Positions 1-64,000 of a DNA stretch of 64,000 nt are shown piece after piece (position 1 is the stretch's first letter; every line of letters starts with the position of its first letter). Under the pieces are notes generated by a model. The model was not told the DNA's origin. It saw only the letters and a list, made by a program, of their open reading frames with translations, and did not search any database. Origin of the DNA: Cricetibacter osteomyelitidis (lineage in GTDB: Bacteria > Pseudomonadota > Gammaproteobacteria > Enterobacterales > Pasteurellaceae). The position numbers and the translations under genes were made by a program. The stretch is from positions 1-64,000 of the forward strand of contig NZ_SLYB01000001.1 in assembly GCF_004340985.1 (NCBI RefSeq), written 5' to 3'.

Positions 1-30
1 GACAAGTTTTTTATTCATTTTCAAAAATAG

Positions 31-63
31 GGGTTAAAGCCTTATACTATAAGGCTTTAACCC
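31..63. terminator. Perfect 14-bp dyad at left edge
   Basis: The arms at 31-44 and 50-63 are perfectly complementary around a 5-nt loop. A frame from position 1 ends with TAG at 28-30, so this may terminate a plus-strand gene lying mostly outside the window. The T-run after the stem is weak. Confidence 0.6.
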
Positions 64-119
64 ACTTTATAGCAACTATTTTGTCTATTACACCAATTAT
101 TGGCAAAGTCAATAAGCAA

Positions 120-149
120 AAGTGCGGTAGATTTTACCGCACTTTTTTA
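120..149. terminator. Inverted uptake-signal pair, terminator of pheA
   Basis: AAGTGCGGT at 120-128 and ACCGCACTT at 136-144 form a hairpin followed by T-runs on both sides. The pair lies just downstream of the minus-strand pheA stop. Inverted uptake signals acting as terminators are well known in Haemophilus-like genomes. Confidence 0.8.
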
Positions 150-166
150 TTTTAGCCGGCTGTGGA

Positions 167-1327
167 TTAATCTAAATCCACCGGTCGTACAATTTCACTT
201 GGGTAGCAACCCAACACTTTCAAATAACGGCAATATTCTTGCAATTCTTCTAAGGCGTGTTTTGTATCGGGGTGATTGATATTGGCTTCAATTTCCAAAT
301 AGAACATTTCTTGCCAAGGCTCGCCGTAAATCGGGCGGGATTCCAATTTAGTTATATTGATTTCGTGTTTTTTGAATACCAATAATGCATCCACCAAAGA
401 ACCGGCTTTTTGTCCGGTTTTCATTAATAATAAGGTTTTGGTCGGAATTTGCGGAGAAACGGTAACTGCTTTTTTCGCTACTATAATAAAACGCGTAATA
501 TTATTGACTTGATTGGCAATATCGGTTTTTAGCACATGCAAACCATATAAGTTACCGCCGTCTTCATTACCAAGTGCAGCGATATTCGGTCTGTTTAAAC
601 TTGCAACCAGTTGCATTGCATGGGAACTGCTTTCGCAGTATTCAATATGCACACGATTTAAAGTTTGAATAAAACGGCTGCATTGTTGAATCACTTGCGG
701 GTGACTGTATAAAGTATCGATTTTGCTTAAATCATCTTGTTCGGACACTAAAATGCAATGTTTGATTGGATAAGCCAGCTCGCCTACTAATGCCAATTCG
801 GTGTGTTGCAACAAGTCATACACTTCGTTGATGGAGCCTGATGTCGTATTTTCCAAAGGCAAAATACCATAATCCGCTTCACCACTGACTACTTTGTCAA
901 ACACTTGATTGAAAGATTCGCAACTCAATTCGATCATTTGCTCTTGATAACGGGTAGCATAACTGCGGGCTGCCAAATGAGAATAAGAACCGCGTTTACC
1001 TAAGAAAGCGATGTGGATATTTTGTTCCCGTTGTTCGTTAAGTTTCTTTTGTAAATAGACTTGCTGAGTCAATACGGAATCTTCAATAATTTTTTGGAAA
1101 ATATTGGTGATGTATTGCGATTCTAACTGATAATTTTCGTTTTCTGCAAATTGTACTAATTCTTGCAGAAGTTGTTGTTCGCGTTCCGTATCACGCAATG
1201 GTTTTTGCGTGATTTCTTTGCTGCGTACCACATCAAACGCTAAGCGATGACGTTCGGAAAGCAATTTCAGTAAACTGCGATCGATTTGTGTGATTTGTTG
1301 TCGGATTTCGGAGAGATCTAATGCCAT
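167..1327 (-). CDS. pheA: Bifunctional chorismate mutase / prephenate dehydratase (P-protein)
   Basis: Converts chorismate to prephenate and then to phenylpyruvate in phenylalanine synthesis in the cytoplasm. Residues about 1-90 are an AroQ-type chorismate mutase helix domain ([19 protein letters not shown]). The prephenate dehydratase domain follows from about residue 105 ([31 protein letters not shown]), and a C-terminal ACT domain (KLESRPI near residue 340) would bind phenylalanine for feedback control. I chose the ATG at 1327 (386 aa). A TTG four codons upstream at 1339 keeps the frame open, but the GGGA before the ATG fits ribosome binding better. It appears monocistronic, ending at the uptake-signal terminator. 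Confidence is high from the motif order and from close agreement with the remembered H. influenzae N-terminus. Confidence 0.95.
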
Positions 1328-1408
1328 TTGGGTTCCCAATCATAAAAAACAGATTGGGAACATTGTAGGGGAGTCAGACGAAATACTCAAGTGCGGTAAG
1401 AAATTATC

Positions 1409-2065
1409 TTATTTTTCAGATAATGGAAATCCGCCTAAGGATTTTAGTCTGTTCACCATAAAACAAAATAATTCGGCAGTACGTTCCGTATCATACAAAG
1501 CAGAATGTGCCTGTTTACCGTCAAATTCGATTTTTGCCGCTTGGCAGGCTTTCACCAGCACCGTTTGACCGAACATAAAACCGCTGAGTGTGGCGGTATC
1601 AAAAGTTGAAAACGGGTGAAACGGATTCCGTTTTGCTCTCACTCGTTCTGCCGCCGCCATAATAAAGCCCTGATCAAAAGCGGCATTGTGAGCCACCATA
1701 ATAGAACGTTGGCAGTTTGCCTCTTTTTGTGCTTTGCGGATCATCTTAAACATTTCGGTAATCGCAATATTTTCCGACACTGCACCACGCAGCGGATTAT
1801 CAATATCGATCCCGTTAAATTTCATAGAATCGGGATTAATATTCGCACCTTCAAAAGGGTGTATGTGAAAATGACATTTTTGATCGGGAACCAACAAACC
1901 GTTTTCATCCATTTTAGTGGTGATAGCGGCCAGTTCCAATAACGCATCAGTTTTACTATTTAACCCGGCAGTTTCCACATCAATAATCACCGGGAAGTAG
2001 CCGCGAAAACGGTTTTTTAGTAAATTATAATCAAGTGTTGTTTGTTCGGACGATTGTTCAGACAT
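1409..2065 (-). CDS. rnt: Ribonuclease T
   Basis: A DEDD-family 3'-5' exoribonuclease that trims the 3' ends of tRNA, 5S and 23S rRNA and turns over the CCA end of tRNA. ExoI is seen as VIDVETAGL near residue 28 (Asp and Glu), ExoII around [10 protein letters not shown] near residue 124, and ExoIII as [14 protein letters not shown] near residue 188 (catalytic His and Asp). The length of 218 aa matches the family (215 aa in E. coli). No strong Shine-Dalgarno precedes the ATG. It lies between pheA and gloA on the same strand, with gaps of 81 and 61 bp. Confidence 0.95.
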
Positions 2066-2126
2066 AATTTGAATAACTATAAGAAAGTCGGGTTAACACA
2101 ATAACCCGGCATTTTAACTAACAAGA

Positions 2127-2534
2127 TTAATTGCCAAGTGCATCTTTGGCTTGAGAATTTTCAATAAATTCGATTTTATAACCGTCAGGATCTTCTACAA
2201 AGGCGATTACGGTTTTGCCACCTTTTACCGGCCCCGGTTCACGGGTGACTTTACCGCCCGCTTTCGCAACGGCTTCGCAAGTGGCATAAATATTATCCAC
2301 GCCAATAGCAATGTGACCATAGGCCGTACCCAATTCATATTCCGTTACGCCCCAGTTATAAGTGAGTTCAATCACTGCGGTTTTATCTTCGTCATCATAA
2401 CCTAAAAATGCTAAAGAATATCTGTATTCCGGGTTTTCGTTGGTACGCAATAAACGCATACCCAATACATTTTGATAAAAGCCGATTGAACGTTGTAAAT
2501 CCCCCACTCGCAACATAGTATGTAAAATTCGCAT
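2127..2534 (-). CDS. gloA: Lactoylglutathione lyase (glyoxalase I)
   Basis: Isomerises the methylglyoxal-glutathione hemithioacetal to S-lactoylglutathione, detoxifying methylglyoxal. At 135 aa it is the short bacterial type. The metal ligands expected for the family are visible: His5 in [12 protein letters not shown], Glu56 in [10 protein letters not shown], His near residue 74 in YGHIAIGVD and a late Glu in YKIEFIE. The E. coli-type enzymes use nickel; that is family knowledge, not visible here. It is transcribed away from the membrane protein at 2617, with a 70-82 bp divergent promoter region between them. Confidence 0.95.
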
Positions 2535-2616
2535 AATGTATTCCTTTTTATTGAGAAAAGCTATCGGAATTATGGCATAATTCCCGCAATAAATCAGTTA
2601 CTTTATGAAGGAAGTT

Positions 2617-3408
2617 ATGTCAGACGAAAAAAATACCGTACCCTTGACCGCACTTTTGAGCATTTTGCCGGTAATGTTGGTTTTTTCTATGGATTATTGG
2701 TTAATGGGGCAGGCGGGGAATTTAGGATCGCATTTTGCTTTTGCGGTCTTAGTGACACAATTATTATGTCAAATTGCGTTTTTTTACGGTGAAATTTGCC
2801 AGGGGCAACGGGGACGGTTAGCCATTGTAAATTTATGCTGGCTCGGTTTTTGGGGCGGATTGTTCGCCGTAAATTGGCTCTTGGCAACTCATAGCCTATT
2901 ATTATATTTATTAGTGGTATGTGGATCTTTATTAACTTTATCCGGTGCAGTACATCGCAAAAATGAAGTTGTTCGCACGCCATTTTTGATTGGCGGATTT
3001 ATTGTCGGTGGTGCGGGTTTGATTTTATATTTGGTCATGTTGTTCGGTTTATCTGATGTCAATATCGTGCGTTACAATTTGATCAGTCAGATATTCACTG
3101 CAATTTTATTAGCCTATCTGGCATTAATTATCAGTCGCAATCGTTTGCAAGGTTTTATTGCATTGATGCCAATGTCCTTTATTGCGGTATTATTGCTTAA
3201 TGCCGTGGTGATTTTGATTTGGGCTGGCGTTATGCATTTCAGCGGCGCAACATTACAAAGCGGACTGGCGGTTTATTTTGTGTTACATTTGATTTTATCC
3301 GCAGTGTTTATGCAACCGATTTTACGGCAAACCAAACTTAGCTATACGCCGTTAGTGTTTGCCTTATGTGTGGCGTTGAGTTTACCCGTTTTTATTTCAG
3401 TTTCTTGA
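2617..3408 (+). CDS. Polytopic membrane protein, function unknown
   Basis: I do not recognise a named family. The protein is strongly hydrophobic, with about eight likely transmembrane segments (for example ALLSILPVMLVFSM near the N-terminus and LVFALCVALSLPVFI at the C-terminus), and has few charged residues in the loops. The frame is open from an ATG at 2605. The sequence AGGAAG just before the ATG at 2617 makes 2617 the likelier start (263 aa, beginning MSDEKNT). It is divergent from gloA and ends before a stem-loop terminator at 3431. Nothing in the sequence suggests a substrate. Confidence 0.75.
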   Translation: MSDEKNTVPLTALLSILPVMLVFSMDYWLMGQAGNLGSHFAFAVLVTQLLCQIAFFYGEICQGQRGRLAIVNLCWLGFWGGLFAVNWLLATHSLLLYLLVVCGSLLTLSGAVHRKNEVVRTPFLIGGFIVGGAGLILYLVMLFGLSDVNIVRYNLISQIFTAILLAYLALIISRNRLQGFIALMPMSFIAVLLLNAVVILIWAGVMHFSGATLQSGLAVYFVLHLILSAVFMQPILRQTKLSYTPLVFALCVALSLPVFISVS

Positions 3409-3430
3409 CTAAACGGACAGTTTCAAACTT

Positions 3431-3456
3431 TCTCCCGTAAACGGGAGAGGTTTTTT
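3431..3456 (+). terminator. Stem-loop terminator carrying GTAAAC core
   Basis: TCTCCC (3431-3436), a GTAAAC loop, GGGAGA (3443-3448), then GG and six T. It ends the membrane-protein gene. The same TCTCCCGTAAAC core is found at the ends of the dispersed repeat at 36851 and inside menE near 61870, so it may be a solo end of that element. Confidence 0.7.
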
Positions 3457-3469
3457 CATTAATATGAAG

Positions 3470-4405
3470 TTAATCATATAAACTTGGTGCATTTTCATCC
3501 GGTTGATTCTTAAAGCGTCGATGCATCCACATATATTGTTCCACGCCTTTTAAGATCTCTTTTTCAACTATTTGATTCATCCGTATAGCAATATCGGTTT
3601 CATTATCTAAATCCGAAAAATCTACCGGCTCGGAGATACTTAAGGTATAACCGGAATTATCGCGGTTACGCAAAGGCGAAAAAGGAACCACTTTGCAATT
3701 GGGTACAGATTTTAATAAATAATATGAACCGGTTGTGGTACAGGCATCCGGAACAGCAAAAAACGGCACGAATACCGCATTTTTTCTACCATAATCGTGA
3801 TCCGGAGCATACCAAATCATATCGCCTTTGCGTAAGGCCTTGATCATGGCCCGTAAGTCCTTGCGATCAATCATATCTTTATTAGAACGCATTCTGCCGC
3901 GTATTTGCAACCAGTCAAATACAGGATTGTCGTTGGGTCTGTAAACGCCGATACCTTGATGTTGAAGGCCGACCATTCTTGCTCCTAATTCAAGGGTAAG
4001 AAAATGCACACCCACTAATAAGATACCTTCCTGTCGATGATTCAGCAGATTATCCAAACCTTCCACTTTGTACCATTTACGCATCCGTTCGTCCGACCAG
4101 AACCAAGCCATACCGGTTTCGATGATGGCCATTCCGACGGCTTTTAAATTTTCTTGCAAGATAGCGTCGATTTTTTCCGGCGGCAAATCAGGAAAGCTTA
4201 ATTCTAGATTACGACGAGCAATTTTAGCACGGCGTTTTCCCACTTTAAGTTTGGTAAATAATAATCCCAAGCCGTGACCGATTTTCAACAAAACGGGATA
4301 AGGTAATAATACTATTAAGCGCCATAATCCCACTGCAAGCCAAAAGCCCCAATATTTAGGAGCAAGAAATGATTTTTGAAATTTAGGTAATTTTTCGTTC
4401 GTCAT
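3470..4405 (-). CDS. lpxL: Lipid A biosynthesis late acyltransferase (LpxL/HtrB type)
   Basis: Transfers a secondary acyl chain from acyl-ACP to Kdo2-lipid IVA at the inner-membrane cytoplasmic face. An N-terminal membrane anchor (GFWLAVGLWRLIVLLPYP, about residues 16-33) precedes the acyltransferase fold. The catalytic HX4(D/E) motif is HFLTLE near residue 134, followed by GIGVYRPNDNP and WYAPDHDYG, and the C-terminus reads QYMWMHRRFK as in LpxL. It is divergent from hldE, an arrangement I recall for htrB-rfaE in H. influenzae. At 311 aa it is family length. Telling LpxL from LpxM rests on the N-terminal GFW, NLELSFP and MAWFW segments. Confidence 0.93.
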   Translation of the reverse strand: MTNEKLPKFQKSFLAPKYWGFWLAVGLWRLIVLLPYPVLLKIGHGLGLLFTKLKVGKRRAKIARRNLELSFPDLPPEKIDAILQENLKAVGMAIIETGMAWFWSDERMRKWYKVEGLDNLLNHRQEGILLVGVHFLTLELGARMVGLQHQGIGVYRPNDNPVFDWLQIRGRMRSNKDMIDRKDLRAMIKALRKGDMIWYAPDHDYGRKNAVFVPFFAVPDACTTTGSYYLLKSVPNCKVVPFSPLRNRDNSGYTLSISEPVDFSDLDNETDIAIRMNQIVEKEILKGVEQYMWMHRRFKNQPDENAPSLYD

Positions 4406-4482
4406 AATTTAATTTTCCATCATCAAGTGTGGGTTATTTTAACGGAAATTTAGATAAATTTCATTTTGAATATGTTTAATTA

Positions 4483-4491
4483 TGGTAAAAT
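4483..4491 (+). promoter_or_regulatory. Extended -10 candidate for hldE
   Basis: TGGTAAAAT gives a TG-extended -10 about 42 bp before the hldE start. No good -35 is at ideal spacing (TTGAAT ends only 14 bp upstream). A tentative call. Confidence 0.35.
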
Positions 4492-4532
4492 CCCCCAAAA
4501 TTATAAATTAGTCTGCGATAAAGGAAACAGCA

Positions 4533-5960
4533 ATGGCTCAATATTCAGCACATTTTAATCAAGCAAAAGTATTAGTGTTAGGTGATGTGATGCTCGACCG
4601 CTATTGGTTCGGTTCCACTAACCGTATTTCTCCGGAAGCGCCGGTTCCTGTGGTAAAAGTTCAACAAAATGAAGAACGTGCAGGTGGTGCGGCCAACGTG
4701 GCAATGAATATCGCCGCGTTAAATGTACCGGTACAATTGCTCGGATTAACCGGTCAGGATGAAGCCGGAACGGCATTAACTCAATTACTGGCAAAGCAAA
4801 AAATTGATTGTAATTTTGTGCAATTAGAGACTCATCCCACCATTACGAAATTGCGTATTCTTTCTCGCCATCAGCAATTATTACGCCTTGATTTTGAAGA
4901 AGACTTTAATAATGTAGTTAATTCCGATTTATTACAGAAATTACAGGCGGTAGTCAAAAATTACGGTGCATTGATTTTATCGGATTATGGTAAAGGCACG
5001 TTGAATCAAGTACAACAAATGATCCGAATTGCCCGAGCGGCGAATGTGCCGGTGTTAATTGATCCGAAAGGTACGGATTTTGAAAAATATCGCGGAGCGA
5101 CGTTATTAACGCCAAATTTATCTGAATTTGAAGCGGTTGTAGGAAAATGTCAATCGGAAGATGATTTAATCGCAAGAGGATTGAAGCTGATTTCCGACTA
5201 CGATTTGACCGCACTTTTAGTAACCCGTTCGGAAAATGGTATGACGTTATTACGTCCGAATCAGACCGCATTTCATTTACCGACGGTTGCTAAAGAAGTG
5301 TTTGATGTGACCGGTGCGGGCGATACGGTAATCAGCGTATTGGCTACGGCATTGGCCGATGGCAGAGCGTTTGAAGAAGCCTGTTATTTGGCAAATGTGG
5401 CGGCAGGCATTGTAGTGGGCAAATTGGGTACGTCAACAGTTTCAACAGTGGAATTGGAACATGCTATTCACGGTCGTACCGAAACTGGTTTCGGTGTGAT
5501 GGCAGAAAAAGAATTGAAAGCGGCGGTCGCCCAAGCAAAAGCCCGCGGTGAAAAAATTGTGATGACCAACGGTTGTTTCGATATTCTGCATCCCGGACAT
5601 GTTTCTTATTTAGCCAATGCCCGCAAACTCGGTGATCGTTTAATTGTTGCGGTGAACAGTGATGATTCCGTTAAACGCCTGAAAGGTAAAAGTCGTCCGA
5701 TCAATGATTTGAACGCTCGAATGGCAGTGCTTGCCGGTCTTGCCTCCGTGGACTGGGTTGTTCCGTTTGTAGAGGATACTCCGCAACGTTTAATCGGTGA
5801 AGTATTGCCGGATCTTTTGGTCAAAGGCGGAGATTACAAACCGGAAGATATCGCAGGCAGTAAAGAAGTGTGGGCAAACGGCGGCGATGTTAAAGTATTG
5901 AATTTTGAAAATGGTTGCTCAACCAGTAATGTGATTAAAAAAATTCAATCACTGGAATAA
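4533..5960 (+). CDS. hldE: Bifunctional heptose-7-phosphate kinase / heptose-1-phosphate adenylyltransferase
   Basis: Catalyses two steps of ADP-heptose synthesis for the inner core of lipooligosaccharide. Residues about 1-315 are a PfkB/ribokinase-type kinase ([13 protein letters not shown] at the start, [11 protein letters not shown] near residue 260 with the catalytic Asp in GAGD). Residues about 340-475 are a cytidylyltransferase-like domain ([12 protein letters not shown] with its HPGH nucleotide-binding motif, then KGKSRPIND). At 475 aa it is the full fused form. It is divergent from lpxL, so two lipid A/core genes share a promoter region. A clear terminator follows. Confidence 0.96.
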
Positions 5961-5995
5961 ATTGTCATTAAACTGTCATATTTCTTTGTCACAAT

Positions 5996-6026
5996 AAAGC
6001 CGTATTTCATTACGGCTTTTTGTTTA
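5996..6026 (+). terminator. Rho-independent terminator after hldE
   Basis: AAAGCCGTA (5996-6004), a 6-nt loop, TACGGCTTT (6011-6019), then TTGTTTA. Confidence 0.85.
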
Positions 6027-6038
6027 TAAGGAAAAATT

Positions 6039-6407
6039 ATGAATCAATTTGATGTAATTGGGCTTGTATATTGTCCTATGTTGTCTAAACGCGTTTACGC
6101 GAAAGTAAAAGATGCGGAAAATAACGGCGTTTTTTTGGTTGCCGCAGCTCGTTTACGCAAAATTAAAGAACGTGAAGTATCGCCGGGAGAACCGCATGAA
6201 GTAGCCGGGATTTGGTTTTTCGATAACGGACGAATCGGTGGTAGTTTAATGCACGTACAAGACTGTCGACAGTTTTTTGATGCCACTGAAAAAAATGCCG
6301 ATTTGTTAAATCAACTGCACCAACGTTCGCCGGAAAATGGTTTTGAACCGAGCGGACAATATGAAAATTTAATCGGGCATTACGATAATTGGAGAATAGT
6401 ACCTTAA
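6039..6407 (+). CDS. Small protein of unknown function (122 aa)
   Basis: I do not recognise this family. It is a soluble, mixed-composition protein with no signal peptide or membrane segment and only two cysteines (YCP near residue 12 and DCRQFF near 76). A good AAGGA ribosome site lies 7 nt before the ATG, the gene sits between two clear terminators, and codon use resembles its neighbours, so it looks real and monocistronic. Nothing around it (hldE upstream, rne downstream) indicates a pathway. Confidence 0.7.
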   Translation: MNQFDVIGLVYCPMLSKRVYAKVKDAENNGVFLVAAARLRKIKEREVSPGEPHEVAGIWFFDNGRIGGSLMHVQDCRQFFDATEKNADLLNQLHQRSPENGFEPSGQYENLIGHYDNWRIVP

Positions 6408-6440
6408 TTGACCTTTCAACATAAATGCGATTGTAGTTTT

Positions 6441-6473
6441 AGGCGATTGATTTTTATCACTCGCCTTTTTTTA
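6441..6473 (+). terminator. Terminator after the 122-aa gene
   Basis: AGGCGA (6441-6446) pairs with TCGCCT (6461-6466), with an inner TGAT/ATCA helix, followed by seven T. Confidence 0.85.
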
Positions 6474-6525
6474 TAGAAAGTGCGGTCGCTTTTGTCAAAT
6501 TTTTGTTAAATTCAGTCTTTTCACC

Positions 6526-6555
6526 TTGCCAAAGTCACTCCATTTAAGAGATAAT
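6526..6555 (+). promoter_or_regulatory. Candidate rne promoter
   Basis: TTGCCA (6526-6531), an 18-bp spacer, and GATAAT (6550-6555). A start near 6561 would give a leader of about 320 nt that begins almost exactly at the hairpin at 6559. Confidence 0.5.
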
Positions 6556-6558
6556 AAC

Positions 6559-6594
6559 GAGTATTTTTTAGTATTTGGATACGAAAAAATACTC
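6559..6594 (+). promoter_or_regulatory. Large hairpin in the rne leader, possible RNase E autoregulatory element
   Basis: The 11-bp perfect stem GAGTATTTTTT / AAAAAATACTC (6559-6569 with 6584-6594) encloses an A-G mismatch and a second GTAT/ATAC helix with a TTGG loop. It lies in the 474-bp gap between the previous gene and rne; the rest of that gap holds a smaller CAATG/CATTG hairpin near 6618 and no convincing gene. In E. coli the long rne 5' UTR carries stem-loops through which RNase E controls its own mRNA. That this is the equivalent is inference from position and shape. Confidence 0.55.
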
Positions 6595-6881
6595 ATGGTT
6601 GATGAGTTTATCACTCGCAATGCGGCATTGGGCATAAGACATTGAATATCAACTTTATTTTTTGATTTAAGCAAAGCAGTTGCTTGCAGAATTTTTGAAT
6701 TCCATCATTTTTGTTTTATTGAAATTTTATTGGCAAATGCCGATTTCAGTAACGTTATCAATGCACCCAGCACGAGATAATCGTGAGATTGACTTTAGCG
6801 ACAGACACGAGGTCGATAACGAAGCCCCAAACTATTTGTTTAAATTATTGATAATTAATAAAAATAATTGAGAAAAACACA

Positions 6882-9833
6882 ATGAAAAGAATGTTAATCA
6901 ATGCAACTCAAAAAGAAGAGTTGCGTGTTGCGTTAGTCGATGGACAACGTTTATTTGATTTGGATATCGAAAGTCCGGGTCACGAACAGAAAAAAGCCAA
7001 TATTTACAAAGGAAAAATCACCCGTGTCGAGCCAAGTCTTGAAGCGGCATTTGTAGATTATGGTGCCGAACGTCACGGCTTTTTGCCTTTAAAAGAAATT
7101 GCCCGTGAATATTTTCCTGAAGGTTACGCATTTCAAGGCCGTCCGAACATTCGCGACATCATTAAGGAAGGTCAGGAAGTTATTGTTCAAGTGAGTAAAG
7201 AAGAGCGTGGTAACAAAGGTGCTGCGTTAACAACTTTCATTTCTTTGGCCGGCAGTTATTTGGTAATCATGCCGAATAATCCGCGTGCCGGCGGCATATC
7301 CCGCCGTATCGAAGGGGACGAACGTCTGGAATTAAAAGAAGCGCTAAGTTCACTTGAAGTGCCGGATGGTGTAGGTCTTATCGTGCGTACTGCCGGGGTA
7401 GGCAAATCACCGGAAGAGTTGCAATGGGACTTAAAGGTGCTATTACACCATTGGGAAGCAATTAAACAAGCCTCTGAGAATCGTCCCGCTCCGTTTTTGA
7501 TCCATCAGGAAAGTGACGTGATCGTGCGAGCGATCCGCGATTACTTGCGTCGTGATATCGGTGAGATCTTAATTGACAGTCCGAAAATTTATGAAAAAGC
7601 GAAAAATCATATTAAATTGATCCGCCCTGATTTCATCAATCGTGTGAAATTATATCAGGGCGAAGTACCGCTTTTCAGTCATTATCAAATCGAATCGCAA
7701 ATTGAATCCGCTTTCCAACGCGAAGTGCGTTTACCGTCCGGCGGTTCCATCGTGATTGATGTGACCGAAGCGTTAACCGCTATCGATATCAACTCTGCAC
7801 GTTCAACCCGTGGCGGTGATATTGAAGAAACTGCACTGAACACCAACTTAGAAGCAGCGGATGAAATTGCCCGCCAATTGCGTTTACGTGACTTAGGCGG
7901 TTTGATCGTAATCGACTTTATCGATATGACACCGATCCGCCATCAACGCGAAGTGGAAAACCGTATGCGGGATGCGGTACGCCAAGACCGTGCCCGCATC
8001 CAAATCAGCCGTATTTCCCGTTTCGGCTTATTGGAAATGTCCCGTCAGCGTTTGAGCCCGTCATTAGGTGAAAGTTCTCATCATATTTGCCCGCGTTGTC
8101 AGGGAACGGGTAAAGTACGCGATAACGAGTCCTTGTCTTTATCTATTTTGCGTTTATTGGAAGAAGAAGCGATTAAAGAAAACACCAAGAAAGTACATAC
8201 TATTGTACCGGTGGAAATTGCCTCTTACTTATTGAATGAAAAACGTAAGGCCATTTACAGTATTGAAAAACGCCACGATGTGGATATTGTCGTTGTGCCG
8301 AATGAAGCGATGGAAACCCCGAACTTCAGCGTATTCCGTATGCGTGATGGAGAAGACAGCAATATTTTAAGTTACAACTTGGCAAAATTGCACCAAGAGC
8401 AGGAAGATAGTTTTGTTGCGGAAGAATCTTTGGTTTCCCGCAATATTGATCAAGCCGCGGTAAGCACGGAATCTGTGATGGAAAGTGCGGCGGTTTCTTT
8501 GGATATTTCAACTCCGGCACCAAGTCCGGTAGAGAAAAAAGCGGAAGAAAATAAACCGTCTTTGATCGCACGTATCATTGCTGCGATTAAAGGTATTTTT
8601 GCTTCCGAACCTAAAGTTGAAGAAAAACCGAAAACAAAAAACAATCAAAGTAATCGCAATCGTCGTAATAATCAGGAACGTCGCAATCAACGCCGTTCAC
8701 GTAATGAGCGCAATAACGATAATACGGAACGTGATGAGCAAGCCTCAACAAAAGAAAGCAAAGCGGAACAACAAAATAATCGTTCACGCAATGCGGATCG
8801 CAAACGTAATAATCGCAAAGCGGCGAATTTGGTTGATGAAAATATTGCAGATGTTCAAGGCGAGAGCGGGCAAACCGCAGTGACTCGTGTTGTGGAAGAA
8901 GTGATACAAGTCCGTCGTCCTCGTCGTGATTTACGCAAAAAAGTACGTGTGAATGTAAACGAAAACGATGAAAGTGCGGTAGAAATCAGCGAAAAATTTG
9001 AAGCTGTTGAAAAAGCAGATGTTGTGGCTAAACCGATTGATACTGTTGCTGAAACGAATGTAACCGAAGCGGTTGCTGAAAATACGGATAGTGCCGTACA
9101 AGAAACCGGGACGGAAAAATTACGGGATAACAATCGCAATTCCCGCCGTTTACCGCGTCATTTACGTGTGAGCAATAATCAACGTCGCCGTCGTGCAAAA
9201 TCGCCAATGCCGTTATTTGCAGCAGTCGCCTCACCGGAATTGGCCAGCGGTAAAGTGTGGGTGAGTTTAGATAATTCTCAACCGACAAAAGAAAATAACT
9301 TTATGTCGGTGGATGAAATGTTGGAGCAACAAGGTCATAAGATCGATGTCGTTGCCGCAACACCGGCAACAGAAGTAGTCGTGGAACCGGATAATGCTTC
9401 ACGCCCGTTAGGTATGTTTGTTTCTCAACCGGCTAATGAATCTGTGGAGAAAAAAGTTCAAGAGTCTTTACAGAAATTAAATCAAACCGATATAGCCGCT
9501 CCTGTGAATACTGTAGCTGAGGCTGCAACGCAACAGATTGCTGAAATTGAGCCGGTCGAAGTAGTGGCTGAAATTGCTCAGGATGATGTGACTAAATCGA
9601 TTGAAACATATCAAAGCAAGTATCAGTTTAATGGTCGCGTAGGAACATTCTCTGCGGTACAACATACTAAAGTGGCAATGACTTTAGCCAAAGCCGCCGA
9701 TGAAGTAAATGAAGCCTTTCCAATCGAACAATGGAGAGAATCCCGTTATTACTTCCACGGTAAAGGTGCAGCGGGTCATCACAGTGCCATCAGCCATATT
9801 TTTGCCGAACCGACGCAGGCGAAAGCAGAGTAA
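6882..9833 (+). CDS. rne: Ribonuclease E
   Basis: Essential endoribonuclease and scaffold of the RNA degradosome at the inner membrane. Residues about 35-125 are an S1 RNA-binding domain. Catalytic Mg2+ ligands are Asp302 in TAIDINSAR and Asp345 in IVIDFIDM, and the zinc link is CPRC (Cys403, Cys406). The C-terminal half is disordered: an amphipathic helix ([13 protein letters not shown], about residues 558-570) matches the membrane-targeting segment, Arg/Asn-rich RNA-binding stretches follow (about 588-660 and 748-772), and the C-terminus ([12 protein letters not shown]) resembles the PNPase-binding segment of E. coli RNase E. At 983 aa it is slightly shorter than E. coli (1061). It has a long leader and a good terminator. 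Confidence 0.96.
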
Positions 9834-9848
9834 TTGGTCAAACCTCTC

Positions 9849-9880
9849 AAAAACGCTTACTGTAAAGTAAGCGTTTTTTA
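9849..9880 (+). terminator. Terminator after rne
   Basis: AAAAACGCTTAC (9849-9860) and GTAAGCGTTTTT (9867-9878) form a 12-bp stem with a 6-nt loop and T-tail. Confidence 0.9.
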
Positions 9881-10012
9881 TGGAAACAACGAAAGTGCGG
9901 TCATAATTTGAAATGTTTTTATGTCTAAAGTTTTCTTTAAGAAAGATCAAAATTTCGCTAAAATATACCGCACTTTATTTGCTTATTTATCTAAAAACAA
10001 CAAGGAATTCTA

Positions 10013-13000
10013 ATGTCAACAGCACCGCGTTTTGTGCATTTGCGTGTACATAGTGACTTTTCAATGATTAATGGTATTGCGAAAGTGAAACCGTTGGTGA
10101 AAGCCTGTGCGGGCAATGACATGGTGGCAATGGCATTGACGGATTTTACTAACTTTTGCGGTTTGGTGCGGTTTTATGGCGAGGCATTATCTGCCGGCGT
10201 GAAACCGATTGTCGGGGCGGATGTGCTGGTAAAAAGCAAACTTTGCGGTGATGAGTTATTTGAACTCACCTTGTTGGCAAAAGATAATATCGGTTATAAA
10301 AATATCACATTATTACTTTCCAAAGCCTATCAACGCGGTTATGAAGAGCTGCCTTTTATTGATCAGGAATGGTTGATCGAATATGCCGAAGGCGTGATTG
10401 TGTTGTCTGGCGGTCGCAATGGTGATATCGGCAAAAAATTGTTGAAAGATCATCTTGCAGAAGTGGAAAGTGCGGTCGGTTTTTATCAAAAATATTTTCC
10501 GGATCATTTTTATCTCGCCCTTACGCGTACGGGGCGTAGCGAAGAAGAACGTTATATCGGTTTGGCATTGGAACTGGCAAAAAAACATCACTTGCCGTTG
10601 GTAGCAACCAATGATGTGTGTTTTTTAAAAGAAGATGATTTTGAAGCACACGAAATTCGCGTTGCGATTCATGACAGTTTTACTTTAGATGATCCGAAAC
10701 GCCCTAAATTATATAGCAGTCAACAATATTTCCGCAGCGAACAAGAAATGTGTGAGCTGTTTGCCGATATTCCGTCGGCGTTAGAAAATACGCTGTTAAT
10801 TGCACAACGTTGTAACGTGACTATCCGTTTGGGTGAATATTTTTTGCCGCAATTTCCCACCGGTGATTTAAGCACGGAAGACTTTTTGGTTAAAAAATCC
10901 AAAGAAGGTTTGGAAGAGCGTCTGAAAGTGCTATTTCCCGATGAAAAAGAACGGTCGGAAAAACGCGGAGAATATGATGCACGCTTGCAGGTTGAACTAG
11001 ATGTGATCAACCAAATGGGGTTCCCCGGTTATTTCTTAATCGTAATGGAGTTTATTCAGTGGTCGAAAGACAATGGTATTCCGGTTGGTCCGGGACGGGG
11101 TTCCGGCGCAGGTTCGTTGGTGGCCTACGCATTAAAAATCACCGACTTGGATCCGTTGGAATTTGATTTGCTATTCGAGCGTTTTTTAAATCCTGAACGG
11201 GTGTCCATGCCGGACTTTGATGTGGATTTCTGTATGGACGGGCGAGATCGTGTGATCGATCATGTAGCGGAAATGTATGGACGCGGGGCGGTATCGCAAA
11301 TTATTACTTTCGGTACTATGGCTGCGAAAGCCGTGATTCGTGATGTGGGGCGAGTATTAGGACATCCTTACGGTTTTGTGGATCGCATTTCCAAATTGAT
11401 TCCGCCGACACCGGGAATGACATTAGCCAAAGCCTTTGAAGAAGAACCGCAGTTGCAGGTAATTTATGACGCCGATGAAGAAGTGAAAGCCTTGATCGAC
11501 ATGGCTCGCAAGCTGGAAGGTGTTACCCGTAATGCGGGTAAACATGCGGGTGGTGTTGTGATATCACCCACCTTGATTACGGATTTTTCACCGCTTTATT
11601 GCGATTCCGAAGGTCAGCATCCAGTCACTCATTTTGATAAAAACGACGTGGAGTATGCGGGCTTGGTGAAGTTTGACTTTTTAGGCTTGAGAACGCTCAC
11701 CATTATTAAATGGGCATTGGATATGATCAATGAACGTATGGAGCGCGAGGGCAAACCGCATATAGATATCAGTGCCATTCCTTTAGATGATGACGCGTCA
11801 TTTGAATTGTTGCTGAATTCTGAAACGACGGCAGTATTCCAGCTGGAATCTCGCGGTATGAAAGATCTTATCAAACGCCTGAAACCGGACTGTTTTGAAG
11901 ATATTATCGCGTTAGTGGCGTTGTTCCGTCCGGGACCCTTGCAATCCGGTATGGTGGATAACTTTATTGACCGTAAACACGGACGGGAAGAAGTGGCTTA
12001 TCCGGATTCGCAGTATCAGCATGAATCCTTAAAACCGATTTTAGAACCGACCTATGGCGTTATTGTTTATCAAGAACAGGTCATGCAGATTGCACAAGCT
12101 TTAGCGGGTTATTCATTAGGTGGGGCGGACTTATTACGTCGTGCCATGGGTAAGAAAAAGCCGGAAGAAATGGCGAAACAGCGTTCGGTGTTTGAACAAG
12201 GTGCAATTGATAACGGTATTGACGGCGAATTGGCGATGAAAATCTTTGACTTGGTAGAGAAGTTTGCTGGTTACGGTTTTAATAAATCCCACTCGGCTGC
12301 TTATGCTTTGGTATCTTATCAAACCTTATGGTTAAAAGCCCATTATCCTGCGGAATTTATGGCGGCGGTAATGACTTCAGAAATGGATAATACGGATAAA
12401 ATTGTCGGTTTGTACGATGAATGTTTGCGGATGGGATTGAAAGTCACACCGCCGGATATCAACAAAGGTAAACATCATTTCAGTGTCAACGAACAAGGTG
12501 AAATCGTTTATGGTATCGGCGCTATTAAAGGCGTGGGTGAAGGACCGATTGAAGCCCTGATTGCAGCTCGTGAACAGGGCGGAATTTTCAAAGATTTATT
12601 TGATTTATGTGCCCGTGTGGACTTGAAGAAAATCAATCGGCGTACTTTTGAAAGCCTGATTATGTCTGGTGCTTTCGATAAGTTGGGGCCGCATCGTGCA
12701 GCATTATCAAAAAATTTAGAAGATGCATTGAAAGCCTCTGATCAACACGCTAAAGATGAAGCTGCGGGGCAAACCGATATGTTCGGTGTGCTCACCGAGA
12801 CCCATGAAGAGGTCGAAATTGCTTATGCCAATACACCGAAATGGTCGGAAAAAGTGATTTTAGACGGTGAGCGGGAAACGCTGGGGCTCTATTTAAGTAG
12901 CCATCCTATCAGCCGTTATTTAAAAGAGCTTTCTCATTATAGCCCGACTCGATTAAATGAATTAGCACCTAATTTTCGCGGACAAGTAAGTACAGCCAGT

Positions 13001-13492
13001 GGTTTGGTGGTGGCATCGCGTTTTGCAGTGACGAAACGCGGCAGCCGTTTAGGAATTGCGACACTGGATGATCGCTCCGGCAGATTGGATGTAACATTAT
13101 TTTCGGAAGCATTGGAGCGATTCGGGGAGAAGCTGCAAAAGGACAGCATTGTCATTGCCACGGGACAAGTGAGTTTTGATGATTTTTCTCAAGGATTGAA
13201 AATGTCGGTGCGTGAATTAATGACATTAGACGAAGCCCGTAGTCATTATGCAAAAAGCTTGGCAATCAGCTTAACGCAAGAACAAATTAATAAAAAATTT
13301 ATTGCGGATTTTAAAGATATTATCACGCCTTATATTGGGGGAAGTTTGCCATTACATATTTACTACCAAAGCCCGCAAGGCAGAGCATTGGTTAAATTCG
13401 GTGTACAATGGTATGTGAAACCTACGGACGAATTATTAACTGCACTGAGCGATAAGCTGGGAGAAAGTGCGGTAGAATTAGAGTTTGAATAG
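10013..13492 (+). CDS. dnaE: DNA polymerase III alpha subunit
   Basis: Catalytic subunit of the replicative polymerase. An N-terminal PHP domain ([12 protein letters not shown]) precedes the C-family polymerase core. The catalytic acidic residues sit in [11 protein letters not shown] (Asp near 401 and 403) and [11 protein letters not shown] (Asp near 554). The [16 protein letters not shown] nucleotide-binding segment is near residue 360, with (HhH)2, OB-fold and C-terminal tau-binding regions after residue 830. At 1159 aa it is almost identical in length to E. coli DnaE (1160). It starts with a good AAGGA site and ends convergently with the UmuD-like gene across a shared terminator. Confidence 0.97.
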
Positions 13493-13498
13493 CGAAGA

Positions 13499-13526
13499 GG
13501 GGAAAATTAAAAATTTTCCCCGTTTT
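13499..13526. terminator. Bidirectional terminator between dnaE and the UmuD-like gene
   Basis: GGGGAAAATT (13499-13508) and AATTTTCCCC (13512-13521) form a 10-bp perfect stem with an AAA loop, then GTTTTT on the plus strand. A single uptake signal follows at 13529-13537. Confidence 0.8.
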
Positions 13527-13537
13527 TCACCGCACTT

Positions 13538-14002
13538 TTACTGAACGGTGACTCTTTTGGGTTTCATTTGGTGGATAATGCTTGTCACCGTGCCGATAAT
13601 CGGCAATATTTTCCAATTACGGGTTTTGATATTCGCCGCTTTATAATCCAGTGCCATAAAAACGTATTCGCCGTTTTGTTGAGCAAAAAACTCGTAAATT
13701 TGAAATTGTTCGTTTTCTTCCAATACGACTAAATCACCGACACTAAGCTGTTCGTTTTTTTCAATTACCAACATATCACCTTGTTCGATTCCCCAAGCGA
13801 TCATATTCGGATTATTGACTTGAATAAAACAAGTCTGTTGCGGACGTTTTATACAATATAAATTGAGATCAAGTTTATATTTTGCTACGCCTTTTTTATT
13901 TTTATTGCTTGTGTATTGGTGACGATCATCATAAAAAGGTAGCGGATGATAAGAAAAATAATGGTGAGAATCTGCATTTTGTATGGTATTTAAACGGTTC
14001 AT
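13538..14002 (-). CDS. UmuD/LexA-like S24-domain protein lacking the Ser-Lys catalytic dyad
   Basis: The region from about residue 44 (LDLNLYCIKRP) to the end aligns with E. coli UmuD: LDLN, then a FIQVNNPNMIAWGIEQGDM segment matching the UmuD stretch that contains GDSMID. The serine position is Asn66 and the lysine position is Tyr103 (FQIYEFF against FTVKKLQ). Self-cleavage is therefore not expected. The 43-residue N-terminus has no recognisable helix-turn-helix. Length is 154 aa (UmuD 139). No umuC lies nearby; the neighbours are convergent dnaE and the divergent glycosyltransferase. A textbook LexA box sits in its promoter, so DNA-damage induction is likely. Its role is unknown; binding to polymerase or the clamp, as UmuD does, is only a guess. 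Confidence 0.75.
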   Translation of the reverse strand: MNRLNTIQNADSHHYFSYHPLPFYDDRHQYTSNKNKKGVAKYKLDLNLYCIKRPQQTCFIQVNNPNMIAWGIEQGDMLVIEKNEQLSVGDLVVLEENEQFQIYEFFAQQNGEYVFMALDYKAANIKTRNWKILPIIGTVTSIIHQMKPKRVTVQ

Positions 14003-14060
14003 CGTATTTTCCTTAAGGTTAATTAGTGATTAAATTTTCATGCTGATTTTTATACAGGTA

Positions 14061-14090
14061 AATATACTGGTATTACATACAGTTTGTCAA
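14061..14090 (-). promoter_or_regulatory. SOS promoter: LexA box within the -35/-10 spacer
   Basis: Read on the minus strand, TTGACA (14090-14085), an 18-bp spacer and TATATT (14066-14061) form a strong core promoter. The spacer contains CTGTATGTAATACCAG (14082-14067), an exact CTG-N10-CAG LexA operator. A second, imperfect CTG-N9-CAG lies at 14057-14043. The start codon is about 50 bp downstream and has AAGGA in front of it. Confidence 0.8.
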
Positions 14091-14241
14091 CAGATATTTT
14101 TGATCTTTTTTTGTAAATATCTGATAGGAATAGTATTGATGATAAAATACAATAGTTTAGTAATGGGATATTGGACCGGCTGTATGAGCTAAAATTCAGT
14201 AAAGTGCGGTGAAAATAGAAAAAATTTTATAAGGAAAGACG

Positions 14242-16116
14242 ATGCAAATATCTATTGGAAAAAAGCAACCTAAACAAAATTATTCAGCCAGTTTAATTAA
14301 TTTTGAACGGGCGGTATCCAATCAGGATCGTCAAGTGGCCGGCCGAGAATTAGTTGCTATTTTGCAATCGCTGGAAGTCAATGGCGGAAGCATTCAACAA
14401 ATTGAAATGGATATTCCGAGAAGCCTGACTTTAGTGGCACATGAAGACGAGCGTTATTTCTGTACTCGACTGGCGGTTGCGGTATCAGATTTTTTCCGCA
14501 TGCCGGAACTGGTATTTTCCGATGCGGGAGCTATTGATTTATTGACTTATCAACGCAGGTTGGCTCAAGTATTTGCTTCTTCGCCTTTTCTGAATGCGGA
14601 TCATGTTTTGCGTAGTTTTGATATTGATTTAAGTGACCATCAATCTCAAGTTGCTGTGAAAAAAGGCTTGTTACAAAAATTTTGTATCCTGTATTTTCCT
14701 GAATCTAACATACCGTTAAATTTTGAATTGTTATGGCAATTAAGTCCCGAACTTTGCATTTCACTTTGTTTTGCATTGCAATCGGATCGCTTTATCGGTA
14801 CAACGGCAGCATTTCGGAAACGTCATATTTTATTAAAGTGGTTACCGACCAAATTATCGAAGATTAAAAACCTTAATGGCTTGAACGAGCGTATTTTACA
14901 CGATGTCTATATGCGTTGCAGTTATGATACGGCAGCTGAAAAACATCGTATCAAGGAAGGAATTAACGGCATAATTCGTCGTCATTTATTAGAAAACGGC
15001 TGGCAGGATCGTAATATCGCACCTATTGGTTATATCAAAGGAAAGCCGATTATGATGGTTTATTTGGAGCATTTTCATGCTACACATTCTATTTTTCGTA
15101 CTCATTCAACCTCTTTACGTGCTGCATGGGAGCAGTTTTTTTTAATCGGTTTTGGCGGAAGTACAGTGGATCAACAAGGGAAGGCGGTGTTTGATATTTT
15201 TTATCCGTTGGACACGATTCCTTTACCAAACAATAAGTTAAAACAAATTCGGCATTTTTGTGAGCAATATAAACCGGCGGTTTTCTATATGCCGAGTATA
15301 GGAATGGATTTAACATCGGTTTTTTTAAGTAACACTCGTTTGGCACCAATACAGGCGGTAGCACTAGGACATCCGGCCACTACGCACTCTCCGTTTATTG
15401 ATTATGTTATTGTTGAAGATGACTACGTTGGTTCGGAACAATGTTTTAGCGAATCGTTAATTCGATTGCCGAAAGATGCGTTACCTTATATTCCTTCGGC
15501 CAATGCCCCGAAAACAGTTGAATATTGTTTAAGAGAGGAGCCGGAAATGGTACGGATTGGTATCGCCAGTCATATTATGAAATTAAATCCTCAGTTTTTG
15601 GAGGCCTGCCGTCAGATTCGTGATAAAGCAAAAGTGAAAATCCACTTTCATTTTGCACTAGGCGCTTCCAAAGGGATTGTTCATATTTATGTCGAACGTT
15701 TTTTGAAATCGTATTTAGGAAACGATGTCACGGCACATTCTCATTTACCTTATCAACAATATTTAGATGTGCTGCATCAATGCGATATGTTGATTAATCC
15801 ATTTCCCTTTGGTAATACTAACGGCATTATTGATATGGTTACATTAGGTTTGGTGGGAATATGTAAAACCGGTCCGGAAGTACACGAACACATTGACGAA
15901 GGTTTATTTAAACGCTTAGGTTTACCGGATTGGTTAATTGCAAGTAGTGTAGAAGAATATATTGAGCGTGCTATTCGTTTAGCTGAAAATCATAAAGAAC
16001 GCTTAATATTACGTCGTCATATTATTGAAAATAATGGGCTACAAACATTATTTACCGGCGATCCCAGCCCAATGGGTAAAGTCTTACTGGAAAAAGTGAA
16101 GGCTTTAGGTATGTAA
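14242..16116 (+). CDS. HMW1C-like cytoplasmic N-glycosyltransferase (GT41)
   Basis: Family members transfer glucose (or galactose) from a UDP-sugar to Asn in N-X-S/T sequons of surface proteins in the cytoplasm, without a lipid carrier. The length (624 aa) and many blocks match Actinobacillus pleuropneumoniae NGT as I recall it: FCTRLA near residue 75, SPELCISLCFALQSDRFIGT near 175, GHPATTHSPFIDYVIVEDDYVGSE, NPFPFGNTNGIIDMVTLGLVG and EVHEHIDEGLFKRLGLP in the C-terminal GT-B half. No HMW1A/HMW1B adhesin pair and no second glucosyltransferase is adjacent, so its target must lie elsewhere. It is preceded by AAGGAAAG and ends at an uptake-signal terminator. Confidence 0.92.
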   Translation: MQISIGKKQPKQNYSASLINFERAVSNQDRQVAGRELVAILQSLEVNGGSIQQIEMDIPRSLTLVAHEDERYFCTRLAVAVSDFFRMPELVFSDAGAIDLLTYQRRLAQVFASSPFLNADHVLRSFDIDLSDHQSQVAVKKGLLQKFCILYFPESNIPLNFELLWQLSPELCISLCFALQSDRFIGTTAAFRKRHILLKWLPTKLSKIKNLNGLNERILHDVYMRCSYDTAAEKHRIKEGINGIIRRHLLENGWQDRNIAPIGYIKGKPIMMVYLEHFHATHSIFRTHSTSLRAAWEQFFLIGFGGSTVDQQGKAVFDIFYPLDTIPLPNNKLKQIRHFCEQYKPAVFYMPSIGMDLTSVFLSNTRLAPIQAVALGHPATTHSPFIDYVIVEDDYVGSEQCFSESLIRLPKDALPYIPSANAPKTVEYCLREEPEMVRIGIASHIMKLNPQFLEACRQIRDKAKVKIHFHFALGASKGIVHIYVERFLKSYLGNDVTAHSHLPYQQYLDVLHQCDMLINPFPFGNTNGIIDMVTLGLVGICKTGPEVHEHIDEGLFKRLGLPDWLIASSVEEYIERAIRLAENHKERLILRRHIIENNGLQTLFTGDPSPMGKVLLEKVKALGM

Positions 16117-16130
16117 ACGAGTTAAAAAAT

Positions 16131-16166
16131 ACCGCACTTTAGTAGAGTAAAGTGCGGTGGTTTTTT
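16131..16166 (+). terminator. Uptake-signal hairpin terminating the glycosyltransferase gene
   Basis: ACCGCACTT (16131-16139) and AAGTGCGGT (16150-16158) face outwards around a short loop, followed by GG and a T-run. It lies between two convergent genes. Confidence 0.8.
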
Positions 16167-16178
16167 GTAGAATTTTTG

Positions 16179-18854
16179 TTATTCCGTTACTTCATTGCTT
16201 TCTGTTTCTGCAATGTCGGCAACATCCGTTGTTTCATCCTCATCATCCACTTCGGCGACACGTTCTAAACTCACAACGTGTTCATCGTCGGCCGTGCGGA
16301 TTAAGCGGACACCTTGGGTGTTGCGGCCTACAATGCTGACTTCGCTGACACGCGTACGCACAAGTGTGCCGGCATCGGTGATCAGCATAATTTGGTCGGT
16401 ATCTAACACTTGGGCGGCAGCCACTACTTTACCGTTACGTTCGCTCACTTTAATGGAGATCACACCTTTGGTATTACGAGATTTAGTCGGGTATTCCGTT
16501 AAGTTGGTACGTTTACCGTAACCGTTTTGCGTTGCGGTTAAAATCGCCCCGTCATTTTTCGGAATCACCAAAGATACCACTTTATCAATGTTCAAATCTA
16601 ATGCTTCATCAGCGTTATCATCGGAAATTTCTTCAATTTCTACCGCACTTTCTTCATCAGACAGATCGTTGGTTAACGCCAGTTTGATTCCGCGTACGCC
16701 GGTTGCGGTACGACCCATTGCACGCACGCTCTGTTCGCTGAAGCGAACCACGCGACCTTGGGATGAGAACAACATAATTTCATTCGAACCATCGGTGATA
16801 TCCACGCCGATTAGCTCGTCTTCATCGCGTAAATTTACGGCGATAATGCCGTTGGCGCGCGGACGACTAAATTCCGTGAGAGCGGTTTTTTTCACAATAC
16901 CGCCAGCGGTTGCCATTAATACAAATTTATCTTCCGCATAATCGGAAATCGGTAAAATCGCAGTGATACGCTCGTTGGTTTCCAATGGTAGGATATTGAC
17001 AATCGGACGGCCACGGGCACCGCGGCTGGCTTGCGGTAATTGATACACTTTCAACCAATACAAACGGCCACGGCTGGAGAAGCAGAGAATAGTATCGTGG
17101 GTATTTGCCACTAATAATTTCTCGATAAAGTCTTCTTCTTTCATTTTGGTTGCGGATTTGCCTTTACCGCCACGACGCTGTGCTTCGTAATCGGTAAGCG
17201 GTTGATATTTCACATAACCTTCGTGAGAAAGGGTGACGACCACATCTTCTTGGGCAATCAAATCTTCCAGATTGATATCGCCGGAAGCGGCAGTAATTTC
17301 AGTACGACGCGGATCATTAAATTGTTCTCGAATCTGTTCCAATTCTTCGCGGATCACTTCCATCAAACGTTCCGGACTGCGTAAAATACGCAATAATTCA
17401 CCAATCACATCAATGAGTTTATGGTATTCATCAAGAATTTCATCTTTACCCAAATTGGTGAGTTTTTGCAAACGTAAATCTAAAATAGCTTGTGCCTGTA
17501 CTTCCGTTAAGTAATACATGTCATCACGGAAACCGTATTTTTCAGAAAGATCTTCCGGACGAGCCACATCCACACCGGCCGCTGCGAGCATTTCAGCCAC
17601 ATTGCCTAATTCCCAGGCGCGGCTTAATAAACCTTGACGAGCCGCTTCCGGATTCGGTGCATTACGAATTAATTCGATAATCGGATCCACATTCGCCAAT
17701 GCGATAGCCAAACCTTCTAAAATATGTGCACGTTCGCGGGCTTTGCGTAATTCATATACCGTACGGCGAGTTACCACTTCACGGCGGTGCAATACGAAGG
17801 CTTCAATTAATTGTTTTAAATTCAAAATCTTAGGCTGACCGTGATCGAGCGCTACCATATTGATACCGAAAGTCACTTGCAATTGGGTGAGTGCATAAAG
17901 TTGATTTAACAACACTTCGCCCACAGCATCCCGTTTCACTTCAATCACAATACGCATCCCGTCTTTATCGGACTCATCACGCATCGCTGAAATACCTTCG
18001 ATTTTTTTCTCTTTTACCAAATCCGCGATTTTTTCTTGCAATTTCGCTTTATTTACTTGGTATGGAATTTCATTGATGATAATGGTTTCTCTGCCGCGTT
18101 CGTCGGTTTCGATTTCCGCTTTGGCACGTACATAGACTTTGCCGCGGCCGGTTTTATAAGCTTCTTCGATACCTTTGCGACCGTTGATAATACCTGCGGT
18201 CGGGAAATCCGGACCGGGAATGTGGGTCATTAATTCATCAATAGTAATATCGTGATTGTCCATATAAGCCAAACAGCCGTCCAGCACTTCGCCTAAGTTA
18301 TGCGGCGGGATATTGGTCGCCATACCTACGGCAATACCGGATGAACCGTTCACTAACAATGCGGGTACTTTGGTCGGCAGTACATCTGGAATTTGTTCGG
18401 AACCGTCATAGTTCGGCACAAAATCCACGGTTTCTTTGTCCAAATCCGCTAATAATTCGTGAGCAATTTTGGTCATACGGGCTTCCGTATAACGCATTGC
18501 CGCTGCCGGGTCGCCATCTACCGAACCGAAGTTGCCTTGACCGTCCACCAGCATATAACGTAATGAGAAGGGCTGAGCCATACGCACAATAGTGTCGTAA
18601 ACAGCACTGTCGCCGTGCGGATGATATTTACCGATCACATCCCCCACAATACGGGCAGATTTGCGATAAGGTTTATTGTAGGCATTACCCCCTTCGTGCA
18701 TTGCAAATAACACGCGGCGGTGTACCGGTTTCAAACCGTCACGCACATCAGGCAATGCACGGCCGACAATCACGGACATGGCATAGTCGAGATAAGAGGA
18801 TTTCAGTTCTTCTTCGACACTGACAGGGGTTATATCTTGGGCTAGTTCACTCAT
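16179..18854 (-). CDS. gyrA: DNA gyrase subunit A
   Basis: Breakage-reunion subunit of the A2B2 gyrase that introduces negative supercoils. The catalytic tyrosine is Tyr122 in AAMRYTEAR, with Arg121 before it. The quinolone-determining region reads [17 protein letters not shown] with Ser83 and Asp87, the susceptible-type residues. The GyrA box QRRGGKGKS opens the C-terminal beta-pinwheel, and an acidic insert ([19 protein letters not shown]) sits between blades. The C-terminus is acidic, as in other gamma-proteobacterial GyrA. At 891 aa it is family length. AGGAAGT precedes the ATG. Confidence 0.97.
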
Positions 18855-18971
18855 TCGGACTTCCTAGTTTGTTTCATTTTATATGACTGAAAATTTGGGG
18901 AATTATAGCATAAAAAGGACATTTTCCCTAAGAATAATTAGGGAAAAGTGCGGTAGAAATTGAGAAAGTTT

Positions 18972-19451
18972 TTAATTGATTTTAATCATCCGGTGGGATA
19001 AAAAACGCTGAATTAAATTTGCCATTGATTTGCCATTCGGTAGCACTAAATTCGGTGCGATTTCATATAGCGGTACGATGACAAATTCCCGATTTTGCAT
19101 ATCGTAATGGGGAACGGTCAGGCGTTCGGATTGAATGATTTCATTGGCATACAGCAAAATATCCAAATCCAGGGTGCGTTCGCCCCAACGGCGTAAACGC
19201 ACACGACCTTGCCGGTTTTCGATCTGCTGCAAGGCTTCTAATAAATCCAAAGGGGCAAGTTCGGTGCGGATGCCGGCGACCGCATTGGTGTAATCCGGTT
19301 GATCCTGCGGGCCGAGGGGTTTGCTTTGATAAAAAGAACTCACCGCCGTTAGTTCGGTTTGCGGTAATTGGGCAATTGCGGTTAACGCCGATTTAAGTTG
19401 CTCAATCGGCGTATTCAGATTACTGCCTAATGCGATATAAGCCGTAACCAT
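18972..19451 (-). CDS. folK: 2-amino-4-hydroxy-6-hydroxymethyldihydropteridine pyrophosphokinase
   Basis: Transfers pyrophosphate from ATP to 6-hydroxymethyl-dihydropterin in folate synthesis. Visible HPPK motifs are YIALGSNLN at the N-terminus, SSFYQSKPLG near residue 40, and RWGERTLDLDILLY near residue 90 with the two metal-binding aspartates. It overlaps the pcnB stop by one base (TAATG), so the two are translationally coupled, as in E. coli. Confidence 0.96.
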   Translation of the reverse strand: MVTAYIALGSNLNTPIEQLKSALTAIAQLPQTELTAVSSFYQSKPLGPQDQPDYTNAVAGIRTELAPLDLLEALQQIENRQGRVRLRRWGERTLDLDILLYANEIIQSERLTVPHYDMQNREFVIVPLYEIAPNLVLPNGKSMANLIQRFLSHRMIKIN

Positions 19452-20947
19452 TATTCATTTCCTTGAGAACTGCCGGCTTTTTTGCTTCGCGGTTTGTAAT
19501 AGCGGCGTCTGCGTTTGGATTTTGACGGTTTAGAGTTTGGATTGCGTTTTTGTTGTTCGCGCATCAATTCGCCCCGTTGCTGTTCGTTACTGAATTGATA
19601 TTCGTGCCACCAAATGGCCAGCTCCACCGCTTCACCGCCTTCAATCTCTGCCCGCATTGCCAATAAATCATAGCCTGCACGGAATTTGGGATGTTCCATT
19701 GCTCGCACCGGATGCGATCCGGAACGTTTCATTAATTGCAGCTGCAAAAACCAAATGTCACGGATAACCGTAGTATGACGTCGCGGTGCCGCAAGAGAGC
19801 GGCACATTTGGTCTAAAATATCGTTGCTCGCCAAGGCATAGGCATCGTGATTATTCAAACCGCCTTCGTTTTTCAATACATCCACTTTTTCCCGTAGCGG
19901 ATACCAGAAAAATGCCGCAAATAAAAAAGCCGGATTAATGCGTAAATTATCTGCAACACGTTCATCGGTAGAGGTTAATGCCGTAATAATCATTCGTTCT
20001 GCAAAGCTATCGGCTTTTTCTGTGAAATAAGGTATTAATTCCGGAAATAGCTGCTCAAATAAATGATATTCACGCAATAATTGATAGGTTTTTACCCCGA
20101 AACCGTTTTGCAATAATTTTAAAGACTCGTCAAATAAACGGGCAGGAGGAATATTTTTTAGCAATGGCGCAAGACGACGGATGGGGGCGGCGCTTGGTTG
20201 ATCCAAAAACATATCCAATTTAGCCATAAAGCGGATAGAACGTAGCATTCGCACCGGATCTTCTTGGTAGCGGGTAGTGGGATCACCGATTAAACGGAGT
20301 TTGCCCGCTTTCAAATCGTCCAACCCATTGAAATAATCGTGCAGTTCATTGTGTTGCGGGCTGTAATATAAAGCATTGACGGTAAAATCACGGCGTTCGG
20401 CATCTTGCTCTAAAGTGCCGTATACATTATCCCGCAGTAACATACCTTCGGCACTTTGCTTGGATTGCTTTTCGTTATGATTTTCCTGATGATTCGCACG
20501 GAATGTGGCCACTTCAATCACATCACGACCGAACATAATATGAGCTAAGCGGAAGCGACGCCCCACCAAACGGCATTGACGTTGAAATAACGCTTGCACC
20601 TGCTCCGGACGGGCATTTGTTGCAATATCGAAATCTTTTGGCTTTTTACCTAACAGCAAGTCACGCAAGCAACCGCCCACAACATAGGCTTCATAACCGT
20701 TGCGATTGAGTTTTTCTACCACTATCAATGCATTTTTGCTGATCATTCGCGGCTGAATGCCGTGCAATGAGGCTTTCAGAATATTTTTGTTGTAACGATG
20801 ACCTGGTGCCGCAGCATTATATTTGCGTGGCTGAATAGGTTCTTGATAGACTTTTGGCGTTGTAGCCGCCGGTTGTGTATCAATGCGTTGGGTTGATGAA
20901 TTCGGCTGTTTTTTATGAAACAGTTTTTTGATATAACCTAAGATAAT
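19451..20947 (-). CDS. pcnB: Poly(A) polymerase I
   Basis: Adds 3' poly(A) tails to RNA, promoting decay. The nucleotidyltransferase core is GGCLRDLLLGKKPKDFDIAT with the catalytic DxD in DFD, followed by GRRFRLAHIMFG, RRDFTVNALYY and the RNA-binding region GDPTTRYQEDPVRMLRSIRF. The C-terminus is very basic (SKSKRRRRYYKPRSKK). No ATG or GTG lies at the right place. GGAG (20954-20951) is followed after three bases by ATT at 20947 and then ATC at 20944. The only nearby standard start, TTG at 20956, overlaps that GGAG. E. coli pcnB is known to start at AUU, so I place the start at 20947 (498 aa). Confidence 0.93.
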   Translation of the reverse strand: MILGYIKKLFHKKQPNSSTQRIDTQPAATTPKVYQEPIQPRKYNAAAPGHRYNKNILKASLHGIQPRMISKNALIVVEKLNRNGYEAYVVGGCLRDLLLGKKPKDFDIATNARPEQVQALFQRQCRLVGRRFRLAHIMFGRDVIEVATFRANHQENHNEKQSKQSAEGMLLRDNVYGTLEQDAERRDFTVNALYYSPQHNELHDYFNGLDDLKAGKLRLIGDPTTRYQEDPVRMLRSIRFMAKLDMFLDQPSAAPIRRLAPLLKNIPPARLFDESLKLLQNGFGVKTYQLLREYHLFEQLFPELIPYFTEKADSFAERMIITALTSTDERVADNLRINPAFLFAAFFWYPLREKVDVLKNEGGLNNHDAYALASNDILDQMCRSLAAPRRHTTVIRDIWFLQLQLMKRSGSHPVRAMEHPKFRAGYDLLAMRAEIEGGEAVELAIWWHEYQFSNEQQRGELMREQQKRNPNSKPSKSKRRRRYYKPRSKKAGSSQGNE

Positions 20948-20977
20948 AAACTCCAAATTAGGTTGATTAAATTGCTA

Positions 20978-21001
20978 AAGGGCGTATAACAATACGCCCT
21001 T
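20978..21001. other. Hairpin between dksA and pcnB without a T-tract
   Basis: AAGGGCGTAT (20978-20987) and ATACGCCCTT (20992-21001) make a 10-bp perfect stem with an AACA loop. On the transcribed minus strand no U-run follows, so it may be an mRNA processing or attenuation hairpin rather than a full terminator. Confidence 0.5.
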
Positions 21002-21021
21002 GAAGTTACAGATTAATTAAA

Positions 21022-21471
21022 TTAACCCACCATTTGTTTTTCACGAATTTCCGCTAAGGTTTTGCAATCGATACATAAGTCTGCGGTCGGACGGGCTTCC
21101 AAACGGCGAATACCGATTTCTATACCGCAAGATTCGCAATAACCGAAATCTTCCGTCTCGATTTTTTTCAATGTGCGTTCGATTTTTTTCAATAGTTTAC
21201 GTTCGCGGTCGCGGTTGCGTAATTCTAAACTGAATTCCTCTTCTTGTGTCGCGCGGTCGGCAGGATCCGGGAAGTTTGCCGCCTCGTCACGCATATGTTC
21301 TACGGTGCGGCTGGCTTCGTTTACGATTTGATCGTGCCAGGCTTGCAGAATTTTCTTGAAATGAAGTAATTGTTCTTCATTCATATATTCTTCACCGTTT
21401 TTTTCGATATATGGTTTTACTCCAGCTAAAGCCAAAGGACTTAATGAATTTTGTTGGGTTGTAGTAGCCAT
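21022..21471 (-). CDS. dksA: RNA polymerase-binding transcription factor DksA
   Basis: Binds the secondary channel of RNA polymerase and, with ppGpp, adjusts rRNA and amino-acid promoters. The coiled-coil tip region ([12 protein letters not shown]) and the C-terminal zinc finger CESCG...CIDC are present. The frame is open 47 codons further upstream, but GGAG followed by TAAAT before the ATG at 21471, and homology beginning there (MATTTQQNS), fix the start at 149 aa. It leads the dksA-pcnB-folK cluster. E. coli has gluQ between dksA and pcnB; that gene is absent here. Confidence 0.96.
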
Positions 21472-21656
21472 ATTTACTCCTTGAATAAGAAAATGCGCCC
21501 TTGTTAGGATGAAAAACATCCACAGACAATGTAAAAGACCCGAGTTCCTATTGTTGTTAACCATTGTGATTTTAAAATCGTTATAAATAGCAGAACTTGC
21601 GGAATTTAGCAAATGGAAAGTGAGAAATTTATGGTTTTTTACATATCTTTTTTCAG

Positions 21657-21678
21657 TTTTGTGATCTGTCTTCCAAAA
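21657..21678 (+). promoter_or_regulatory. Possible CRP/Sxy-type (CRP-S) half-conserved site before comEC
   Basis: The 22-mer contains TTTTGTGATC and ends in CCAAAA. The left half matches a CRP site well and the right half poorly. Competence genes in H. influenzae, including rec-2, use CRP-S sites that need Sxy. No clean -10 lies at the right spacing, so this is weak. Confidence 0.3.
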
Positions 21679-21764
21679 ATAACGTTCACTTTGGGCTTTT
21701 GCTAACGGAATCTGCCATGAGTCTTTTATAAAGACCTTTCTAAATGCAAAAAGTGCGGTAAAAA

Positions 21765-24053
21765 ATGAAAAAATTTACATTAGATCACGTAGCCGGATTA
21801 ATTATTCTTTGTAGTTTGACTTTGTTATGGTTGCCGGATTTTTTATTATTGTCTTGGCAGTGGTGTTTTATCGGGATTACTGTAGGGTTAATCCTGTTCG
21901 TATTCGGCGGTCGTATGCGAGCAACTTTTTGGCTAATGGTAATAGGATTTTTTTGTGTGGGCTATGTTCATAACACTGCATTGAATTTAATGGAAAAAGC
22001 CGGTTCGGTTCATCTGCTTGAGCAAAAAGATACGATAGAATTTTATATTGAGGAAATTATTACGCAACAAGGTTATACATCATTAATCGTGACAACTAAA
22101 GATCCGCAGCACAGAATTTATGTGAATTGGAAAGTTGCGGATAAACCCCGGTTAGGTGAATGGTGGAAAGGGAAATTACGTTTTCGACCAATCTCTTCTC
22201 GTTTGAATTTGGGCGGTTTTGACCGGCAGCAGTGGTATTTTTCGAAAGCTGTTACCGCTTATGCGTCCATTAAAAGTGCGGTCAAAATAGCAGAAAAAAA
22301 CGATTGGCGAAATCAGCGGTTATCACAATCCTTAGAACAAACGAAAATGTTAATACAACAAGGGTTATTAATGGCATTGGCTTTTGGTGAACGGGCGTGG
22401 TTACCTAATGATGTATGGCAAATTTATCAGCAAAGCAATACGGCTCATTTGATCGCCATTTCCGGTTTGCATATCGGTTTGGCAATGAGTTTAGGATTTG
22501 CACTGGCACGAGCGGTGCAGTTTTTTCTGCCTACCCGCTGGATCTCGCCTTATTTTCCTTTAATCAGCGGATTATTACTCGCTCTGATTTATAGTTATTT
22601 AGCAGGATTTGCCATTCCCACTTTTCGGGCGATAACGGCGATCAGTTTGGTATTGGTGATACGTTTTTATCGAGGATATTGCACTGTTTGGCAGCTTTTT
22701 TTGCGAACGGTGGCGATTTTGCTGTTATTTGATCCCATAATGATCTTATCCGCCAGTTTTTGGCTTTCAGCAGGTGCAGTGTGCTGTTTGATTGTGTGGT
22801 ATCAGCTTTTTCCCTTATCAAATTGGCTGACTACACAATCAAGATGGTACAAAATGCGCTATGTTTTCGGCTTATTTCATTTGCAGTTGGGCTTGTTATT
22901 GCTGTTTACGCCTATTCAATGGGCGTTATTCGGCGGTTTTTCAGGCGGCGGTTTTATTGCGAATCTGGTTGTGGTGCCTTTGTTCAGCTTAGGATTAGTG
23001 CCGCTGGTTTTGTTTGCGGTGTTTACGCAAGGAGCGTTTAATTCGTGGGTTTATGCAGATCATTTGGCACATTGGATCACCGGGTTTCTTACTTTATTTC
23101 AACACCAATGGATTACCGTATCGCATCAAACTACGCTGATTTTTACCGCACTTTTAGCGATGTTGATCTTTTACATCGCTTATCGAAAATCAGCTCGTTG
23201 GTTGTCAGAATACGGTATAAGTGCGGTAGGTTTATTTTTATTTTCCAGTCTTTCACTCGTTTATCATTATATTCATAAACCAAACTGGCAATTGGTTATG
23301 CTTGATGTGGGACAGGGTTTGGCGGTGTTACTTGTAAAAGATCAACGAGCGATACTTTATGACACGGGAGCCGCTTGGTCGGGGGGAAGTATGGCTGAAA
23401 TTGAAGTGCTACCTTATATACAAAGGCAGGGATTGATTTTGGAGCAATTGATTTTAAGTCACGACGATAATGATCATTCCGGCGGAGCAAGGAGGGTATT
23501 ACGGCAATATCCGACAGTGTCTTTGTTGTCATCGTCCTATAAAAACTATGGTGAAACTCACCGCACTTTTTGTAAGAGCGGAAAGCGGTGGCAATGGCAA
23601 GGATTGGATTTTCAGGTTTTATCTCCAAAGTCCGTTGTTGCAGAAGCGAAAAATCCTGATTCTTGCGTGCTGTTAGTCAGTGACGGTACATATAAAATTT
23701 TACTTACAGGGGATGCGGATATGGCAACGGAAAATCAAATTGCTCAACAAGTGGGCAAAATCCATGTATTGCAAGTAGGGCATCACGGCAGTAAAACTTC
23801 TACGGGCGAAAAATTATTAAAACACGGCCAACCGCAGATTGCATTAATTTCCAGCGGGCGTTGGAATCCCTGGGGATTTCCTCATAATATCGTGACAGAA
23901 CGACTTAATCGTTATCAAAGCACAGTCTATAATTCCGCAGTTTCAGGACAAGTGAATGTGAATTTTTATGTAAATGAAAGTGGGAATGAAATTAAAATTG
24001 AAACGGCGAGAACTGCTTTGTCGCCATGGTATGCGGGCTATTTTAGTCGATAG
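21765..24053 (+). CDS. comEC: Competence DNA-uptake channel ComEC (Rec2)
   Basis: Inner-membrane channel that brings a single DNA strand into the cytoplasm during transformation. It has an N-terminal membrane region and a soluble DUF4131-like segment. The Competence domain with many transmembrane helices follows ([16 protein letters not shown] near residue 235). The C-terminal metallo-beta-lactamase-like domain starts near residue 510 ([37 protein letters not shown]). All 762 aa are intact with no frameshift. An uptake signal ends four bases before the start codon, and the gene contains several more. The host's many uptake signals make an active competence system plausible. Confidence 0.95.
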
Positions 24054-24075
24054 CTTATTAATTAATCAGCTATAA

Positions 24076-24104
24076 TTGGCTAAACAGATAAATCAAGGTA
24101 CAAT
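24076..24104 (+). promoter_or_regulatory. Promoter of the msbA-lpxK-kdsB operon
   Basis: TTGGCT (24076-24081), a 17-bp spacer and TACAAT (24099-24104), ending 33 bp before the msbA ATG. Confidence 0.6.
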
Positions 24105-24137
24105 GCCCACAATATTAATGCAGATAGAAAAGAAATT

Positions 24138-25904
24138 ATGTCAAATCAAATGCAAGATAAAGATCTTAGCACCGGGCAAACCTTCAAACGTTTATGGCCG
24201 ATTATCGCACCGTTCAAATGGGGATTGGTCGCGGCAGGAATCGCTTTAATTCTTAATGCGGCGGCAGATGCCAGCTTAATTTCAATGCTTAAACCTTTGT
24301 TAGATGACGGTTTTGGTAAAGCCGATTCCGGTTTTTTGAAAATGATGGCGTTTGTTGTGGTCGGCTTGATTATCTTACGCGGTCTTACCAATTTTACTTC
24401 TCAATATTGTTTGGCTTGGGTGTCGGGTAAGGTGGTCATGATGCTGCGTCGCCGCTTATTCCGTCATTTAATGTATATGCCGGTGTCTTATTTTGACACG
24501 AATTCAACAGGTAAATTGCTTTCTCGTATCACTTATGATTCGGAACAGGTGGCTAATTCTTCTTCCGGTGCACTGATTACGATTGTGCGTGAAGGGGCTT
24601 ATATTCTGTCATTGCTTGGTGTGATGTTTTACACCAGCTGGGCGTTGACGTTAGTGTTATTCGTTATCGGACCGATTATTGCGGCACTGATTCGTGTAGT
24701 ATCCAAACACTTTCGCCGATTAAGCAAAAATATGCAGGACTCCATGGGCGAAGTGACATCCAGTGCGGAACAAATGTTGCACGGACATAAGGTAGTATTA
24801 TCCTTTGGCGGTCAGCAAATTGAAGAAAAACGTTTTAATGAAGTGAGCAACGATATGCGTAGCAAAGGAATGAAAATGGCAATGGCCAATGCCATTTCCG
24901 ATCCTATCGTGCAGATTATTGCTTCTTTTGCCTTGGCTGCCGTGTTGTATTTATCCACCTTGCCGGAAATTATGGATGATAATCTTACCGCCGGTTCCTT
25001 TACCGTAGTATTTTCATCTATGCTGGCAATGATGCGTCCGTTAAAATCTTTAACTAACGTTAACGCCCAATTTCAACGGGGAATGGCAGCCTGTCAAACC
25101 TTATTTGCTATTTTAGATCTGGAAACGGAAAAAGATCTGGGCAGTTATAAAACAGAAAGAGCGGTGGGAAATTTAGTGTTTAATAATGTCGCTTTTGCTT
25201 ATCAAGGCAAAGATCAACCGGCACTAAATAATATTTCCTTTACCATTCCTGCGGGTAAAACCGTGGCATTAGTGGGGCGTTCCGGTTCCGGCAAATCCAC
25301 CATTGCCAACCTTGTCACACGTTTTTATGATATTGAAAAAGGTCATGGCGAAATCACCTTAGATGGTGTGAATATTCAAAATTATACCTTGGCGAATTTG
25401 CGGGAAAACTGTGCGGTGGTATCGCAACAGGTGCATTTATTTAATGATACGGTAGCGAATAATATTGCTTATGCTGCCACGGATAAATACAGCCGTGAAG
25501 AAATTATTAAAGCGGCGACGGCGGCACATGCTATGGAATTTATCGAAAAATTAGACCTGGGTTTAGATACCGTAATCGGCGAAAACGGTACGAATTTATC
25601 CGGCGGTCAACGCCAGCGTTTGGCTATTGCTCGTGCCTTATTGCGTAATTCCCCGGTGTTGATTTTAGATGAAGCCACATCCGCCTTAGATACGGAATCA
25701 GAACGTGCAATTCAAGCCGCATTGGAAGAATTGCAAAAAGATCGCACGGTTTTAGTGATTGCACACCGTCTCTCCACTATCGAAAAAGCCGATGAAATTT
25801 TAGTCATCGAACACGGTGAAGTAAAAGAACGGGGCAATCACAACACCTTATTAGCACAAAAAGGTATTTATCATCAATTACATCAAATGCAGTTTGGTCA
25901 CTGA
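24138..25904 (+). CDS. msbA: Lipid A/phospholipid flippase MsbA (ABC exporter)
   Basis: Homodimeric ABC exporter that flips core-lipid A across the inner membrane. The N-terminal six-helix transmembrane domain spans about residues 20-320. The ATPase domain has Walker [10 protein letters not shown] (near 380), Q-loop region [10 protein letters not shown], signature LSGGQRQR, Walker [13 protein letters not shown] and the H-loop in [10 protein letters not shown]. The length of 588 aa matches E. coli (582). It is followed after 18 bp by lpxK, the usual operon. Confidence 0.96.
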
Positions 25905-25922
25905 TTTTCGAGATAAAAGACA

Positions 25923-26903
25923 ATGAACTTTTGGTATTCCCACTCTTGGTTAGCTTGGTTGTTATTGCCGTTGTCATTATTATTTTTATTGATCACGGCA
26001 ATTCGTCGAGCTTGTTACCGCTTGGGAATTTTTAAATCCTACAAAGCGGATATTCCTGTCATTATTGTAGGGAATTTGTCCGTGGGTGGAAACGGTAAAA
26101 CGCCGATGACGATTTGGCTAGTAGAGCAGTTGCAAAAGTGCGGTCTAAAAGCGGGGATTATTTCCCGCGGTTACGGCAGTCAATCGAACATTTTTCCTTT
26201 GTTGGTACAAGCGGATTCCGATCCTAAATTAGCCGGTGATGAACCGGTGTTAATGGCAAAGCGTACCGGAGTGCCGGTGTGTATTTCTCCGAATCGTCAG
26301 GAAAGCATTGAATTATTACAGAAAAAGAATAAACTTGATGTGATTATCGCCGATGACGGGTTACAACATTATAAACTGCAACGAGATCTTGAAATTGTGG
26401 TTATGGATGCCGAACGTGGTTTGGGTAATGGTTTTGTGTTGCCCGCAGGTCCTTTGCGTGAGCCAAAAGTGCGGTTAAATTCAGTCGATTTTATAGTGGC
26501 TAACGGCAAAGCCAATGAATATACTCAAAACGTGATGACGTTAGTGCCGAAATTTGCTGTGAATTTAGTCAGCGGTGAAAAGCGATTATTAACAGATTTC
26601 TCCCAAGTGAATGCGATGGCAGGGATTGGTAATCCGCAACGGTTTTTTACCATGTTACGGTGTTTGAATATTCAACTATCCGATACGCAGGCCTTTGCGG
26701 ATCATCAAACCTTTAATGTTGAGTCGTTGCAAAAATTTCCGCAAAATCAACCGCTCTTTATGACGGAAAAAGATGCGGTGAAATGCCGGGAATTTGCTCA
26801 ACCGGATTGGTGGTTTGTGCCGGTGGAAGCAGAACTTTCCGGACCTGATGTGAACCGCTTAATTGAAAAAATTCAACAGCTTGTGCATAAGGAGCCGAAA
26901 TGA
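25923..26903 (+). CDS. lpxK: Tetraacyldisaccharide 4'-kinase
   Basis: Phosphorylates the 4' position of the lipid A disaccharide precursor at the inner membrane. An N-terminal membrane helix ([18 protein letters not shown]) is followed by the P-loop [13 protein letters not shown] near residue 56 and the [19 protein letters not shown] segment near 140. The length is 326 aa. It overlaps the next gene by 4 bp (ATGA), indicating coupled translation. Confidence 0.96.
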
Positions 26904-27100
26904 CTGCTCAAACAGAGCCCCAAATAAATCCTAAGTTGTTAGAAATTGTAGCCTGTCCCCTATGCCAAGGACGATTAAAATACGACAAAGAAAATGACCG
27001 TTTGATCTGCAATTTTGACCATGTGGCTTATCCTATTGAACTAGGCGTGCCGGTGTTATTAGCCGAGCGAGCCGTAACCATTTACGAACAGGAAAAATAA
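26900..27100 (+). CDS. Trm112-family small protein (YcaR-like)
   Basis: A 66-aa protein with [17 protein letters not shown] near the N-terminus, a CxxC that could form part of a zinc site together with a later Cys ([19 protein letters not shown]). This matches the Trm112/UPF0434 family, known in bacteria as YcaR between lpxK and kdsB. Its precise function in bacteria is unclear to me. It overlaps lpxK by 4 bp and lies 1 bp before kdsB. Confidence 0.9.
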
Positions 27101-27101
27101 A

Positions 27102-27860
27102 ATGAGTTTTACAGTAATTATTCCCGCCCGCTTTGCATCAAGCCGTTTGCCGGGCAAGCCGTTGGCAGATATTGCGGGCAAACCGATGATTGCTCACGTG
27201 GTTGAAAAAGCCAGATTATCCGGAGCCCGCCGTGTGATTGTGGCGACCGATAATTTAGATGTGAAAAGTGCGGTGGAAAATTTGGCAGAAGTATGTTTAA
27301 CATCGGAAAAACATAATTCCGGCACGGAACGTTTGGCGGAAGTGGTAGAAAAATTAGCTATTCCTGATGATGAAATTATTGTGAATATTCAAGGGGATGA
27401 ACCGTTAATTCCGCCGGTTATTGTACAGCAAGTGGCAGATAACTTAGCGAAATACCAAGTGAATATGGCGAGCCTTGCGGTGGAAATTCATGAGGCGGAA
27501 GAACTTTTCAACCCAAATGCCGTCAAAGTGCTGACCGATAAAGACGGTTATGTGCTGTATTTTTCCCGTGCGGTGATTCCGTGGGATCGCGATCAATTCG
27601 CCAAAACCACTGATCCGAAGCGTGTTCAGCTTATGGCAAACTATTTGCGTCATATCGGCATTTATGCTTATCGTGCGGGTTTTATCAAGCAATATGTGCA
27701 ATGGGAACCTACAGCGTTGGAAAAAATTGAATCCCTGGAACAATTGCGTGTTTTATGGAACGGTGAGAAAATTCATGTGGAGTTGGCCAAAGAAGTGCCG
27801 GCCGTTGGGGTTGATACGTTGGAAGATTTGGAAAAAGTGCGGTCGATTTTAGCAAAATAA
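27102..27860 (+). CDS. kdsB: 3-deoxy-manno-octulosonate cytidylyltransferase
   Basis: Activates Kdo as CMP-Kdo for the lipid A inner core. The N-terminal nucleotide-binding motif is [15 protein letters not shown], followed by [11 protein letters not shown] near residue 98 and the catalytic-site region [10 protein letters not shown] near 185. The length of 252 aa fits the family (248 in E. coli). Last gene of the msbA operon core; the DUF937 gene begins 24 bp later. Confidence 0.96.
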
Positions 27861-27884
27861 TTTAAACCAAATAGAGAAAGTAGT

Positions 27885-28544
27885 ATGTTAGATAAAATTA
27901 TCGGTTCGGCAATCAGTAGTGCATTGGGTGGTGGCAATACCGCAAATGAGAATTCAAATTCATCACCTATCGGCAGTATTTTAGGTGGTCTTATTCAATC
28001 ACAAGGTGGTGTGGAAGGCATTTTCGGTAAATTACAACAAGGCGGTTTGGGTGATTTATTGGAATCCTGGATCGGTACGGGTCAAAATAAACCAATGCAA
28101 TCCAACCAAGTGAATGATGTGTTTGGTGACGATACTATTTCTGAAGTAGCACAACAAGCAGGCGTGGATAAAACCCAAGCTCAAGATATTCTCTCTCAAG
28201 CGTTACCGCAAATTATTGATATGCTGACACCAAACGGTCGTGAAGGCGGTGTAAGAACCGATAGTTTAGCACGGCAGGCTCAACAAGCACAAAGCCAAGA
28301 TGGTTTCGGCTTGGATGATTTATTAGGCGGCGTGTTAGGCGGGTTATTTGGTGAGGGAGCGATGCAGGAGCAAGCTCAACCTACACAAACACAACAACGT
28401 GTAAACGATAACCCGTTTGGTGATATTTTAGGGCAGATTTTTAATCAACCGACCCTTACCAGCCAAACTTCCGAACCGAGTAGTAACGATGAATTGGCAC
28501 AGGATATCGGTTCAATTTTAAATGGTATGTTTAAAAATAAATAA
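27885..28544 (+). CDS. DUF937 (YidB-like) protein
   Basis: A Gly/Gln-rich acidic protein of 219 aa. The segment [36 protein letters not shown] (about residues 72-108) resembles the helical repeat of DUF937/YidB proteins. Gly-Gly-Leu-rich stretches ([27 protein letters not shown]) flank it. It is longer than E. coli YidB (about 130 aa). There is no signal peptide. Its stop codon overlaps the uvrC start by one base. Function unknown. Confidence 0.8.
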
Positions 28545-30373
28545 TGATGTTTGATGCGAAGTCTTTCCTTGCCAATGTTGCCCATCAGCCGGGCGTTTAT
28601 CGGATGTATGACGATAAAGGCACGGTGATTTATGTAGGTAAAGCAAAGGATCTGAAAAAGCGTTTAAGCAGTTATTTTCGTTCTAATTTAAGCAGTAAGA
28701 AAACCGAAGCCTTGGTGTCGAATATTCATCATATAGACACTACGGTGACCAGCTCCGAAACGGAAGCGTTGCTGCTTGAGCATAATTTTATTAAAGAATA
28801 TCAGCCCCGTTATAACGTATTGCTACGGGATGATAAATCCTATCCTTATATTTTACTCACCAAGGAACGCCATCCGCGGATCACCGCTTATCGCGGTACG
28901 AAAAAAATTCAAGGTGAATATTTCGGTCCTTATCCCCACGCCGGAGCAGTGCGGGAAACCTTATCTTTAATGCAGAAACTGTTTCCGGTGCGGCAATGCG
29001 AAAATTCCGTTTATAACAACCGTTCCCGTCCTTGTCTGCAATATCAAATCGGCCGTTGTACGGCCCCTTGTGTCGTAGGTTATGTGACGGATGATGACTA
29101 TAATCAGCAAGTGGACTACGCACGTTTGTTTTTACAAGGTAAAGATCAATTGGTGTTAGAGAGTCTTATCGGCAAAATGGAAAATGCCAGCCGTAATTTG
29201 GATTTTGAAAGTGCAGCGCGTTTTCGTGATCAGATCCAAGCGGTGCGGGCGGTAGTAGAAAAACAATTTGTTTCCAATGAACGCTTGGATGATATGGATA
29301 TTATCGCGATTGCCTATCAGCATGGATTGGCTTGTGTGCAGGTGCTGTTTATCCGCCAAGGCAAAGTGTTGGGTAATCGCAGTTATTTTCCTAAAGTGCC
29401 GGCCAATACGGATCTTTCCGAGCTGACGGCAACTTTTGTGGGGCAGTTTTATTTGCAGGCTCATCAAGGCCGAACTATTCCGAACAGCATTATTGTGGAT
29501 CACAAATTAGCGGAAAAAGACGAGCTGGAAACCTTGCTGTGGGAACAGGCGGGCAGAAAAGTGCAAATTCAAGACAGTACCAAAGGTAATAAGAGCAAAT
29601 ATTTACAACTGGCACAAATGAATGCCAAAACCACGCTGACCACGCAGTTAAAACAAAAATCGTTGATTTCCGAACGCTATCATGCATTGCAAAATCTGCT
29701 CGGTATTACGGCAATCAAACGTATGGAATGTTTTGATATCAGCCATACAATGGGTGAACAAACCGTAGCTTCTTGTGTAGTCTTTAACGAAAACGGTCCG
29801 TTAAAATCCGATTACCGCCGTTTTAACATCGAAGGCATTACTGGCGGAGATGATTACGCCGCTATGGCTCAAGCCTTGAAAAAACGTTATGATCGCGATT
29901 TAGAACCAGAAAAAATTCCCGATGTTATTTTTATTGACGGCGGTAAAGGGCAGCTAAACCGAGCCTTAGAGGTGTTCCGTAATCTCAATGTAAAATGGGA
30001 TAAAAACCGACCGCACTTAATCGGCGTAGCGAAAGGTGTCGATCGCCGAGCCGGATTGGAAACCTTGATTATCAGTAAACAAGACCGTGAGATTCACCTG
30101 CCCGACGATGATTTAGCCTTGCATTTAATTCAGCATATCCGCGATGAATCTCATAATCACGCTATCAGCGGACATCGCAAAAAACGGGCAAAAGCCTTTA
30201 CCCACAGCGGTTTGGAAAATATTGAAGGCATTGGTGCAAAACGCCGTCAGGCATTATTGAAATATTTAGGCGGTATGCAAGGGGTGAAAAATGCCACGAT
30301 AGATGAAATAGCCTCTGTGCCGGGAATTTCAAAATCGTTAGCAGAAAAAATCGTAGAGGCATTAAAATCTTAG
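28544..30373 (+). CDS. uvrC: UvrABC excinuclease subunit C
   Basis: Makes both incisions flanking DNA lesions in nucleotide excision repair. The N-terminal GIY-YIG nuclease ([20 protein letters not shown]) makes the 3' cut. A UVR/UvrB-binding motif ([17 protein letters not shown]) lies near residue 220. The RNase H-like domain ([15 protein letters not shown]) makes the 5' cut, and tandem helix-hairpin-helix motifs close the protein ([18 protein letters not shown]). At 609 aa it is family length. Two ATGs in a row (28544, 28547) could serve; the first overlaps the preceding stop by 1 bp. Confidence 0.97.
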
Positions 30374-30649
30374 TTTTTACACAATAATTTCGTTTGTTAT
30401 TTGCTTGTTTTAAATGAGAGTTTAATGATTGCTCGATTTGTTTTGTGTTTTTCTATGTAAAATTAGATTTTTTTCAAAATTTAAATAAAATTCTTATCTT
30501 TTTATTGCAGATAGGAGTTTTTTTATTTTTTTTGTTTAATTTTTATTATTTTTTAGTTAATCTTATGACGAAAAACAGGGAAGTCGTACTTGTTATGACT
30601 TGAATTATTAACCGCAGCCAATGTCTGCATAACGCATCATCATAAAACT
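30374..30649. other. AT-rich intergenic region before sstT
   Basis: These 276 bp contain long T-runs (around 30518-30555) and a small AAGTC/GACTT hairpin near 30581-30601. There is no clear terminator for uvrC, no obvious Shine-Dalgarno directly before the sstT ATG, and no tRNA. Confidence 0.5.
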
Positions 30650-31906
30650 ATGAATACATCACGTTTCTTTTCATTATTTTTCCATGGAAGTTTGGTTAAA
30701 CGAATTTCCATCGGTTTGATCTTAGGTATCATTTTAGCCTTAATCTCTCCTGCATTAGAGCCTACATTAAATGTTAATTTAGCTGAAAAAGCCGGATTTT
30801 TAGGGGCTATTTTTGTCCGAGCATTGCGTTCTGTTGCACCAATTTTAATTTTTATGCTGGTTATTGCGGCAATAGCCAATAAAAAAGCCAGTTCAAAAAG
30901 TAATATGAAAGATATTATTGTGTTATATCTACTGGGGACATTTTTAGCAGCATTCGTGGCTGTTATCGCCAGCTTTGTTTTTCCGAGTAGGATTACATTA
31001 GTAGTACCTGAAGGCGAATTATCTCCGCCGTCAGCCGTGACGGAAGTATTAAAAACAGTATTGTTTAATGCAATTGACAATCCGTTTAATGCTTTAGCTA
31101 ATGCAAACTTTATCGGTATTTTAGCATGGGCTGTGGGATTGGGAATTGTATTACGCTATGCTTCTGATACGACTAAAAATATGGTGAATGATTTTTCCGA
31201 AGCAATTTCCAAAATCGTACATGTCGTGATTTCTTTTGCACCGTTCGGGGTATTTGGATTAGTGGCAGAAGCACTTGCCGATAAAGGATTAAGTGCCTTA
31301 GACAACTATATTCGATTATTAGAGGTATTAATCGGGGTAATGTTATTCGTTATGTTTGTGGTGAATCCTCTCATTGTTTATTGGAAAATCCGTCGAAATC
31401 CGTATCCATTAGTGTGGGAATGTGTGAGTACCAGCGGTTTAACCGCATTCTTTACGCGTAGCTCTGCCGCCAATATTCCGGTAAATATGGAATTGGCAAA
31501 ACGTTTGGAATTGGATGAAGAAGTTTATTCCGTGTCTATTCCGTTGGGGGCAACGATTAATATGGCCGGTGCGGCAATAACGATTACTGTATTGACTCTG
31601 GCTGCAGTGCATACTCTTGGCATAGATGTACCATTCGATACAGCTATCTTATTAAGTATCGTTGCCAGTCTTTGTGCTTGCGGTGCTTCCGGTGTCGCCG
31701 GCGGTTCGCTGTTATTAATTCCGCTTGCTTGTAGTTTATTCGGTATCCCAAATGAAATTGCCGCACAAGTTATCGGGGTAGGCTTTATTATCGGTGTATT
31801 ACAAGATTCTACGGAAACTGCGTTGAATTCATCAACGGACGTACTATTTACTGCGGCAGCTTGTATCGCAGAAAAAAACAGAGAGCAAAAATCTTTAATT
31901 GAATAA
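30650..31906 (+). CDS. sstT: Sodium-dependent serine/threonine transporter
   Basis: Na+-coupled uptake of L-serine and L-threonine across the inner membrane (DAACS family). It is highly hydrophobic and matches E. coli SstT along its length: [12 protein letters not shown] at the start, [14 protein letters not shown] near residue 270, the re-entrant-loop region [14 protein letters not shown] near 300, and [22 protein letters not shown]. The length of 418 aa agrees. The start rests on homology because no clear ribosome site is visible. It is convergent with rpsO through a shared terminator. Confidence 0.95.
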
Positions 31907-31945
31907 GCGGACTACAATCCGCTTTTACCTGATTTTTCATAACAA

Positions 31946-31970
31946 AAAAGCTCCCGATTCGGGAGCTTTT
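31946..31970. terminator. Bidirectional terminator between sstT and rpsO
   Basis: AAAAGCTCCCG (31946-31956), an ATT loop, CGGGAGCTTTT (31960-31970): a perfect 11-bp stem with A- and T-tails on both sides. Confidence 0.92.
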
Positions 31971-31991
31971 CCTTCTGGAATATTTCGCAAA

Positions 31992-32261
31992 TTAGCGACG
32001 TAAACCTAAACGTGCGATAGTTGTAGTGTAAAGTTCTAAATTAGTACGTTTTAAGTAATCTAAAAGTTTACGACGACGAGAAACCATGCGTAATAAACCG
32101 CGACGACCGTGGTGATCTTTTTTGTGAACTGCAAAGTGACTTTGTAAGTGGTTGATTTGTGCAGTTAATAAAGCGATTTGTACTTCAGATGAACCGGTAT
32201 CTTTACCGTCACGACCATATTCAGCAACGATTGCTGCTTTTTGCTCGGTTGTTAGAGACAT
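31992..32261 (-). CDS. rpsO: 30S ribosomal protein S15
   Basis: Primary 16S rRNA-binding protein of the small-subunit platform. The complete 89-aa sequence carries the conserved [21 protein letters not shown] and [21 protein letters not shown] segments. AGGAGT lies before the ATG. E. coli rpsO is autoregulated through its leader; the leader here is about 70 nt, and I could not show the pseudoknot. Confidence 0.98.
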
Positions 32262-32337
32262 TTGTTACTCCTAATAAATTTGAGTGTTGAGATACATCAT
32301 TCGCCGATCTCTACTCCAGCGATGACAGCGAAGTTGA

Positions 32338-32366
32338 ATTGTAGTGGGGAAGCGGGATAAAAGCAA
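32338..32366 (-). promoter_or_regulatory. rpsO promoter
   Basis: On the minus strand, TTGCTT (32366-32361), a 17-bp spacer and TACAAT (32343-32338). Confidence 0.55.
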
Positions 32367-32450
32367 GAAAAATCTCAAAAAAAGACCGCACTTTATGCTA
32401 AAAACAGGGACGTATTAAATACGCCCCTGCTCATATAATAATTTTATTAA

Positions 32451-33872
32451 TTACGCTTTCGCTTGAGCACGTTTGCCGAGAATAAGCGATAGTGTAAAAG
32501 CAGCAGTAAATGAGATAGCCATTCCTACTGCGTAGGGCCACCAATCACCTGCGCGGATAGATGCAATGCCGACTAAACCGGCCGCACCTAAAGCAGAGGC
32601 TTTAACGTTATATAATGAAATAAATGCGGCAGCCAAACCGGAACCGATCATTGCGGCATAGAACGGGTAGCGGTAACGCAGATTTACCCCGAACATAGCC
32701 GGTTCGGTAATACCTAAGACAGCACTGATACCTGACGGTACAGCCAATCCGCGAGTTTTTGCATCACGATTTAATACCGCAACAGCCAAGCAGGCTGCAC
32801 CTTGTGCAATATTCGACATTGCGGCAATCGGAAAGATAAAAGTTGCAGCCGTACTGGCTAATAACTGTGTTTCAACCGCAATGAAGGTTTGATGCATACC
32901 GGTGATCACAATAGGTGCATAAAATGCCCCAAATATTCCTCCTCCGATAAAACCGGCAGTGTCGTACAGCCAAGTCAAGCCGTGACTTAAAAACTCACCG
33001 GCTTCGCGTCCGAACGGACCGATAATAGTGAAAGACAGGAAACCGGTAATAAACAGGCTGAATAATGGTGTAATTAAGTTATCTAATACAGACGGAATGA
33101 TTTTACGGAATCCCTTTTCCAACATTGACAACACCCAAGAAGCAATGAGTACTGGAATTACTGTACCTTGATAGCCTACACTTTCAATATCTAAACCGAA
33201 GATATTCCAATGTTTTAATTCGCCAGATGCCAGCTTTGCCGCATATTCATAGGCACTAGTTAAATCTGTATGTACCAATAACATCCCTAAAGTTGCCCCT
33301 AAATAAGGGTTTCCTCCGAATTTTTTTGTTGCGGTAAAACCAAGCAGTATCGGTAGGAAAACAAACGGTGCGTTGGCAAAGGTGTTAATCATTGCGGCAA
33401 GATCTTGGAAGTGCGGGTAGTTGTCCAATAAAGTTTTGCCGGGTTCAAATAGATCTTTGGCGGTAAAGATGTTCCCAATACCCATCAATAAACCGCCTGC
33501 AACGATCGCAGGGATAATAGGAACGAAGATATCCGCTAATCCTTTGATTAAGCGTTGTACTATTCCCTGTTTTTCCGCTGCAGCTTTGGCTGCTTGTTCT
33601 TTGCCGGTATCCGCAGAATCTCCGCCACCGAGCTGTTTTGTCATTTCAGCATGTACTTTATTGACTGTACCGGAACCAAAAATAATTTGATATTGACCGG
33701 CTACGGAAAATTGACCTTTCACACCTTGGATATTTTCAATGCCTTCTTTGTCGACCTTGTTTTCGTCGTTTAGCACTAGACGTAAGCGGGTTGCACAGTG
33801 TGCTGCTGTTGCGATATTTTCTTTGCCACCGAGCTTTTCAATCGTTTGCTTGGCTATCTCAGGGTAATTCAT
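32451..33872 (-). CDS. scrA: PTS sucrose-type EIIBC component
   Basis: Imports and phosphorylates a disaccharide through the PTS. The EIIB domain comes first, with phosphorylated Cys26 in AAHCATRLRLVL. After a linker of about 20 residues comes the EIIC membrane domain (FVPIIPAIVAGGLLMG, GGNPYLGATLG, SVGYQGTVIPVL, GITEPAMFGVNLRYRYPF). Over its length it resembles enteric ScrA more than TreB (NPYLGATLG, GTVNKV), so sucrose is the best guess, but specificity is not proven. There is no EIIA domain, sucrose-6-phosphate hydrolase, fructokinase or regulator next to it; it sits alone between rpsO and argD. The promoter has a LacI-family operator and a CRP site. Confidence 0.85.
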   Translation of the reverse strand: MNYPEIAKQTIEKLGGKENIATAAHCATRLRLVLNDENKVDKEGIENIQGVKGQFSVAGQYQIIFGSGTVNKVHAEMTKQLGGGDSADTGKEQAAKAAAEKQGIVQRLIKGLADIFVPIIPAIVAGGLLMGIGNIFTAKDLFEPGKTLLDNYPHFQDLAAMINTFANAPFVFLPILLGFTATKKFGGNPYLGATLGMLLVHTDLTSAYEYAAKLASGELKHWNIFGLDIESVGYQGTVIPVLIASWVLSMLEKGFRKIIPSVLDNLITPLFSLFITGFLSFTIIGPFGREAGEFLSHGLTWLYDTAGFIGGGIFGAFYAPIVITGMHQTFIAVETQLLASTAATFIFPIAAMSNIAQGAACLAVAVLNRDAKTRGLAVPSGISAVLGITEPAMFGVNLRYRYPFYAAMIGSGLAAAFISLYNVKASALGAAGLVGIASIRAGDWWPYAVGMAISFTAAFTLSLILGKRAQAKA

Positions 33873-33947
33873 AGGCTCTCCTAGTGATTAACAGATTGAT
33901 TATGAATAAAACTGATTAATTTTAAATTAATAAAAAATAACCATTGA

Positions 33948-35213
<1,266 letters not shown>

Positions 35214-35280
35214 TTATATTGTTATACGATATGGAGAGACGACATATTATGCCGTACATGGTGTGAATAGCTTATAACTT

Positions 35281-35319
35281 AATGAATATTTAATCAATAA
35301 AAATGAATATAAATTCATT
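35281..35319 (-). promoter_or_regulatory. Tandem ARG boxes (ArgR operator) of argD
   Basis: AATGAATATTTAATCAAT (35281-35298) and AATGAATATAAATTCATT (35302-35319) are two 18-bp ARG-box matches, the second a perfect palindrome. Their centres are 21 bp apart, the spacing typical of ArgR hexamer binding. They lie 80-118 bp upstream of the argD start. Confidence 0.85.
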
Positions 35320-35332
35320 TAATCGAGATATA

Positions 35333-35363
35333 AAAAAGTGCGGTTAAAATTACCGCACTTTTT
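35333..35363. terminator. Inverted uptake-signal pair, terminator of tldD
   Basis: AAAAAGTGCGGT (35333-35344) and ACCGCACTTTTT (35352-35363) form a 12-bp stem directly downstream of the minus-strand tldD stop. Confidence 0.85.
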
Positions 35364-35374
35364 GTTAATTCTTG

Positions 35375-36823
35375 TTAACTCGTTCCACCCACGGTGATTT
35401 TTTCGATTTTCAATGCCGGTTGCCCAACACCCACCGGGACGCTTTGACCCTCTTTACCGCATACGCCGATGCCGTGATCAATTTCCATATTATCTGCCAC
35501 CATTGAAATTTGTTGCATCACTTCGATTCCACTGCCGATTAGGGTTGCACCTTTTACCGGCTTAGTTATTTTACCTTTTTCAATTAAATAGGCTTCTGTG
35601 GTAGAGAACACGAATTTACCGGATGTGATATCCACTTGGCCGCCACCGAAATGAGGGGCGTAAATGCCGTGATCCACGGAGGCGATAATATCATCGAATT
35701 TGCTTTCGCCTGCCAGCATATAGGTATTTGTCATTCTCGGCATTGGCAAATGAGCGTAAGATTCGCGACGGCCGTTACCTGTGGGTTTCATTTCCATTAA
35801 GCGGGCATTCATTTTATCCTGCATATAGCCTTTTAAAATGCCGTTTTCAATGAGTACGTTATATTGCGATGGCACGCCTTCATCATCAATGGTTATTGAA
35901 CCACGGCGGTCTTGCAATGTGCCGTTATCTACAATGGTGCACAATGGAGAAGTGACTAATTCGCCTAATTTTCCGCTGAATACCGAGCTTTCTTTACGGT
36001 TGAAATCCCCTTCCAAACCGTGACCTACTGCTTCGTGCAATAACACACCCGGCCAGCCGGCACCTAATACCACAGGCATCATACCGGCGGGGGCAGAAAT
36101 CGCACTCAGATTAACGAGTGCTTGGCGTACGGCTTCTTTGGCAAAATGTACTGCCCGAATTTCGCCGTTTTCTGAGGTTAAGAACCAATCCAAACCGAAA
36201 CGACCGCCTGCACCGGAGTTGCCCCGTTCGCGTTTACCGTCTTGTTCCACCAATACGGAAATAGATAGGCGGATAAGCGGGCGGATATCTGTGGCAAGTG
36301 TGCCGTCAGTCGCCACTACCAGCACCTCTTCATACATAGAGTTGAGTGATGCGGAAACACGGGTAACCCGTTTATCCATTGTGCGAGCCGTGCGATCCAC
36401 CAAATGGAGCAATTCGATTTTTTGTTCTTTGCTTAAACTGTTCAATGGATTGATACCGGCATAACGCAAGATGGCTTGGGTTTCATTGAATTTATTTGGT
36501 ACGATTATGTTTCCCTGCTTGGTTTGAGCAATGCCTTTGATCGCTTTGGCACATTGTTGCAGGCTGGCGTAATTAATTTGGTCGGAATAAGCAAAGCCGG
36601 TTTTTTCGCCGCTGACTGCACGTACGCCTACGCCACGATCAATATGAAATCCGCCTTCTTTGATAATACCGTCTTCCAGCATCCAGCTTTCATCTTGACT
36701 GAGTTGGAAATATAAATCCGCATAATCGATATTGCGGTGAGAGAGCGTATCGAAAATAGTGAGGAGTTGATTTAAGGATAAATTACTTTGTGTTAATAGG
36801 CTTTCTGATACTTGTTTTAACAT
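35375..36823 (-). CDS. tldD: Metalloprotease TldD
   Basis: Partner of TldE/PmbA in a zinc metalloprotease that degrades small peptides. The zinc motif [11 protein letters not shown] is near residue 264, and the C-terminal metal ligand region [14 protein letters not shown] is present. The length of 482 aa matches the family. tldE/pmbA is not in the window. The gene is followed upstream by the dispersed repeat at 36851, which lies between it and rng. Confidence 0.95.
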
Positions 36824-36850
36824 TTTATTCTCGTTATTTTTTATAAAATT

Positions 36851-36954
36851 CTCTCCTGTTTACGGGAGGGATGTTTCGAAATGATAGAGAGGGGGGAAAT
36901 TAAGATTTTATATCAAGAATAATTTTCCCCTTTTTTTCCGTAAACAGAAGAAGG
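36851..36954. repeat. Dispersed palindromic repeat, intergenic copy
   Basis: The left end reads CTCTCCTGTTTACGGGAGGG and the right end CCGTAAACAGAAGAAGG, giving inverted ends that share CTGTTTACGG. Between them, GAGAGGGG-AAATTA pairs with TAATTTTCCCC. The distance from GTTTAC to GAGAGGGG is 29 bp, exactly as in the copy inside menE at 61747-61776. It lies between rng and tldD. No transposase is seen, so it looks like a small non-autonomous (MITE- or REP-like) element. Confidence 0.7.
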
Positions 36955-36967
36955 TTTGTTTTTACGG

Positions 36968-38443
36968 CTACATTACAACCACGTCAAATTGATCTTGATT
37001 ATAAAAGACTTCGGTTTTAATTTGAACTTGTTTGCCGATAAACACTTCCAATTCCGGAATTAAGCCGTGAGATTCTTCGGTGATTAAATAATCTGCCACC
37101 GCACGAGATGCGTAAACCACAAATTGTTCGCTGGAATATAAATGATGTACGCGAATAATTTCCCGCATAATTTCATAACACACGGTTTCCACGGTTTTTA
37201 ATGATCCCGTGCCTTTGCAAGCCGGACATTCTTCGCACAGAATATGCTCTAGACTTTCTCTTGTGCGTTTGCGGGTCATTTCCACTAAACCGAGCTGAGT
37301 GAAGCCGTTTACGTTGGTTTTTACCCGATCTTTGGATAGCGCTTCTTCCAAGGACTGAATTACCCGTTGACGGTGATCATCGGTTTGCATATCAATAAAA
37401 TCAATAATGATAATTCCGCCAAGATTACGTAATTGAAGCTGTTGGGCAATGGTTTTTGTGGCTTCAATATTAGTGTTGAAAATGGTTTCTTCCAAGTTGC
37501 GATGACCGACAAATGCACCGGTATTAATATCAATCGTGGTCATCGCTTCTGTTTGCTCGATAATCAAATAACCGCCGGATTTCAGATTAACCCGTTTATT
37601 TAAGGCTTCTTGGATCCCGCGTTCTACACCATAGGCATCAAAGAGCGGTTGATTTCCCGCATAAAGTGATAAACGGTTGGTCAATTCCGGCATAAATTCT
37701 TGCGTAAATTCAGTGACTTCATTAAATGCAAGTTTGGAGTCGATACGCACTAAATTGATTTGTGCCCCGATAAAATCCCGTAAAATTCGTTGTGCCAGTT
37801 TCGGTTCGCCATAAAGCATTGAATTTGTCGGGTATTTTTTACGGCGTTCGAGCACTTTTCGCCATAGGCGTTTTAAAAACGCCACGTCTTGCTGTAATTC
37901 TTCAATGGTCGCACCTTCTGCGGCAGTACGAATAATAAAGCCGCCCAGTTCATCGCAGTAAGGCTCCACTAATGCTTTTAATCTGGCACGTTCTTCTTCA
38001 CTTTCAATACGTTGTGATACGCCCACATGGCTGTTTTCCGGCATAAAGACTAAATAACGGGATGGCAGCGTAATATCTGTGGTTAAACGAGCACCTTTTG
38101 TACCAAGGGGATCTTTAACTACCTGCACCACAATATCTTGTCCTTCACGCACCAGTTCGGCGATATCTTTCACTACAAATTGCTTTTTCTCGCTTTCATC
38201 TACGCATTCCGTGTGAGAAACAATATCGGATGCGTGCAAAAATGCCGCTTTTTCCAGCCCGATATCGACGAAAGCGGACTGCATACCGGGCAATACCCGC
38301 ATTACTTTACCCTTGTAAATGTTACCCACAATACCACGTTTGGCTTCCCGTTCAATATGTACTTCTTTTAATATGCCGGTATCCACCAACGCGACACGGG
38401 TCTCATTGGGCGTAACATTAATTAATAATTCTACGCTGTTCAT
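36968..38443 (-). CDS. rng: Ribonuclease G
   Basis: Endoribonuclease paralogous to RNase E, involved in 5' maturation of 16S rRNA and decay of some mRNAs. It has the S1 domain (NIYKGKVMRVLPGMQSAFVD), catalytic aspartates in TTIDINTGAFVG and IIIDFIDM, and the zinc-link CPACKGTG with a preceding Cys (EECPACKG). At 491 aa it lacks the RNase E degradosome tail. It lies upstream of tldD on the same strand, a neighbourhood similar to the E. coli rng-yhdP-tldD region with yhdP missing. Confidence 0.96.
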   Translation of the reverse strand: MNSVELLINVTPNETRVALVDTGILKEVHIEREAKRGIVGNIYKGKVMRVLPGMQSAFVDIGLEKAAFLHASDIVSHTECVDESEKKQFVVKDIAELVREGQDIVVQVVKDPLGTKGARLTTDITLPSRYLVFMPENSHVGVSQRIESEEERARLKALVEPYCDELGGFIIRTAAEGATIEELQQDVAFLKRLWRKVLERRKKYPTNSMLYGEPKLAQRILRDFIGAQINLVRIDSKLAFNEVTEFTQEFMPELTNRLSLYAGNQPLFDAYGVERGIQEALNKRVNLKSGGYLIIEQTEAMTTIDINTGAFVGHRNLEETIFNTNIEATKTIAQQLQLRNLGGIIIIDFIDMQTDDHRQRVIQSLEEALSKDRVKTNVNGFTQLGLVEMTRKRTRESLEHILCEECPACKGTGSLKTVETVCYEIMREIIRVHHLYSSEQFVVYASRAVADYLITEESHGLIPELEVFIGKQVQIKTEVFYNQDQFDVVVM

Positions 38444-38580
38444 TATGACACCTGATTTTAGTTGATTTTTTAAATATTCTATAATTGTTGCTTAATATAA
38501 CGAAAAGGAAAATGGAATAATAGCCCTAATTCGGGTAAAATGCCGGTTTGTTTAAAAAATCATAGAATAAAGGGGTTGAG

Positions 38581-40098
38581 ATGTTTGGATTTGATCCGAC
38601 AATGGTGACATTTACCGTGTATATTCTCGGTATGATTGCTATTGGGTTTTTAGCGTATTATTACACCAATAATTTGTCCGATTATATTTTAGGCGGTCGT
38701 AAATTAGGCAGTTTTGTAACGGCGATGTCTGCCGGTGCGTCAGATATGTCCGGTTGGTTGTTAATGGGCCTGCCGGGCGCCGTGTATGCGGCAGGTCTTG
38801 TTGAAGGCTGGATTGCTATCGGTTTAACCGTCGGAGCATATTTAAACTGGCTGTTTGTAGCGGGCAGGTTGCGAGTATTCACTGAATTTAATAATAACGC
38901 ATTGACTCTGCCGGAATATTTTCACGCCCGTTTTGGTACGGAACATAAAACCTTAAAAATCATTTCTGCTACGATTATCCTCGTTTTCTTTACGATTTAT
39001 TGTGCCTCCGGTGTAGTTGCCGGAGCGAAGTTATTCCAGAATTTAATGCAGGTGGAATATTCCACAGCAATTTGGTATGGTGCGTTAGCGACTATTATTT
39101 ATACGTTTATCGGCGGATTTTTAGCGGTAAGTTGGACGGATACCATTCAAGCTACATTAATGGTTTTTGCTTTAATTTTAACGCCGGTATTTGTGGTATT
39201 GGCTCTTGGCGGTATGGAACAAATGCAAGCGGTATTAGTACAGGCGGAAGTGGCGGCACAAAAAGATTTCACTGATATATTTACCGGCACCACACCTTTA
39301 GGTCTGCTCAGCTTGGCAGCTTGGGGGTTAGGTTATTTCGGACAACCGCATATTTTAGCCCGTTTTATGGCGGCTTATTCGGTGAAATCCTTACACCGGG
39401 CTCGCCGTATCGGGATGGTTTGGATGATTATCTGTTTAACAGGCGCTGTAGCTATCGGTTTCTTCGGAATCACCTATTTTTATGCTAATCCGCAAGTGGC
39501 ACAAGTGGTAAATAATGAGCACGAACAAGTGTTTATCGAATTGGCCAAATTATTATTTAATCCGTGGATTGCCGGTGTATTGCTCTCTGCAATTTTAGCG
39601 GCGGTAATGAGTACCTTGAGCGGTCAATTATTAATTTCCGCCAGTGCTATTACAGAAGATTTCTATAAAGGCTTTATTCGCCCGAATGCCGGTGAAAAAG
39701 AATTGGTCTGGCTTGGTCGTTCAATGGTGTTAGTGATTGCGGGAATTGCTATTGCTCTGGCACAAGATGAAAATAATAAAGTATTAAAACTGGTTGAATT
39801 TGCTTGGGCGGGCTTCGGTAGTGCCTTTGGTCCGGTTGTGTTATTGTCTTTATTCTGGAAACGAATGACATCCGCCGGTGCATTAGCCGGGATGCTGACC
39901 GGTAGTACAGTGGTTTTTGCTTGGAAAAAACTGTTACCGGCAGGTTCGGAATTAGCGGGCGTATATGAAATGATCCCGGGTTTCTTATTAGGTAGTTTGG
40001 CAATTATTGTGGTTTCATTGCTTGCGGGCAAACCGGAAGATAAAGTTGCAGAAACTTTTGATTTGGCAACGCGGGCTTATAAAACGGCAGCCAAATAA
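38581..40098 (+). CDS. putP: Sodium/proline symporter
   Basis: SSS-family Na+/L-proline symporter with 13 predicted transmembrane helices and 505 aa. Conserved segments include YILGGRKLGSFVTAMSAGASDMSGWLLMGLPG near residues 35-66 (split helix 1 region carrying Na+ and substrate ligands), GYFGQPHILARFMA near residue 258 and LSAILAAVMSTLSGQLL near 340. AAAGGGG precedes the ATG. No putA lies next to it, so proline uptake may serve osmoprotection or a putA elsewhere. Confidence 0.95.
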   Translation: MFGFDPTMVTFTVYILGMIAIGFLAYYYTNNLSDYILGGRKLGSFVTAMSAGASDMSGWLLMGLPGAVYAAGLVEGWIAIGLTVGAYLNWLFVAGRLRVFTEFNNNALTLPEYFHARFGTEHKTLKIISATIILVFFTIYCASGVVAGAKLFQNLMQVEYSTAIWYGALATIIYTFIGGFLAVSWTDTIQATLMVFALILTPVFVVLALGGMEQMQAVLVQAEVAAQKDFTDIFTGTTPLGLLSLAAWGLGYFGQPHILARFMAAYSVKSLHRARRIGMVWMIICLTGAVAIGFFGITYFYANPQVAQVVNNEHEQVFIELAKLLFNPWIAGVLLSAILAAVMSTLSGQLLISASAITEDFYKGFIRPNAGEKELVWLGRSMVLVIAGIAIALAQDENNKVLKLVEFAWAGFGSAFGPVVLLSLFWKRMTSAGALAGMLTGSTVVFAWKKLLPAGSELAGVYEMIPGFLLGSLAIIVVSLLAGKPEDKVAETFDLATRAYKTAAK

Positions 40099-40114
40099 TT
40101 AGTCTAATCAATGA

Positions 40115-40141
40115 AAAGTACGGTGAAATGAGCCGTACTTT
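40115..40141 (+). terminator. Stem-loop derived from an uptake-signal pair (AAGTACGG variant)
   Basis: AAAGTACGG (40115-40123) and CCGTACTTT (40133-40141) are perfectly complementary. Both arms differ from the uptake signal by the same base change (G to A in AAGTGCGG, matched in the other arm). Confidence 0.6.
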
Positions 40142-40155
40142 ACACAGGGCTCAAA

Positions 40156-40196
40156 AAAACACCGTCCTTCTATGTGGTTTAAGCGGACGGTGTTTT
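40156..40196. terminator. Bidirectional terminator between putP and the TonB receptor
   Basis: AAAACACCGTCC (40156-40167) and GGACGGTGTTTT (40185-40196) form a perfect 12-bp stem with a 17-nt loop and A/T-rich tails. Confidence 0.85.
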
Positions 40197-40224
40197 ATGA
40201 AAAGAAAGAATATAGTTCTTAATA

Positions 40225-42831
40225 TTAGAATTTATAGCTTAGACTGAGTCTTGCGGTACGCCCTCGGGCAAAGTTATTCAGCACAATAGTATCACCGCTT
40301 TCCATTTGATAATAACGTTGGCTTGCCGAATCATTATTGCTATCTAAAGGATCGATATAACGTTTATCAAATGCGTTAATCAGTTCAGCTTTGATAATGA
40401 GATCTTTTATCGGTTCATAGCTAATATAAAAATCAAAAATTATTGGTTGTTTATTAATCTCTTCCGTTTTTCGGGTTCTTAAATAATTAGCATCATAATC
40501 ATCGAACTGATGTGACCCATAAAGATACTCATCTTCTATTGTTGCCCGTTTACTTTTTCCGTAATAGCGAGCGACAGTGGCGAGCGTTAGCTTTTGATCA
40601 AACCAACGGGTACCTAATTCCAATCTTCCGTAATCTTTTGGTAACATTGAAATTTTACTTAAGCCATAAACTTGATCTAAAGATTCATCGTCAATATTGT
40701 CCGGACCGGCATCACCAAAACTGGTTGGCTGGTTACTTTTTTGATAAGCATAGGATAAGTTAGCAAAGAATCGGCTATTATCATAACTGAGTTCTAATTC
40801 CAGACCTTTCTTTCTTACCGGTCGACGATAATTCTGAAAGTGCACAGTATACAGATAACTGTTTATTTTTGACCAATCCGGTGGCTCACTTCCCCAGAAG
40901 CCATACACATTATGGATGTAATCTTTAATTTTGCTACGGTAAAAGACCAGTTTCAGACCAAATCTATCGTTATCGGAAAAGAGCCCTTCTTTTGCACTAT
41001 TGAAGCCGATCTGATAGGTTTGTGCCTGTTCGGGCTTTAATTTAGTATTTACGCCGATAGTGCCAATTTGAGAAAAAAACATTTCTTGAATATTCGGCAT
41101 TCTATGCGTTTTCGAATAACTGATAAAAGGATTAAATAATTCATGAATATCAGCATTTAGTACGAGTGAATGATTGATATTATTCCGTTTACCGCTTTTT
41201 TTCGTAATTGCTTCATGTAATGCACAGTAATAATAGTAAGTCTGACCATCAAGTGAGAGTTCTTTATCACAAAAGTTTTTCAGAATTTCATTTTCAGAGT
41301 AGTGGCCCACATAATCTTCGTAATCGATGAAGTAGTTGGCGTATTCTCCATTGAATCGATAATTTACAAAATTGACATTATAGTTAAGATTGAAAATATC
41401 TTTTGCAAGGTGATTATCTATATAAAACGTTGTAAATTTTTGTTTCCCTGATGGCTGAAAAATAGAGGAGGTTCTCGGTAAAATGGCTTTATCACCTATT
41501 TCATTCAGACCATAAAACAATCCGAACTCTTCAGGGAAGCGATTCTTACTGTATTCATTTATAAGTAAATTGGCGCCCAAAGTTAAGTCATAGGTTATAT
41601 TCTTGGGTAAGGAAAATGAAAAATGGTTATTTATATCTAAGGTGTCGGAGATATTGTTCGCCTGTAAATAATCTTTTACTTCTCTACCGGAGAATAAACT
41701 GCCTTTGGGATATTTCTGTTTAGCGCTGTTATGGGAATATAATAAATTTAAATCAGTAAGATCACCCAATGAAAAATTATAATTAAGTTGGTATGTTTTG
41801 TTTTCAATTTTTCTTCCTGCGAGCAGATTATTAAACACACGATACTGCAAATTCAGGATATTATAATTGTCCGCGTATTCAATTTTAGCTAAATGGCTTT
41901 GTGATTTTTGACGTAGTGCATCGGCATCAAAAGGCGTTGTATCATACTGTTTGCTGGTTTCTTGCCAGACTTTTTCAAAGTATGACAAACAGCTCTCTCC
42001 GTATGATTTTAAACAGGACTCTTCTAACTCAGACGGAGTACTCCAACCGTTAGGCGTTTCTTTTAATCCGGAAAAAAGAAAATCGTCACGTTTAATTGCA
42101 TTTAAGATATCTACTCCCAGCGAGCTGATTTTTCTCCCTCCGCCTATTTTATAATTTTGTGAAACAGCACGTTTACTTATACCATAAAGAATGCCCAAAT
42201 ATCCTCCGTTATTAAGCTCCTGCCGGTAAGCGGCGGTTGCCATATAATCATATTTCGATTGATTATTTCCAATTGCACCTTTTGTCAAAATGCCGAATTT
42301 ATCACCGACTTTTACTACATCATTTACCCCTAAAGTACGAAAATTTGCCGAACCGTTAAGGGAGTTTAAACCATTCTTTCCGTCAAAAGTACCTTTGGTT
42401 AAATCAACGCCGGCGATAAAATTGGCATCCAGTACCGCACCGAATTGCGATGATCCGCCTGAACGGTTATTACCATCCGTTGCGGAGGCATAAAACGTTT
42501 GTACAACACCGTCGATCATTGAATTAGCCCGTCCGAATCCGCTATCGCCGCGAATATTTAAAGACAGCGTGCCCGAACTTTTATCTTGCTGGGTAAATGC
42601 ACCGGGCATGCTTCTTATGGTTTCATCAAGGGAGGCGGTAGATTTATAAACCTGTTCTTTACTACTTGATGCCGCAGCTTGTTTAAACATTTTATAATTT
42701 GATGTTTCTGTGATTTTGTCTTCAACATCAATCTGTTCAAGCTGTGAGGTTTGTGTGTCTTCTGCATAGGCTGCCGAATTGAACAGCAATGCAGTAAACA
42801 GGGGGAAATGTATTGTTTTTATATTTTTCAT
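40225..42831 (-). CDS. TonB-dependent outer-membrane receptor, probably for iron or haem
   Basis: An outer-membrane gated porin of 868 aa. The start at 42831 is set by GGAG in AAAGGAGAC; the frame extends seven codons further. A signal peptide (KNIKTIHFPLFTALLFNSAAYA) is followed by a TonB-box-like LEQIDVEDK, a plug domain (SLDETIRSMPGAF, LNIRGDSGFGR) and a 22-strand barrel ending in SLSYKF. Two close cysteine pairs suggest disulphide-stabilised loops (ESCLKSYGESC near 280; NFCDKELSLDGQTYYYYC near 540). The haem-receptor FRAP/NPNL boxes appear only as HRMP and NTKL, without the usual His between them, so haem is uncertain. The promoter carries a Fur-box-like sequence. Confidence 0.85.
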   Translation of the reverse strand: MKNIKTIHFPLFTALLFNSAAYAEDTQTSQLEQIDVEDKITETSNYKMFKQAAASSSKEQVYKSTASLDETIRSMPGAFTQQDKSSGTLSLNIRGDSGFGRANSMIDGVVQTFYASATDGNNRSGGSSQFGAVLDANFIAGVDLTKGTFDGKNGLNSLNGSANFRTLGVNDVVKVGDKFGILTKGAIGNNQSKYDYMATAAYRQELNNGGYLGILYGISKRAVSQNYKIGGGRKISSLGVDILNAIKRDDFLFSGLKETPNGWSTPSELEESCLKSYGESCLSYFEKVWQETSKQYDTTPFDADALRQKSQSHLAKIEYADNYNILNLQYRVFNNLLAGRKIENKTYQLNYNFSLGDLTDLNLLYSHNSAKQKYPKGSLFSGREVKDYLQANNISDTLDINNHFSFSLPKNITYDLTLGANLLINEYSKNRFPEEFGLFYGLNEIGDKAILPRTSSIFQPSGKQKFTTFYIDNHLAKDIFNLNYNVNFVNYRFNGEYANYFIDYEDYVGHYSENEILKNFCDKELSLDGQTYYYYCALHEAITKKSGKRNNINHSLVLNADIHELFNPFISYSKTHRMPNIQEMFFSQIGTIGVNTKLKPEQAQTYQIGFNSAKEGLFSDNDRFGLKLVFYRSKIKDYIHNVYGFWGSEPPDWSKINSYLYTVHFQNYRRPVRKKGLELELSYDNSRFFANLSYAYQKSNQPTSFGDAGPDNIDDESLDQVYGLSKISMLPKDYGRLELGTRWFDQKLTLATVARYYGKSKRATIEDEYLYGSHQFDDYDANYLRTRKTEEINKQPIIFDFYISYEPIKDLIIKAELINAFDKRYIDPLDSNNDSASQRYYQMESGDTIVLNNFARGRTARLSLSYKF

Positions 42832-42854
42832 AATAATGTCTCCTTTTTTCAAAG

Positions 42855-42889
42855 ATTAATGATTATAATTTTTATTTTTAATAAGGCAA
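42855..42889 (-). promoter_or_regulatory. TonB-receptor promoter with overlapping Fur-box candidate
   Basis: On the minus strand, TTGCCT (42889-42884), a 16-bp spacer and TATAAT (42867-42862). The -10 is embedded in a 19-mer at 42873-42855 whose ATAATCATTA core matches the Fur consensus at about 14 of 19 positions. This predicts derepression in low iron. Confidence 0.6.
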
Positions 42890-43127
42890 GGGGAATTTAA
42901 AGATTTGTTTGTTATAAGTTAAAATAAGGTTAAGAAAATGATTTTATGAGATTACATGTGAAGCGTTGGTTTGAACGATAAAGCATCATAAAAATGGGTG
43001 TTTACGTTTAGAATAGGCATGTTGGTATTTAATCTAAACAATTATCAACATACCCTAAAATATTTATAAAATCGACCGCACTTTTGGCTTGTAGACATTA
43101 AGAGACTCTAAAGTGCGGTAAGTTTTA

Positions 43128-43156
43128 TTGAATCACACATTATTGTATCTTAGAAT
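43128..43156 (+). promoter_or_regulatory. Amidase promoter
   Basis: TTGAAT (43128-43133), a 17-bp spacer and TAGAAT (43151-43156). Transcription would start near 43163, placing the CRP-type palindrome at 43188-43203 about 30 bp downstream of the start. Confidence 0.55.
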
Positions 43157-43169
43157 CTAAAGCGTTATG

Positions 43170-43207
43170 CTGATGAAAGTATGGTTCCGTGACATAGTTC
43201 ACAAAAT
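43170..43207 (+). promoter_or_regulatory. CRP-type site in a 38-bp block shared with the pepE promoter
   Basis: CGTGACATAGTTCACA (43188-43203) matches the CRP half-sites at 9 of 10 positions. The surrounding 38 bp, starting CTGATGAAA and ending TCACAAAA, match 47988-48025 at about 29 of 38 positions. It sits between the putative transcription start and the ribosome site, a position suited to repression or to an unmapped second promoter. Confidence 0.6.
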
Positions 43208-43221
43208 ATTTAAGGGGGAAT

Positions 43222-44463
43222 ATGATGTCTATTAATTTATCTCGTGTGCAGTCCATTATCGAAAATCTCGCAGGTATTTCTGCGGAAAAAGCAGCGTTAA
43301 CTCGCTTGGCATTCAGTTCACAAGATGCGGAAGCTCATCGTTATCTTATTGAATTATGTAAACCATATGATTTAACGATACGTACTGATGAAATAGGGAA
43401 TTTATTTATTCGTAAAGCCGGTATTAATAATGATTTGCCTGCTGTCGCCTTTGGTTCACATATTGATACAGTCATCAATGCCGGTAAATTAGATGGACCT
43501 TTAGGTTCGGTCGGTGGACTGGAAATTTTATTTCAACTATGTGAACAACAGATTCAAACGCATTATCCTGTAGAATTGATCATTTTTATGTGTGAAGAAT
43601 CCAGCCGTTTTAATTATGCCACTTTAGGTAGCAAAGTGATGTGCGGCGTTACTAATCAAGAAAAGTTATCCGTTTTACGAGATAAACAAGGTAAAGGATT
43701 AAATCAGGCATTAGCGGAATATGGTCTGGATTTTAACCGGGTTAATCAGGCAAAACGTGAAGCAAAGGATTTTAAATGCTTCTTTGAACTACATATTGAA
43801 CAAGGTCCGCGTTTAGAAAATGAAGGTAAGACTATCGGTGTGGTAACCGGTATTGCCGCACCGATACGTTGCATTGTTAAAATTAAGGGGCAAGCGGATC
43901 ATTCCGGTGCAACGGCAATGCATTATCGACACGATGCTTTATTGGCCGGTGCGGAATTGGCATTAATCATTGAGCAGGCAGCTATTGATGCTGGACATGC
44001 TACGGTGGCGACGGTTGGGAATATGTCGGTTAAACCGGGCGTGATGAATGTGGTTCCCGGTGATTGCGAACTATTAGTGGATATTCGTGGTACGCATTCG
44101 GAAGCAAGAGAGTCCGTCTTTATTCGGCTACAAGAGAATATCGAAAAGATTGCAGCAAAACGTCAGGTTGTTATTGAGCTACAAGTGATTTCCAACGATC
44201 AGCCTGTTGTATTATCGCAGGAAATGGTAGAACAAATTAGTCAGGCTGCACGGGAATTAGATTACTCCTATGAAATTATGCCGAGCGGAGCAGGGCACGA
44301 TGCCATGCATATGGCAACACTTTGCCCGACAGGCATGATTTTTGTACCTTCTCATCGCGGGATTAGCCATAATCCTTTAGAATTTACCGATTGGAAAGAT
44401 ATTGAAGCGGGCATTAAGGTATTGCAAAAAGTCGTATTGGAGCAGGCGGAGGTAGTAGATTAA
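43222..44463 (+). CDS. M20-family amidase (carbamoylase / allantoate amidohydrolase type)
   Basis: Hydantoinase/carbamoylase-type amidohydrolase of 413 aa. Probable metal ligands are His in GSHIDTV (near residue 80), Asp in GKLDGPLG, Glu in MCEESSRF, His in FELHIEQGPRLE and His in SHRGISHNPLE. The dimerisation domain carries GQADHSGATAMHYRHD. The family includes N-carbamoyl-amino-acid hydrolases, allantoate amidohydrolases and ureidoglycolate hydrolases. No allantoin or hydantoin pathway gene is nearby, so the substrate is open. Two consecutive ATGs (43222, 43225) follow a GGGGG ribosome site. It converges with the AbgA-like gene. Confidence 0.88.
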   Translation: MMSINLSRVQSIIENLAGISAEKAALTRLAFSSQDAEAHRYLIELCKPYDLTIRTDEIGNLFIRKAGINNDLPAVAFGSHIDTVINAGKLDGPLGSVGGLEILFQLCEQQIQTHYPVELIIFMCEESSRFNYATLGSKVMCGVTNQEKLSVLRDKQGKGLNQALAEYGLDFNRVNQAKREAKDFKCFFELHIEQGPRLENEGKTIGVVTGIAAPIRCIVKIKGQADHSGATAMHYRHDALLAGAELALIIEQAAIDAGHATVATVGNMSVKPGVMNVVPGDCELLVDIRGTHSEARESVFIRLQENIEKIAAKRQVVIELQVISNDQPVVLSQEMVEQISQAARELDYSYEIMPSGAGHDAMHMATLCPTGMIFVPSHRGISHNPLEFTDWKDIEAGIKVLQKVVLEQAEVVD

Positions 44464-44519
44464 TCTTTGAATAAGCAATAAATCCGGCGTAATGGACAAA
44501 AATCCCATACACCTAAATG

Positions 44520-44548
44520 AAAAGTGCGGTAGAATTTACCGCACTTTT
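44520..44548. terminator. Uptake-signal pair shared by convergent genes
   Basis: AAAAGTGCGGTA (44520-44531) and TACCGCACTTTT (44537-44548) form a 12-bp stem between the two hydrolase genes. Confidence 0.85.
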
Positions 44549-44556
44549 GCTTCCGT

Positions 44557-45828
44557 TTAATGCAATAACCGTTTTACTAATTCCGTATAAATATTCACAC
44601 CAGTTAATAATTGGTTTTCATCGAAATCAAATTCGGCTTGATGATGTCCCGCAGTACGATCCGCACCAATAATGAAATAAATGGCTTTTCCGCCATGTTC
44701 TTGTACACGTCGTCCCAAGATGGTGGCATCTTCGCTCGCATTAAACATATAATCCGCGTGACTATTATGTACTTGTGGTTGTTCTAATGCGATTTCTTCA
44801 ACTAATTGAACGAGTTCTGTGTCATTGTTCATATCTACCGCTTCGCCCATGATTTCCGTTTCATAGCCCAGGTTAAAACTTATGGCAATGCCTTTTGCCA
44901 TTTGCATGACTTGTTCGACCATATATTCATTAATGACTTTGTTTTCGCCGCGAACTTCCAATTGAATTTCTGCATTAACCGGGATCACATTACGACCTTC
45001 ACCGGCTTTTAATACACCGACATTAATTCGACTCATACCTTCTCCGTGTCGTGCTATAGCATGAAATTGAGTTACCGCATGAGCTGCGGCAAGTAACGCA
45101 TGGCGACCTAAATGTGGCGCTGCGCCGGCGTGTGCCGGTTTTCCAGTGTAACGAATATCAATTTTGGTGGTAGAAAGAAAGTTTTTAGGATTCGGAATCA
45201 CTGTACCGCTATCTGCACAGAAACTGATATGGGAAGCTGCAAAATAATCCGCATCATCAATAATGCCGCTGGCTGCAATAGCAGAGGCACCTCGAACGCC
45301 TTCTTCTGCAGGCTGAAATACGATTTTGACTTTTCCGCAAAGTTTATCTTTGTTTTGTGAGATCCAACGTGCGGTCGCTAATCCGATAGTGATATGGGCA
45401 TCGTGTCCGCAGGCGTGCATAAAGCCTTTATTGAGAGAAGCAAAGCCTAATTGATTGGGTTTGTGTTGCGGATCATCTGTTTCCGTAACGTTAACGCAAT
45501 CAATATCAAAACGCAATGCAACAGTTTTGCCCGGTTTACCGGAATCAAAAACAGCCACACAGCCGGTGTAGCCGTCCATTTTTTCCAGCCACTTGCTATT
45601 GGCACCGTAAGCAATGGCATTGGCATAACCTTTTTCCACTTCTGCGATTTTACGTCCCCGCACAAAATCCGGATTAATAATTTGCTTACCAAGTAGAATT
45701 TCAAATCCCATTTCATCTAAATAATCGGCAATGCGGCTTGTTGTCCAAAATTCTGTCCAACCTATTTCGGGAAAGCGGTGAAATTCTCTTCGCCATTCAA
45801 TTAATTGTGCTAATTCAGTATTCATCAT
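44557..45828 (-). CDS. AbgA-like M20 amidohydrolase (aminobenzoyl-glutamate hydrolase subunit A type)
   Basis: Resembles E. coli AbgA along most of its 423 aa: WRREFHRFPEIGWTEF at the start, FMHACGHDAHITIGLA near residue 145 (metal-binding Cys/His), FQPAEEGVRGASAIAASG near 180, KPAHAGAAPHLGRHALLAAA near 240 and a C-terminal TAGHHQAEFDFDE. E. coli AbgA works with AbgB on p-aminobenzoyl-glutamate imported by AbgT. No abgB or abgT is present here; the neighbours are a DcuC-family carrier and pepE. The substrate may therefore be another N-acyl or peptidyl amino acid. The start at 45828 follows GAGGAAA; a second ATG follows directly. Confidence 0.85.
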   Translation of the reverse strand: MMNTELAQLIEWRREFHRFPEIGWTEFWTTSRIADYLDEMGFEILLGKQIINPDFVRGRKIAEVEKGYANAIAYGANSKWLEKMDGYTGCVAVFDSGKPGKTVALRFDIDCVNVTETDDPQHKPNQLGFASLNKGFMHACGHDAHITIGLATARWISQNKDKLCGKVKIVFQPAEEGVRGASAIAASGIIDDADYFAASHISFCADSGTVIPNPKNFLSTTKIDIRYTGKPAHAGAAPHLGRHALLAAAHAVTQFHAIARHGEGMSRINVGVLKAGEGRNVIPVNAEIQLEVRGENKVINEYMVEQVMQMAKGIAISFNLGYETEIMGEAVDMNNDTELVQLVEEIALEQPQVHNSHADYMFNASEDATILGRRVQEHGGKAIYFIIGADRTAGHHQAEFDFDENQLLTGVNIYTELVKRLLH

Positions 45829-45866
45829 CAATTTCCTCAAATAAATAGAAAACTTGTTGAAAATGC

Positions 45867-45901
45867 ACCGCACTTTATTGGAATTTAACCCAAAGTGCGG
45901 T
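45867..45901. repeat. Outward-facing uptake-signal pair
   Basis: ACCGCACTTT (45867-45876) and AAAGTGCGGT (45892-45901) lie between the DcuC-like and AbgA-like genes. The hairpin may attenuate transcription inside the operon. Confidence 0.7.
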
Positions 45902-45917
45902 TATTTTTATGGTTTTT

Positions 45918-47210
45918 TTACAGCATAAATAATGTAAGGAATAGCGTGGCCAAAATCATTCCCGGGGCGGTACGTTTCACCATTTCTACCGGGCTTACCA
46001 TGGCAAGCCCCGCGCATACGATAGTTACACCGGCAATTGGTGAAGCAGTACGTCCGATAGCACCGGCAATGGCTGCACCCATGCCAAGATTGACGTGGGT
46101 ATAACCTAATTCAACCGCATGTGGTGTTACCGCAGTATTAAAGGCGATAGCCGCTGCATCACCGGAACCGGTAATTAATCCCATTAAGAATGGACCAATG
46201 GTGGCTCCCCAGCGTACAAATTCGTTTGAATGTTTCAAAAACTCAATGGCGGAATCCACGGCTCCGGTAGATTTTAATCCGGCTACGAATACGCTGGCGG
46301 CAATGATGATCCCTAATACATTAGCATAGGCATTGCCCATTCCGTCAAAAAATTCTTGTGTGATTTTTACCGGAGAAATACGGGTGACGGCAATGCCGTA
46401 AATCGCACCGATTAACATGGCTTGCGGCACGCCCATTTTAGTCCATTCAAGTCCCGGAATTTGTTGTAATGATGTACCGCCGATAACTAAGATAATTAAA
46501 GGCACTAATGGCGCTAAGGCATAAAAAATATTTACTTTTTTCACTTGAGCTTCAGCTTCTTTATTTTTTTCGCGATAAGCTTGACGGAATTGTTCGCCGT
46601 AGTCTTTTAATAAAATCGCTAAGATTGTCAGCACTGCCGCACCGATAGCGCCGGCAATCATAGTATAAGGTGCGTGTGAAAGATTAACTTCGGTGATGGT
46701 TAAACCGGACATTTCACTGATCATTGCAGAATGTGATGAGCCCGGACTCATCATGGAACCGAATGTGCCCGCAAGAATAGCAGCCCCTGCCATTGCCGGG
46801 CGAACTCCCGCTCCCATTAATACCGGAATTAATGTGGCACCGACGGCAGCCGCACAGCCTGCTGCGGAAGGAATAGCGATATTAATAAAGAAGGTGATAA
46901 TGGTGGCAATAGGAATAAGTAAAAATTTCAAACCACTGAGCGGTTTAGTGAGTAAATGCACCAAGTGAGTGTCGCATTGAGTATATTTCATTACATAAGC
47001 AAAACCCATACTGGAGCAGATAGCCATAATTAATCCGCCGGATGTCATACTTTTAGCAAAGGCATCTAAAGCACCCATTGGATTTAGCGTAATCAGGGAC
47101 ATAATTAAACCGATACCAATCAGCACGGTACGGGTTTCGTATTTCTTGATTAATAAATAGATAGTAACAATAATCCCTAAAATTGCTACGATAGATTTTA
47201 ATTCAGTCAT
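45918..47210 (-). CDS. DcuC-family C4-dicarboxylate/peptide-type carrier
   Basis: A 430-aa inner-membrane carrier with about 11-12 hydrophobic segments. It aligns with DcuC in PSAAGCAAAVGATLIPVLMGAGV near residue 113, LITGSGDAAAIAFNTAVTPHA near 340 and, at the C-terminus, GRTASPIAGVTIVCAGLAMVSPVEMVKRTAPG. DcuC proteins exchange or export C4-dicarboxylates in enteric bacteria. Here, between pepE and an AbgA-like hydrolase (12-bp gap to pepE), it may import the substrate of those enzymes or exchange the aspartate or dicarboxylate they release. That link is inference. Confidence 0.82.
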   Translation of the reverse strand: MTELKSIVAILGIIVTIYLLIKKYETRTVLIGIGLIMSLITLNPMGALDAFAKSMTSGGLIMAICSSMGFAYVMKYTQCDTHLVHLLTKPLSGLKFLLIPIATIITFFINIAIPSAAGCAAAVGATLIPVLMGAGVRPAMAGAAILAGTFGSMMSPGSSHSAMISEMSGLTITEVNLSHAPYTMIAGAIGAAVLTILAILLKDYGEQFRQAYREKNKEAEAQVKKVNIFYALAPLVPLIILVIGGTSLQQIPGLEWTKMGVPQAMLIGAIYGIAVTRISPVKITQEFFDGMGNAYANVLGIIIAASVFVAGLKSTGAVDSAIEFLKHSNEFVRWGATIGPFLMGLITGSGDAAAIAFNTAVTPHAVELGYTHVNLGMGAAIAGAIGRTASPIAGVTIVCAGLAMVSPVEMVKRTAPGMILATLFLTLFML

Positions 47211-47221
47211 GGTAACCAGCC

Positions 47222-47926
47222 TTAGTATATAAATGTTGAATTAGTTGTAATAGTGGTTAATTGCATGTTTTCGCTAAAACGTAAAATATCTTGTTCGCCT
47301 AATATTGTCGCCTGCTCGCCTATAATATGTAATGCGGTACCTTCGGGCAAGGCATAGACAAGTGCGGTCGGATTTACAATTAAAAATTCGGTTAAACGTT
47401 CTTCCCGACTTTCGCCATTATGTCCTTGCATTTTGCCGGAAATAAAATGCGGATTAATTTGGTGAGGGAATAGGTTTAACGCATTAAAAGAAGGAGGATA
47501 AGTAATAGGCATATCATTGGTGGTCATTATGCTGCTACCCGCAATATTTGCACCGGCACTCCAACCAAAGTACGGTGTTCCCGCATTGACTTTCTCTTGA
47601 ATAGGTTCTAATAATTGATGTTCATATAGCTGCTTTAATAGACAAAAGGTATTGCCGCCGCCTACTGCAATCACATCCGCTTGTTCGATAATATCCCAAT
47701 GCCGCTTGCCGTGATGGACAGAAATAATTTCCATATTCAAGCAAGAAAGTGCTTCTTGTACGTTTTTCTCATATTCGTCATAAGATCGGCGTACACCCGC
47801 ATAAGGAATAAATGCCATTCTTTTGCCTTGATAATCGGCTAAAAATTGTTGTAGCCAAGGAATTGTATGGACTAAATAACCGGTATCTTTATATTTCGAG
47901 CCGCTCATCAATAACATTTTTTTCAT
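47222..47926 (-). CDS. pepE: Peptidase E (alpha-aspartyl dipeptidase)
   Basis: S51-family serine peptidase that cleaves Asp-X dipeptides. The nucleophile elbow is [12 protein letters not shown] near residue 120, the [12 protein letters not shown] segment is near 85, and [27 protein letters not shown] matches PepE. The ATG at 47926 (234 aa) follows GGAG. An ATG four codons upstream would place that GGAG inside the gene. First gene of the minus-strand unit pepE, DcuC-like, AbgA-like. Confidence 0.92.
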
Positions 47927-47959
47927 TTTATTCTCCATTGTCGTTATTTAATTACGTGT

Positions 47960-48025
47960 ATTATATTATAAGATCAAAGAGTTAATTCTGATGAAAATGC
48001 CATTCCGTGACAATGGTCACAAAAA
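47960..48025 (-). promoter_or_regulatory. pepE operon promoter with CRP-type site
   Basis: TATAAT is present twice, overlapping (47970-47965 and 47965-47960, minus strand), with no good -35. The palindrome CGTGACAATGGTCACA (48006-48021) matches the CRP half-sites at 9 of 10 positions. It would lie near -60 or -55, where CRP activates class-I promoters. It is embedded in the 38-bp block shared with the amidase gene. Confidence 0.65.
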
Positions 48026-48064
48026 TAATTTTCGAATAGACGGAAATATCGCAACGATGTGGGG

Positions 48065-48093
48065 AAAAGTGCGGTAGATTTCACCGCACTTTT
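48065..48093. terminator. Uptake-signal terminator of the HAD gene
   Basis: AAAAGTGCGGT (48065-48075) and ACCGCACTTTT (48083-48093), just downstream of the minus-strand stop. Confidence 0.85.
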
Positions 48094-48098
48094 GCGGT

Positions 48099-48758
48099 TT
48101 AGAGGGTTTTGATAATGGCTAAAATTTCAAGCATGTCTTTGCCTTTATAATCCGCTAAAGATTGATCAATGTCCATTCGGGTTTCTTCGTAGGCGATGAC
48201 GTTAATATTGGCTTTTTTGGCGGCAATAATGCCATAATAGGAATCTTCAACAGCCACGGCATTTTCTGCTGAAACGCCTAATGTTTCTAAAGTATGCAAA
48301 TAGATTTCAGGATGGGGTTTACTTTGAGCAAATTGTTCGCCGCTGACAATATAATCAAACTCATCAAAAATCCCGCAAGCAGTCAAAATATTGCGAATAT
48401 GTTCAAAGGCGGACGATGATGCCACGGCAATTTTAATATTATTCGCCTTGGCATATTGGATGATCTGTTTGATATCTTTACGAAAAATGGTTTGATAATC
48501 AATATTATCGAAAATATTATGAAAGAAAACCTGATAGCGAGCACGAATTTCATCCAAAGGCAAAGATGAACCGCTCAAGCGTTTTATAATTTCCGGAATA
48601 TCTTTCAACGATTTTCCTGCCACTTCGGAATATTCTTTGTGTGTAATCGGATTATTGTGCTCTTGAATGCCACGAATAAAATCTTTTTGTAATGCAAATT
48701 CAACATATTCCGTATCAACGATTACACCATCCATATCGAAAATAATGGCTTGTAGCAT
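48099..48758 (-). CDS. HAD-superfamily phosphatase/phosphomutase (beta-phosphoglucomutase-like)
   Basis: Subfamily IA HAD hydrolase of 219 aa. Motif I is IIFDMDGVIVDTE (Asp8 nucleophile, Asp10), motif II the Ser in IAVASSSAFEH near residue 113, motif III the Lys in QSKPHPEIY near 146, and motif IV VEDSYYGIIAAKKA near 170. The helical cap between motifs I and II fits the beta-phosphoglucomutase/YniC group. The substrate cannot be read from the sequence. It lies 62 bp downstream of guaB, with a terminator between them. Confidence 0.85.
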   Translation of the reverse strand: MLQAIIFDMDGVIVDTEYVEFALQKDFIRGIQEHNNPITHKEYSEVAGKSLKDIPEIIKRLSGSSLPLDEIRARYQVFFHNIFDNIDYQTIFRKDIKQIIQYAKANNIKIAVASSSAFEHIRNILTACGIFDEFDYIVSGEQFAQSKPHPEIYLHTLETLGVSAENAVAVEDSYYGIIAAKKANINVIAYEETRMDIDQSLADYKGKDMLEILAIIKTL

Positions 48759-48773
48759 AAATATTCCTTATAA

Positions 48774-48805
48774 AAAACCGAACTGCAAGGATACAGTTCG
48801 GTTTT
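48774..48805 (-). terminator. Terminator of guaB
   Basis: AAAACCGAACTG (48774-48785) and CAGTTCGGTTTT (48794-48805) form a 12-bp perfect stem with an 8-nt loop. Confidence 0.88.
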
Positions 48806-48819
48806 ATCGTTATATTAAA

Positions 48820-50286
48820 TTAATTTCCCACCTGATAATTCGGTGCTTCTTTGGTGATGGTTACATCGTGTACGTGACTTTCTTTGATACCCGCACCGCT
48901 AATACGTACAAATTGTGCTTTGGTGCGTAATTCTTCGATAGTGGCACAGCCCGTTAATCCCATACAAGAACGCAAGCCGCCCATTTGTTGGTGGATGATG
49001 TCTTTTAGGAAACCTTTATAAGGAATACGACCTTCAATACCTTCCGGCACTAATTTATCTGCGGCGTTATCGGATTGGAAATAACGGTCGCTTGAGCCTT
49101 TGCTCATTGCTCCTAAAGACCCCATACCGCGATAGGCTTTGAAAGCACGGCCTTGGTATAATTCGATTTCACCCGGTGCTTCCTCTGTACCCGCAAACAT
49201 TGACCCCACCATCACGCAGGATGCACCGGCTGCAATAGCTTTGGCAATATCGCCGGAATAACGAATACCACCGTCGGCAATCACCGGAATGCCCCGTTCT
49301 TTTAATGCCGCTGCCGCATCAGAAATTGCGGTGATTTGCGGTACACCAACACCGGTAACAATACGGGTGGTACAAATAGAACCCGGACCGATACCGATTT
49401 TCACCGCACTTGCACCGGCATCCGCAAGCGCAATTGCACCGTCGGCAGTTGCAACATTACCTGCGATAATCGGTAGATTTGGATATTTCGCACGAGTTTC
49501 ACGCACACGTTGTAATACTCCTTCGGAATGACCGTGTGATGAATCAATCAATAATACATCAACACCTGCTTGCACTAATGCTTCGATACGCTCTTCATTG
49601 CCCGCACCGGCTCCCACTGCCGCACCTACGCGTAAACGGCCGAATTCGTCTTTACAGGCATTCGGTTTTTGTTCCGCTTTTTGATAGTCTTTCAGAGTAA
49701 TCATGCCTTTCAATTTAAAGCCGTCATCAACCACTAATACTTTTTCAATGCGATGTTCGTGCATTAAATGGAAAATTTCTTGGCGGGAAGCCTCCGGTTT
49801 AACGGTTACTAAACGTGCTTTAGGTGTCATAACTTGTTCAACGGTTTTAGATAAATCGGAAACGAAACGCGTATCACGACCGGTGATAATACCTACTAAT
49901 TCACCGTTTTCTTCCGTCACAGGATAACCGGCAAAACCGTTTTTCTTCGTGATTTCAGCTAATTCGGCTAACGTTAAATTCGGACGAACGGTTACCGGTT
50001 CGGATACGATACCGCTTTCAAATTTTTTCACACGACGTACGCGATCGGCTTGGCGTTCGATAGACATATTTTTATGGATAAAACCGATACCGCCTTCTTG
50101 AGCCAATGATATAGCCAATCTTGCCTCGGTTACGGTATCCATTGCCGCGGAAAGCATAGGAATATTTAAACGAATTTCTTTGGTTAATTGTGTTGACAGG
50201 GTTGCTGTATTTGGCAGAACGGTTGAGTGAGCAGGGACGAGCAAAACGTCGTCAAAAGTGAGTGCTTCTTTGATGATTCTAAGCAT
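48820..50286 (-). CDS. guaB: Inosine-5'-monophosphate dehydrogenase
   Basis: Oxidises IMP to XMP, the committed step of GMP synthesis. The TIM barrel starts [13 protein letters not shown], interrupted by two CBS domains (about residues 92-205). The catalytic loop is [17 protein letters not shown] with Cys near 304, and the mobile flap [10 protein letters not shown] is near 410. The ATG at 50286 gives 488 aa, the usual length; an upstream in-frame ATG adds 23 unsupported residues and would overlap the promoter. guaA is not adjacent. It is divergent from birA. Confidence 0.96.
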
Positions 50287-50326
50287 TGCAATATCTCTCG
50301 TGTAAGTTAAAAAATATTGCGGACGG

Positions 50327-50355
50327 ATTGTACACGTATCAAACCCGTTTAGCAA
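50327..50355 (-). promoter_or_regulatory. guaB promoter
   Basis: On the minus strand, TTGCTA (50355-50350), a 17-bp spacer and TACAAT (50332-50327). Confidence 0.6.
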
Positions 50356-50417
50356 TAGAATTTTTTTGTTTTTTTGATATGATAGTGCGGTCGTTTTTTC
50401 AAAAATTTAGCGTTTGT

Positions 50418-51182
50418 ATGCAACCACTTGATTCTCAATTTTTATCTATCGCACTTTTGCCTAATCCGGTAATTGTGTTTAACAGCATTGATTCAACCAA
50501 TGAATATTTATTGACTCATTTAGCAGATTTACCGAAAGGTTCACTGTGTTTGGCGGAAGAACAAACCGCAGGGCGCGGACGGCGTGGACGAGCATGGAAA
50601 TCACCTTTCGGCGGACAAATTATTATGAGTTTATATTGGACATTCGATCCCGGAAAATCCATTGAAGGAATGAGCTCCGTGATAGGTTTGGCGATTACCG
50701 ACAGCTTAAAACAAGCGGGAGCAACGGGCGTTGCAGTGAAATGGCCGAATGATATTTTATTAAACGGGCGTAAGTTAGCGGGCATCTTAGTGGAAATCAG
50801 TAACCATAAAAACGGTTTACTCAATGCAGTGATTGGTATCGGCATTAATTTATCCCTTGGTGAAAATCCCCCTATTGATCAAGCCTGGGCGGAACTTAAA
50901 GAAGTGTTGCCGAATTTAAATCGCAATCAACTTATTGTGAATATCACCAAAAATTTACACCGTTATTTAATCGAATTTGAACAGCAGGGCATCTCAGAAA
51001 ATCTACGTCAACAATGGTTTATGTCAGATTATTATTTAAATCAACCGGTTAATATCATCTCGGCACAACAAACCGTTTCAGGCATTGAGCGGGGAATAGA
51101 CGAAAAAGGCTATGTGTTAATTGAAACTTCCGGTGGATTGTTGAAATTTAATGGTGGGGAAGTGTCGTTACGGAAAAGGTAG
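50418..51182 (+). CDS. birA: Biotin-protein ligase without the DNA-binding domain
   Basis: Attaches biotin to the BCCP subunit of acetyl-CoA carboxylase. The catalytic core is complete: IDSTNEYLL, the biotinyl-AMP loop AGRGRRGRAWKSPFG, VKWPNDILLNGRKLAGILVE and the C-terminal SH3-like domain ending GGEVSLRKR. It begins at MQPLDSQ (50418, 254 aa). E. coli BirA has an N-terminal winged-helix of about 65 residues that represses the bio operon; nothing like it is seen here. The frame is open upstream to 50286, but that stretch ([17 protein letters not shown]) is not helix-turn-helix-like and overlaps the guaB start. Confidence 0.93.
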   Translation: MQPLDSQFLSIALLPNPVIVFNSIDSTNEYLLTHLADLPKGSLCLAEEQTAGRGRRGRAWKSPFGGQIIMSLYWTFDPGKSIEGMSSVIGLAITDSLKQAGATGVAVKWPNDILLNGRKLAGILVEISNHKNGLLNAVIGIGINLSLGENPPIDQAWAELKEVLPNLNRNQLIVNITKNLHRYLIEFEQQGISENLRQQWFMSDYYLNQPVNIISAQQTVSGIERGIDEKGYVLIETSGGLLKFNGGEVSLRKR

Positions 51183-51207
51183 AATTTTGAAAGTAAAATC
51201 ATGAAAA

Positions 51208-51672
51208 TTATAGATATAGCGCCATCACTACCGCATTTTCCCGTTTGCCATCCGGCAACGGATAGTAATTCTTGCGGATATCCACTTCGTTAAAGCCTAG
51301 TTTTTCATAGAGTTTCATTGCGGTGAGATTTGATTGACGAACTTCGAGCCATAAGGTTTGGATTCCTTTGGTTTTTAATTTGCTGATTAAGGCATTTAGT
51401 AATGATATGCCGAATCCTTTGCCCTGAAAAGCGGGATCGATGGCGATATTAAACAATGTCGCTTCATCCAGTACAAACTGGCAGATGGCAAAACCAACGA
51501 TACGGTGCTGCGGTGGCTGTGTTAATTTCAAATTCAAATAGCGTTCGCCTTGGTTGTTTTTTAAGGTTCCCATTGACCAAGGTACTAAATGTGCCGCTTG
51601 TTCGATTTCAAATAATCGTTCAAAATCTTGGGCTTCCACTGGGCTGACAGTCGGTTGAGAAGTATTCGACAT
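51208..51672 (-). CDS. rimI: Ribosomal protein S18 alanine N-acetyltransferase
   Basis: GNAT-family enzyme that acetylates the N-terminus of S18. The acetyl-CoA-binding motif is AIDPAFQGKGFGISLL near residue 80, with LWLEVRQSNLTAMKLYEKLGF and RKNYYPLPDGKRENAVVM downstream as in RimI. The start at 51672 (MSNTSQ, 154 aa) lies 2 bp after the holD stop. The longer frame into holD is a shadow. holD-rimI is the E. coli order. Confidence 0.92.
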   Translation of the reverse strand: MSNTSQPTVSPVEAQDFERLFEIEQAAHLVPWSMGTLKNNQGERYLNLKLTQPPQHRIVGFAICQFVLDEATLFNIAIDPAFQGKGFGISLLNALISKLKTKGIQTLWLEVRQSNLTAMKLYEKLGFNEVDIRKNYYPLPDGKRENAVVMALYL

Positions 51673-51674
51673 AG

Positions 51675-52100
51675 TTAATTGGTTTGTTGAGAGAGATAAT
51701 GCTGCATTTGTTGCCAAAGCCGGCGTTTGGCTTGTGTATTGTGGCAAAAATTGGCAACAGCAGGGGATTTCCACACCGTTGATGTGTTTTTTAATTGGGA
51801 TAAAGTGCGGTCGATTTTTTCCGAATTATCCGTTAAAAACCAGCAAATCACCGATTTATTGATATTCAAATGCTGAACTTGTTCAAAATCCAAACATAAA
51901 CCATTGCTTTCAGAGAGATTTAATGCAGTGAAAATATCTTTAAATAGCACCGCACTTTTATCAACAGGCTGATCTGCAATAATCACCAAGGCGGTATTTT
52001 CCGATAAAAATACTTGTACCACACCTTTCAATGCTTCCGGCCGATGCAGTTGCCATTGGGTGATGCCCATTTGTTGTAGCAGTAAATCGCGTTTCGTCAT
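51675..52100 (-). CDS. holD: DNA polymerase III psi subunit
   Basis: Psi links the clamp loader to chi and SSB. The 141-aa protein starts MTKRDLLLQQMGITQWQLHRP, the chi-binding N-terminal segment typical of HolD, followed by the psi core (LIIADQPV-like AALVIIADQP region and VICWFLTDN). The ATG at 52100 is preferred to one twelve codons upstream on homology. It is followed after 2 bp by rimI. Psi is poorly conserved, so the call leans on the N-terminus and gene order. Confidence 0.85.
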   Translation of the reverse strand: MTKRDLLLQQMGITQWQLHRPEALKGVVQVFLSENTALVIIADQPVDKSAVLFKDIFTALNLSESNGLCLDFEQVQHLNINKSVICWFLTDNSEKIDRTLSQLKNTSTVWKSPAVANFCHNTQAKRRLWQQMQHYLSQQTN

Positions 52101-52280
52101 TATTTTTTCCCAAAAATGAAGTGATATTTTAAACAATATCGCTTTATTTGTTAAATGTTATTTTACTAACTCTTTGGTTTGCTGTTGATAAATTTAATCA
52201 ATGTCCATAAAAATAACGCTAATTGCACAGGTTCTGCTGTTATAACCGTTTATTTGATTTTTTTTGGAGATAAGGATAGA

Positions 52281-52343
52281 ATGGAACCGACTATAAAACC
52301 TGTGTACATCACAGGTTTTCTTTTATCCATATCATCAATATAG
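52281..52343 (+). CDS. Possible 20-aa leader peptide before rsmC
   Basis: A short frame with a strong GGAGATAAGGAT ribosome site codes for MEPTIKPVYITGFLLSISSI (20 residues, hydrophobic C-terminal half) and ends 9 bp before the rsmC start. A perfect hairpin lies inside it. It could be a leader peptide, a small membrane protein, or chance. I know of no named homologue. Confidence 0.4.
   Translation: MEPTIKPVYITGFLLSISSI
52295..52324 (+). terminator. Stem-loop inside the rsmC leader
   Basis: AAAACCTGTG (52295-52304), a TACAT loop and CACAGGTTTT (52310-52319) form a perfect 10-bp stem, then CTTTTA. It is terminator-like but upstream of rsmC, so it could act as an attenuator. Confidence 0.6.
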
Positions 52344-52352
52344 GACTACAGC

Positions 52353-53348
52353 GTGATTTCACTGGAAAGCGAAGTATTACAACGTCATCTGGATTTTTTT
52401 AACCATAAATCTGTTTTATTAGCCGGTGGGATCAACGATGATTTTCCTGCTCAATTACAATCAATCGCCCATTCTGTTGCGATATGGTCTTGTTATTTTG
52501 ATTATGCCAAAAGCAAAAGTGCGGTGGATTTTTCTGTTGTTTGTGATAAACAAGCGGATTTAATTGTTTTTTATTGGACGAAACACAAACAAGAAGTGCA
52601 ATTTCAATTAATGCAGTTATTAGCTAATGCACCATTGCAACAATCCGTATTGATTATCGGTGAGAACCGCTGCGGTGTACGTTCGGTGGAAAAAATGCTG
52701 GCACCTTACGGCGAGATTGCCAAGATCGATTCTGCCCGTCGTTGCGGTTTGTATCATTTTTCGTTGCAAAAACAACCGCACTTTGAATTATCAACCTATT
52801 GGAAGACCTATGAAAACCCCAAATTAGGCGGCTTGAAAATCCATAGTCTGCCGGGTGTGTTCAGTAGTCAGGAATTGGATGTGGGAACGGATTTATTGCT
52901 TTCGACCATTGATCAGCGTATTCGCCGCGGCAATGTGTTGGATTTAGGCTGTGGTGCGGGCGTGATTGGGGCATTTATCAAACAAAAAAATCCGAAAGCA
53001 ACGGTTTTAATGAGCGACATTCACGCAATGGCCATTGAATCGGCAAAACGTACGCTGAGAGAAAATCAGCTGGAAGCCGATGTGCAAGCCAGTGATGTGT
53101 TCTCTCATATTCAAGGTAAATTTGATTTGATTATTTCCAATCCGCCTTTCCACGATGGTATTGATACTGCTTATCGTGCGGTGCGAGAATTGATCGAACA
53201 AGCCAAATGGCACCTTAACAGCGGCGGTGAACTGCGTATTGTTGCCAATGCTTTTCTGCCTTATCCGGATTTATTGGATAAGTATTTCGGCTATCATGAT
53301 GTGATTGCGAAAACCGGAAAATTTAAGGTGTATTCGGTACGAAATTAA
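52353..53348 (+). CDS. rsmC: 16S rRNA m2G1207 methyltransferase
   Basis: Methylates G1207 of 16S rRNA using SAM. It has two tandem methyltransferase-like domains, the first degenerate. The second has VLDLGCGAGVIGAFI near residue 198 (SAM site) and the catalytic IISNPPFHDGID near 258. The length of 331 aa is close to E. coli (343). The start is GTG at 52353. Confidence 0.95.
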   Translation: MISLESEVLQRHLDFFNHKSVLLAGGINDDFPAQLQSIAHSVAIWSCYFDYAKSKSAVDFSVVCDKQADLIVFYWTKHKQEVQFQLMQLLANAPLQQSVLIIGENRCGVRSVEKMLAPYGEIAKIDSARRCGLYHFSLQKQPHFELSTYWKTYENPKLGGLKIHSLPGVFSSQELDVGTDLLLSTIDQRIRRGNVLDLGCGAGVIGAFIKQKNPKATVLMSDIHAMAIESAKRTLRENQLEADVQASDVFSHIQGKFDLIISNPPFHDGIDTAYRAVRELIEQAKWHLNSGGELRIVANAFLPYPDLLDKYFGYHDVIAKTGKFKVYSVRN

Positions 53349-53436
53349 CTGAACTTGGTAGGCAAAGTGCGGTCTAATTTTCTGCAATTTTTCAACTCAT
53401 TATTTTTATTAAAGTTTAGCAACAAAGGAAACTAAT

Positions 53437-54057
53437 ATGGATTTCAGTAGCATTTTAAATCAGGTTTTAGACTCAGTAAAAGATACTATGGGCAAAAACG
53501 ATACTGCCGGTAAAATCACTAAAGCTGGCGGCGGTGCAGTGGTAATTGGAGTTTTATCAATGATCTTGGGTCGTAACGGCGGTTCCAGCTTAGCGAAAAT
53601 GGGTTCTATTGCAGTATTGGGTAACCTTGCTTATCAAGCTTATCAAAAATATCAACAAAACCAAGCAAGTGTTGCTCAGAAACAAGAATTGCCGCAAGAA
53701 CAATTTGCTTCGGCAGCACAAACTGTGGAAAGCGGTACAGTAATTTTACGTGCAATGATCGCGGCAGCATTATCCGACGGTGAATTGGATGAGCAAGAAA
53801 AACAAGCTATTTTAAATGAAGCGGGTAACGATTCTGAATTGCAACAATGGTTGGTGCAAGAAACACAAAAACCGGCATCGATAGCACAACAAGTTGCAGG
53901 CGATCAAGCTTTGGCGGTTCAAGTTTATTTAGCGGTACGTTTGGTATGCGGTGCGGAATTATCCCGTAAAGAAATCGTGTTCTTAGCTCAATTAGCCGAT
54001 GCGTTGAAATTAAATGAGCAGTTAGTAGAGCAACTTGAAAAACAAGCGGGCTTCTGA
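53437..54057 (+). CDS. DUF533 (YebE-like, TerB-fold) membrane-associated protein
   Basis: A 206-aa protein with a glycine-rich hydrophobic segment (GGGAVVIGVLSMILGRNGGSSLAKMGSIAVLGNLAYQAY, about residues 29-68), then a helical TerB-like domain (AMIAAALSDGELDEQEKQAIL near 115, with an acidic DGELDEQE motif). This matches the DUF533/YebE family. In E. coli, yebE responds to envelope stress; the function is unknown. A good terminator follows. No operon partner is seen. Confidence 0.85.
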   Translation: MDFSSILNQVLDSVKDTMGKNDTAGKITKAGGGAVVIGVLSMILGRNGGSSLAKMGSIAVLGNLAYQAYQKYQQNQASVAQKQELPQEQFASAAQTVESGTVILRAMIAAALSDGELDEQEKQAILNEAGNDSELQQWLVQETQKPASIAQQVAGDQALAVQVYLAVRLVCGAELSRKEIVFLAQLADALKLNEQLVEQLEKQAGF

Positions 54058-54071
54058 TTTAAACTTAATGA

Positions 54072-54099
54072 AAAAATGGCAGAGATTTCTGCCATTTTT
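54072..54099 (+). terminator. Terminator after the yebE-like gene
   Basis: AAAAATGGCAGA (54072-54083), a GATT loop and TCTGCCATTTTT (54088-54099). Confidence 0.92.
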
Positions 54100-54109
54100 T
54101 ATGTTCGGA

Positions 54110-54880
54110 TTATGCAGGATTATCAATATCTTTAAACTCTACATCTAATCCGTATTCTTTTGCCAGCCATTCGCCTAAGGCTTTAATACCGTAACGTTCG
54201 GTGGCGTGATGACCGGCGGCAAAGAAATGAATGCCTTGCTCGCGGGCGGAGTGAATGGTTTGTTCGGACACTTCGCCGCTGATAAAGGCATCACAACCTT
54301 GAGCTGCGGCTAAATCAATATATCCCTGACCGCCACCGGTGCAAATACCGATTTTTCGGATTAAGTGCGGTGCGTTTGGGTTAAATTCTGACGCATCGCA
54401 TACCAACGGTTGGCGATTTAATTGTGTTGCAATACGTTGTGCCAGCTCTTGCACGTTGATAGGAGCGATTAATGTGCCGTAAACAGGAATACTGTTCGTT
54501 CCGGCTTCCAAACCTTGCAAATTTTCGATACCCAACAAACGGGATAATTCAGCGTTATTGCCTAATTTCGGATGGATGTCTAAAGGCAAATGGTAGCCGT
54601 ATAGATTGATATCATTTACTAACAGGGTTTTAATGCGTTTGCCTTTCATACCGCGAATGCAAGGGTTTTCGCTTTTCCAAAAATAACCATGGTGTACCAA
54701 AACCGCATCGGCCTGTCGGCTGACAGCATAGTCAATTAAGGCTTGTGTGGCGGTGACACCGGTAATGATTTTACGGATTTCCGCTTTGCCTTCCACTTGT
54801 AAGCCGTTCGGGGCATAATCTTGAATGGCGTGACTGTTGAGTTTGTCGTTAATGGTTTGTTCGAGTTGTAAATTGTTCAT
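54110..54880 (-). CDS. Nif3-family dinuclear metal-centre protein (YbgI-like)
   Basis: A 256-aa protein of the Nif3/YbgI family, which forms toroidal hexamers with two metals per subunit. Probable ligands are His residues in ADAVLVHHGYFW near residue 65, the Asp in LPLDIHPKLGNN near 100, and His/Glu in FFAAGHHATERYG near 220. The start at 54880 (MNNLQLE) is chosen by homology; the upstream in-frame codons run into a terminator hairpin. The activity of the family is debated, with links to GTP cyclohydrolase-like chemistry and DNA-damage resistance. Confidence 0.88.
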   Translation of the reverse strand: MNNLQLEQTINDKLNSHAIQDYAPNGLQVEGKAEIRKIITGVTATQALIDYAVSRQADAVLVHHGYFWKSENPCIRGMKGKRIKTLLVNDINLYGYHLPLDIHPKLGNNAELSRLLGIENLQGLEAGTNSIPVYGTLIAPINVQELAQRIATQLNRQPLVCDASEFNPNAPHLIRKIGICTGGGQGYIDLAAAQGCDAFISGEVSEQTIHSAREQGIHFFAAGHHATERYGIKALGEWLAKEYGLDVEFKDIDNPA

Positions 54881-54927
54881 AAATGCGGTCTGTTTTGAGT
54901 GAATTTTGCCGGAAATTATAAATAAAA

Positions 54928-54951
54928 AAGCCCGTTTACACAAACAGGCTT
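54928..54951 (-). terminator. Terminator of the hemerythrin-domain gene
   Basis: On the minus strand, AAGCCTGTTT and AAACGGGCTT pair with one mismatch around a 4-nt loop, followed by a run of T. Confidence 0.8.
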
Positions 54952-54966
54952 CAGTTGAAACAGATA

Positions 54967-55458
54967 TTAAGTTTCTTTTAATACGCGTTGGAATAAAATA
55001 TCGTCTTCCGTATGAATATGATTGTTTAAATCATTTATAAATTCAGCTACACCGTTGTAGAGTGCCTGCCAAGAACCGCAAGCATCAGCCGGCGGTGTCA
55101 TATTGTTGGTGAGAGATTTTAATACTTCAATATGATCGGCATGCTCTTCGTGTTCCATATTCATCACCCGAATCGGCATTGCAGCCATTTGATATTGACC
55201 GGCATTGATCATTGGGAACAAAATCTGTTCTTCTTTCATCATATGGCTGGTTAAATCCGCTAGTATGTTTTGTAATTCCGCGTGTAATCCGATTGGTGCA
55301 TCAGGGCGATCAGCGTGTACGCGTTCCACTTTTTCCGCTAGCACGATGAGTTCCGCTAATTGTTCGCGGTGGCGTTGATGAAAACGCGGTAAAATATAAC
55401 TTTCGATAATTTGGTTATAAGGCAGGCTATTCAGCTCATTATCGCTTAAAAATACCAT
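54967..55458 (-). CDS. Hemerythrin-domain RIC/YtfE-type protein lacking the ScdA N-terminal domain
   Basis: Aligns with the C-terminal two-thirds of E. coli YtfE (RIC, repair of iron centres): YILPRFHQRHREQLAEL, KVERVHADRP, SHMMKEEQILFPMI, MEHEEHADHIEVLK, NNMTPPADAC and HIHTEDDILFQR. The hemerythrin His/Glu di-iron ligands are kept. The N-terminal ScdA domain of about 55 residues with its cysteine pair is missing: the protein starts at MVFLSDNEL after AGGAG, 163 aa against 220. I see no remnant of that domain in the 286 bp upstream. Iron-sulphur repair after nitrosative stress is the family role; whether the short form does it is unknown. Confidence 0.85.
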   Translation of the reverse strand: MVFLSDNELNSLPYNQIIESYILPRFHQRHREQLAELIVLAEKVERVHADRPDAPIGLHAELQNILADLTSHMMKEEQILFPMINAGQYQMAAMPIRVMNMEHEEHADHIEVLKSLTNNMTPPADACGSWQALYNGVAEFINDLNNHIHTEDDILFQRVLKET

Positions 55459-55714
55459 AAAAGTATCTCCTAAATAAGTTTGTAGAGTAGAGTTATTATT
55501 TGAGTAAAATAGTAGGGTATTTTCAGGGTTTTATAAAGGAATTTTTGAATAAATCTCTAAAAATACCTAAAGATAGGTAACTATGTCTTCTGAACCTTTG
55601 TAGCTCTCGGCACAATACGATGTTACGGTGTGGTGTGATCGGTCACAATACGGTATCCCGCTTTATTATGTCCGAAAGCAAAAATCTCAATAGGTGGTGC
55701 AGCTAAGAAATAAA
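55459..55714. promoter_or_regulatory. Promoter region of the RIC-type gene with two palindromes
   Basis: It holds the palindrome TACCTA-AAGA-TAGGTA (55564-55579) and a second, TGTGATCGGTCACA (55634-55647). The first could be an operator for a nitrosative or redox regulator. The second has CRP/FNR-like half-sites but only 4 bp between them. No gene is seen. Confidence 0.45.
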
Positions 55715-55741
55715 AAACTGCGGTAAAACCTACCGCAGTTT
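55715..55741 (-). terminator. prlC terminator, altered uptake-signal pair (AACTGCGGT)
   Basis: AAACTGCGGTA (55715-55725) and TACCGCAGTTT (55731-55741) form an 11-bp stem and a T-tail on the minus strand. Both arms carry the same one-base departure from the uptake signal. Confidence 0.85.
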
Positions 55742-55744
55742 CGC

Positions 55745-57784
55745 TTAATTGGTAATGCCTTTGTGTCTTAATAAGGCATCTAAAGTTGGTTTACGGCCGC
55801 GGAAACGTTCAAATAACACCATCGGTTCTTCCGAACCGCCACGGGTCAGGATTTCGTCTAAGAAGGATTTGCCTGTGACCTGATTGAAAATGCCTTCTTC
55901 TTCAAAACGAGAAAATGCATCTGCCGATAGCACTTCTGCCCATAAATAGCTGTAATAGCCCGCGGCATAACCGCCGGCGAAAATATGGCTGAAGCTGTGC
56001 GGTGTTCTTGCCCATTCTACGCCTTTAATTACGGCAATCTGTTTTTTCACGGCATTTAAAGTGTCTAAAATCTGATTGCTTTTGCCTGATTGATAATTGT
56101 GGTGCAGGCGGAAATCAAATAAGCCGAATTCCAGTTGGCGAAGCACGAACATCGCCGCTTGGAAATTTTTCGCTTTCAATAATTGGCTGAGTTTTTCTTT
56201 CGGCAGCGGTTCACCGGTTTCGTAATGACCGGAAATAAACGCTAAGGCTTCTTCTTCCCAACACCAGTTTTCTAAGAATTGACTCGGCAATTCCACCGCA
56301 TCCCAAGGCACGCCATTGATACCGGACACATCGCCCACATCAATTCGGGTCAGCATATGGTGAATGCCGTGGCCAAATTCGTGAAATAGCGTAGTTACTT
56401 CATCGTGAGTAAATAATGCCGGTTTGTCGCCTACCGGTTTATTGAAATTACAGGTTAAATAAGCTACCGGTTTTTGCAATGTACCATCGATTTTACGTTT
56501 GCGACCTACGCAATCATCCATCCATGCCCCGCCGCGTTTGTGTTCGCGGGCATATAAGTCTAAATAGAAACTTCCGCGGATTTCGTCGGTTTCATCAATT
56601 AAATCAAAGAAACGCACATCAGGGTGATAAGTATCCGCATCAAAGCGTTCTACCGCACGAATATTGAAAATGCGTTTAATCAGTTCAAACAAACCGGAAA
56701 TAACACGATCTTCGGGGAAATACGGGCGAAGCTCTTCGTCATTGATGGCGTACAATGCCTGTTTTTGTTTTTCACTGTAAAAGGTTATATCCCAAGGCTC
56801 AAGTGCGGTGACATTTTCGTGTGTTTTGCAAAATGCTTCTAATTCCGCTAATTCTTTTTCCCCTTGCGGTTTGCTGCGAACGGCAAGATTCTCAAGGAAA
56901 TCTAAAACTTGCTGTGGGTTTTCCGCCATTTTGGTGGCTAAAGAAAGTTCGGTGTAGGTTTTAAAGCCTAGCAATTCTGCCAATTCCACTCGTAATGCCA
57001 GAATTTCTTCCATAATCGCCGAATTATCCCATTTGCCTGCGTTCGGGCCTTGATCGGAAGCTCGGGTTGCAAAGGCTTGGTACATTTCCGCCCGTAATTC
57101 GCGGTTTTCGCAATAAGTCATCACCGGCAAATAGCTTGGAAATTCCAGCGTAAAGCGGTAGCCTTTCGAGCCTTTGCTTTCCGCCGATTGTCTTGCCGCT
57201 GCTAAAGCAGATTCCGGTAGACCCTTTAATTCGCTTTCATTTTCAATGATTTTTTCCCAACCCATTGTGGCATCCAACACGTTATTGCTGAATTGTGAGT
57301 TGAGTTCAGATAAACGGGCTACAATTTCGCCATAGCGTTTTTGCTGTTCTGCGGGCAATGAAATACCGGATAATTGGAAATCACGTAGGCTGTTATCAAT
57401 GGCTTTTTTCTGTGCGATACTTAAGGTTTCAAATTCCGGGCTGTTTTTCAGCTGCAAATAAGCATTGTATAATCCTTGATGTTGCCCCGCCCAAGTGCCG
57501 TATTCAGATAATAACGGCAAACAGGCTTGATAGGCATCCCGCAATTCCGTACTGTTTTTCACGGAATTTAAATGTCCTATCGGCGACCAGGCACGGCTTA
57601 AACGATCATTTACTTCCGACAATGGTTGGCATAAATTTTCCCAAGTAAAGTGCGGTTGTTTTAACAGATTTTCCGTGGTATCACGACATTCCTGAACAAG
57701 TTGTTCTACTGCCGGTTGAATATGCTGCGGCTTAATTTTTGAAAACTGCGGCAATACCGTGTTTTCTAATAGGGGATTAGACAT
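55745..57784 (-). CDS. prlC: Oligopeptidase A
   Basis: M3-family zinc metallopeptidase that degrades cytoplasmic peptides, including cleaved signal peptides. The zinc motif is TLFHEFGHGIHHML near residue 465, with the third ligand (Glu) in ENWCWEEEAL about 25-30 residues later and the C-terminal AGGYAAGYYSYLWAEVLSADAF. The length of 679 aa matches E. coli (680). It is downstream of pdxY on the same strand. Confidence 0.96.
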   Translation of the reverse strand: MSNPLLENTVLPQFSKIKPQHIQPAVEQLVQECRDTTENLLKQPHFTWENLCQPLSEVNDRLSRAWSPIGHLNSVKNSTELRDAYQACLPLLSEYGTWAGQHQGLYNAYLQLKNSPEFETLSIAQKKAIDNSLRDFQLSGISLPAEQQKRYGEIVARLSELNSQFSNNVLDATMGWEKIIENESELKGLPESALAAARQSAESKGSKGYRFTLEFPSYLPVMTYCENRELRAEMYQAFATRASDQGPNAGKWDNSAIMEEILALRVELAELLGFKTYTELSLATKMAENPQQVLDFLENLAVRSKPQGEKELAELEAFCKTHENVTALEPWDITFYSEKQKQALYAINDEELRPYFPEDRVISGLFELIKRIFNIRAVERFDADTYHPDVRFFDLIDETDEIRGSFYLDLYAREHKRGGAWMDDCVGRKRKIDGTLQKPVAYLTCNFNKPVGDKPALFTHDEVTTLFHEFGHGIHHMLTRIDVGDVSGINGVPWDAVELPSQFLENWCWEEEALAFISGHYETGEPLPKEKLSQLLKAKNFQAAMFVLRQLEFGLFDFRLHHNYQSGKSNQILDTLNAVKKQIAVIKGVEWARTPHSFSHIFAGGYAAGYYSYLWAEVLSADAFSRFEEEGIFNQVTGKSFLDEILTRGGSEEPMVLFERFRGRKPTLDALLRHKGITN

Positions 57785-57811
57785 TATAGTTTCCTTTATA
57801 TTTTTGACTGG

Positions 57812-57834
57812 AAGGGCATACTAAGTATGCCCTT
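57812..57834. other. Hairpin between pdxY and prlC
   Basis: AAGGGCATAC (57812-57821), a TAA loop and GTATGCCCTT (57825-57834). There is no T-run on the transcribed strand. It resembles the dksA-pcnB hairpin in design (an AAGGGC-type stem) but is not the same sequence. Confidence 0.55.
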
Positions 57835-57867
57835 GTAGATGTTGTAGTAATAAAGTGCGGTCGGATT

Positions 57868-58728
57868 TTACGCAATTTTCACCGCTTTATACTTACTTAC
57901 CGGATTAACAATTACGTGACGGGCTTCAATCAGTTGCAATTCGTAAGAATTAAGCTGATGGGTGATGGACATCACATCATTTACTGCATTGGCAGTGTGT
58001 TCAAAGGCATCCAGATCGGATTTGCCGTTTAGCAAATTGGCTAGGAACAGGCTAGCCACTAAATCGCCCACGCCCACAGGGTCGAGTTTGAATTCGTGTA
58101 ACGGACGGGTAAGATGCCAAATGCCCTCTTGGTTGGCGAACAGCATTTCAAATTGGCTAGGGTCTTTTCCCGCACGGCTTAAATGTTTCACCACCACACG
58201 TTTTGGACCTTTGCTTAAAATTATTTTCACCGCTTCTACCGCTTCATCAAAACTTTCGACTTTTAAGCCTGACAGTTCGCGTAATTCCACTAGATTCGGC
58301 GTGGTGATATCCGCTTGCGGCAAGGCTAGATTGCACAAGCCTTCTTTCACGCCGTCTGCCACGATACAGCCTTTTTCCACATTACCCATCACCGGATCGC
58401 ATAAGTAAATAGCATTAGGATTTAATGATTTGACTTTTTGTACGGCTTTCAAAATTTCTTCTACTTGCTCTGCAGAACCCATATAGCCGGAGAGTACCGC
58501 ATCGCATTTTTTTAATTCGCCGATTTCATCGATACCGCGGACGATTTCACCGATTTGTTCTTTCGGGATCACCATACCTGTCCATTTACCGTATTGGGTG
58601 TGGTTGGAAAATTGCACAGTGTTAAGTGCCCACGCATCAACGCCCAATAATTGCATTGGGAAAATCGCAGATTTATTGCCGGCATAACCGTAAACGACAT
58701 GAGATTGGATTGATAAAACATTCTTCAT
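57868..58728 (-). CDS. pdxY: Pyridoxal/pyridoxamine kinase
   Basis: Salvages pyridoxal to PLP. Ribokinase-fold signatures are [24 protein letters not shown] at the start, [11 protein letters not shown] near residue 117, [12 protein letters not shown] near 140 and the anion-hole/catalytic Asp in [15 protein letters not shown] near 222. The length of 286 aa matches PdxY (287) rather than PdxK. Confidence 0.94.
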
Positions 58729-58828
58729 TTTTGTCTCCTTGTTATCATTATTAAATATTATTTTCCATAATAAATTGTTTAAATCATTTCGTTAAATAAA
58801 CATATAGGTATCAAATTTAATTCTTCTG

Positions 58829-58858
58829 AAAAAGAGCGGTAAATTTTACCGCTCTTTT
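58829..58858 (-). terminator. accA terminator, altered uptake-signal pair (AAGAGCGGT)
   Basis: AAGAGCGGTAAA and its complement TTTACCGCTCTT form a long stem with A/T tails at 58829-58858. Both arms differ from the uptake signal by the same base (T to A). Confidence 0.85.
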
Positions 58859-58873
58859 ATAGATTAATGTCGA

Positions 58874-59827
58874 TTAACAATAACCGTAGCTCATCAAACG
58901 TTGATAACGACGTTCCAGTAAGGTTTCTTTATCCAGCATTTCAAGGTCTGCCAAATCATTAAGAATTTGTTTTTTCAAATTATCGGCCATTTCGGTGTAG
59001 TGACGATGTGCTCCGCCCAACGGTTCGGGCACAATGTTGTCGATTAATTTTAATTCATGCAGGCGTTTTGCGGTTAAGCCCATTACTTCGGCCGCAGTGG
59101 AGGCTTTTTCCGCACTTTTCCATAAAATAGAGGCACAACCTTCGGGAGAAATTACGGAATAGGTGCTGTATTGCAGCATATTCACTTTATCGCCTACGCC
59201 GATAGCCAATGCACCGCCGGAACCACCTTCACCGATCACTGTACAAATCACCGGTACGCTTAAGGTGGACATTTCACGCAGGTTACGTGCAATAGCTTCC
59301 GATTGGCCGCGTTCTTCCGCACCCACGCCCGGATAGGCTCCCGGCGTATCAATGAACGTAATAATCGGTAGTTTAAAACGTTCTGCCATTTGCATTAAAC
59401 GTAAGGCTTTACGATAACCTTCCGGAGCCGGCATACCGAAGTTACGCATGACTTTATCTTTTACCGTACGACCTTTTTGATGACCGATAATCATCACCGG
59501 TTTGCCGTCTAAACGAGCCAAACCGCCGACAATGGCTTTATCGTCGGCAAAAGCGCGATCGCCGGCAAGCTCTTCAAATTCTGTGAAAATATGTTCAATA
59601 TAGTCCAAAGTATAAGGACGATTCGGGTGACGTGCCATGCGGGAAACTTGCCACGCATCTAAATCGGCGAAGGTTTTTTTCGTGAGTTCTTCACTTTTTT
59701 TCTGTAAACGAGCAATTTCGTCATCAAGATTAATTTTGTTGTCTTGCTCTGTTACCGAACGCAATGATTCGATTTTTGCTTCGAGTTCTGCAATCGGTAA
59801 TTCAAAATCTAAATATTCTTGGCTCAT
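58874..59827 (-). CDS. accA: Acetyl-CoA carboxylase carboxyltransferase alpha subunit
   Basis: With AccD it transfers carboxyl from biotin to acetyl-CoA, giving malonyl-CoA. The coiled N-terminal region ([11 protein letters not shown]) is followed by the carboxyltransferase core: [19 protein letters not shown] near residue 118, [19 protein letters not shown] near 160 and the oxyanion-type [12 protein letters not shown] near 200. The length of 317 aa matches E. coli (319). Confidence 0.97.
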
Positions 59828-59928
59828 TCTTTTGTCCTGCTAAATGGGTAAAGATAAAAAATTTATTTTTGCACCGCACTTTATCAATTTTTTGATCAGG
59901 GGGCAAATATTATTACTGAAAACCGGCG

Positions 59929-60699
59929 TTATTTCTGTAAAAATTTATTAATCGCGCGAATTACGCTGTCCGGCTTATCGGCATGAATCCAATGTCCGCT
60001 GTTGGCAATCACAAAAGAGGCGGCTTGCGGAAATTGGTTTAACATCATGCTGCCGTATTCCGGCAAAATATAATCCGATTGTCCGCCTTTGATGAATAAT
60101 GTCGGTTTATCAAAAAACACCGGTTGCCAATCCATTAGATTGCGATAATTGCGGAAAAGTGCGGTCACATTGAAACGAAATTTTTCAGCGGACTGCGGTT
60201 CAAAGGATTTCAACATAAATTGAATGATAGCTTCATTTTTAATATGTTGAGCTAAAATCGGTTTGGCTTGTTGGCGGGTTTGGACATCGGATTGTTGCAC
60301 GGCGAACAAACCTTGGAACACGTCATCGTGATGATTACCTTGGTATTGCACGGGGGAAATATCCAATACAATTAATTTTTCCACTAAGTTGGGCGCTAGT
60401 GCGGCGGTTTTCATTGCCGTTTTACCGCCCATTGAGTGCCCGATTAAAATGACATTATGCAGTTCAAGCTGATTGAGCAGAATGAGCAAATCTTCTGCCA
60501 TAACATCATAATTCATTGTTTCCGAATGAAAACTGTTTCCGTGATTGCGTAAATCCACTCGTAAAATCGGGTAATTGTCACTAAAGGCACGGGCGATTAC
60601 ACCGAGATTATTGGCATCACCGAACAATCCGTGGATAAATACCAAAACGGGATTTTGCGATTCGGGTAGCGGATTAAATTGATAATGTAATAAATTCAT
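59929..60699 (-). CDS. ybfF: Alpha/beta-hydrolase esterase (YbfF-like)
   Basis: A 256-aa esterase of the alpha/beta-hydrolase fold. The oxyanion region is FIHGLFGDANNLG, the nucleophile elbow GHSMGGKTAMK near residue 87 (Ser), and the catalytic His is in ANSGHWIHADKP near 233. It is divergent from seqA, the same pairing as E. coli ybfF/seqA. E. coli YbfF hydrolyses acyl-CoA and short esters; its physiological role is unclear. Confidence 0.92.
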   Translation of the reverse strand: MNLLHYQFNPLPESQNPVLVFIHGLFGDANNLGVIARAFSDNYPILRVDLRNHGNSFHSETMNYDVMAEDLLILLNQLELHNVILIGHSMGGKTAMKTAALAPNLVEKLIVLDISPVQYQGNHHDDVFQGLFAVQQSDVQTRQQAKPILAQHIKNEAIIQFMLKSFEPQSAEKFRFNVTALFRNYRNLMDWQPVFFDKPTLFIKGGQSDYILPEYGSMMLNQFPQAASFVIANSGHWIHADKPDSVIRAINKFLQK

Positions 60700-60773
60700 A
60701 GTTTTTAGTATTTTAGAAATGGTAAGAATGAATTATAATCCCACAGATTATAAATTAAAAATAGGAAGATAAA

Positions 60774-61433
60774 ATGAAAATTATTGAAGTAGATGAAGAA
60801 CTCTATCAATTTATCGCAAGCAATACGCAATCTATCGGTGAAAGTGCATCGGATATTTTACGCCGTTTGCTCCATTTATCTTCTCTTAATGTGCCGTCAA
60901 AGGTGTCCGAACCGGTAAATGTACCGGCGGTTGCGGAAAGTGCGGAGCAAATTTTAGAAAAATCGGCAGCCGATGTGAAAATTGTTGAAACGAAAAAAAC
61001 GGAAGCGGTTGTGACAAAAGAAGACGAACTGCCGCAAAAAGTCGCCACTAAAAAGCAATCTGATGAAGTGATCGCCCGCACGGTGGATAAATTACGTAAG
61101 TTGTTTGATTCCGAGGACTTTTTACAAGAAACCAAAGCGGTGGTACGTTTTCTTTCTATTTTGACTGTGTTATACCGCACCAATCCGGAAGGGTTTGCAT
61201 TAGCCACCGAATCATTGCAAGGACGTACCCGCGTGTATTTTGCCCGCGATGAAGGCACATTGTTAATGGCGGGCAACCACACGAAACCAAAACAAATTCC
61301 GGAAACGCCTTATTGGGTGATTACCAATAATAATAGCGGTCGTAAATTATTAATGCTTGAAGGGGCAATGAGTTCAATGCATTTACCAGACGAGATTATT
61401 GACGATGTCCGTAAGTTTTTCGTAGTGAATTAG
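60774..61433 (+). CDS. seqA: Negative regulator of replication initiation SeqA
   Basis: Binds hemimethylated GATC sites to sequester oriC and organise new DNA. The N-terminal oligomerisation helix is MKIIEVDEELYQFIASNTQSI. A variable linker rich in Val, Glu and Lys (about residues 45-105) leads to the C-terminal DNA-binding domain (FLQETKAVVRFLSILTVLYR, GRTRVYFARDE, ITNNNSGRKLLML). At 219 aa it is longer than E. coli SeqA (181) because of the linker. Its stop overlaps the menE frame. Confidence 0.95.
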   Translation: MKIIEVDEELYQFIASNTQSIGESASDILRRLLHLSSLNVPSKVSEPVNVPAVAESAEQILEKSAADVKIVETKKTEAVVTKEDELPQKVATKKQSDEVIARTVDKLRKLFDSEDFLQETKAVVRFLSILTVLYRTNPEGFALATESLQGRTRVYFARDEGTLLMAGNHTKPKQIPETPYWVITNNNSGRKLLMLEGAMSSMHLPDEIIDDVRKFFVVN

Positions 61434-61438
61434 TGCGA

Positions 61439-62884
61439 ATGTTTCCTTGGCAGTCCTTAGCCGATTGTGAACGAGTTGCACTGCGAGAGGGAACGGATCG
61501 CGTTTTAACTTGGCGACAACTCAATCAACAATTAAATCAACTTACTCAATCACTCACCGAGCTAGGCGTTACTGCGGGCTCGGGTTTTGCGTTATGCGGC
61601 AAAAATAGTTTGGATTTATTGTTATATTATCTGGCCGGTTTGCAATTGAATGCACGTGTTTTGGGAATTAATCCGGCTTTTTCCGATGCAAAAGTGCGGT
61701 CGATTTGTAAAGAAAATCAAATTGATTTTCTTTTTTCTTCTATCCCGTTTACAGGAGAGAATGCCTATAAAGCTGGAGAGGGGAAATTTTTGCATTGCAA
61801 AATTTCAAAAGAACAAGGTGATGTTCTTTCCTTTCTTTTACGAAAATGTGTTGTATTTTCTCCGGCCTCTCCCGTAAACAGGAAAGGAGCAACATTAACC
61901 TTGACTTCCGGTTCCAGCGGTTCGCCTAAAGCAGTGGTACATACTATTGATGCCCATCTTGCCAATGCTCAGGGTGTGTGTGAATTGACTCAATTTCAAC
62001 CGCATAATAGCTGGCTATTGTCGTTACCGCTTTATCATGTTTCCGGTCAAGGCATTGTGTGGCGTTGGTTATTAAGCGGAGCGGAATTACATTTACCGGG
62101 CGATGATTTTTATGCTTCCGTATTGAATGCAACTCACGTATCTTTAGTGCCTACGCAAGCTCAACGGTTATTGCAATATATTGAATCGCATAAAATTTCT
62201 CAATTCCGTACCGCACATATTTTGTTGGGCGGTACACTAATTCCCGTAGAATTAACCCAAAAACTGACCGCACTTGGTATTCAAAGTTATACCGGTTATG
62301 GGATGACGGAAATGGCTTCCACGGTATTTGCCAAAATCAGTGACGGTAAAAAAGGTGTGGGGCAAGCATTACGTGGTCGTGAATATCGATTAGTGAATGA
62401 TGAAATCTGGCTGCGTGGTGCGGGATTGGCGGATGGTTATTGGCAAAACGGTAAAATAGTTTCCCTTTTGAACGAACAAGGTTGGTTTCAAACCAAAGAC
62501 AAAGGCTATTGGTTTGATGATGAATTAATTGTCATCGGACGTGTGGATAATATGTTTATTTCCGGCGGAGAAAATATTCAACCGGAAGAAATCGAAGCGG
62601 TGATTCAACAATACGAATTAGTGCGACAAGCCTTTGTATTACCGATTGATGATTCTGAATTCGGACAACGTCCGGTGGCTTTTGTGGCATTTTCACAAAC
62701 TTTTTCCGCCGAACTTACCAGCCAATTACAAAAATGGCTGTCAGATAAAATTGAAAAGTTTAAACAACCGGTGGCATATTACGCTTTAAATGTGGAACAA
62801 TACCAACAACAAGGCAACATTAAAATATCACGCCAATTATTAAAAAATGAATTAAATAAAATCCGAGAGCAAACCAATGAATAA
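61439..62884 (+). CDS. menE: O-succinylbenzoate-CoA ligase with an in-frame repeat insertion
   Basis: Adenylate-forming enzyme of menaquinone synthesis. The AMP-binding P-loop is LTLTSGSSGSPKAVVH, with A8/A10-type motifs GYGMTEMASTVF, KDKGYWFDDELIVIGRVDNMFISGGENIQPEEIE and a C-terminal Lys in QGNIKISR. The protein is 481 aa, about 30 longer than E. coli MenE (451). The excess sits between IDFLFSS and ATLTLTSGS, exactly where the DNA holds a palindromic repeat (61742-61888) related to an intergenic repeat at 36851. The translated repeat lies just before the P-loop. The start is ATG 61439, or GTG 61433 overlapping seqA. No other men genes are adjacent. Confidence 0.92.
   Translation: MFPWQSLADCERVALREGTDRVLTWRQLNQQLNQLTQSLTELGVTAGSGFALCGKNSLDLLLYYLAGLQLNARVLGINPAFSDAKVRSICKENQIDFLFSSIPFTGENAYKAGEGKFLHCKISKEQGDVLSFLLRKCVVFSPASPVNRKGATLTLTSGSSGSPKAVVHTIDAHLANAQGVCELTQFQPHNSWLLSLPLYHVSGQGIVWRWLLSGAELHLPGDDFYASVLNATHVSLVPTQAQRLLQYIESHKISQFRTAHILLGGTLIPVELTQKLTALGIQSYTGYGMTEMASTVFAKISDGKKGVGQALRGREYRLVNDEIWLRGAGLADGYWQNGKIVSLLNEQGWFQTKDKGYWFDDELIVIGRVDNMFISGGENIQPEEIEAVIQQYELVRQAFVLPIDDSEFGQRPVAFVAFSQTFSAELTSQLQKWLSDKIEKFKQPVAYYALNVEQYQQQGNIKISRQLLKNELNKIREQTNE
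61742..61888. repeat. Dispersed palindromic repeat inside menE
   Basis: The left end ATCCCGTTTACAGGAGAG and the right end CTCTCCCGTAAACAGGAAAG are inverted copies. Inside, GAAATTTTTGC/GCAAAATTTC is a second dyad. It shares GTTTAC, 29 bp, then GAGAGGGG and AAATT with the copy at 36851-36954. It carries no stop in the menE frame and so is translated. Confidence 0.7.
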
Positions 62885-64000
62885 AATATTTCGTTATTTT
62901 TTGATCGCACTTTTCTGTGTCGGGTTTATGAATTTCGTCTTTGCGGCTGATATTCCGACGGCAGTAGATATTTCTGCCCAACTGGAAACGGCAAAAAAAG
63001 ATAAAACGAACTCAGCTGATTCTAAAGCATTAGTGCAAGATTTGGAAGATACGCTGACATTGTTAAGCCAAATCGACCAACAAAAACAACAAAATGATCA
63101 GCTCGGCACCGCAATTTCACAAGCGGCTAAATTAATGAAAAATGCACAAAATCAAGCCGCAAAATTAAAAAATAGCACGGCTCAAAATTCGGATTTCAGT
63201 AAAGTCAGCGTGGATAAATTGCAAAGTCAATTAAGTGCGGTGCAATCCGATTTGCAACAGGTTCAAACCGAACTTATGACGATTAATGCCAATTTGGTTA
63301 CGCAAAACACAGCGCCGGATCGTGCACAAACGGCGTTAATGCAAAATGTGCGGCGTACACAAGAGATTAATAAACTGTTACTGACACCAATGCCCGAGGC
63401 ACAAAAAAATAAATTAAATACGGAATTAGAACTTATCGGTTTGCAGAATACCTATAATCAGTTGCTATTAAGCGGAAATGCCGCGCTGACCGCGTTATAT
63501 GAAGCTCAACAGGATGAAAAACAACTGGAAGAACAGTTATTACAAGCACAGGCACAACGTCTGCAAACCGCCATCAATGAAAAATTATTGCAAGAATCCA
63601 AAGAGCAAGCGGTTCAAACGACCGCTCAATCACAAAAACAATCTTCAGAAAATTCGCCGTTGGCGAAAGAGCAAGAGGGAAATGCCCGTTTAAGTCAAGA
63701 GTTAGTGACGCAAACCGCTACGCTTAACGAATTATCCCAAGATAATTTGCGTATTAAAAATGTGTTGGATAATTTGCAGCAAACGCAGCGTACAATTGAC
63801 GAACAAATTAGTGCGTTGCAGGGATCATTGGTACTTTCTCGAATTATCAATAAACAACGCCAATCGTTACCGCAAGATGAAATTATCAGCGGATTGCCGA
63901 AACGAATTGCGGATTTACGGGTCAGCATTTTTGATTTAACGGAACTGCGTGATACGGTATTTAATGACGATAGCTATATCAGTAATTTTCAAAAGAATAA
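62877..64000 (+). CDS. mscK: MscK/KefA-like mechanosensitive channel, N-terminal part (cut by window edge)
   Basis: It overlaps the menE end by 8 bp and stays open to the right edge (about 374 codons). A signal peptide (FRYFLIALFCVGFMNFVFAAD) leads to a long Gln-rich, coiled-coil periplasmic region: LSQIDQQKQQNDQL, VQSDLQQVQTEL, YEAQQDEKQLEEQLLQAQAQRLQ, then LPKRIADLRVSIFDLTELRD, which resembles the periplasmic domain of MscK/KefA. The pore domain lies beyond the window, so the call is not certain. seqA, menE and this gene are close enough to form one transcription unit. Confidence 0.7.
   Translation, partial: MNKIFRYFLIALFCVGFMNFVFAADIPTAVDISAQLETAKKDKTNSADSKALVQDLEDTLTLLSQIDQQKQQNDQLGTAISQAAKLMKNAQNQAAKLKNSTAQNSDFSKVSVDKLQSQLSAVQSDLQQVQTELMTINANLVTQNTAPDRAQTALMQNVRRTQEINKLLLTPMPEAQKNKLNTELELIGLQNTYNQLLLSGNAALTALYEAQQDEKQLEEQLLQAQAQRLQTAINEKLLQESKEQAVQTTAQSQKQSSENSPLAKEQEGNARLSQELVTQTATLNELSQDNLRIKNVLDNLQQTQRTIDEQISALQGSLVLSRIINKQRQSLPQDEIISGLPKRIADLRVSIFDLTELRDTVFNDDSYISNFQKN

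Follow-up and report, generated by a model that had tools for sequence, protein, structure and literature searches.

Sequence comparison lends good support to the view that a short open reading frame of Cricetibacter osteomyelitidis encodes a catalytically dead and SOS-controlled paralogue of UmuD, the autoproteolytic subunit of DNA polymerase V (pol V), and this protein is best explained as a distinct, vertically inherited UmuD paralogue which forms a clade of its own. With regard to its function, an even chance is given to the proposal that it acts as an SOS-induced, permanently uncleaved UmuD which manages the replisome and is not a pol V subunit. The DNA analyzed in the current work (named “the window”) is a stretch of 64,000 nucleotides, representing positions 1-64,000 of the forward strand of contig NZ_SLYB01000001.1 (assembly GCF_004340985.1). 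The features discussed below, all located on its minus strand, are as follows, with the basis of each assignment in brackets.

13538..14002, minus strand: open reading frame of 154 codons with ATG start, encoding the putatively dead UmuD paralogue (S24 fold; orthologues, dN/dS)
13694..13696, minus strand: codon of Tyr103, aligned with Lys97, the general base of UmuD (UmuD and family alignments)
13805..13807, minus strand: codon of Asn66, aligned with Ser60, the nucleophile of UmuD (UmuD and family alignments)
13925..13954, minus strand: motif SYHPLPFYDD of the N-terminal arm (residues 17-26), the counterpart of TFPLFSD (14-20) in the docking/clamp segment of E. coli UmuD (conservation)
14010..14014, minus strand: Shine-Dalgarno-like AAGGA, 7 nt before the ATG (sequence)
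14043..14057, minus strand: imperfect second LexA-like box (CTG-N9-CAG), positioned where relatives have theirs (sequence)
14061..14066, minus strand: -10 element TATATT (sequence)
14067..14082, minus strand: LexA box CTGTATGTAATACCAG, an exact CTG-N10-CAG (sequence; conserved in relatives)
14085..14090, minus strand: -35 element TTGACA (sequence)

Fold and family assignment

The 154-residue protein matches the Pfam profile Peptidase_S24 (PF00717) with 53.3 bits (cut-off 23.3), and an AF2 model of the monomer displays a UmuD/LexA-type core with a pLDDT of >90, profile and predicted structure thus agreeing on the Peptidase_S24 superfamily fold. Among proteins of solved structure, UmuD and UmuD’ of E. 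coli come closest, and the best fold matches in the PDB are UmuD’ (1ay9), UmuD (8gmt) and the C-terminal domains of LexA, with a Z of about 10. The initial annotation had described the protein as a UmuD homologue and had proposed a structure prediction against UmuD as a check; the S24 profile, the UmuD alignment and the UmuD’/UmuD/LexA C-domain fold returned by the AF2 model all agree with that description.

At the level of individual families, the UmuD model (NF007621 / PRK10276) is matched with 57 bits, below its cut-off of 110, and the HumD model with 22.9 bits versus a cut-off of 120. The LexA model yields 23.3 bits versus a cut-off of 110.95, this match being confined to the C-terminal domain, and the N-terminal winged helix of LexA is absent from the protein. 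Considering that the best model match, “DNA polymerase V autoproteolytic subunit”, falls below its cut-off, any annotation by that match would be misleading.

Loss of the catalytic dyad and of the cleavage site

In an alignment of the core which requires no gaps between the two positions, Ser60 of UmuD (GDSM) is found opposite Asn66 (NPNM) and Lys97 (FTVK) opposite Tyr103 (FQIY). Of 140 Pasteurellaceae genomes, 138, representing 41 of 43 genera, carry an orthologue; 136 of these carriers possess a comparable intact copy, and one pseudogene (G008) and one shortened copy (G015) also occur. In the first family alignment, the Ser column is occupied by N (118), D (12) or H (7) and the Lys column by Y (135) or F (4). 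The corresponding pairs per gene are NY (115), DY (10), HY (7), DF (2), NF (2), AY (1) and SK (2), the last being the second, canonical umuD genes of two genomes (G069 and G133). Both catalytic residues are missing in all 136 intact Pasteurellaceae copies, with N, D, H or A at the Ser position and Y or F at the Lys position.

The loss extends to the substrate part of the molecule: the [AC]G cleavage dipeptide is found in the arm-to-core region of none of the 136 members (a chance VG occurs in three), and the scissile [AC]GFPSPA segment is gone in all of them. Canonical UmuD proteins sampled from the order and the class retain the Ser, the Lys and the Gly of the cleavage site in 100% of cases each. 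Since nucleophile, general base and site are missing throughout the family and are intact in canonical UmuD, the loss is a triple one, old and uniform. A Ser or Lys located elsewhere in the pocket, which the initial annotation had named as evidence that would speak against its reading, was looked for and is ruled out, the globular domain being devoid of a conserved Ser in the family alignment. The placement of Asn66 and Tyr103 at the Ser and Lys positions is thus upheld, as is the conservation of their replacement across Pasteurellaceae (NY being the commonest pair). The suggestion that the protein is “non-cleavable” is supported by the lost dyad and strengthened by the lost scissile segment, as far as can be judged from sequence. 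The dyad expected of an active peptidase is absent.

The residues W70, E81 and Y103 are near-invariant in the dead clade and unlike those of canonical UmuD; this near-fixation argues for a remodelled pocket and against decay or drift.

LexA-controlled promoter

The minus-strand promoter, of consensus type, reads TTGACA-AACTGTATGTAATACCAG-TATATT, in which the LexA box fills the spacer, confirming an earlier reading of an exact box between the -35 and -10 elements. A lone box is weak evidence, since a search of the window for LexA boxes returned 183 two-mismatch matches versus 163 expected. An exact CTG-N10-CAG is nevertheless located upstream of 130 of the 136 orthologues, versus 1.2 expected from shuffled sequences (maximum 4), by which a chance occurrence is ruled out; the corresponding proportion in control 200-bp windows from the same loci is 1.5%. 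Two boxes, 24-28 bp apart, occur in 78 of the relatives. The SOS (LexA) control proposed by the initial annotation, together with the conservation of the box that it had suggested to verify, is therefore well borne out at the level of the promoters.

Distribution, selection and evolutionary history

The gene is missing from two complete Pasteurellaceae genomes; considering these and the single pseudogene, it is not indispensable. Its absence is not tied to a loss of LexA, which is present in nine of nine genomes checked. The dN/dS ratio has a median of 0.07 and a maximum of 0.17 (119 pairs), and the paralogue is under strong purifying selection. In the genome with the shortened copy mentioned above (strain HK_961, G015; loci L100/L216), both dinB and the paralogue are without their 5’ parts, perhaps as the result of one rearrangement.

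In an unrooted PMSF tree, 44 dead proteins are set apart from 35 canonical ones, each group with support of 100/99. The sole kin found outside Pasteurellaceae are the proteins of two genomes (G148 and G172), both members of a single small family within this order, which fall between the dead and canonical groups. In these proteins the Lys position is taken by Tyr and the Ser position by Ser or Gly, a canonical cleavage site is missing, and LexA boxes are located directly upstream of their genes; G148 in addition possesses a canonical umuD adjoining a umuC-sized open reading frame. The simplest reading of this tree, unrooted as it is, would be that a paralogue distinct from pol V lost the Lys and the cleavage site first and the Ser afterwards. 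A phage or plasmid origin is rejected: no phage match was obtained, and those listed from plasmids, with 29-33% identity, represent canonical umuD, in some cases accompanied by umuC. The Pasteurellaceae protein is also encoded in a record labelled Pseudomonas stutzeri NCTC11607 (L157); as its 1.9-Mb contig matches G128 of the Pasteurellaceae, the organism name looks wrong.

The gene neighbourhood was compared in named relatives, 80 of 105 being kept from a separate scan, which include Haemophilus, Aggregatibacter, Actinobacillus, Pasteurella, Mannheimia, Avibacterium, Rodentibacter, Gallibacterium and others. The convergent orientation to dnaE noted in the initial annotation is correct for the window, but is seen in none of the 80 named relatives, so that dnaE proximity carries no weight and this synteny is discarded as a functional clue. 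A gene for an SstT-like transporter adjoins the paralogue in 59 of the 80. In the window, the divergent neighbour (14242-16116), situated between the paralogue and gyrA, encodes an HMW1C-like cytoplasmic N-glycosyltransferase (HMW1C_N plus HMW1 domain 2).

Translesion polymerases

The single Y-family polymerase gene of the Cricetibacter genome is dinB, a search for Y-family genes having detected no umuC there. The absence of umuC, originally remarked for the vicinity of the gene, and of pol V, originally proposed for the genus, holds genome-wide and across Pasteurellaceae with the exception of G069 and G133. Only in these two genomes is a second Y-family gene present, each time beside its own canonical umuD and in addition to the dead paralogue; these canonical umuD and Y-family genes (L142 and L143, respectively) were probably acquired. 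Six near-complete Pasteurellaceae genomes (G061, G062, G063, G070, G087 and G102), three of them close relatives within the H. influenzae group, contain no Y-family polymerase and have retained an intact paralogue, such absence counts for dinB and umuC being dependent on the assemblies.

Cricetibacter dinB (L144) is itself preceded, about 60-80 bp upstream, by a one-mismatch LexA-like box, CTGTTTATTTATATAG, and Aggregatibacter dinB by exact LexA boxes about 75 bp upstream. In Aggregatibacter loci (L161 and others), dinB is located about 2.3 kb from the paralogue, on the other strand and with two genes between.

Proposed role

The N-terminal arm has the consensus SYxPxPF[YF]xD, in which Y18, P20 and P22 are invariant and S17 and D26 are conserved to at least 90% (59 members); P22 is also conserved in canonical UmuD, and the places matching UmuD L17 and F18 are occupied in the dead family by hydrophobic or aromatic residues. 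Two AF2 models contain a short strand in this motif (residues 23-25 and 18-20, respectively; confidence there about 60), which differs from the consensus clamp motif. In UmuD, T14, L17 and F18 keep the arm docked on the globular domain, and the T14A/L17A/F18A exchange weakens alpha binding (PMC5342242). The non-cleavable UmuD S60A binds the C-terminal fragment of alpha with a Kd of 0.7 uM versus 3.8 for UmuD’, and the alpha-beta contact is disrupted by full-length UmuD and S60A, but not by UmuD’ or an arm-truncated form (PMC5342242). By analogy with S60A, and in view of the conserved arm motif, the term “polymerase-binding factor” used in the initial annotation would fit.

According to the proposed mechanism, the paralogue would be made only when LexA is cleaved following DNA damage and, being deprived of nucleophile, general base and scissile site, would never become UmuD’. 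It would instead stay in the full-length “arms-down” state, presumably as a dimer with docked arm, a state which in E. coli binds the alpha subunit of DNA polymerase III and the beta clamp and separates them. During the SOS response it may thereby slow or release the replicative polymerase and restrain error-prone synthesis, and the mutagenic pol V phase would not follow. Dimerization, arm docking, alpha/beta binding and the checkpoint effect are what we infer for the paralogue. Considering that an uncleavable, SOS-made protein would remain in the state that weakens the alpha-beta contact, the role of replisome manager is favoured, its chances being judged balanced. Retention in the six Y-family-free genomes fits a replisome target or a RecA target, and the partner could equally be RecA or DinB. 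A broader scenario, which we regard as possible yet doubtful, is that the SOS response of Pasteurellaceae has replaced the pol V switch by an inducible, irreversible replisome brake, the paralogue representing a checkpoint-only clade that predates divergence of the family and is able to work without a translesion polymerase.

Among the alternatives, it is conceivable though unlikely that the paralogue serves DinB as a fidelity partner: as an uncleaved, UmuD-like dimer it would, together with RecA, keep DinB in a low-frameshift mode, in line with the binding of DinB by full-length UmuD, which suppresses -1 frameshifts (PMC3901139). However, DinB as an obligatory partner is weakened, and as sole partner made less likely, by the six Y-family-free genomes that keep the gene (three of them closely related), and two dinB-bearing genomes are without the paralogue. 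Somewhat less likely again is a role on the RecA/LexA side, in which the dead S24 domain would fill that groove of the RecA filament which LexA and UmuD use, or pair with LexA, tuning SOS shut-off or recombination. The S24 fold binds RecA filaments (the fold matches of the AF2 model include the solved complexes of RecA with UmuD and with LexA), UmuD’C inhibits RecA-dependent recombination (PMC3901139), and RecA and LexA are conserved partners, LexA occurring in all nine genomes checked; the conservation of the arm motif would nevertheless need another reason.

That the paralogue regulates transcription is improbable: UmuDAb of Acinetobacter is a precedent for the regulation of SOS genes by a UmuD-like protein (review PMC9578287; PMC7273328), but no DNA-binding domain is predicted, S24 alone scores, the N-terminal 40 residues form a low-confidence arm, and LexA, the sole other S24 protein of the Cricetibacter genome, is present. 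Very improbable is cleavage, whether by a still active protease or in trans, be it by a second S24 protein or by a housekeeping protease; UmuD heterodimers are cut in trans (PMC5342242), but nearly all genomes are without a canonical UmuD partner, and the dyad, any conserved globular Ser and the scissile segment are gone throughout. A decaying umuD relic, to which the lost catalysis and umuC, the pseudogene and the shortened copy might point, is contradicted by presence in 138 of 140 genomes, a dN/dS of about 0.07, the LexA-box promoter of 130 of 136 orthologues and the fixed residues of the dead pocket, and can be virtually dismissed.

In E. coli, one and the same protein has the checkpoint role when full-length and becomes the mutagenic form once cut, so that this role is difficult to disentangle from pol V. 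Pasteurellaceae would represent a natural fixation of the uncut form; most of their genomes are devoid of pol V and a few of every Y-family polymerase, and a single-gene deletion in Haemophilus could directly reveal what uncleaved UmuD does.

Comparison with known systems

A passage in PMC6957337 places impA among the SOS genes of H. influenzae, citing Sweetman et al. 2005. This gene is very probably the orthologue of the dead paralogue, as each genome of the H. influenzae group has a single match and ImpA is a UmuD-type name, and, given that identity, it would already be known that the gene is induced in the SOS response of H. influenzae. In this group the orthologue, which we take to be HI1546, lies between genes taken for sstT (transporter) and aroG (DAHP synthase). 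No report of the catalytic death of the Pasteurellaceae UmuD family, or of its status as a distinct clade, was found in the open-access literature.

With UmuD, the paralogue shares the S24 fold, the DLN...T core, a LexA-controlled promoter and an arm motif with an invariant Pro and aromatic/hydrophobic residues, but it is without the Ser-Lys dyad, the C/A-Gly cleavage site and a umuC partner, and belongs to its own clade. HumD of phage P1 is likewise UmuD-like and encoded without umuC, but resembles the short UmuD’ form, whereas the paralogue keeps the long arm. The closest functional analogue may be E. coli UmuD S60A, a laboratory non-cleavable mutant with a full-length arm and no cleavage, from which the paralogue differs in being natural and family-fixed, with the general base and scissile site also lost and the pocket seemingly rebuilt (W70, E81, Y103).
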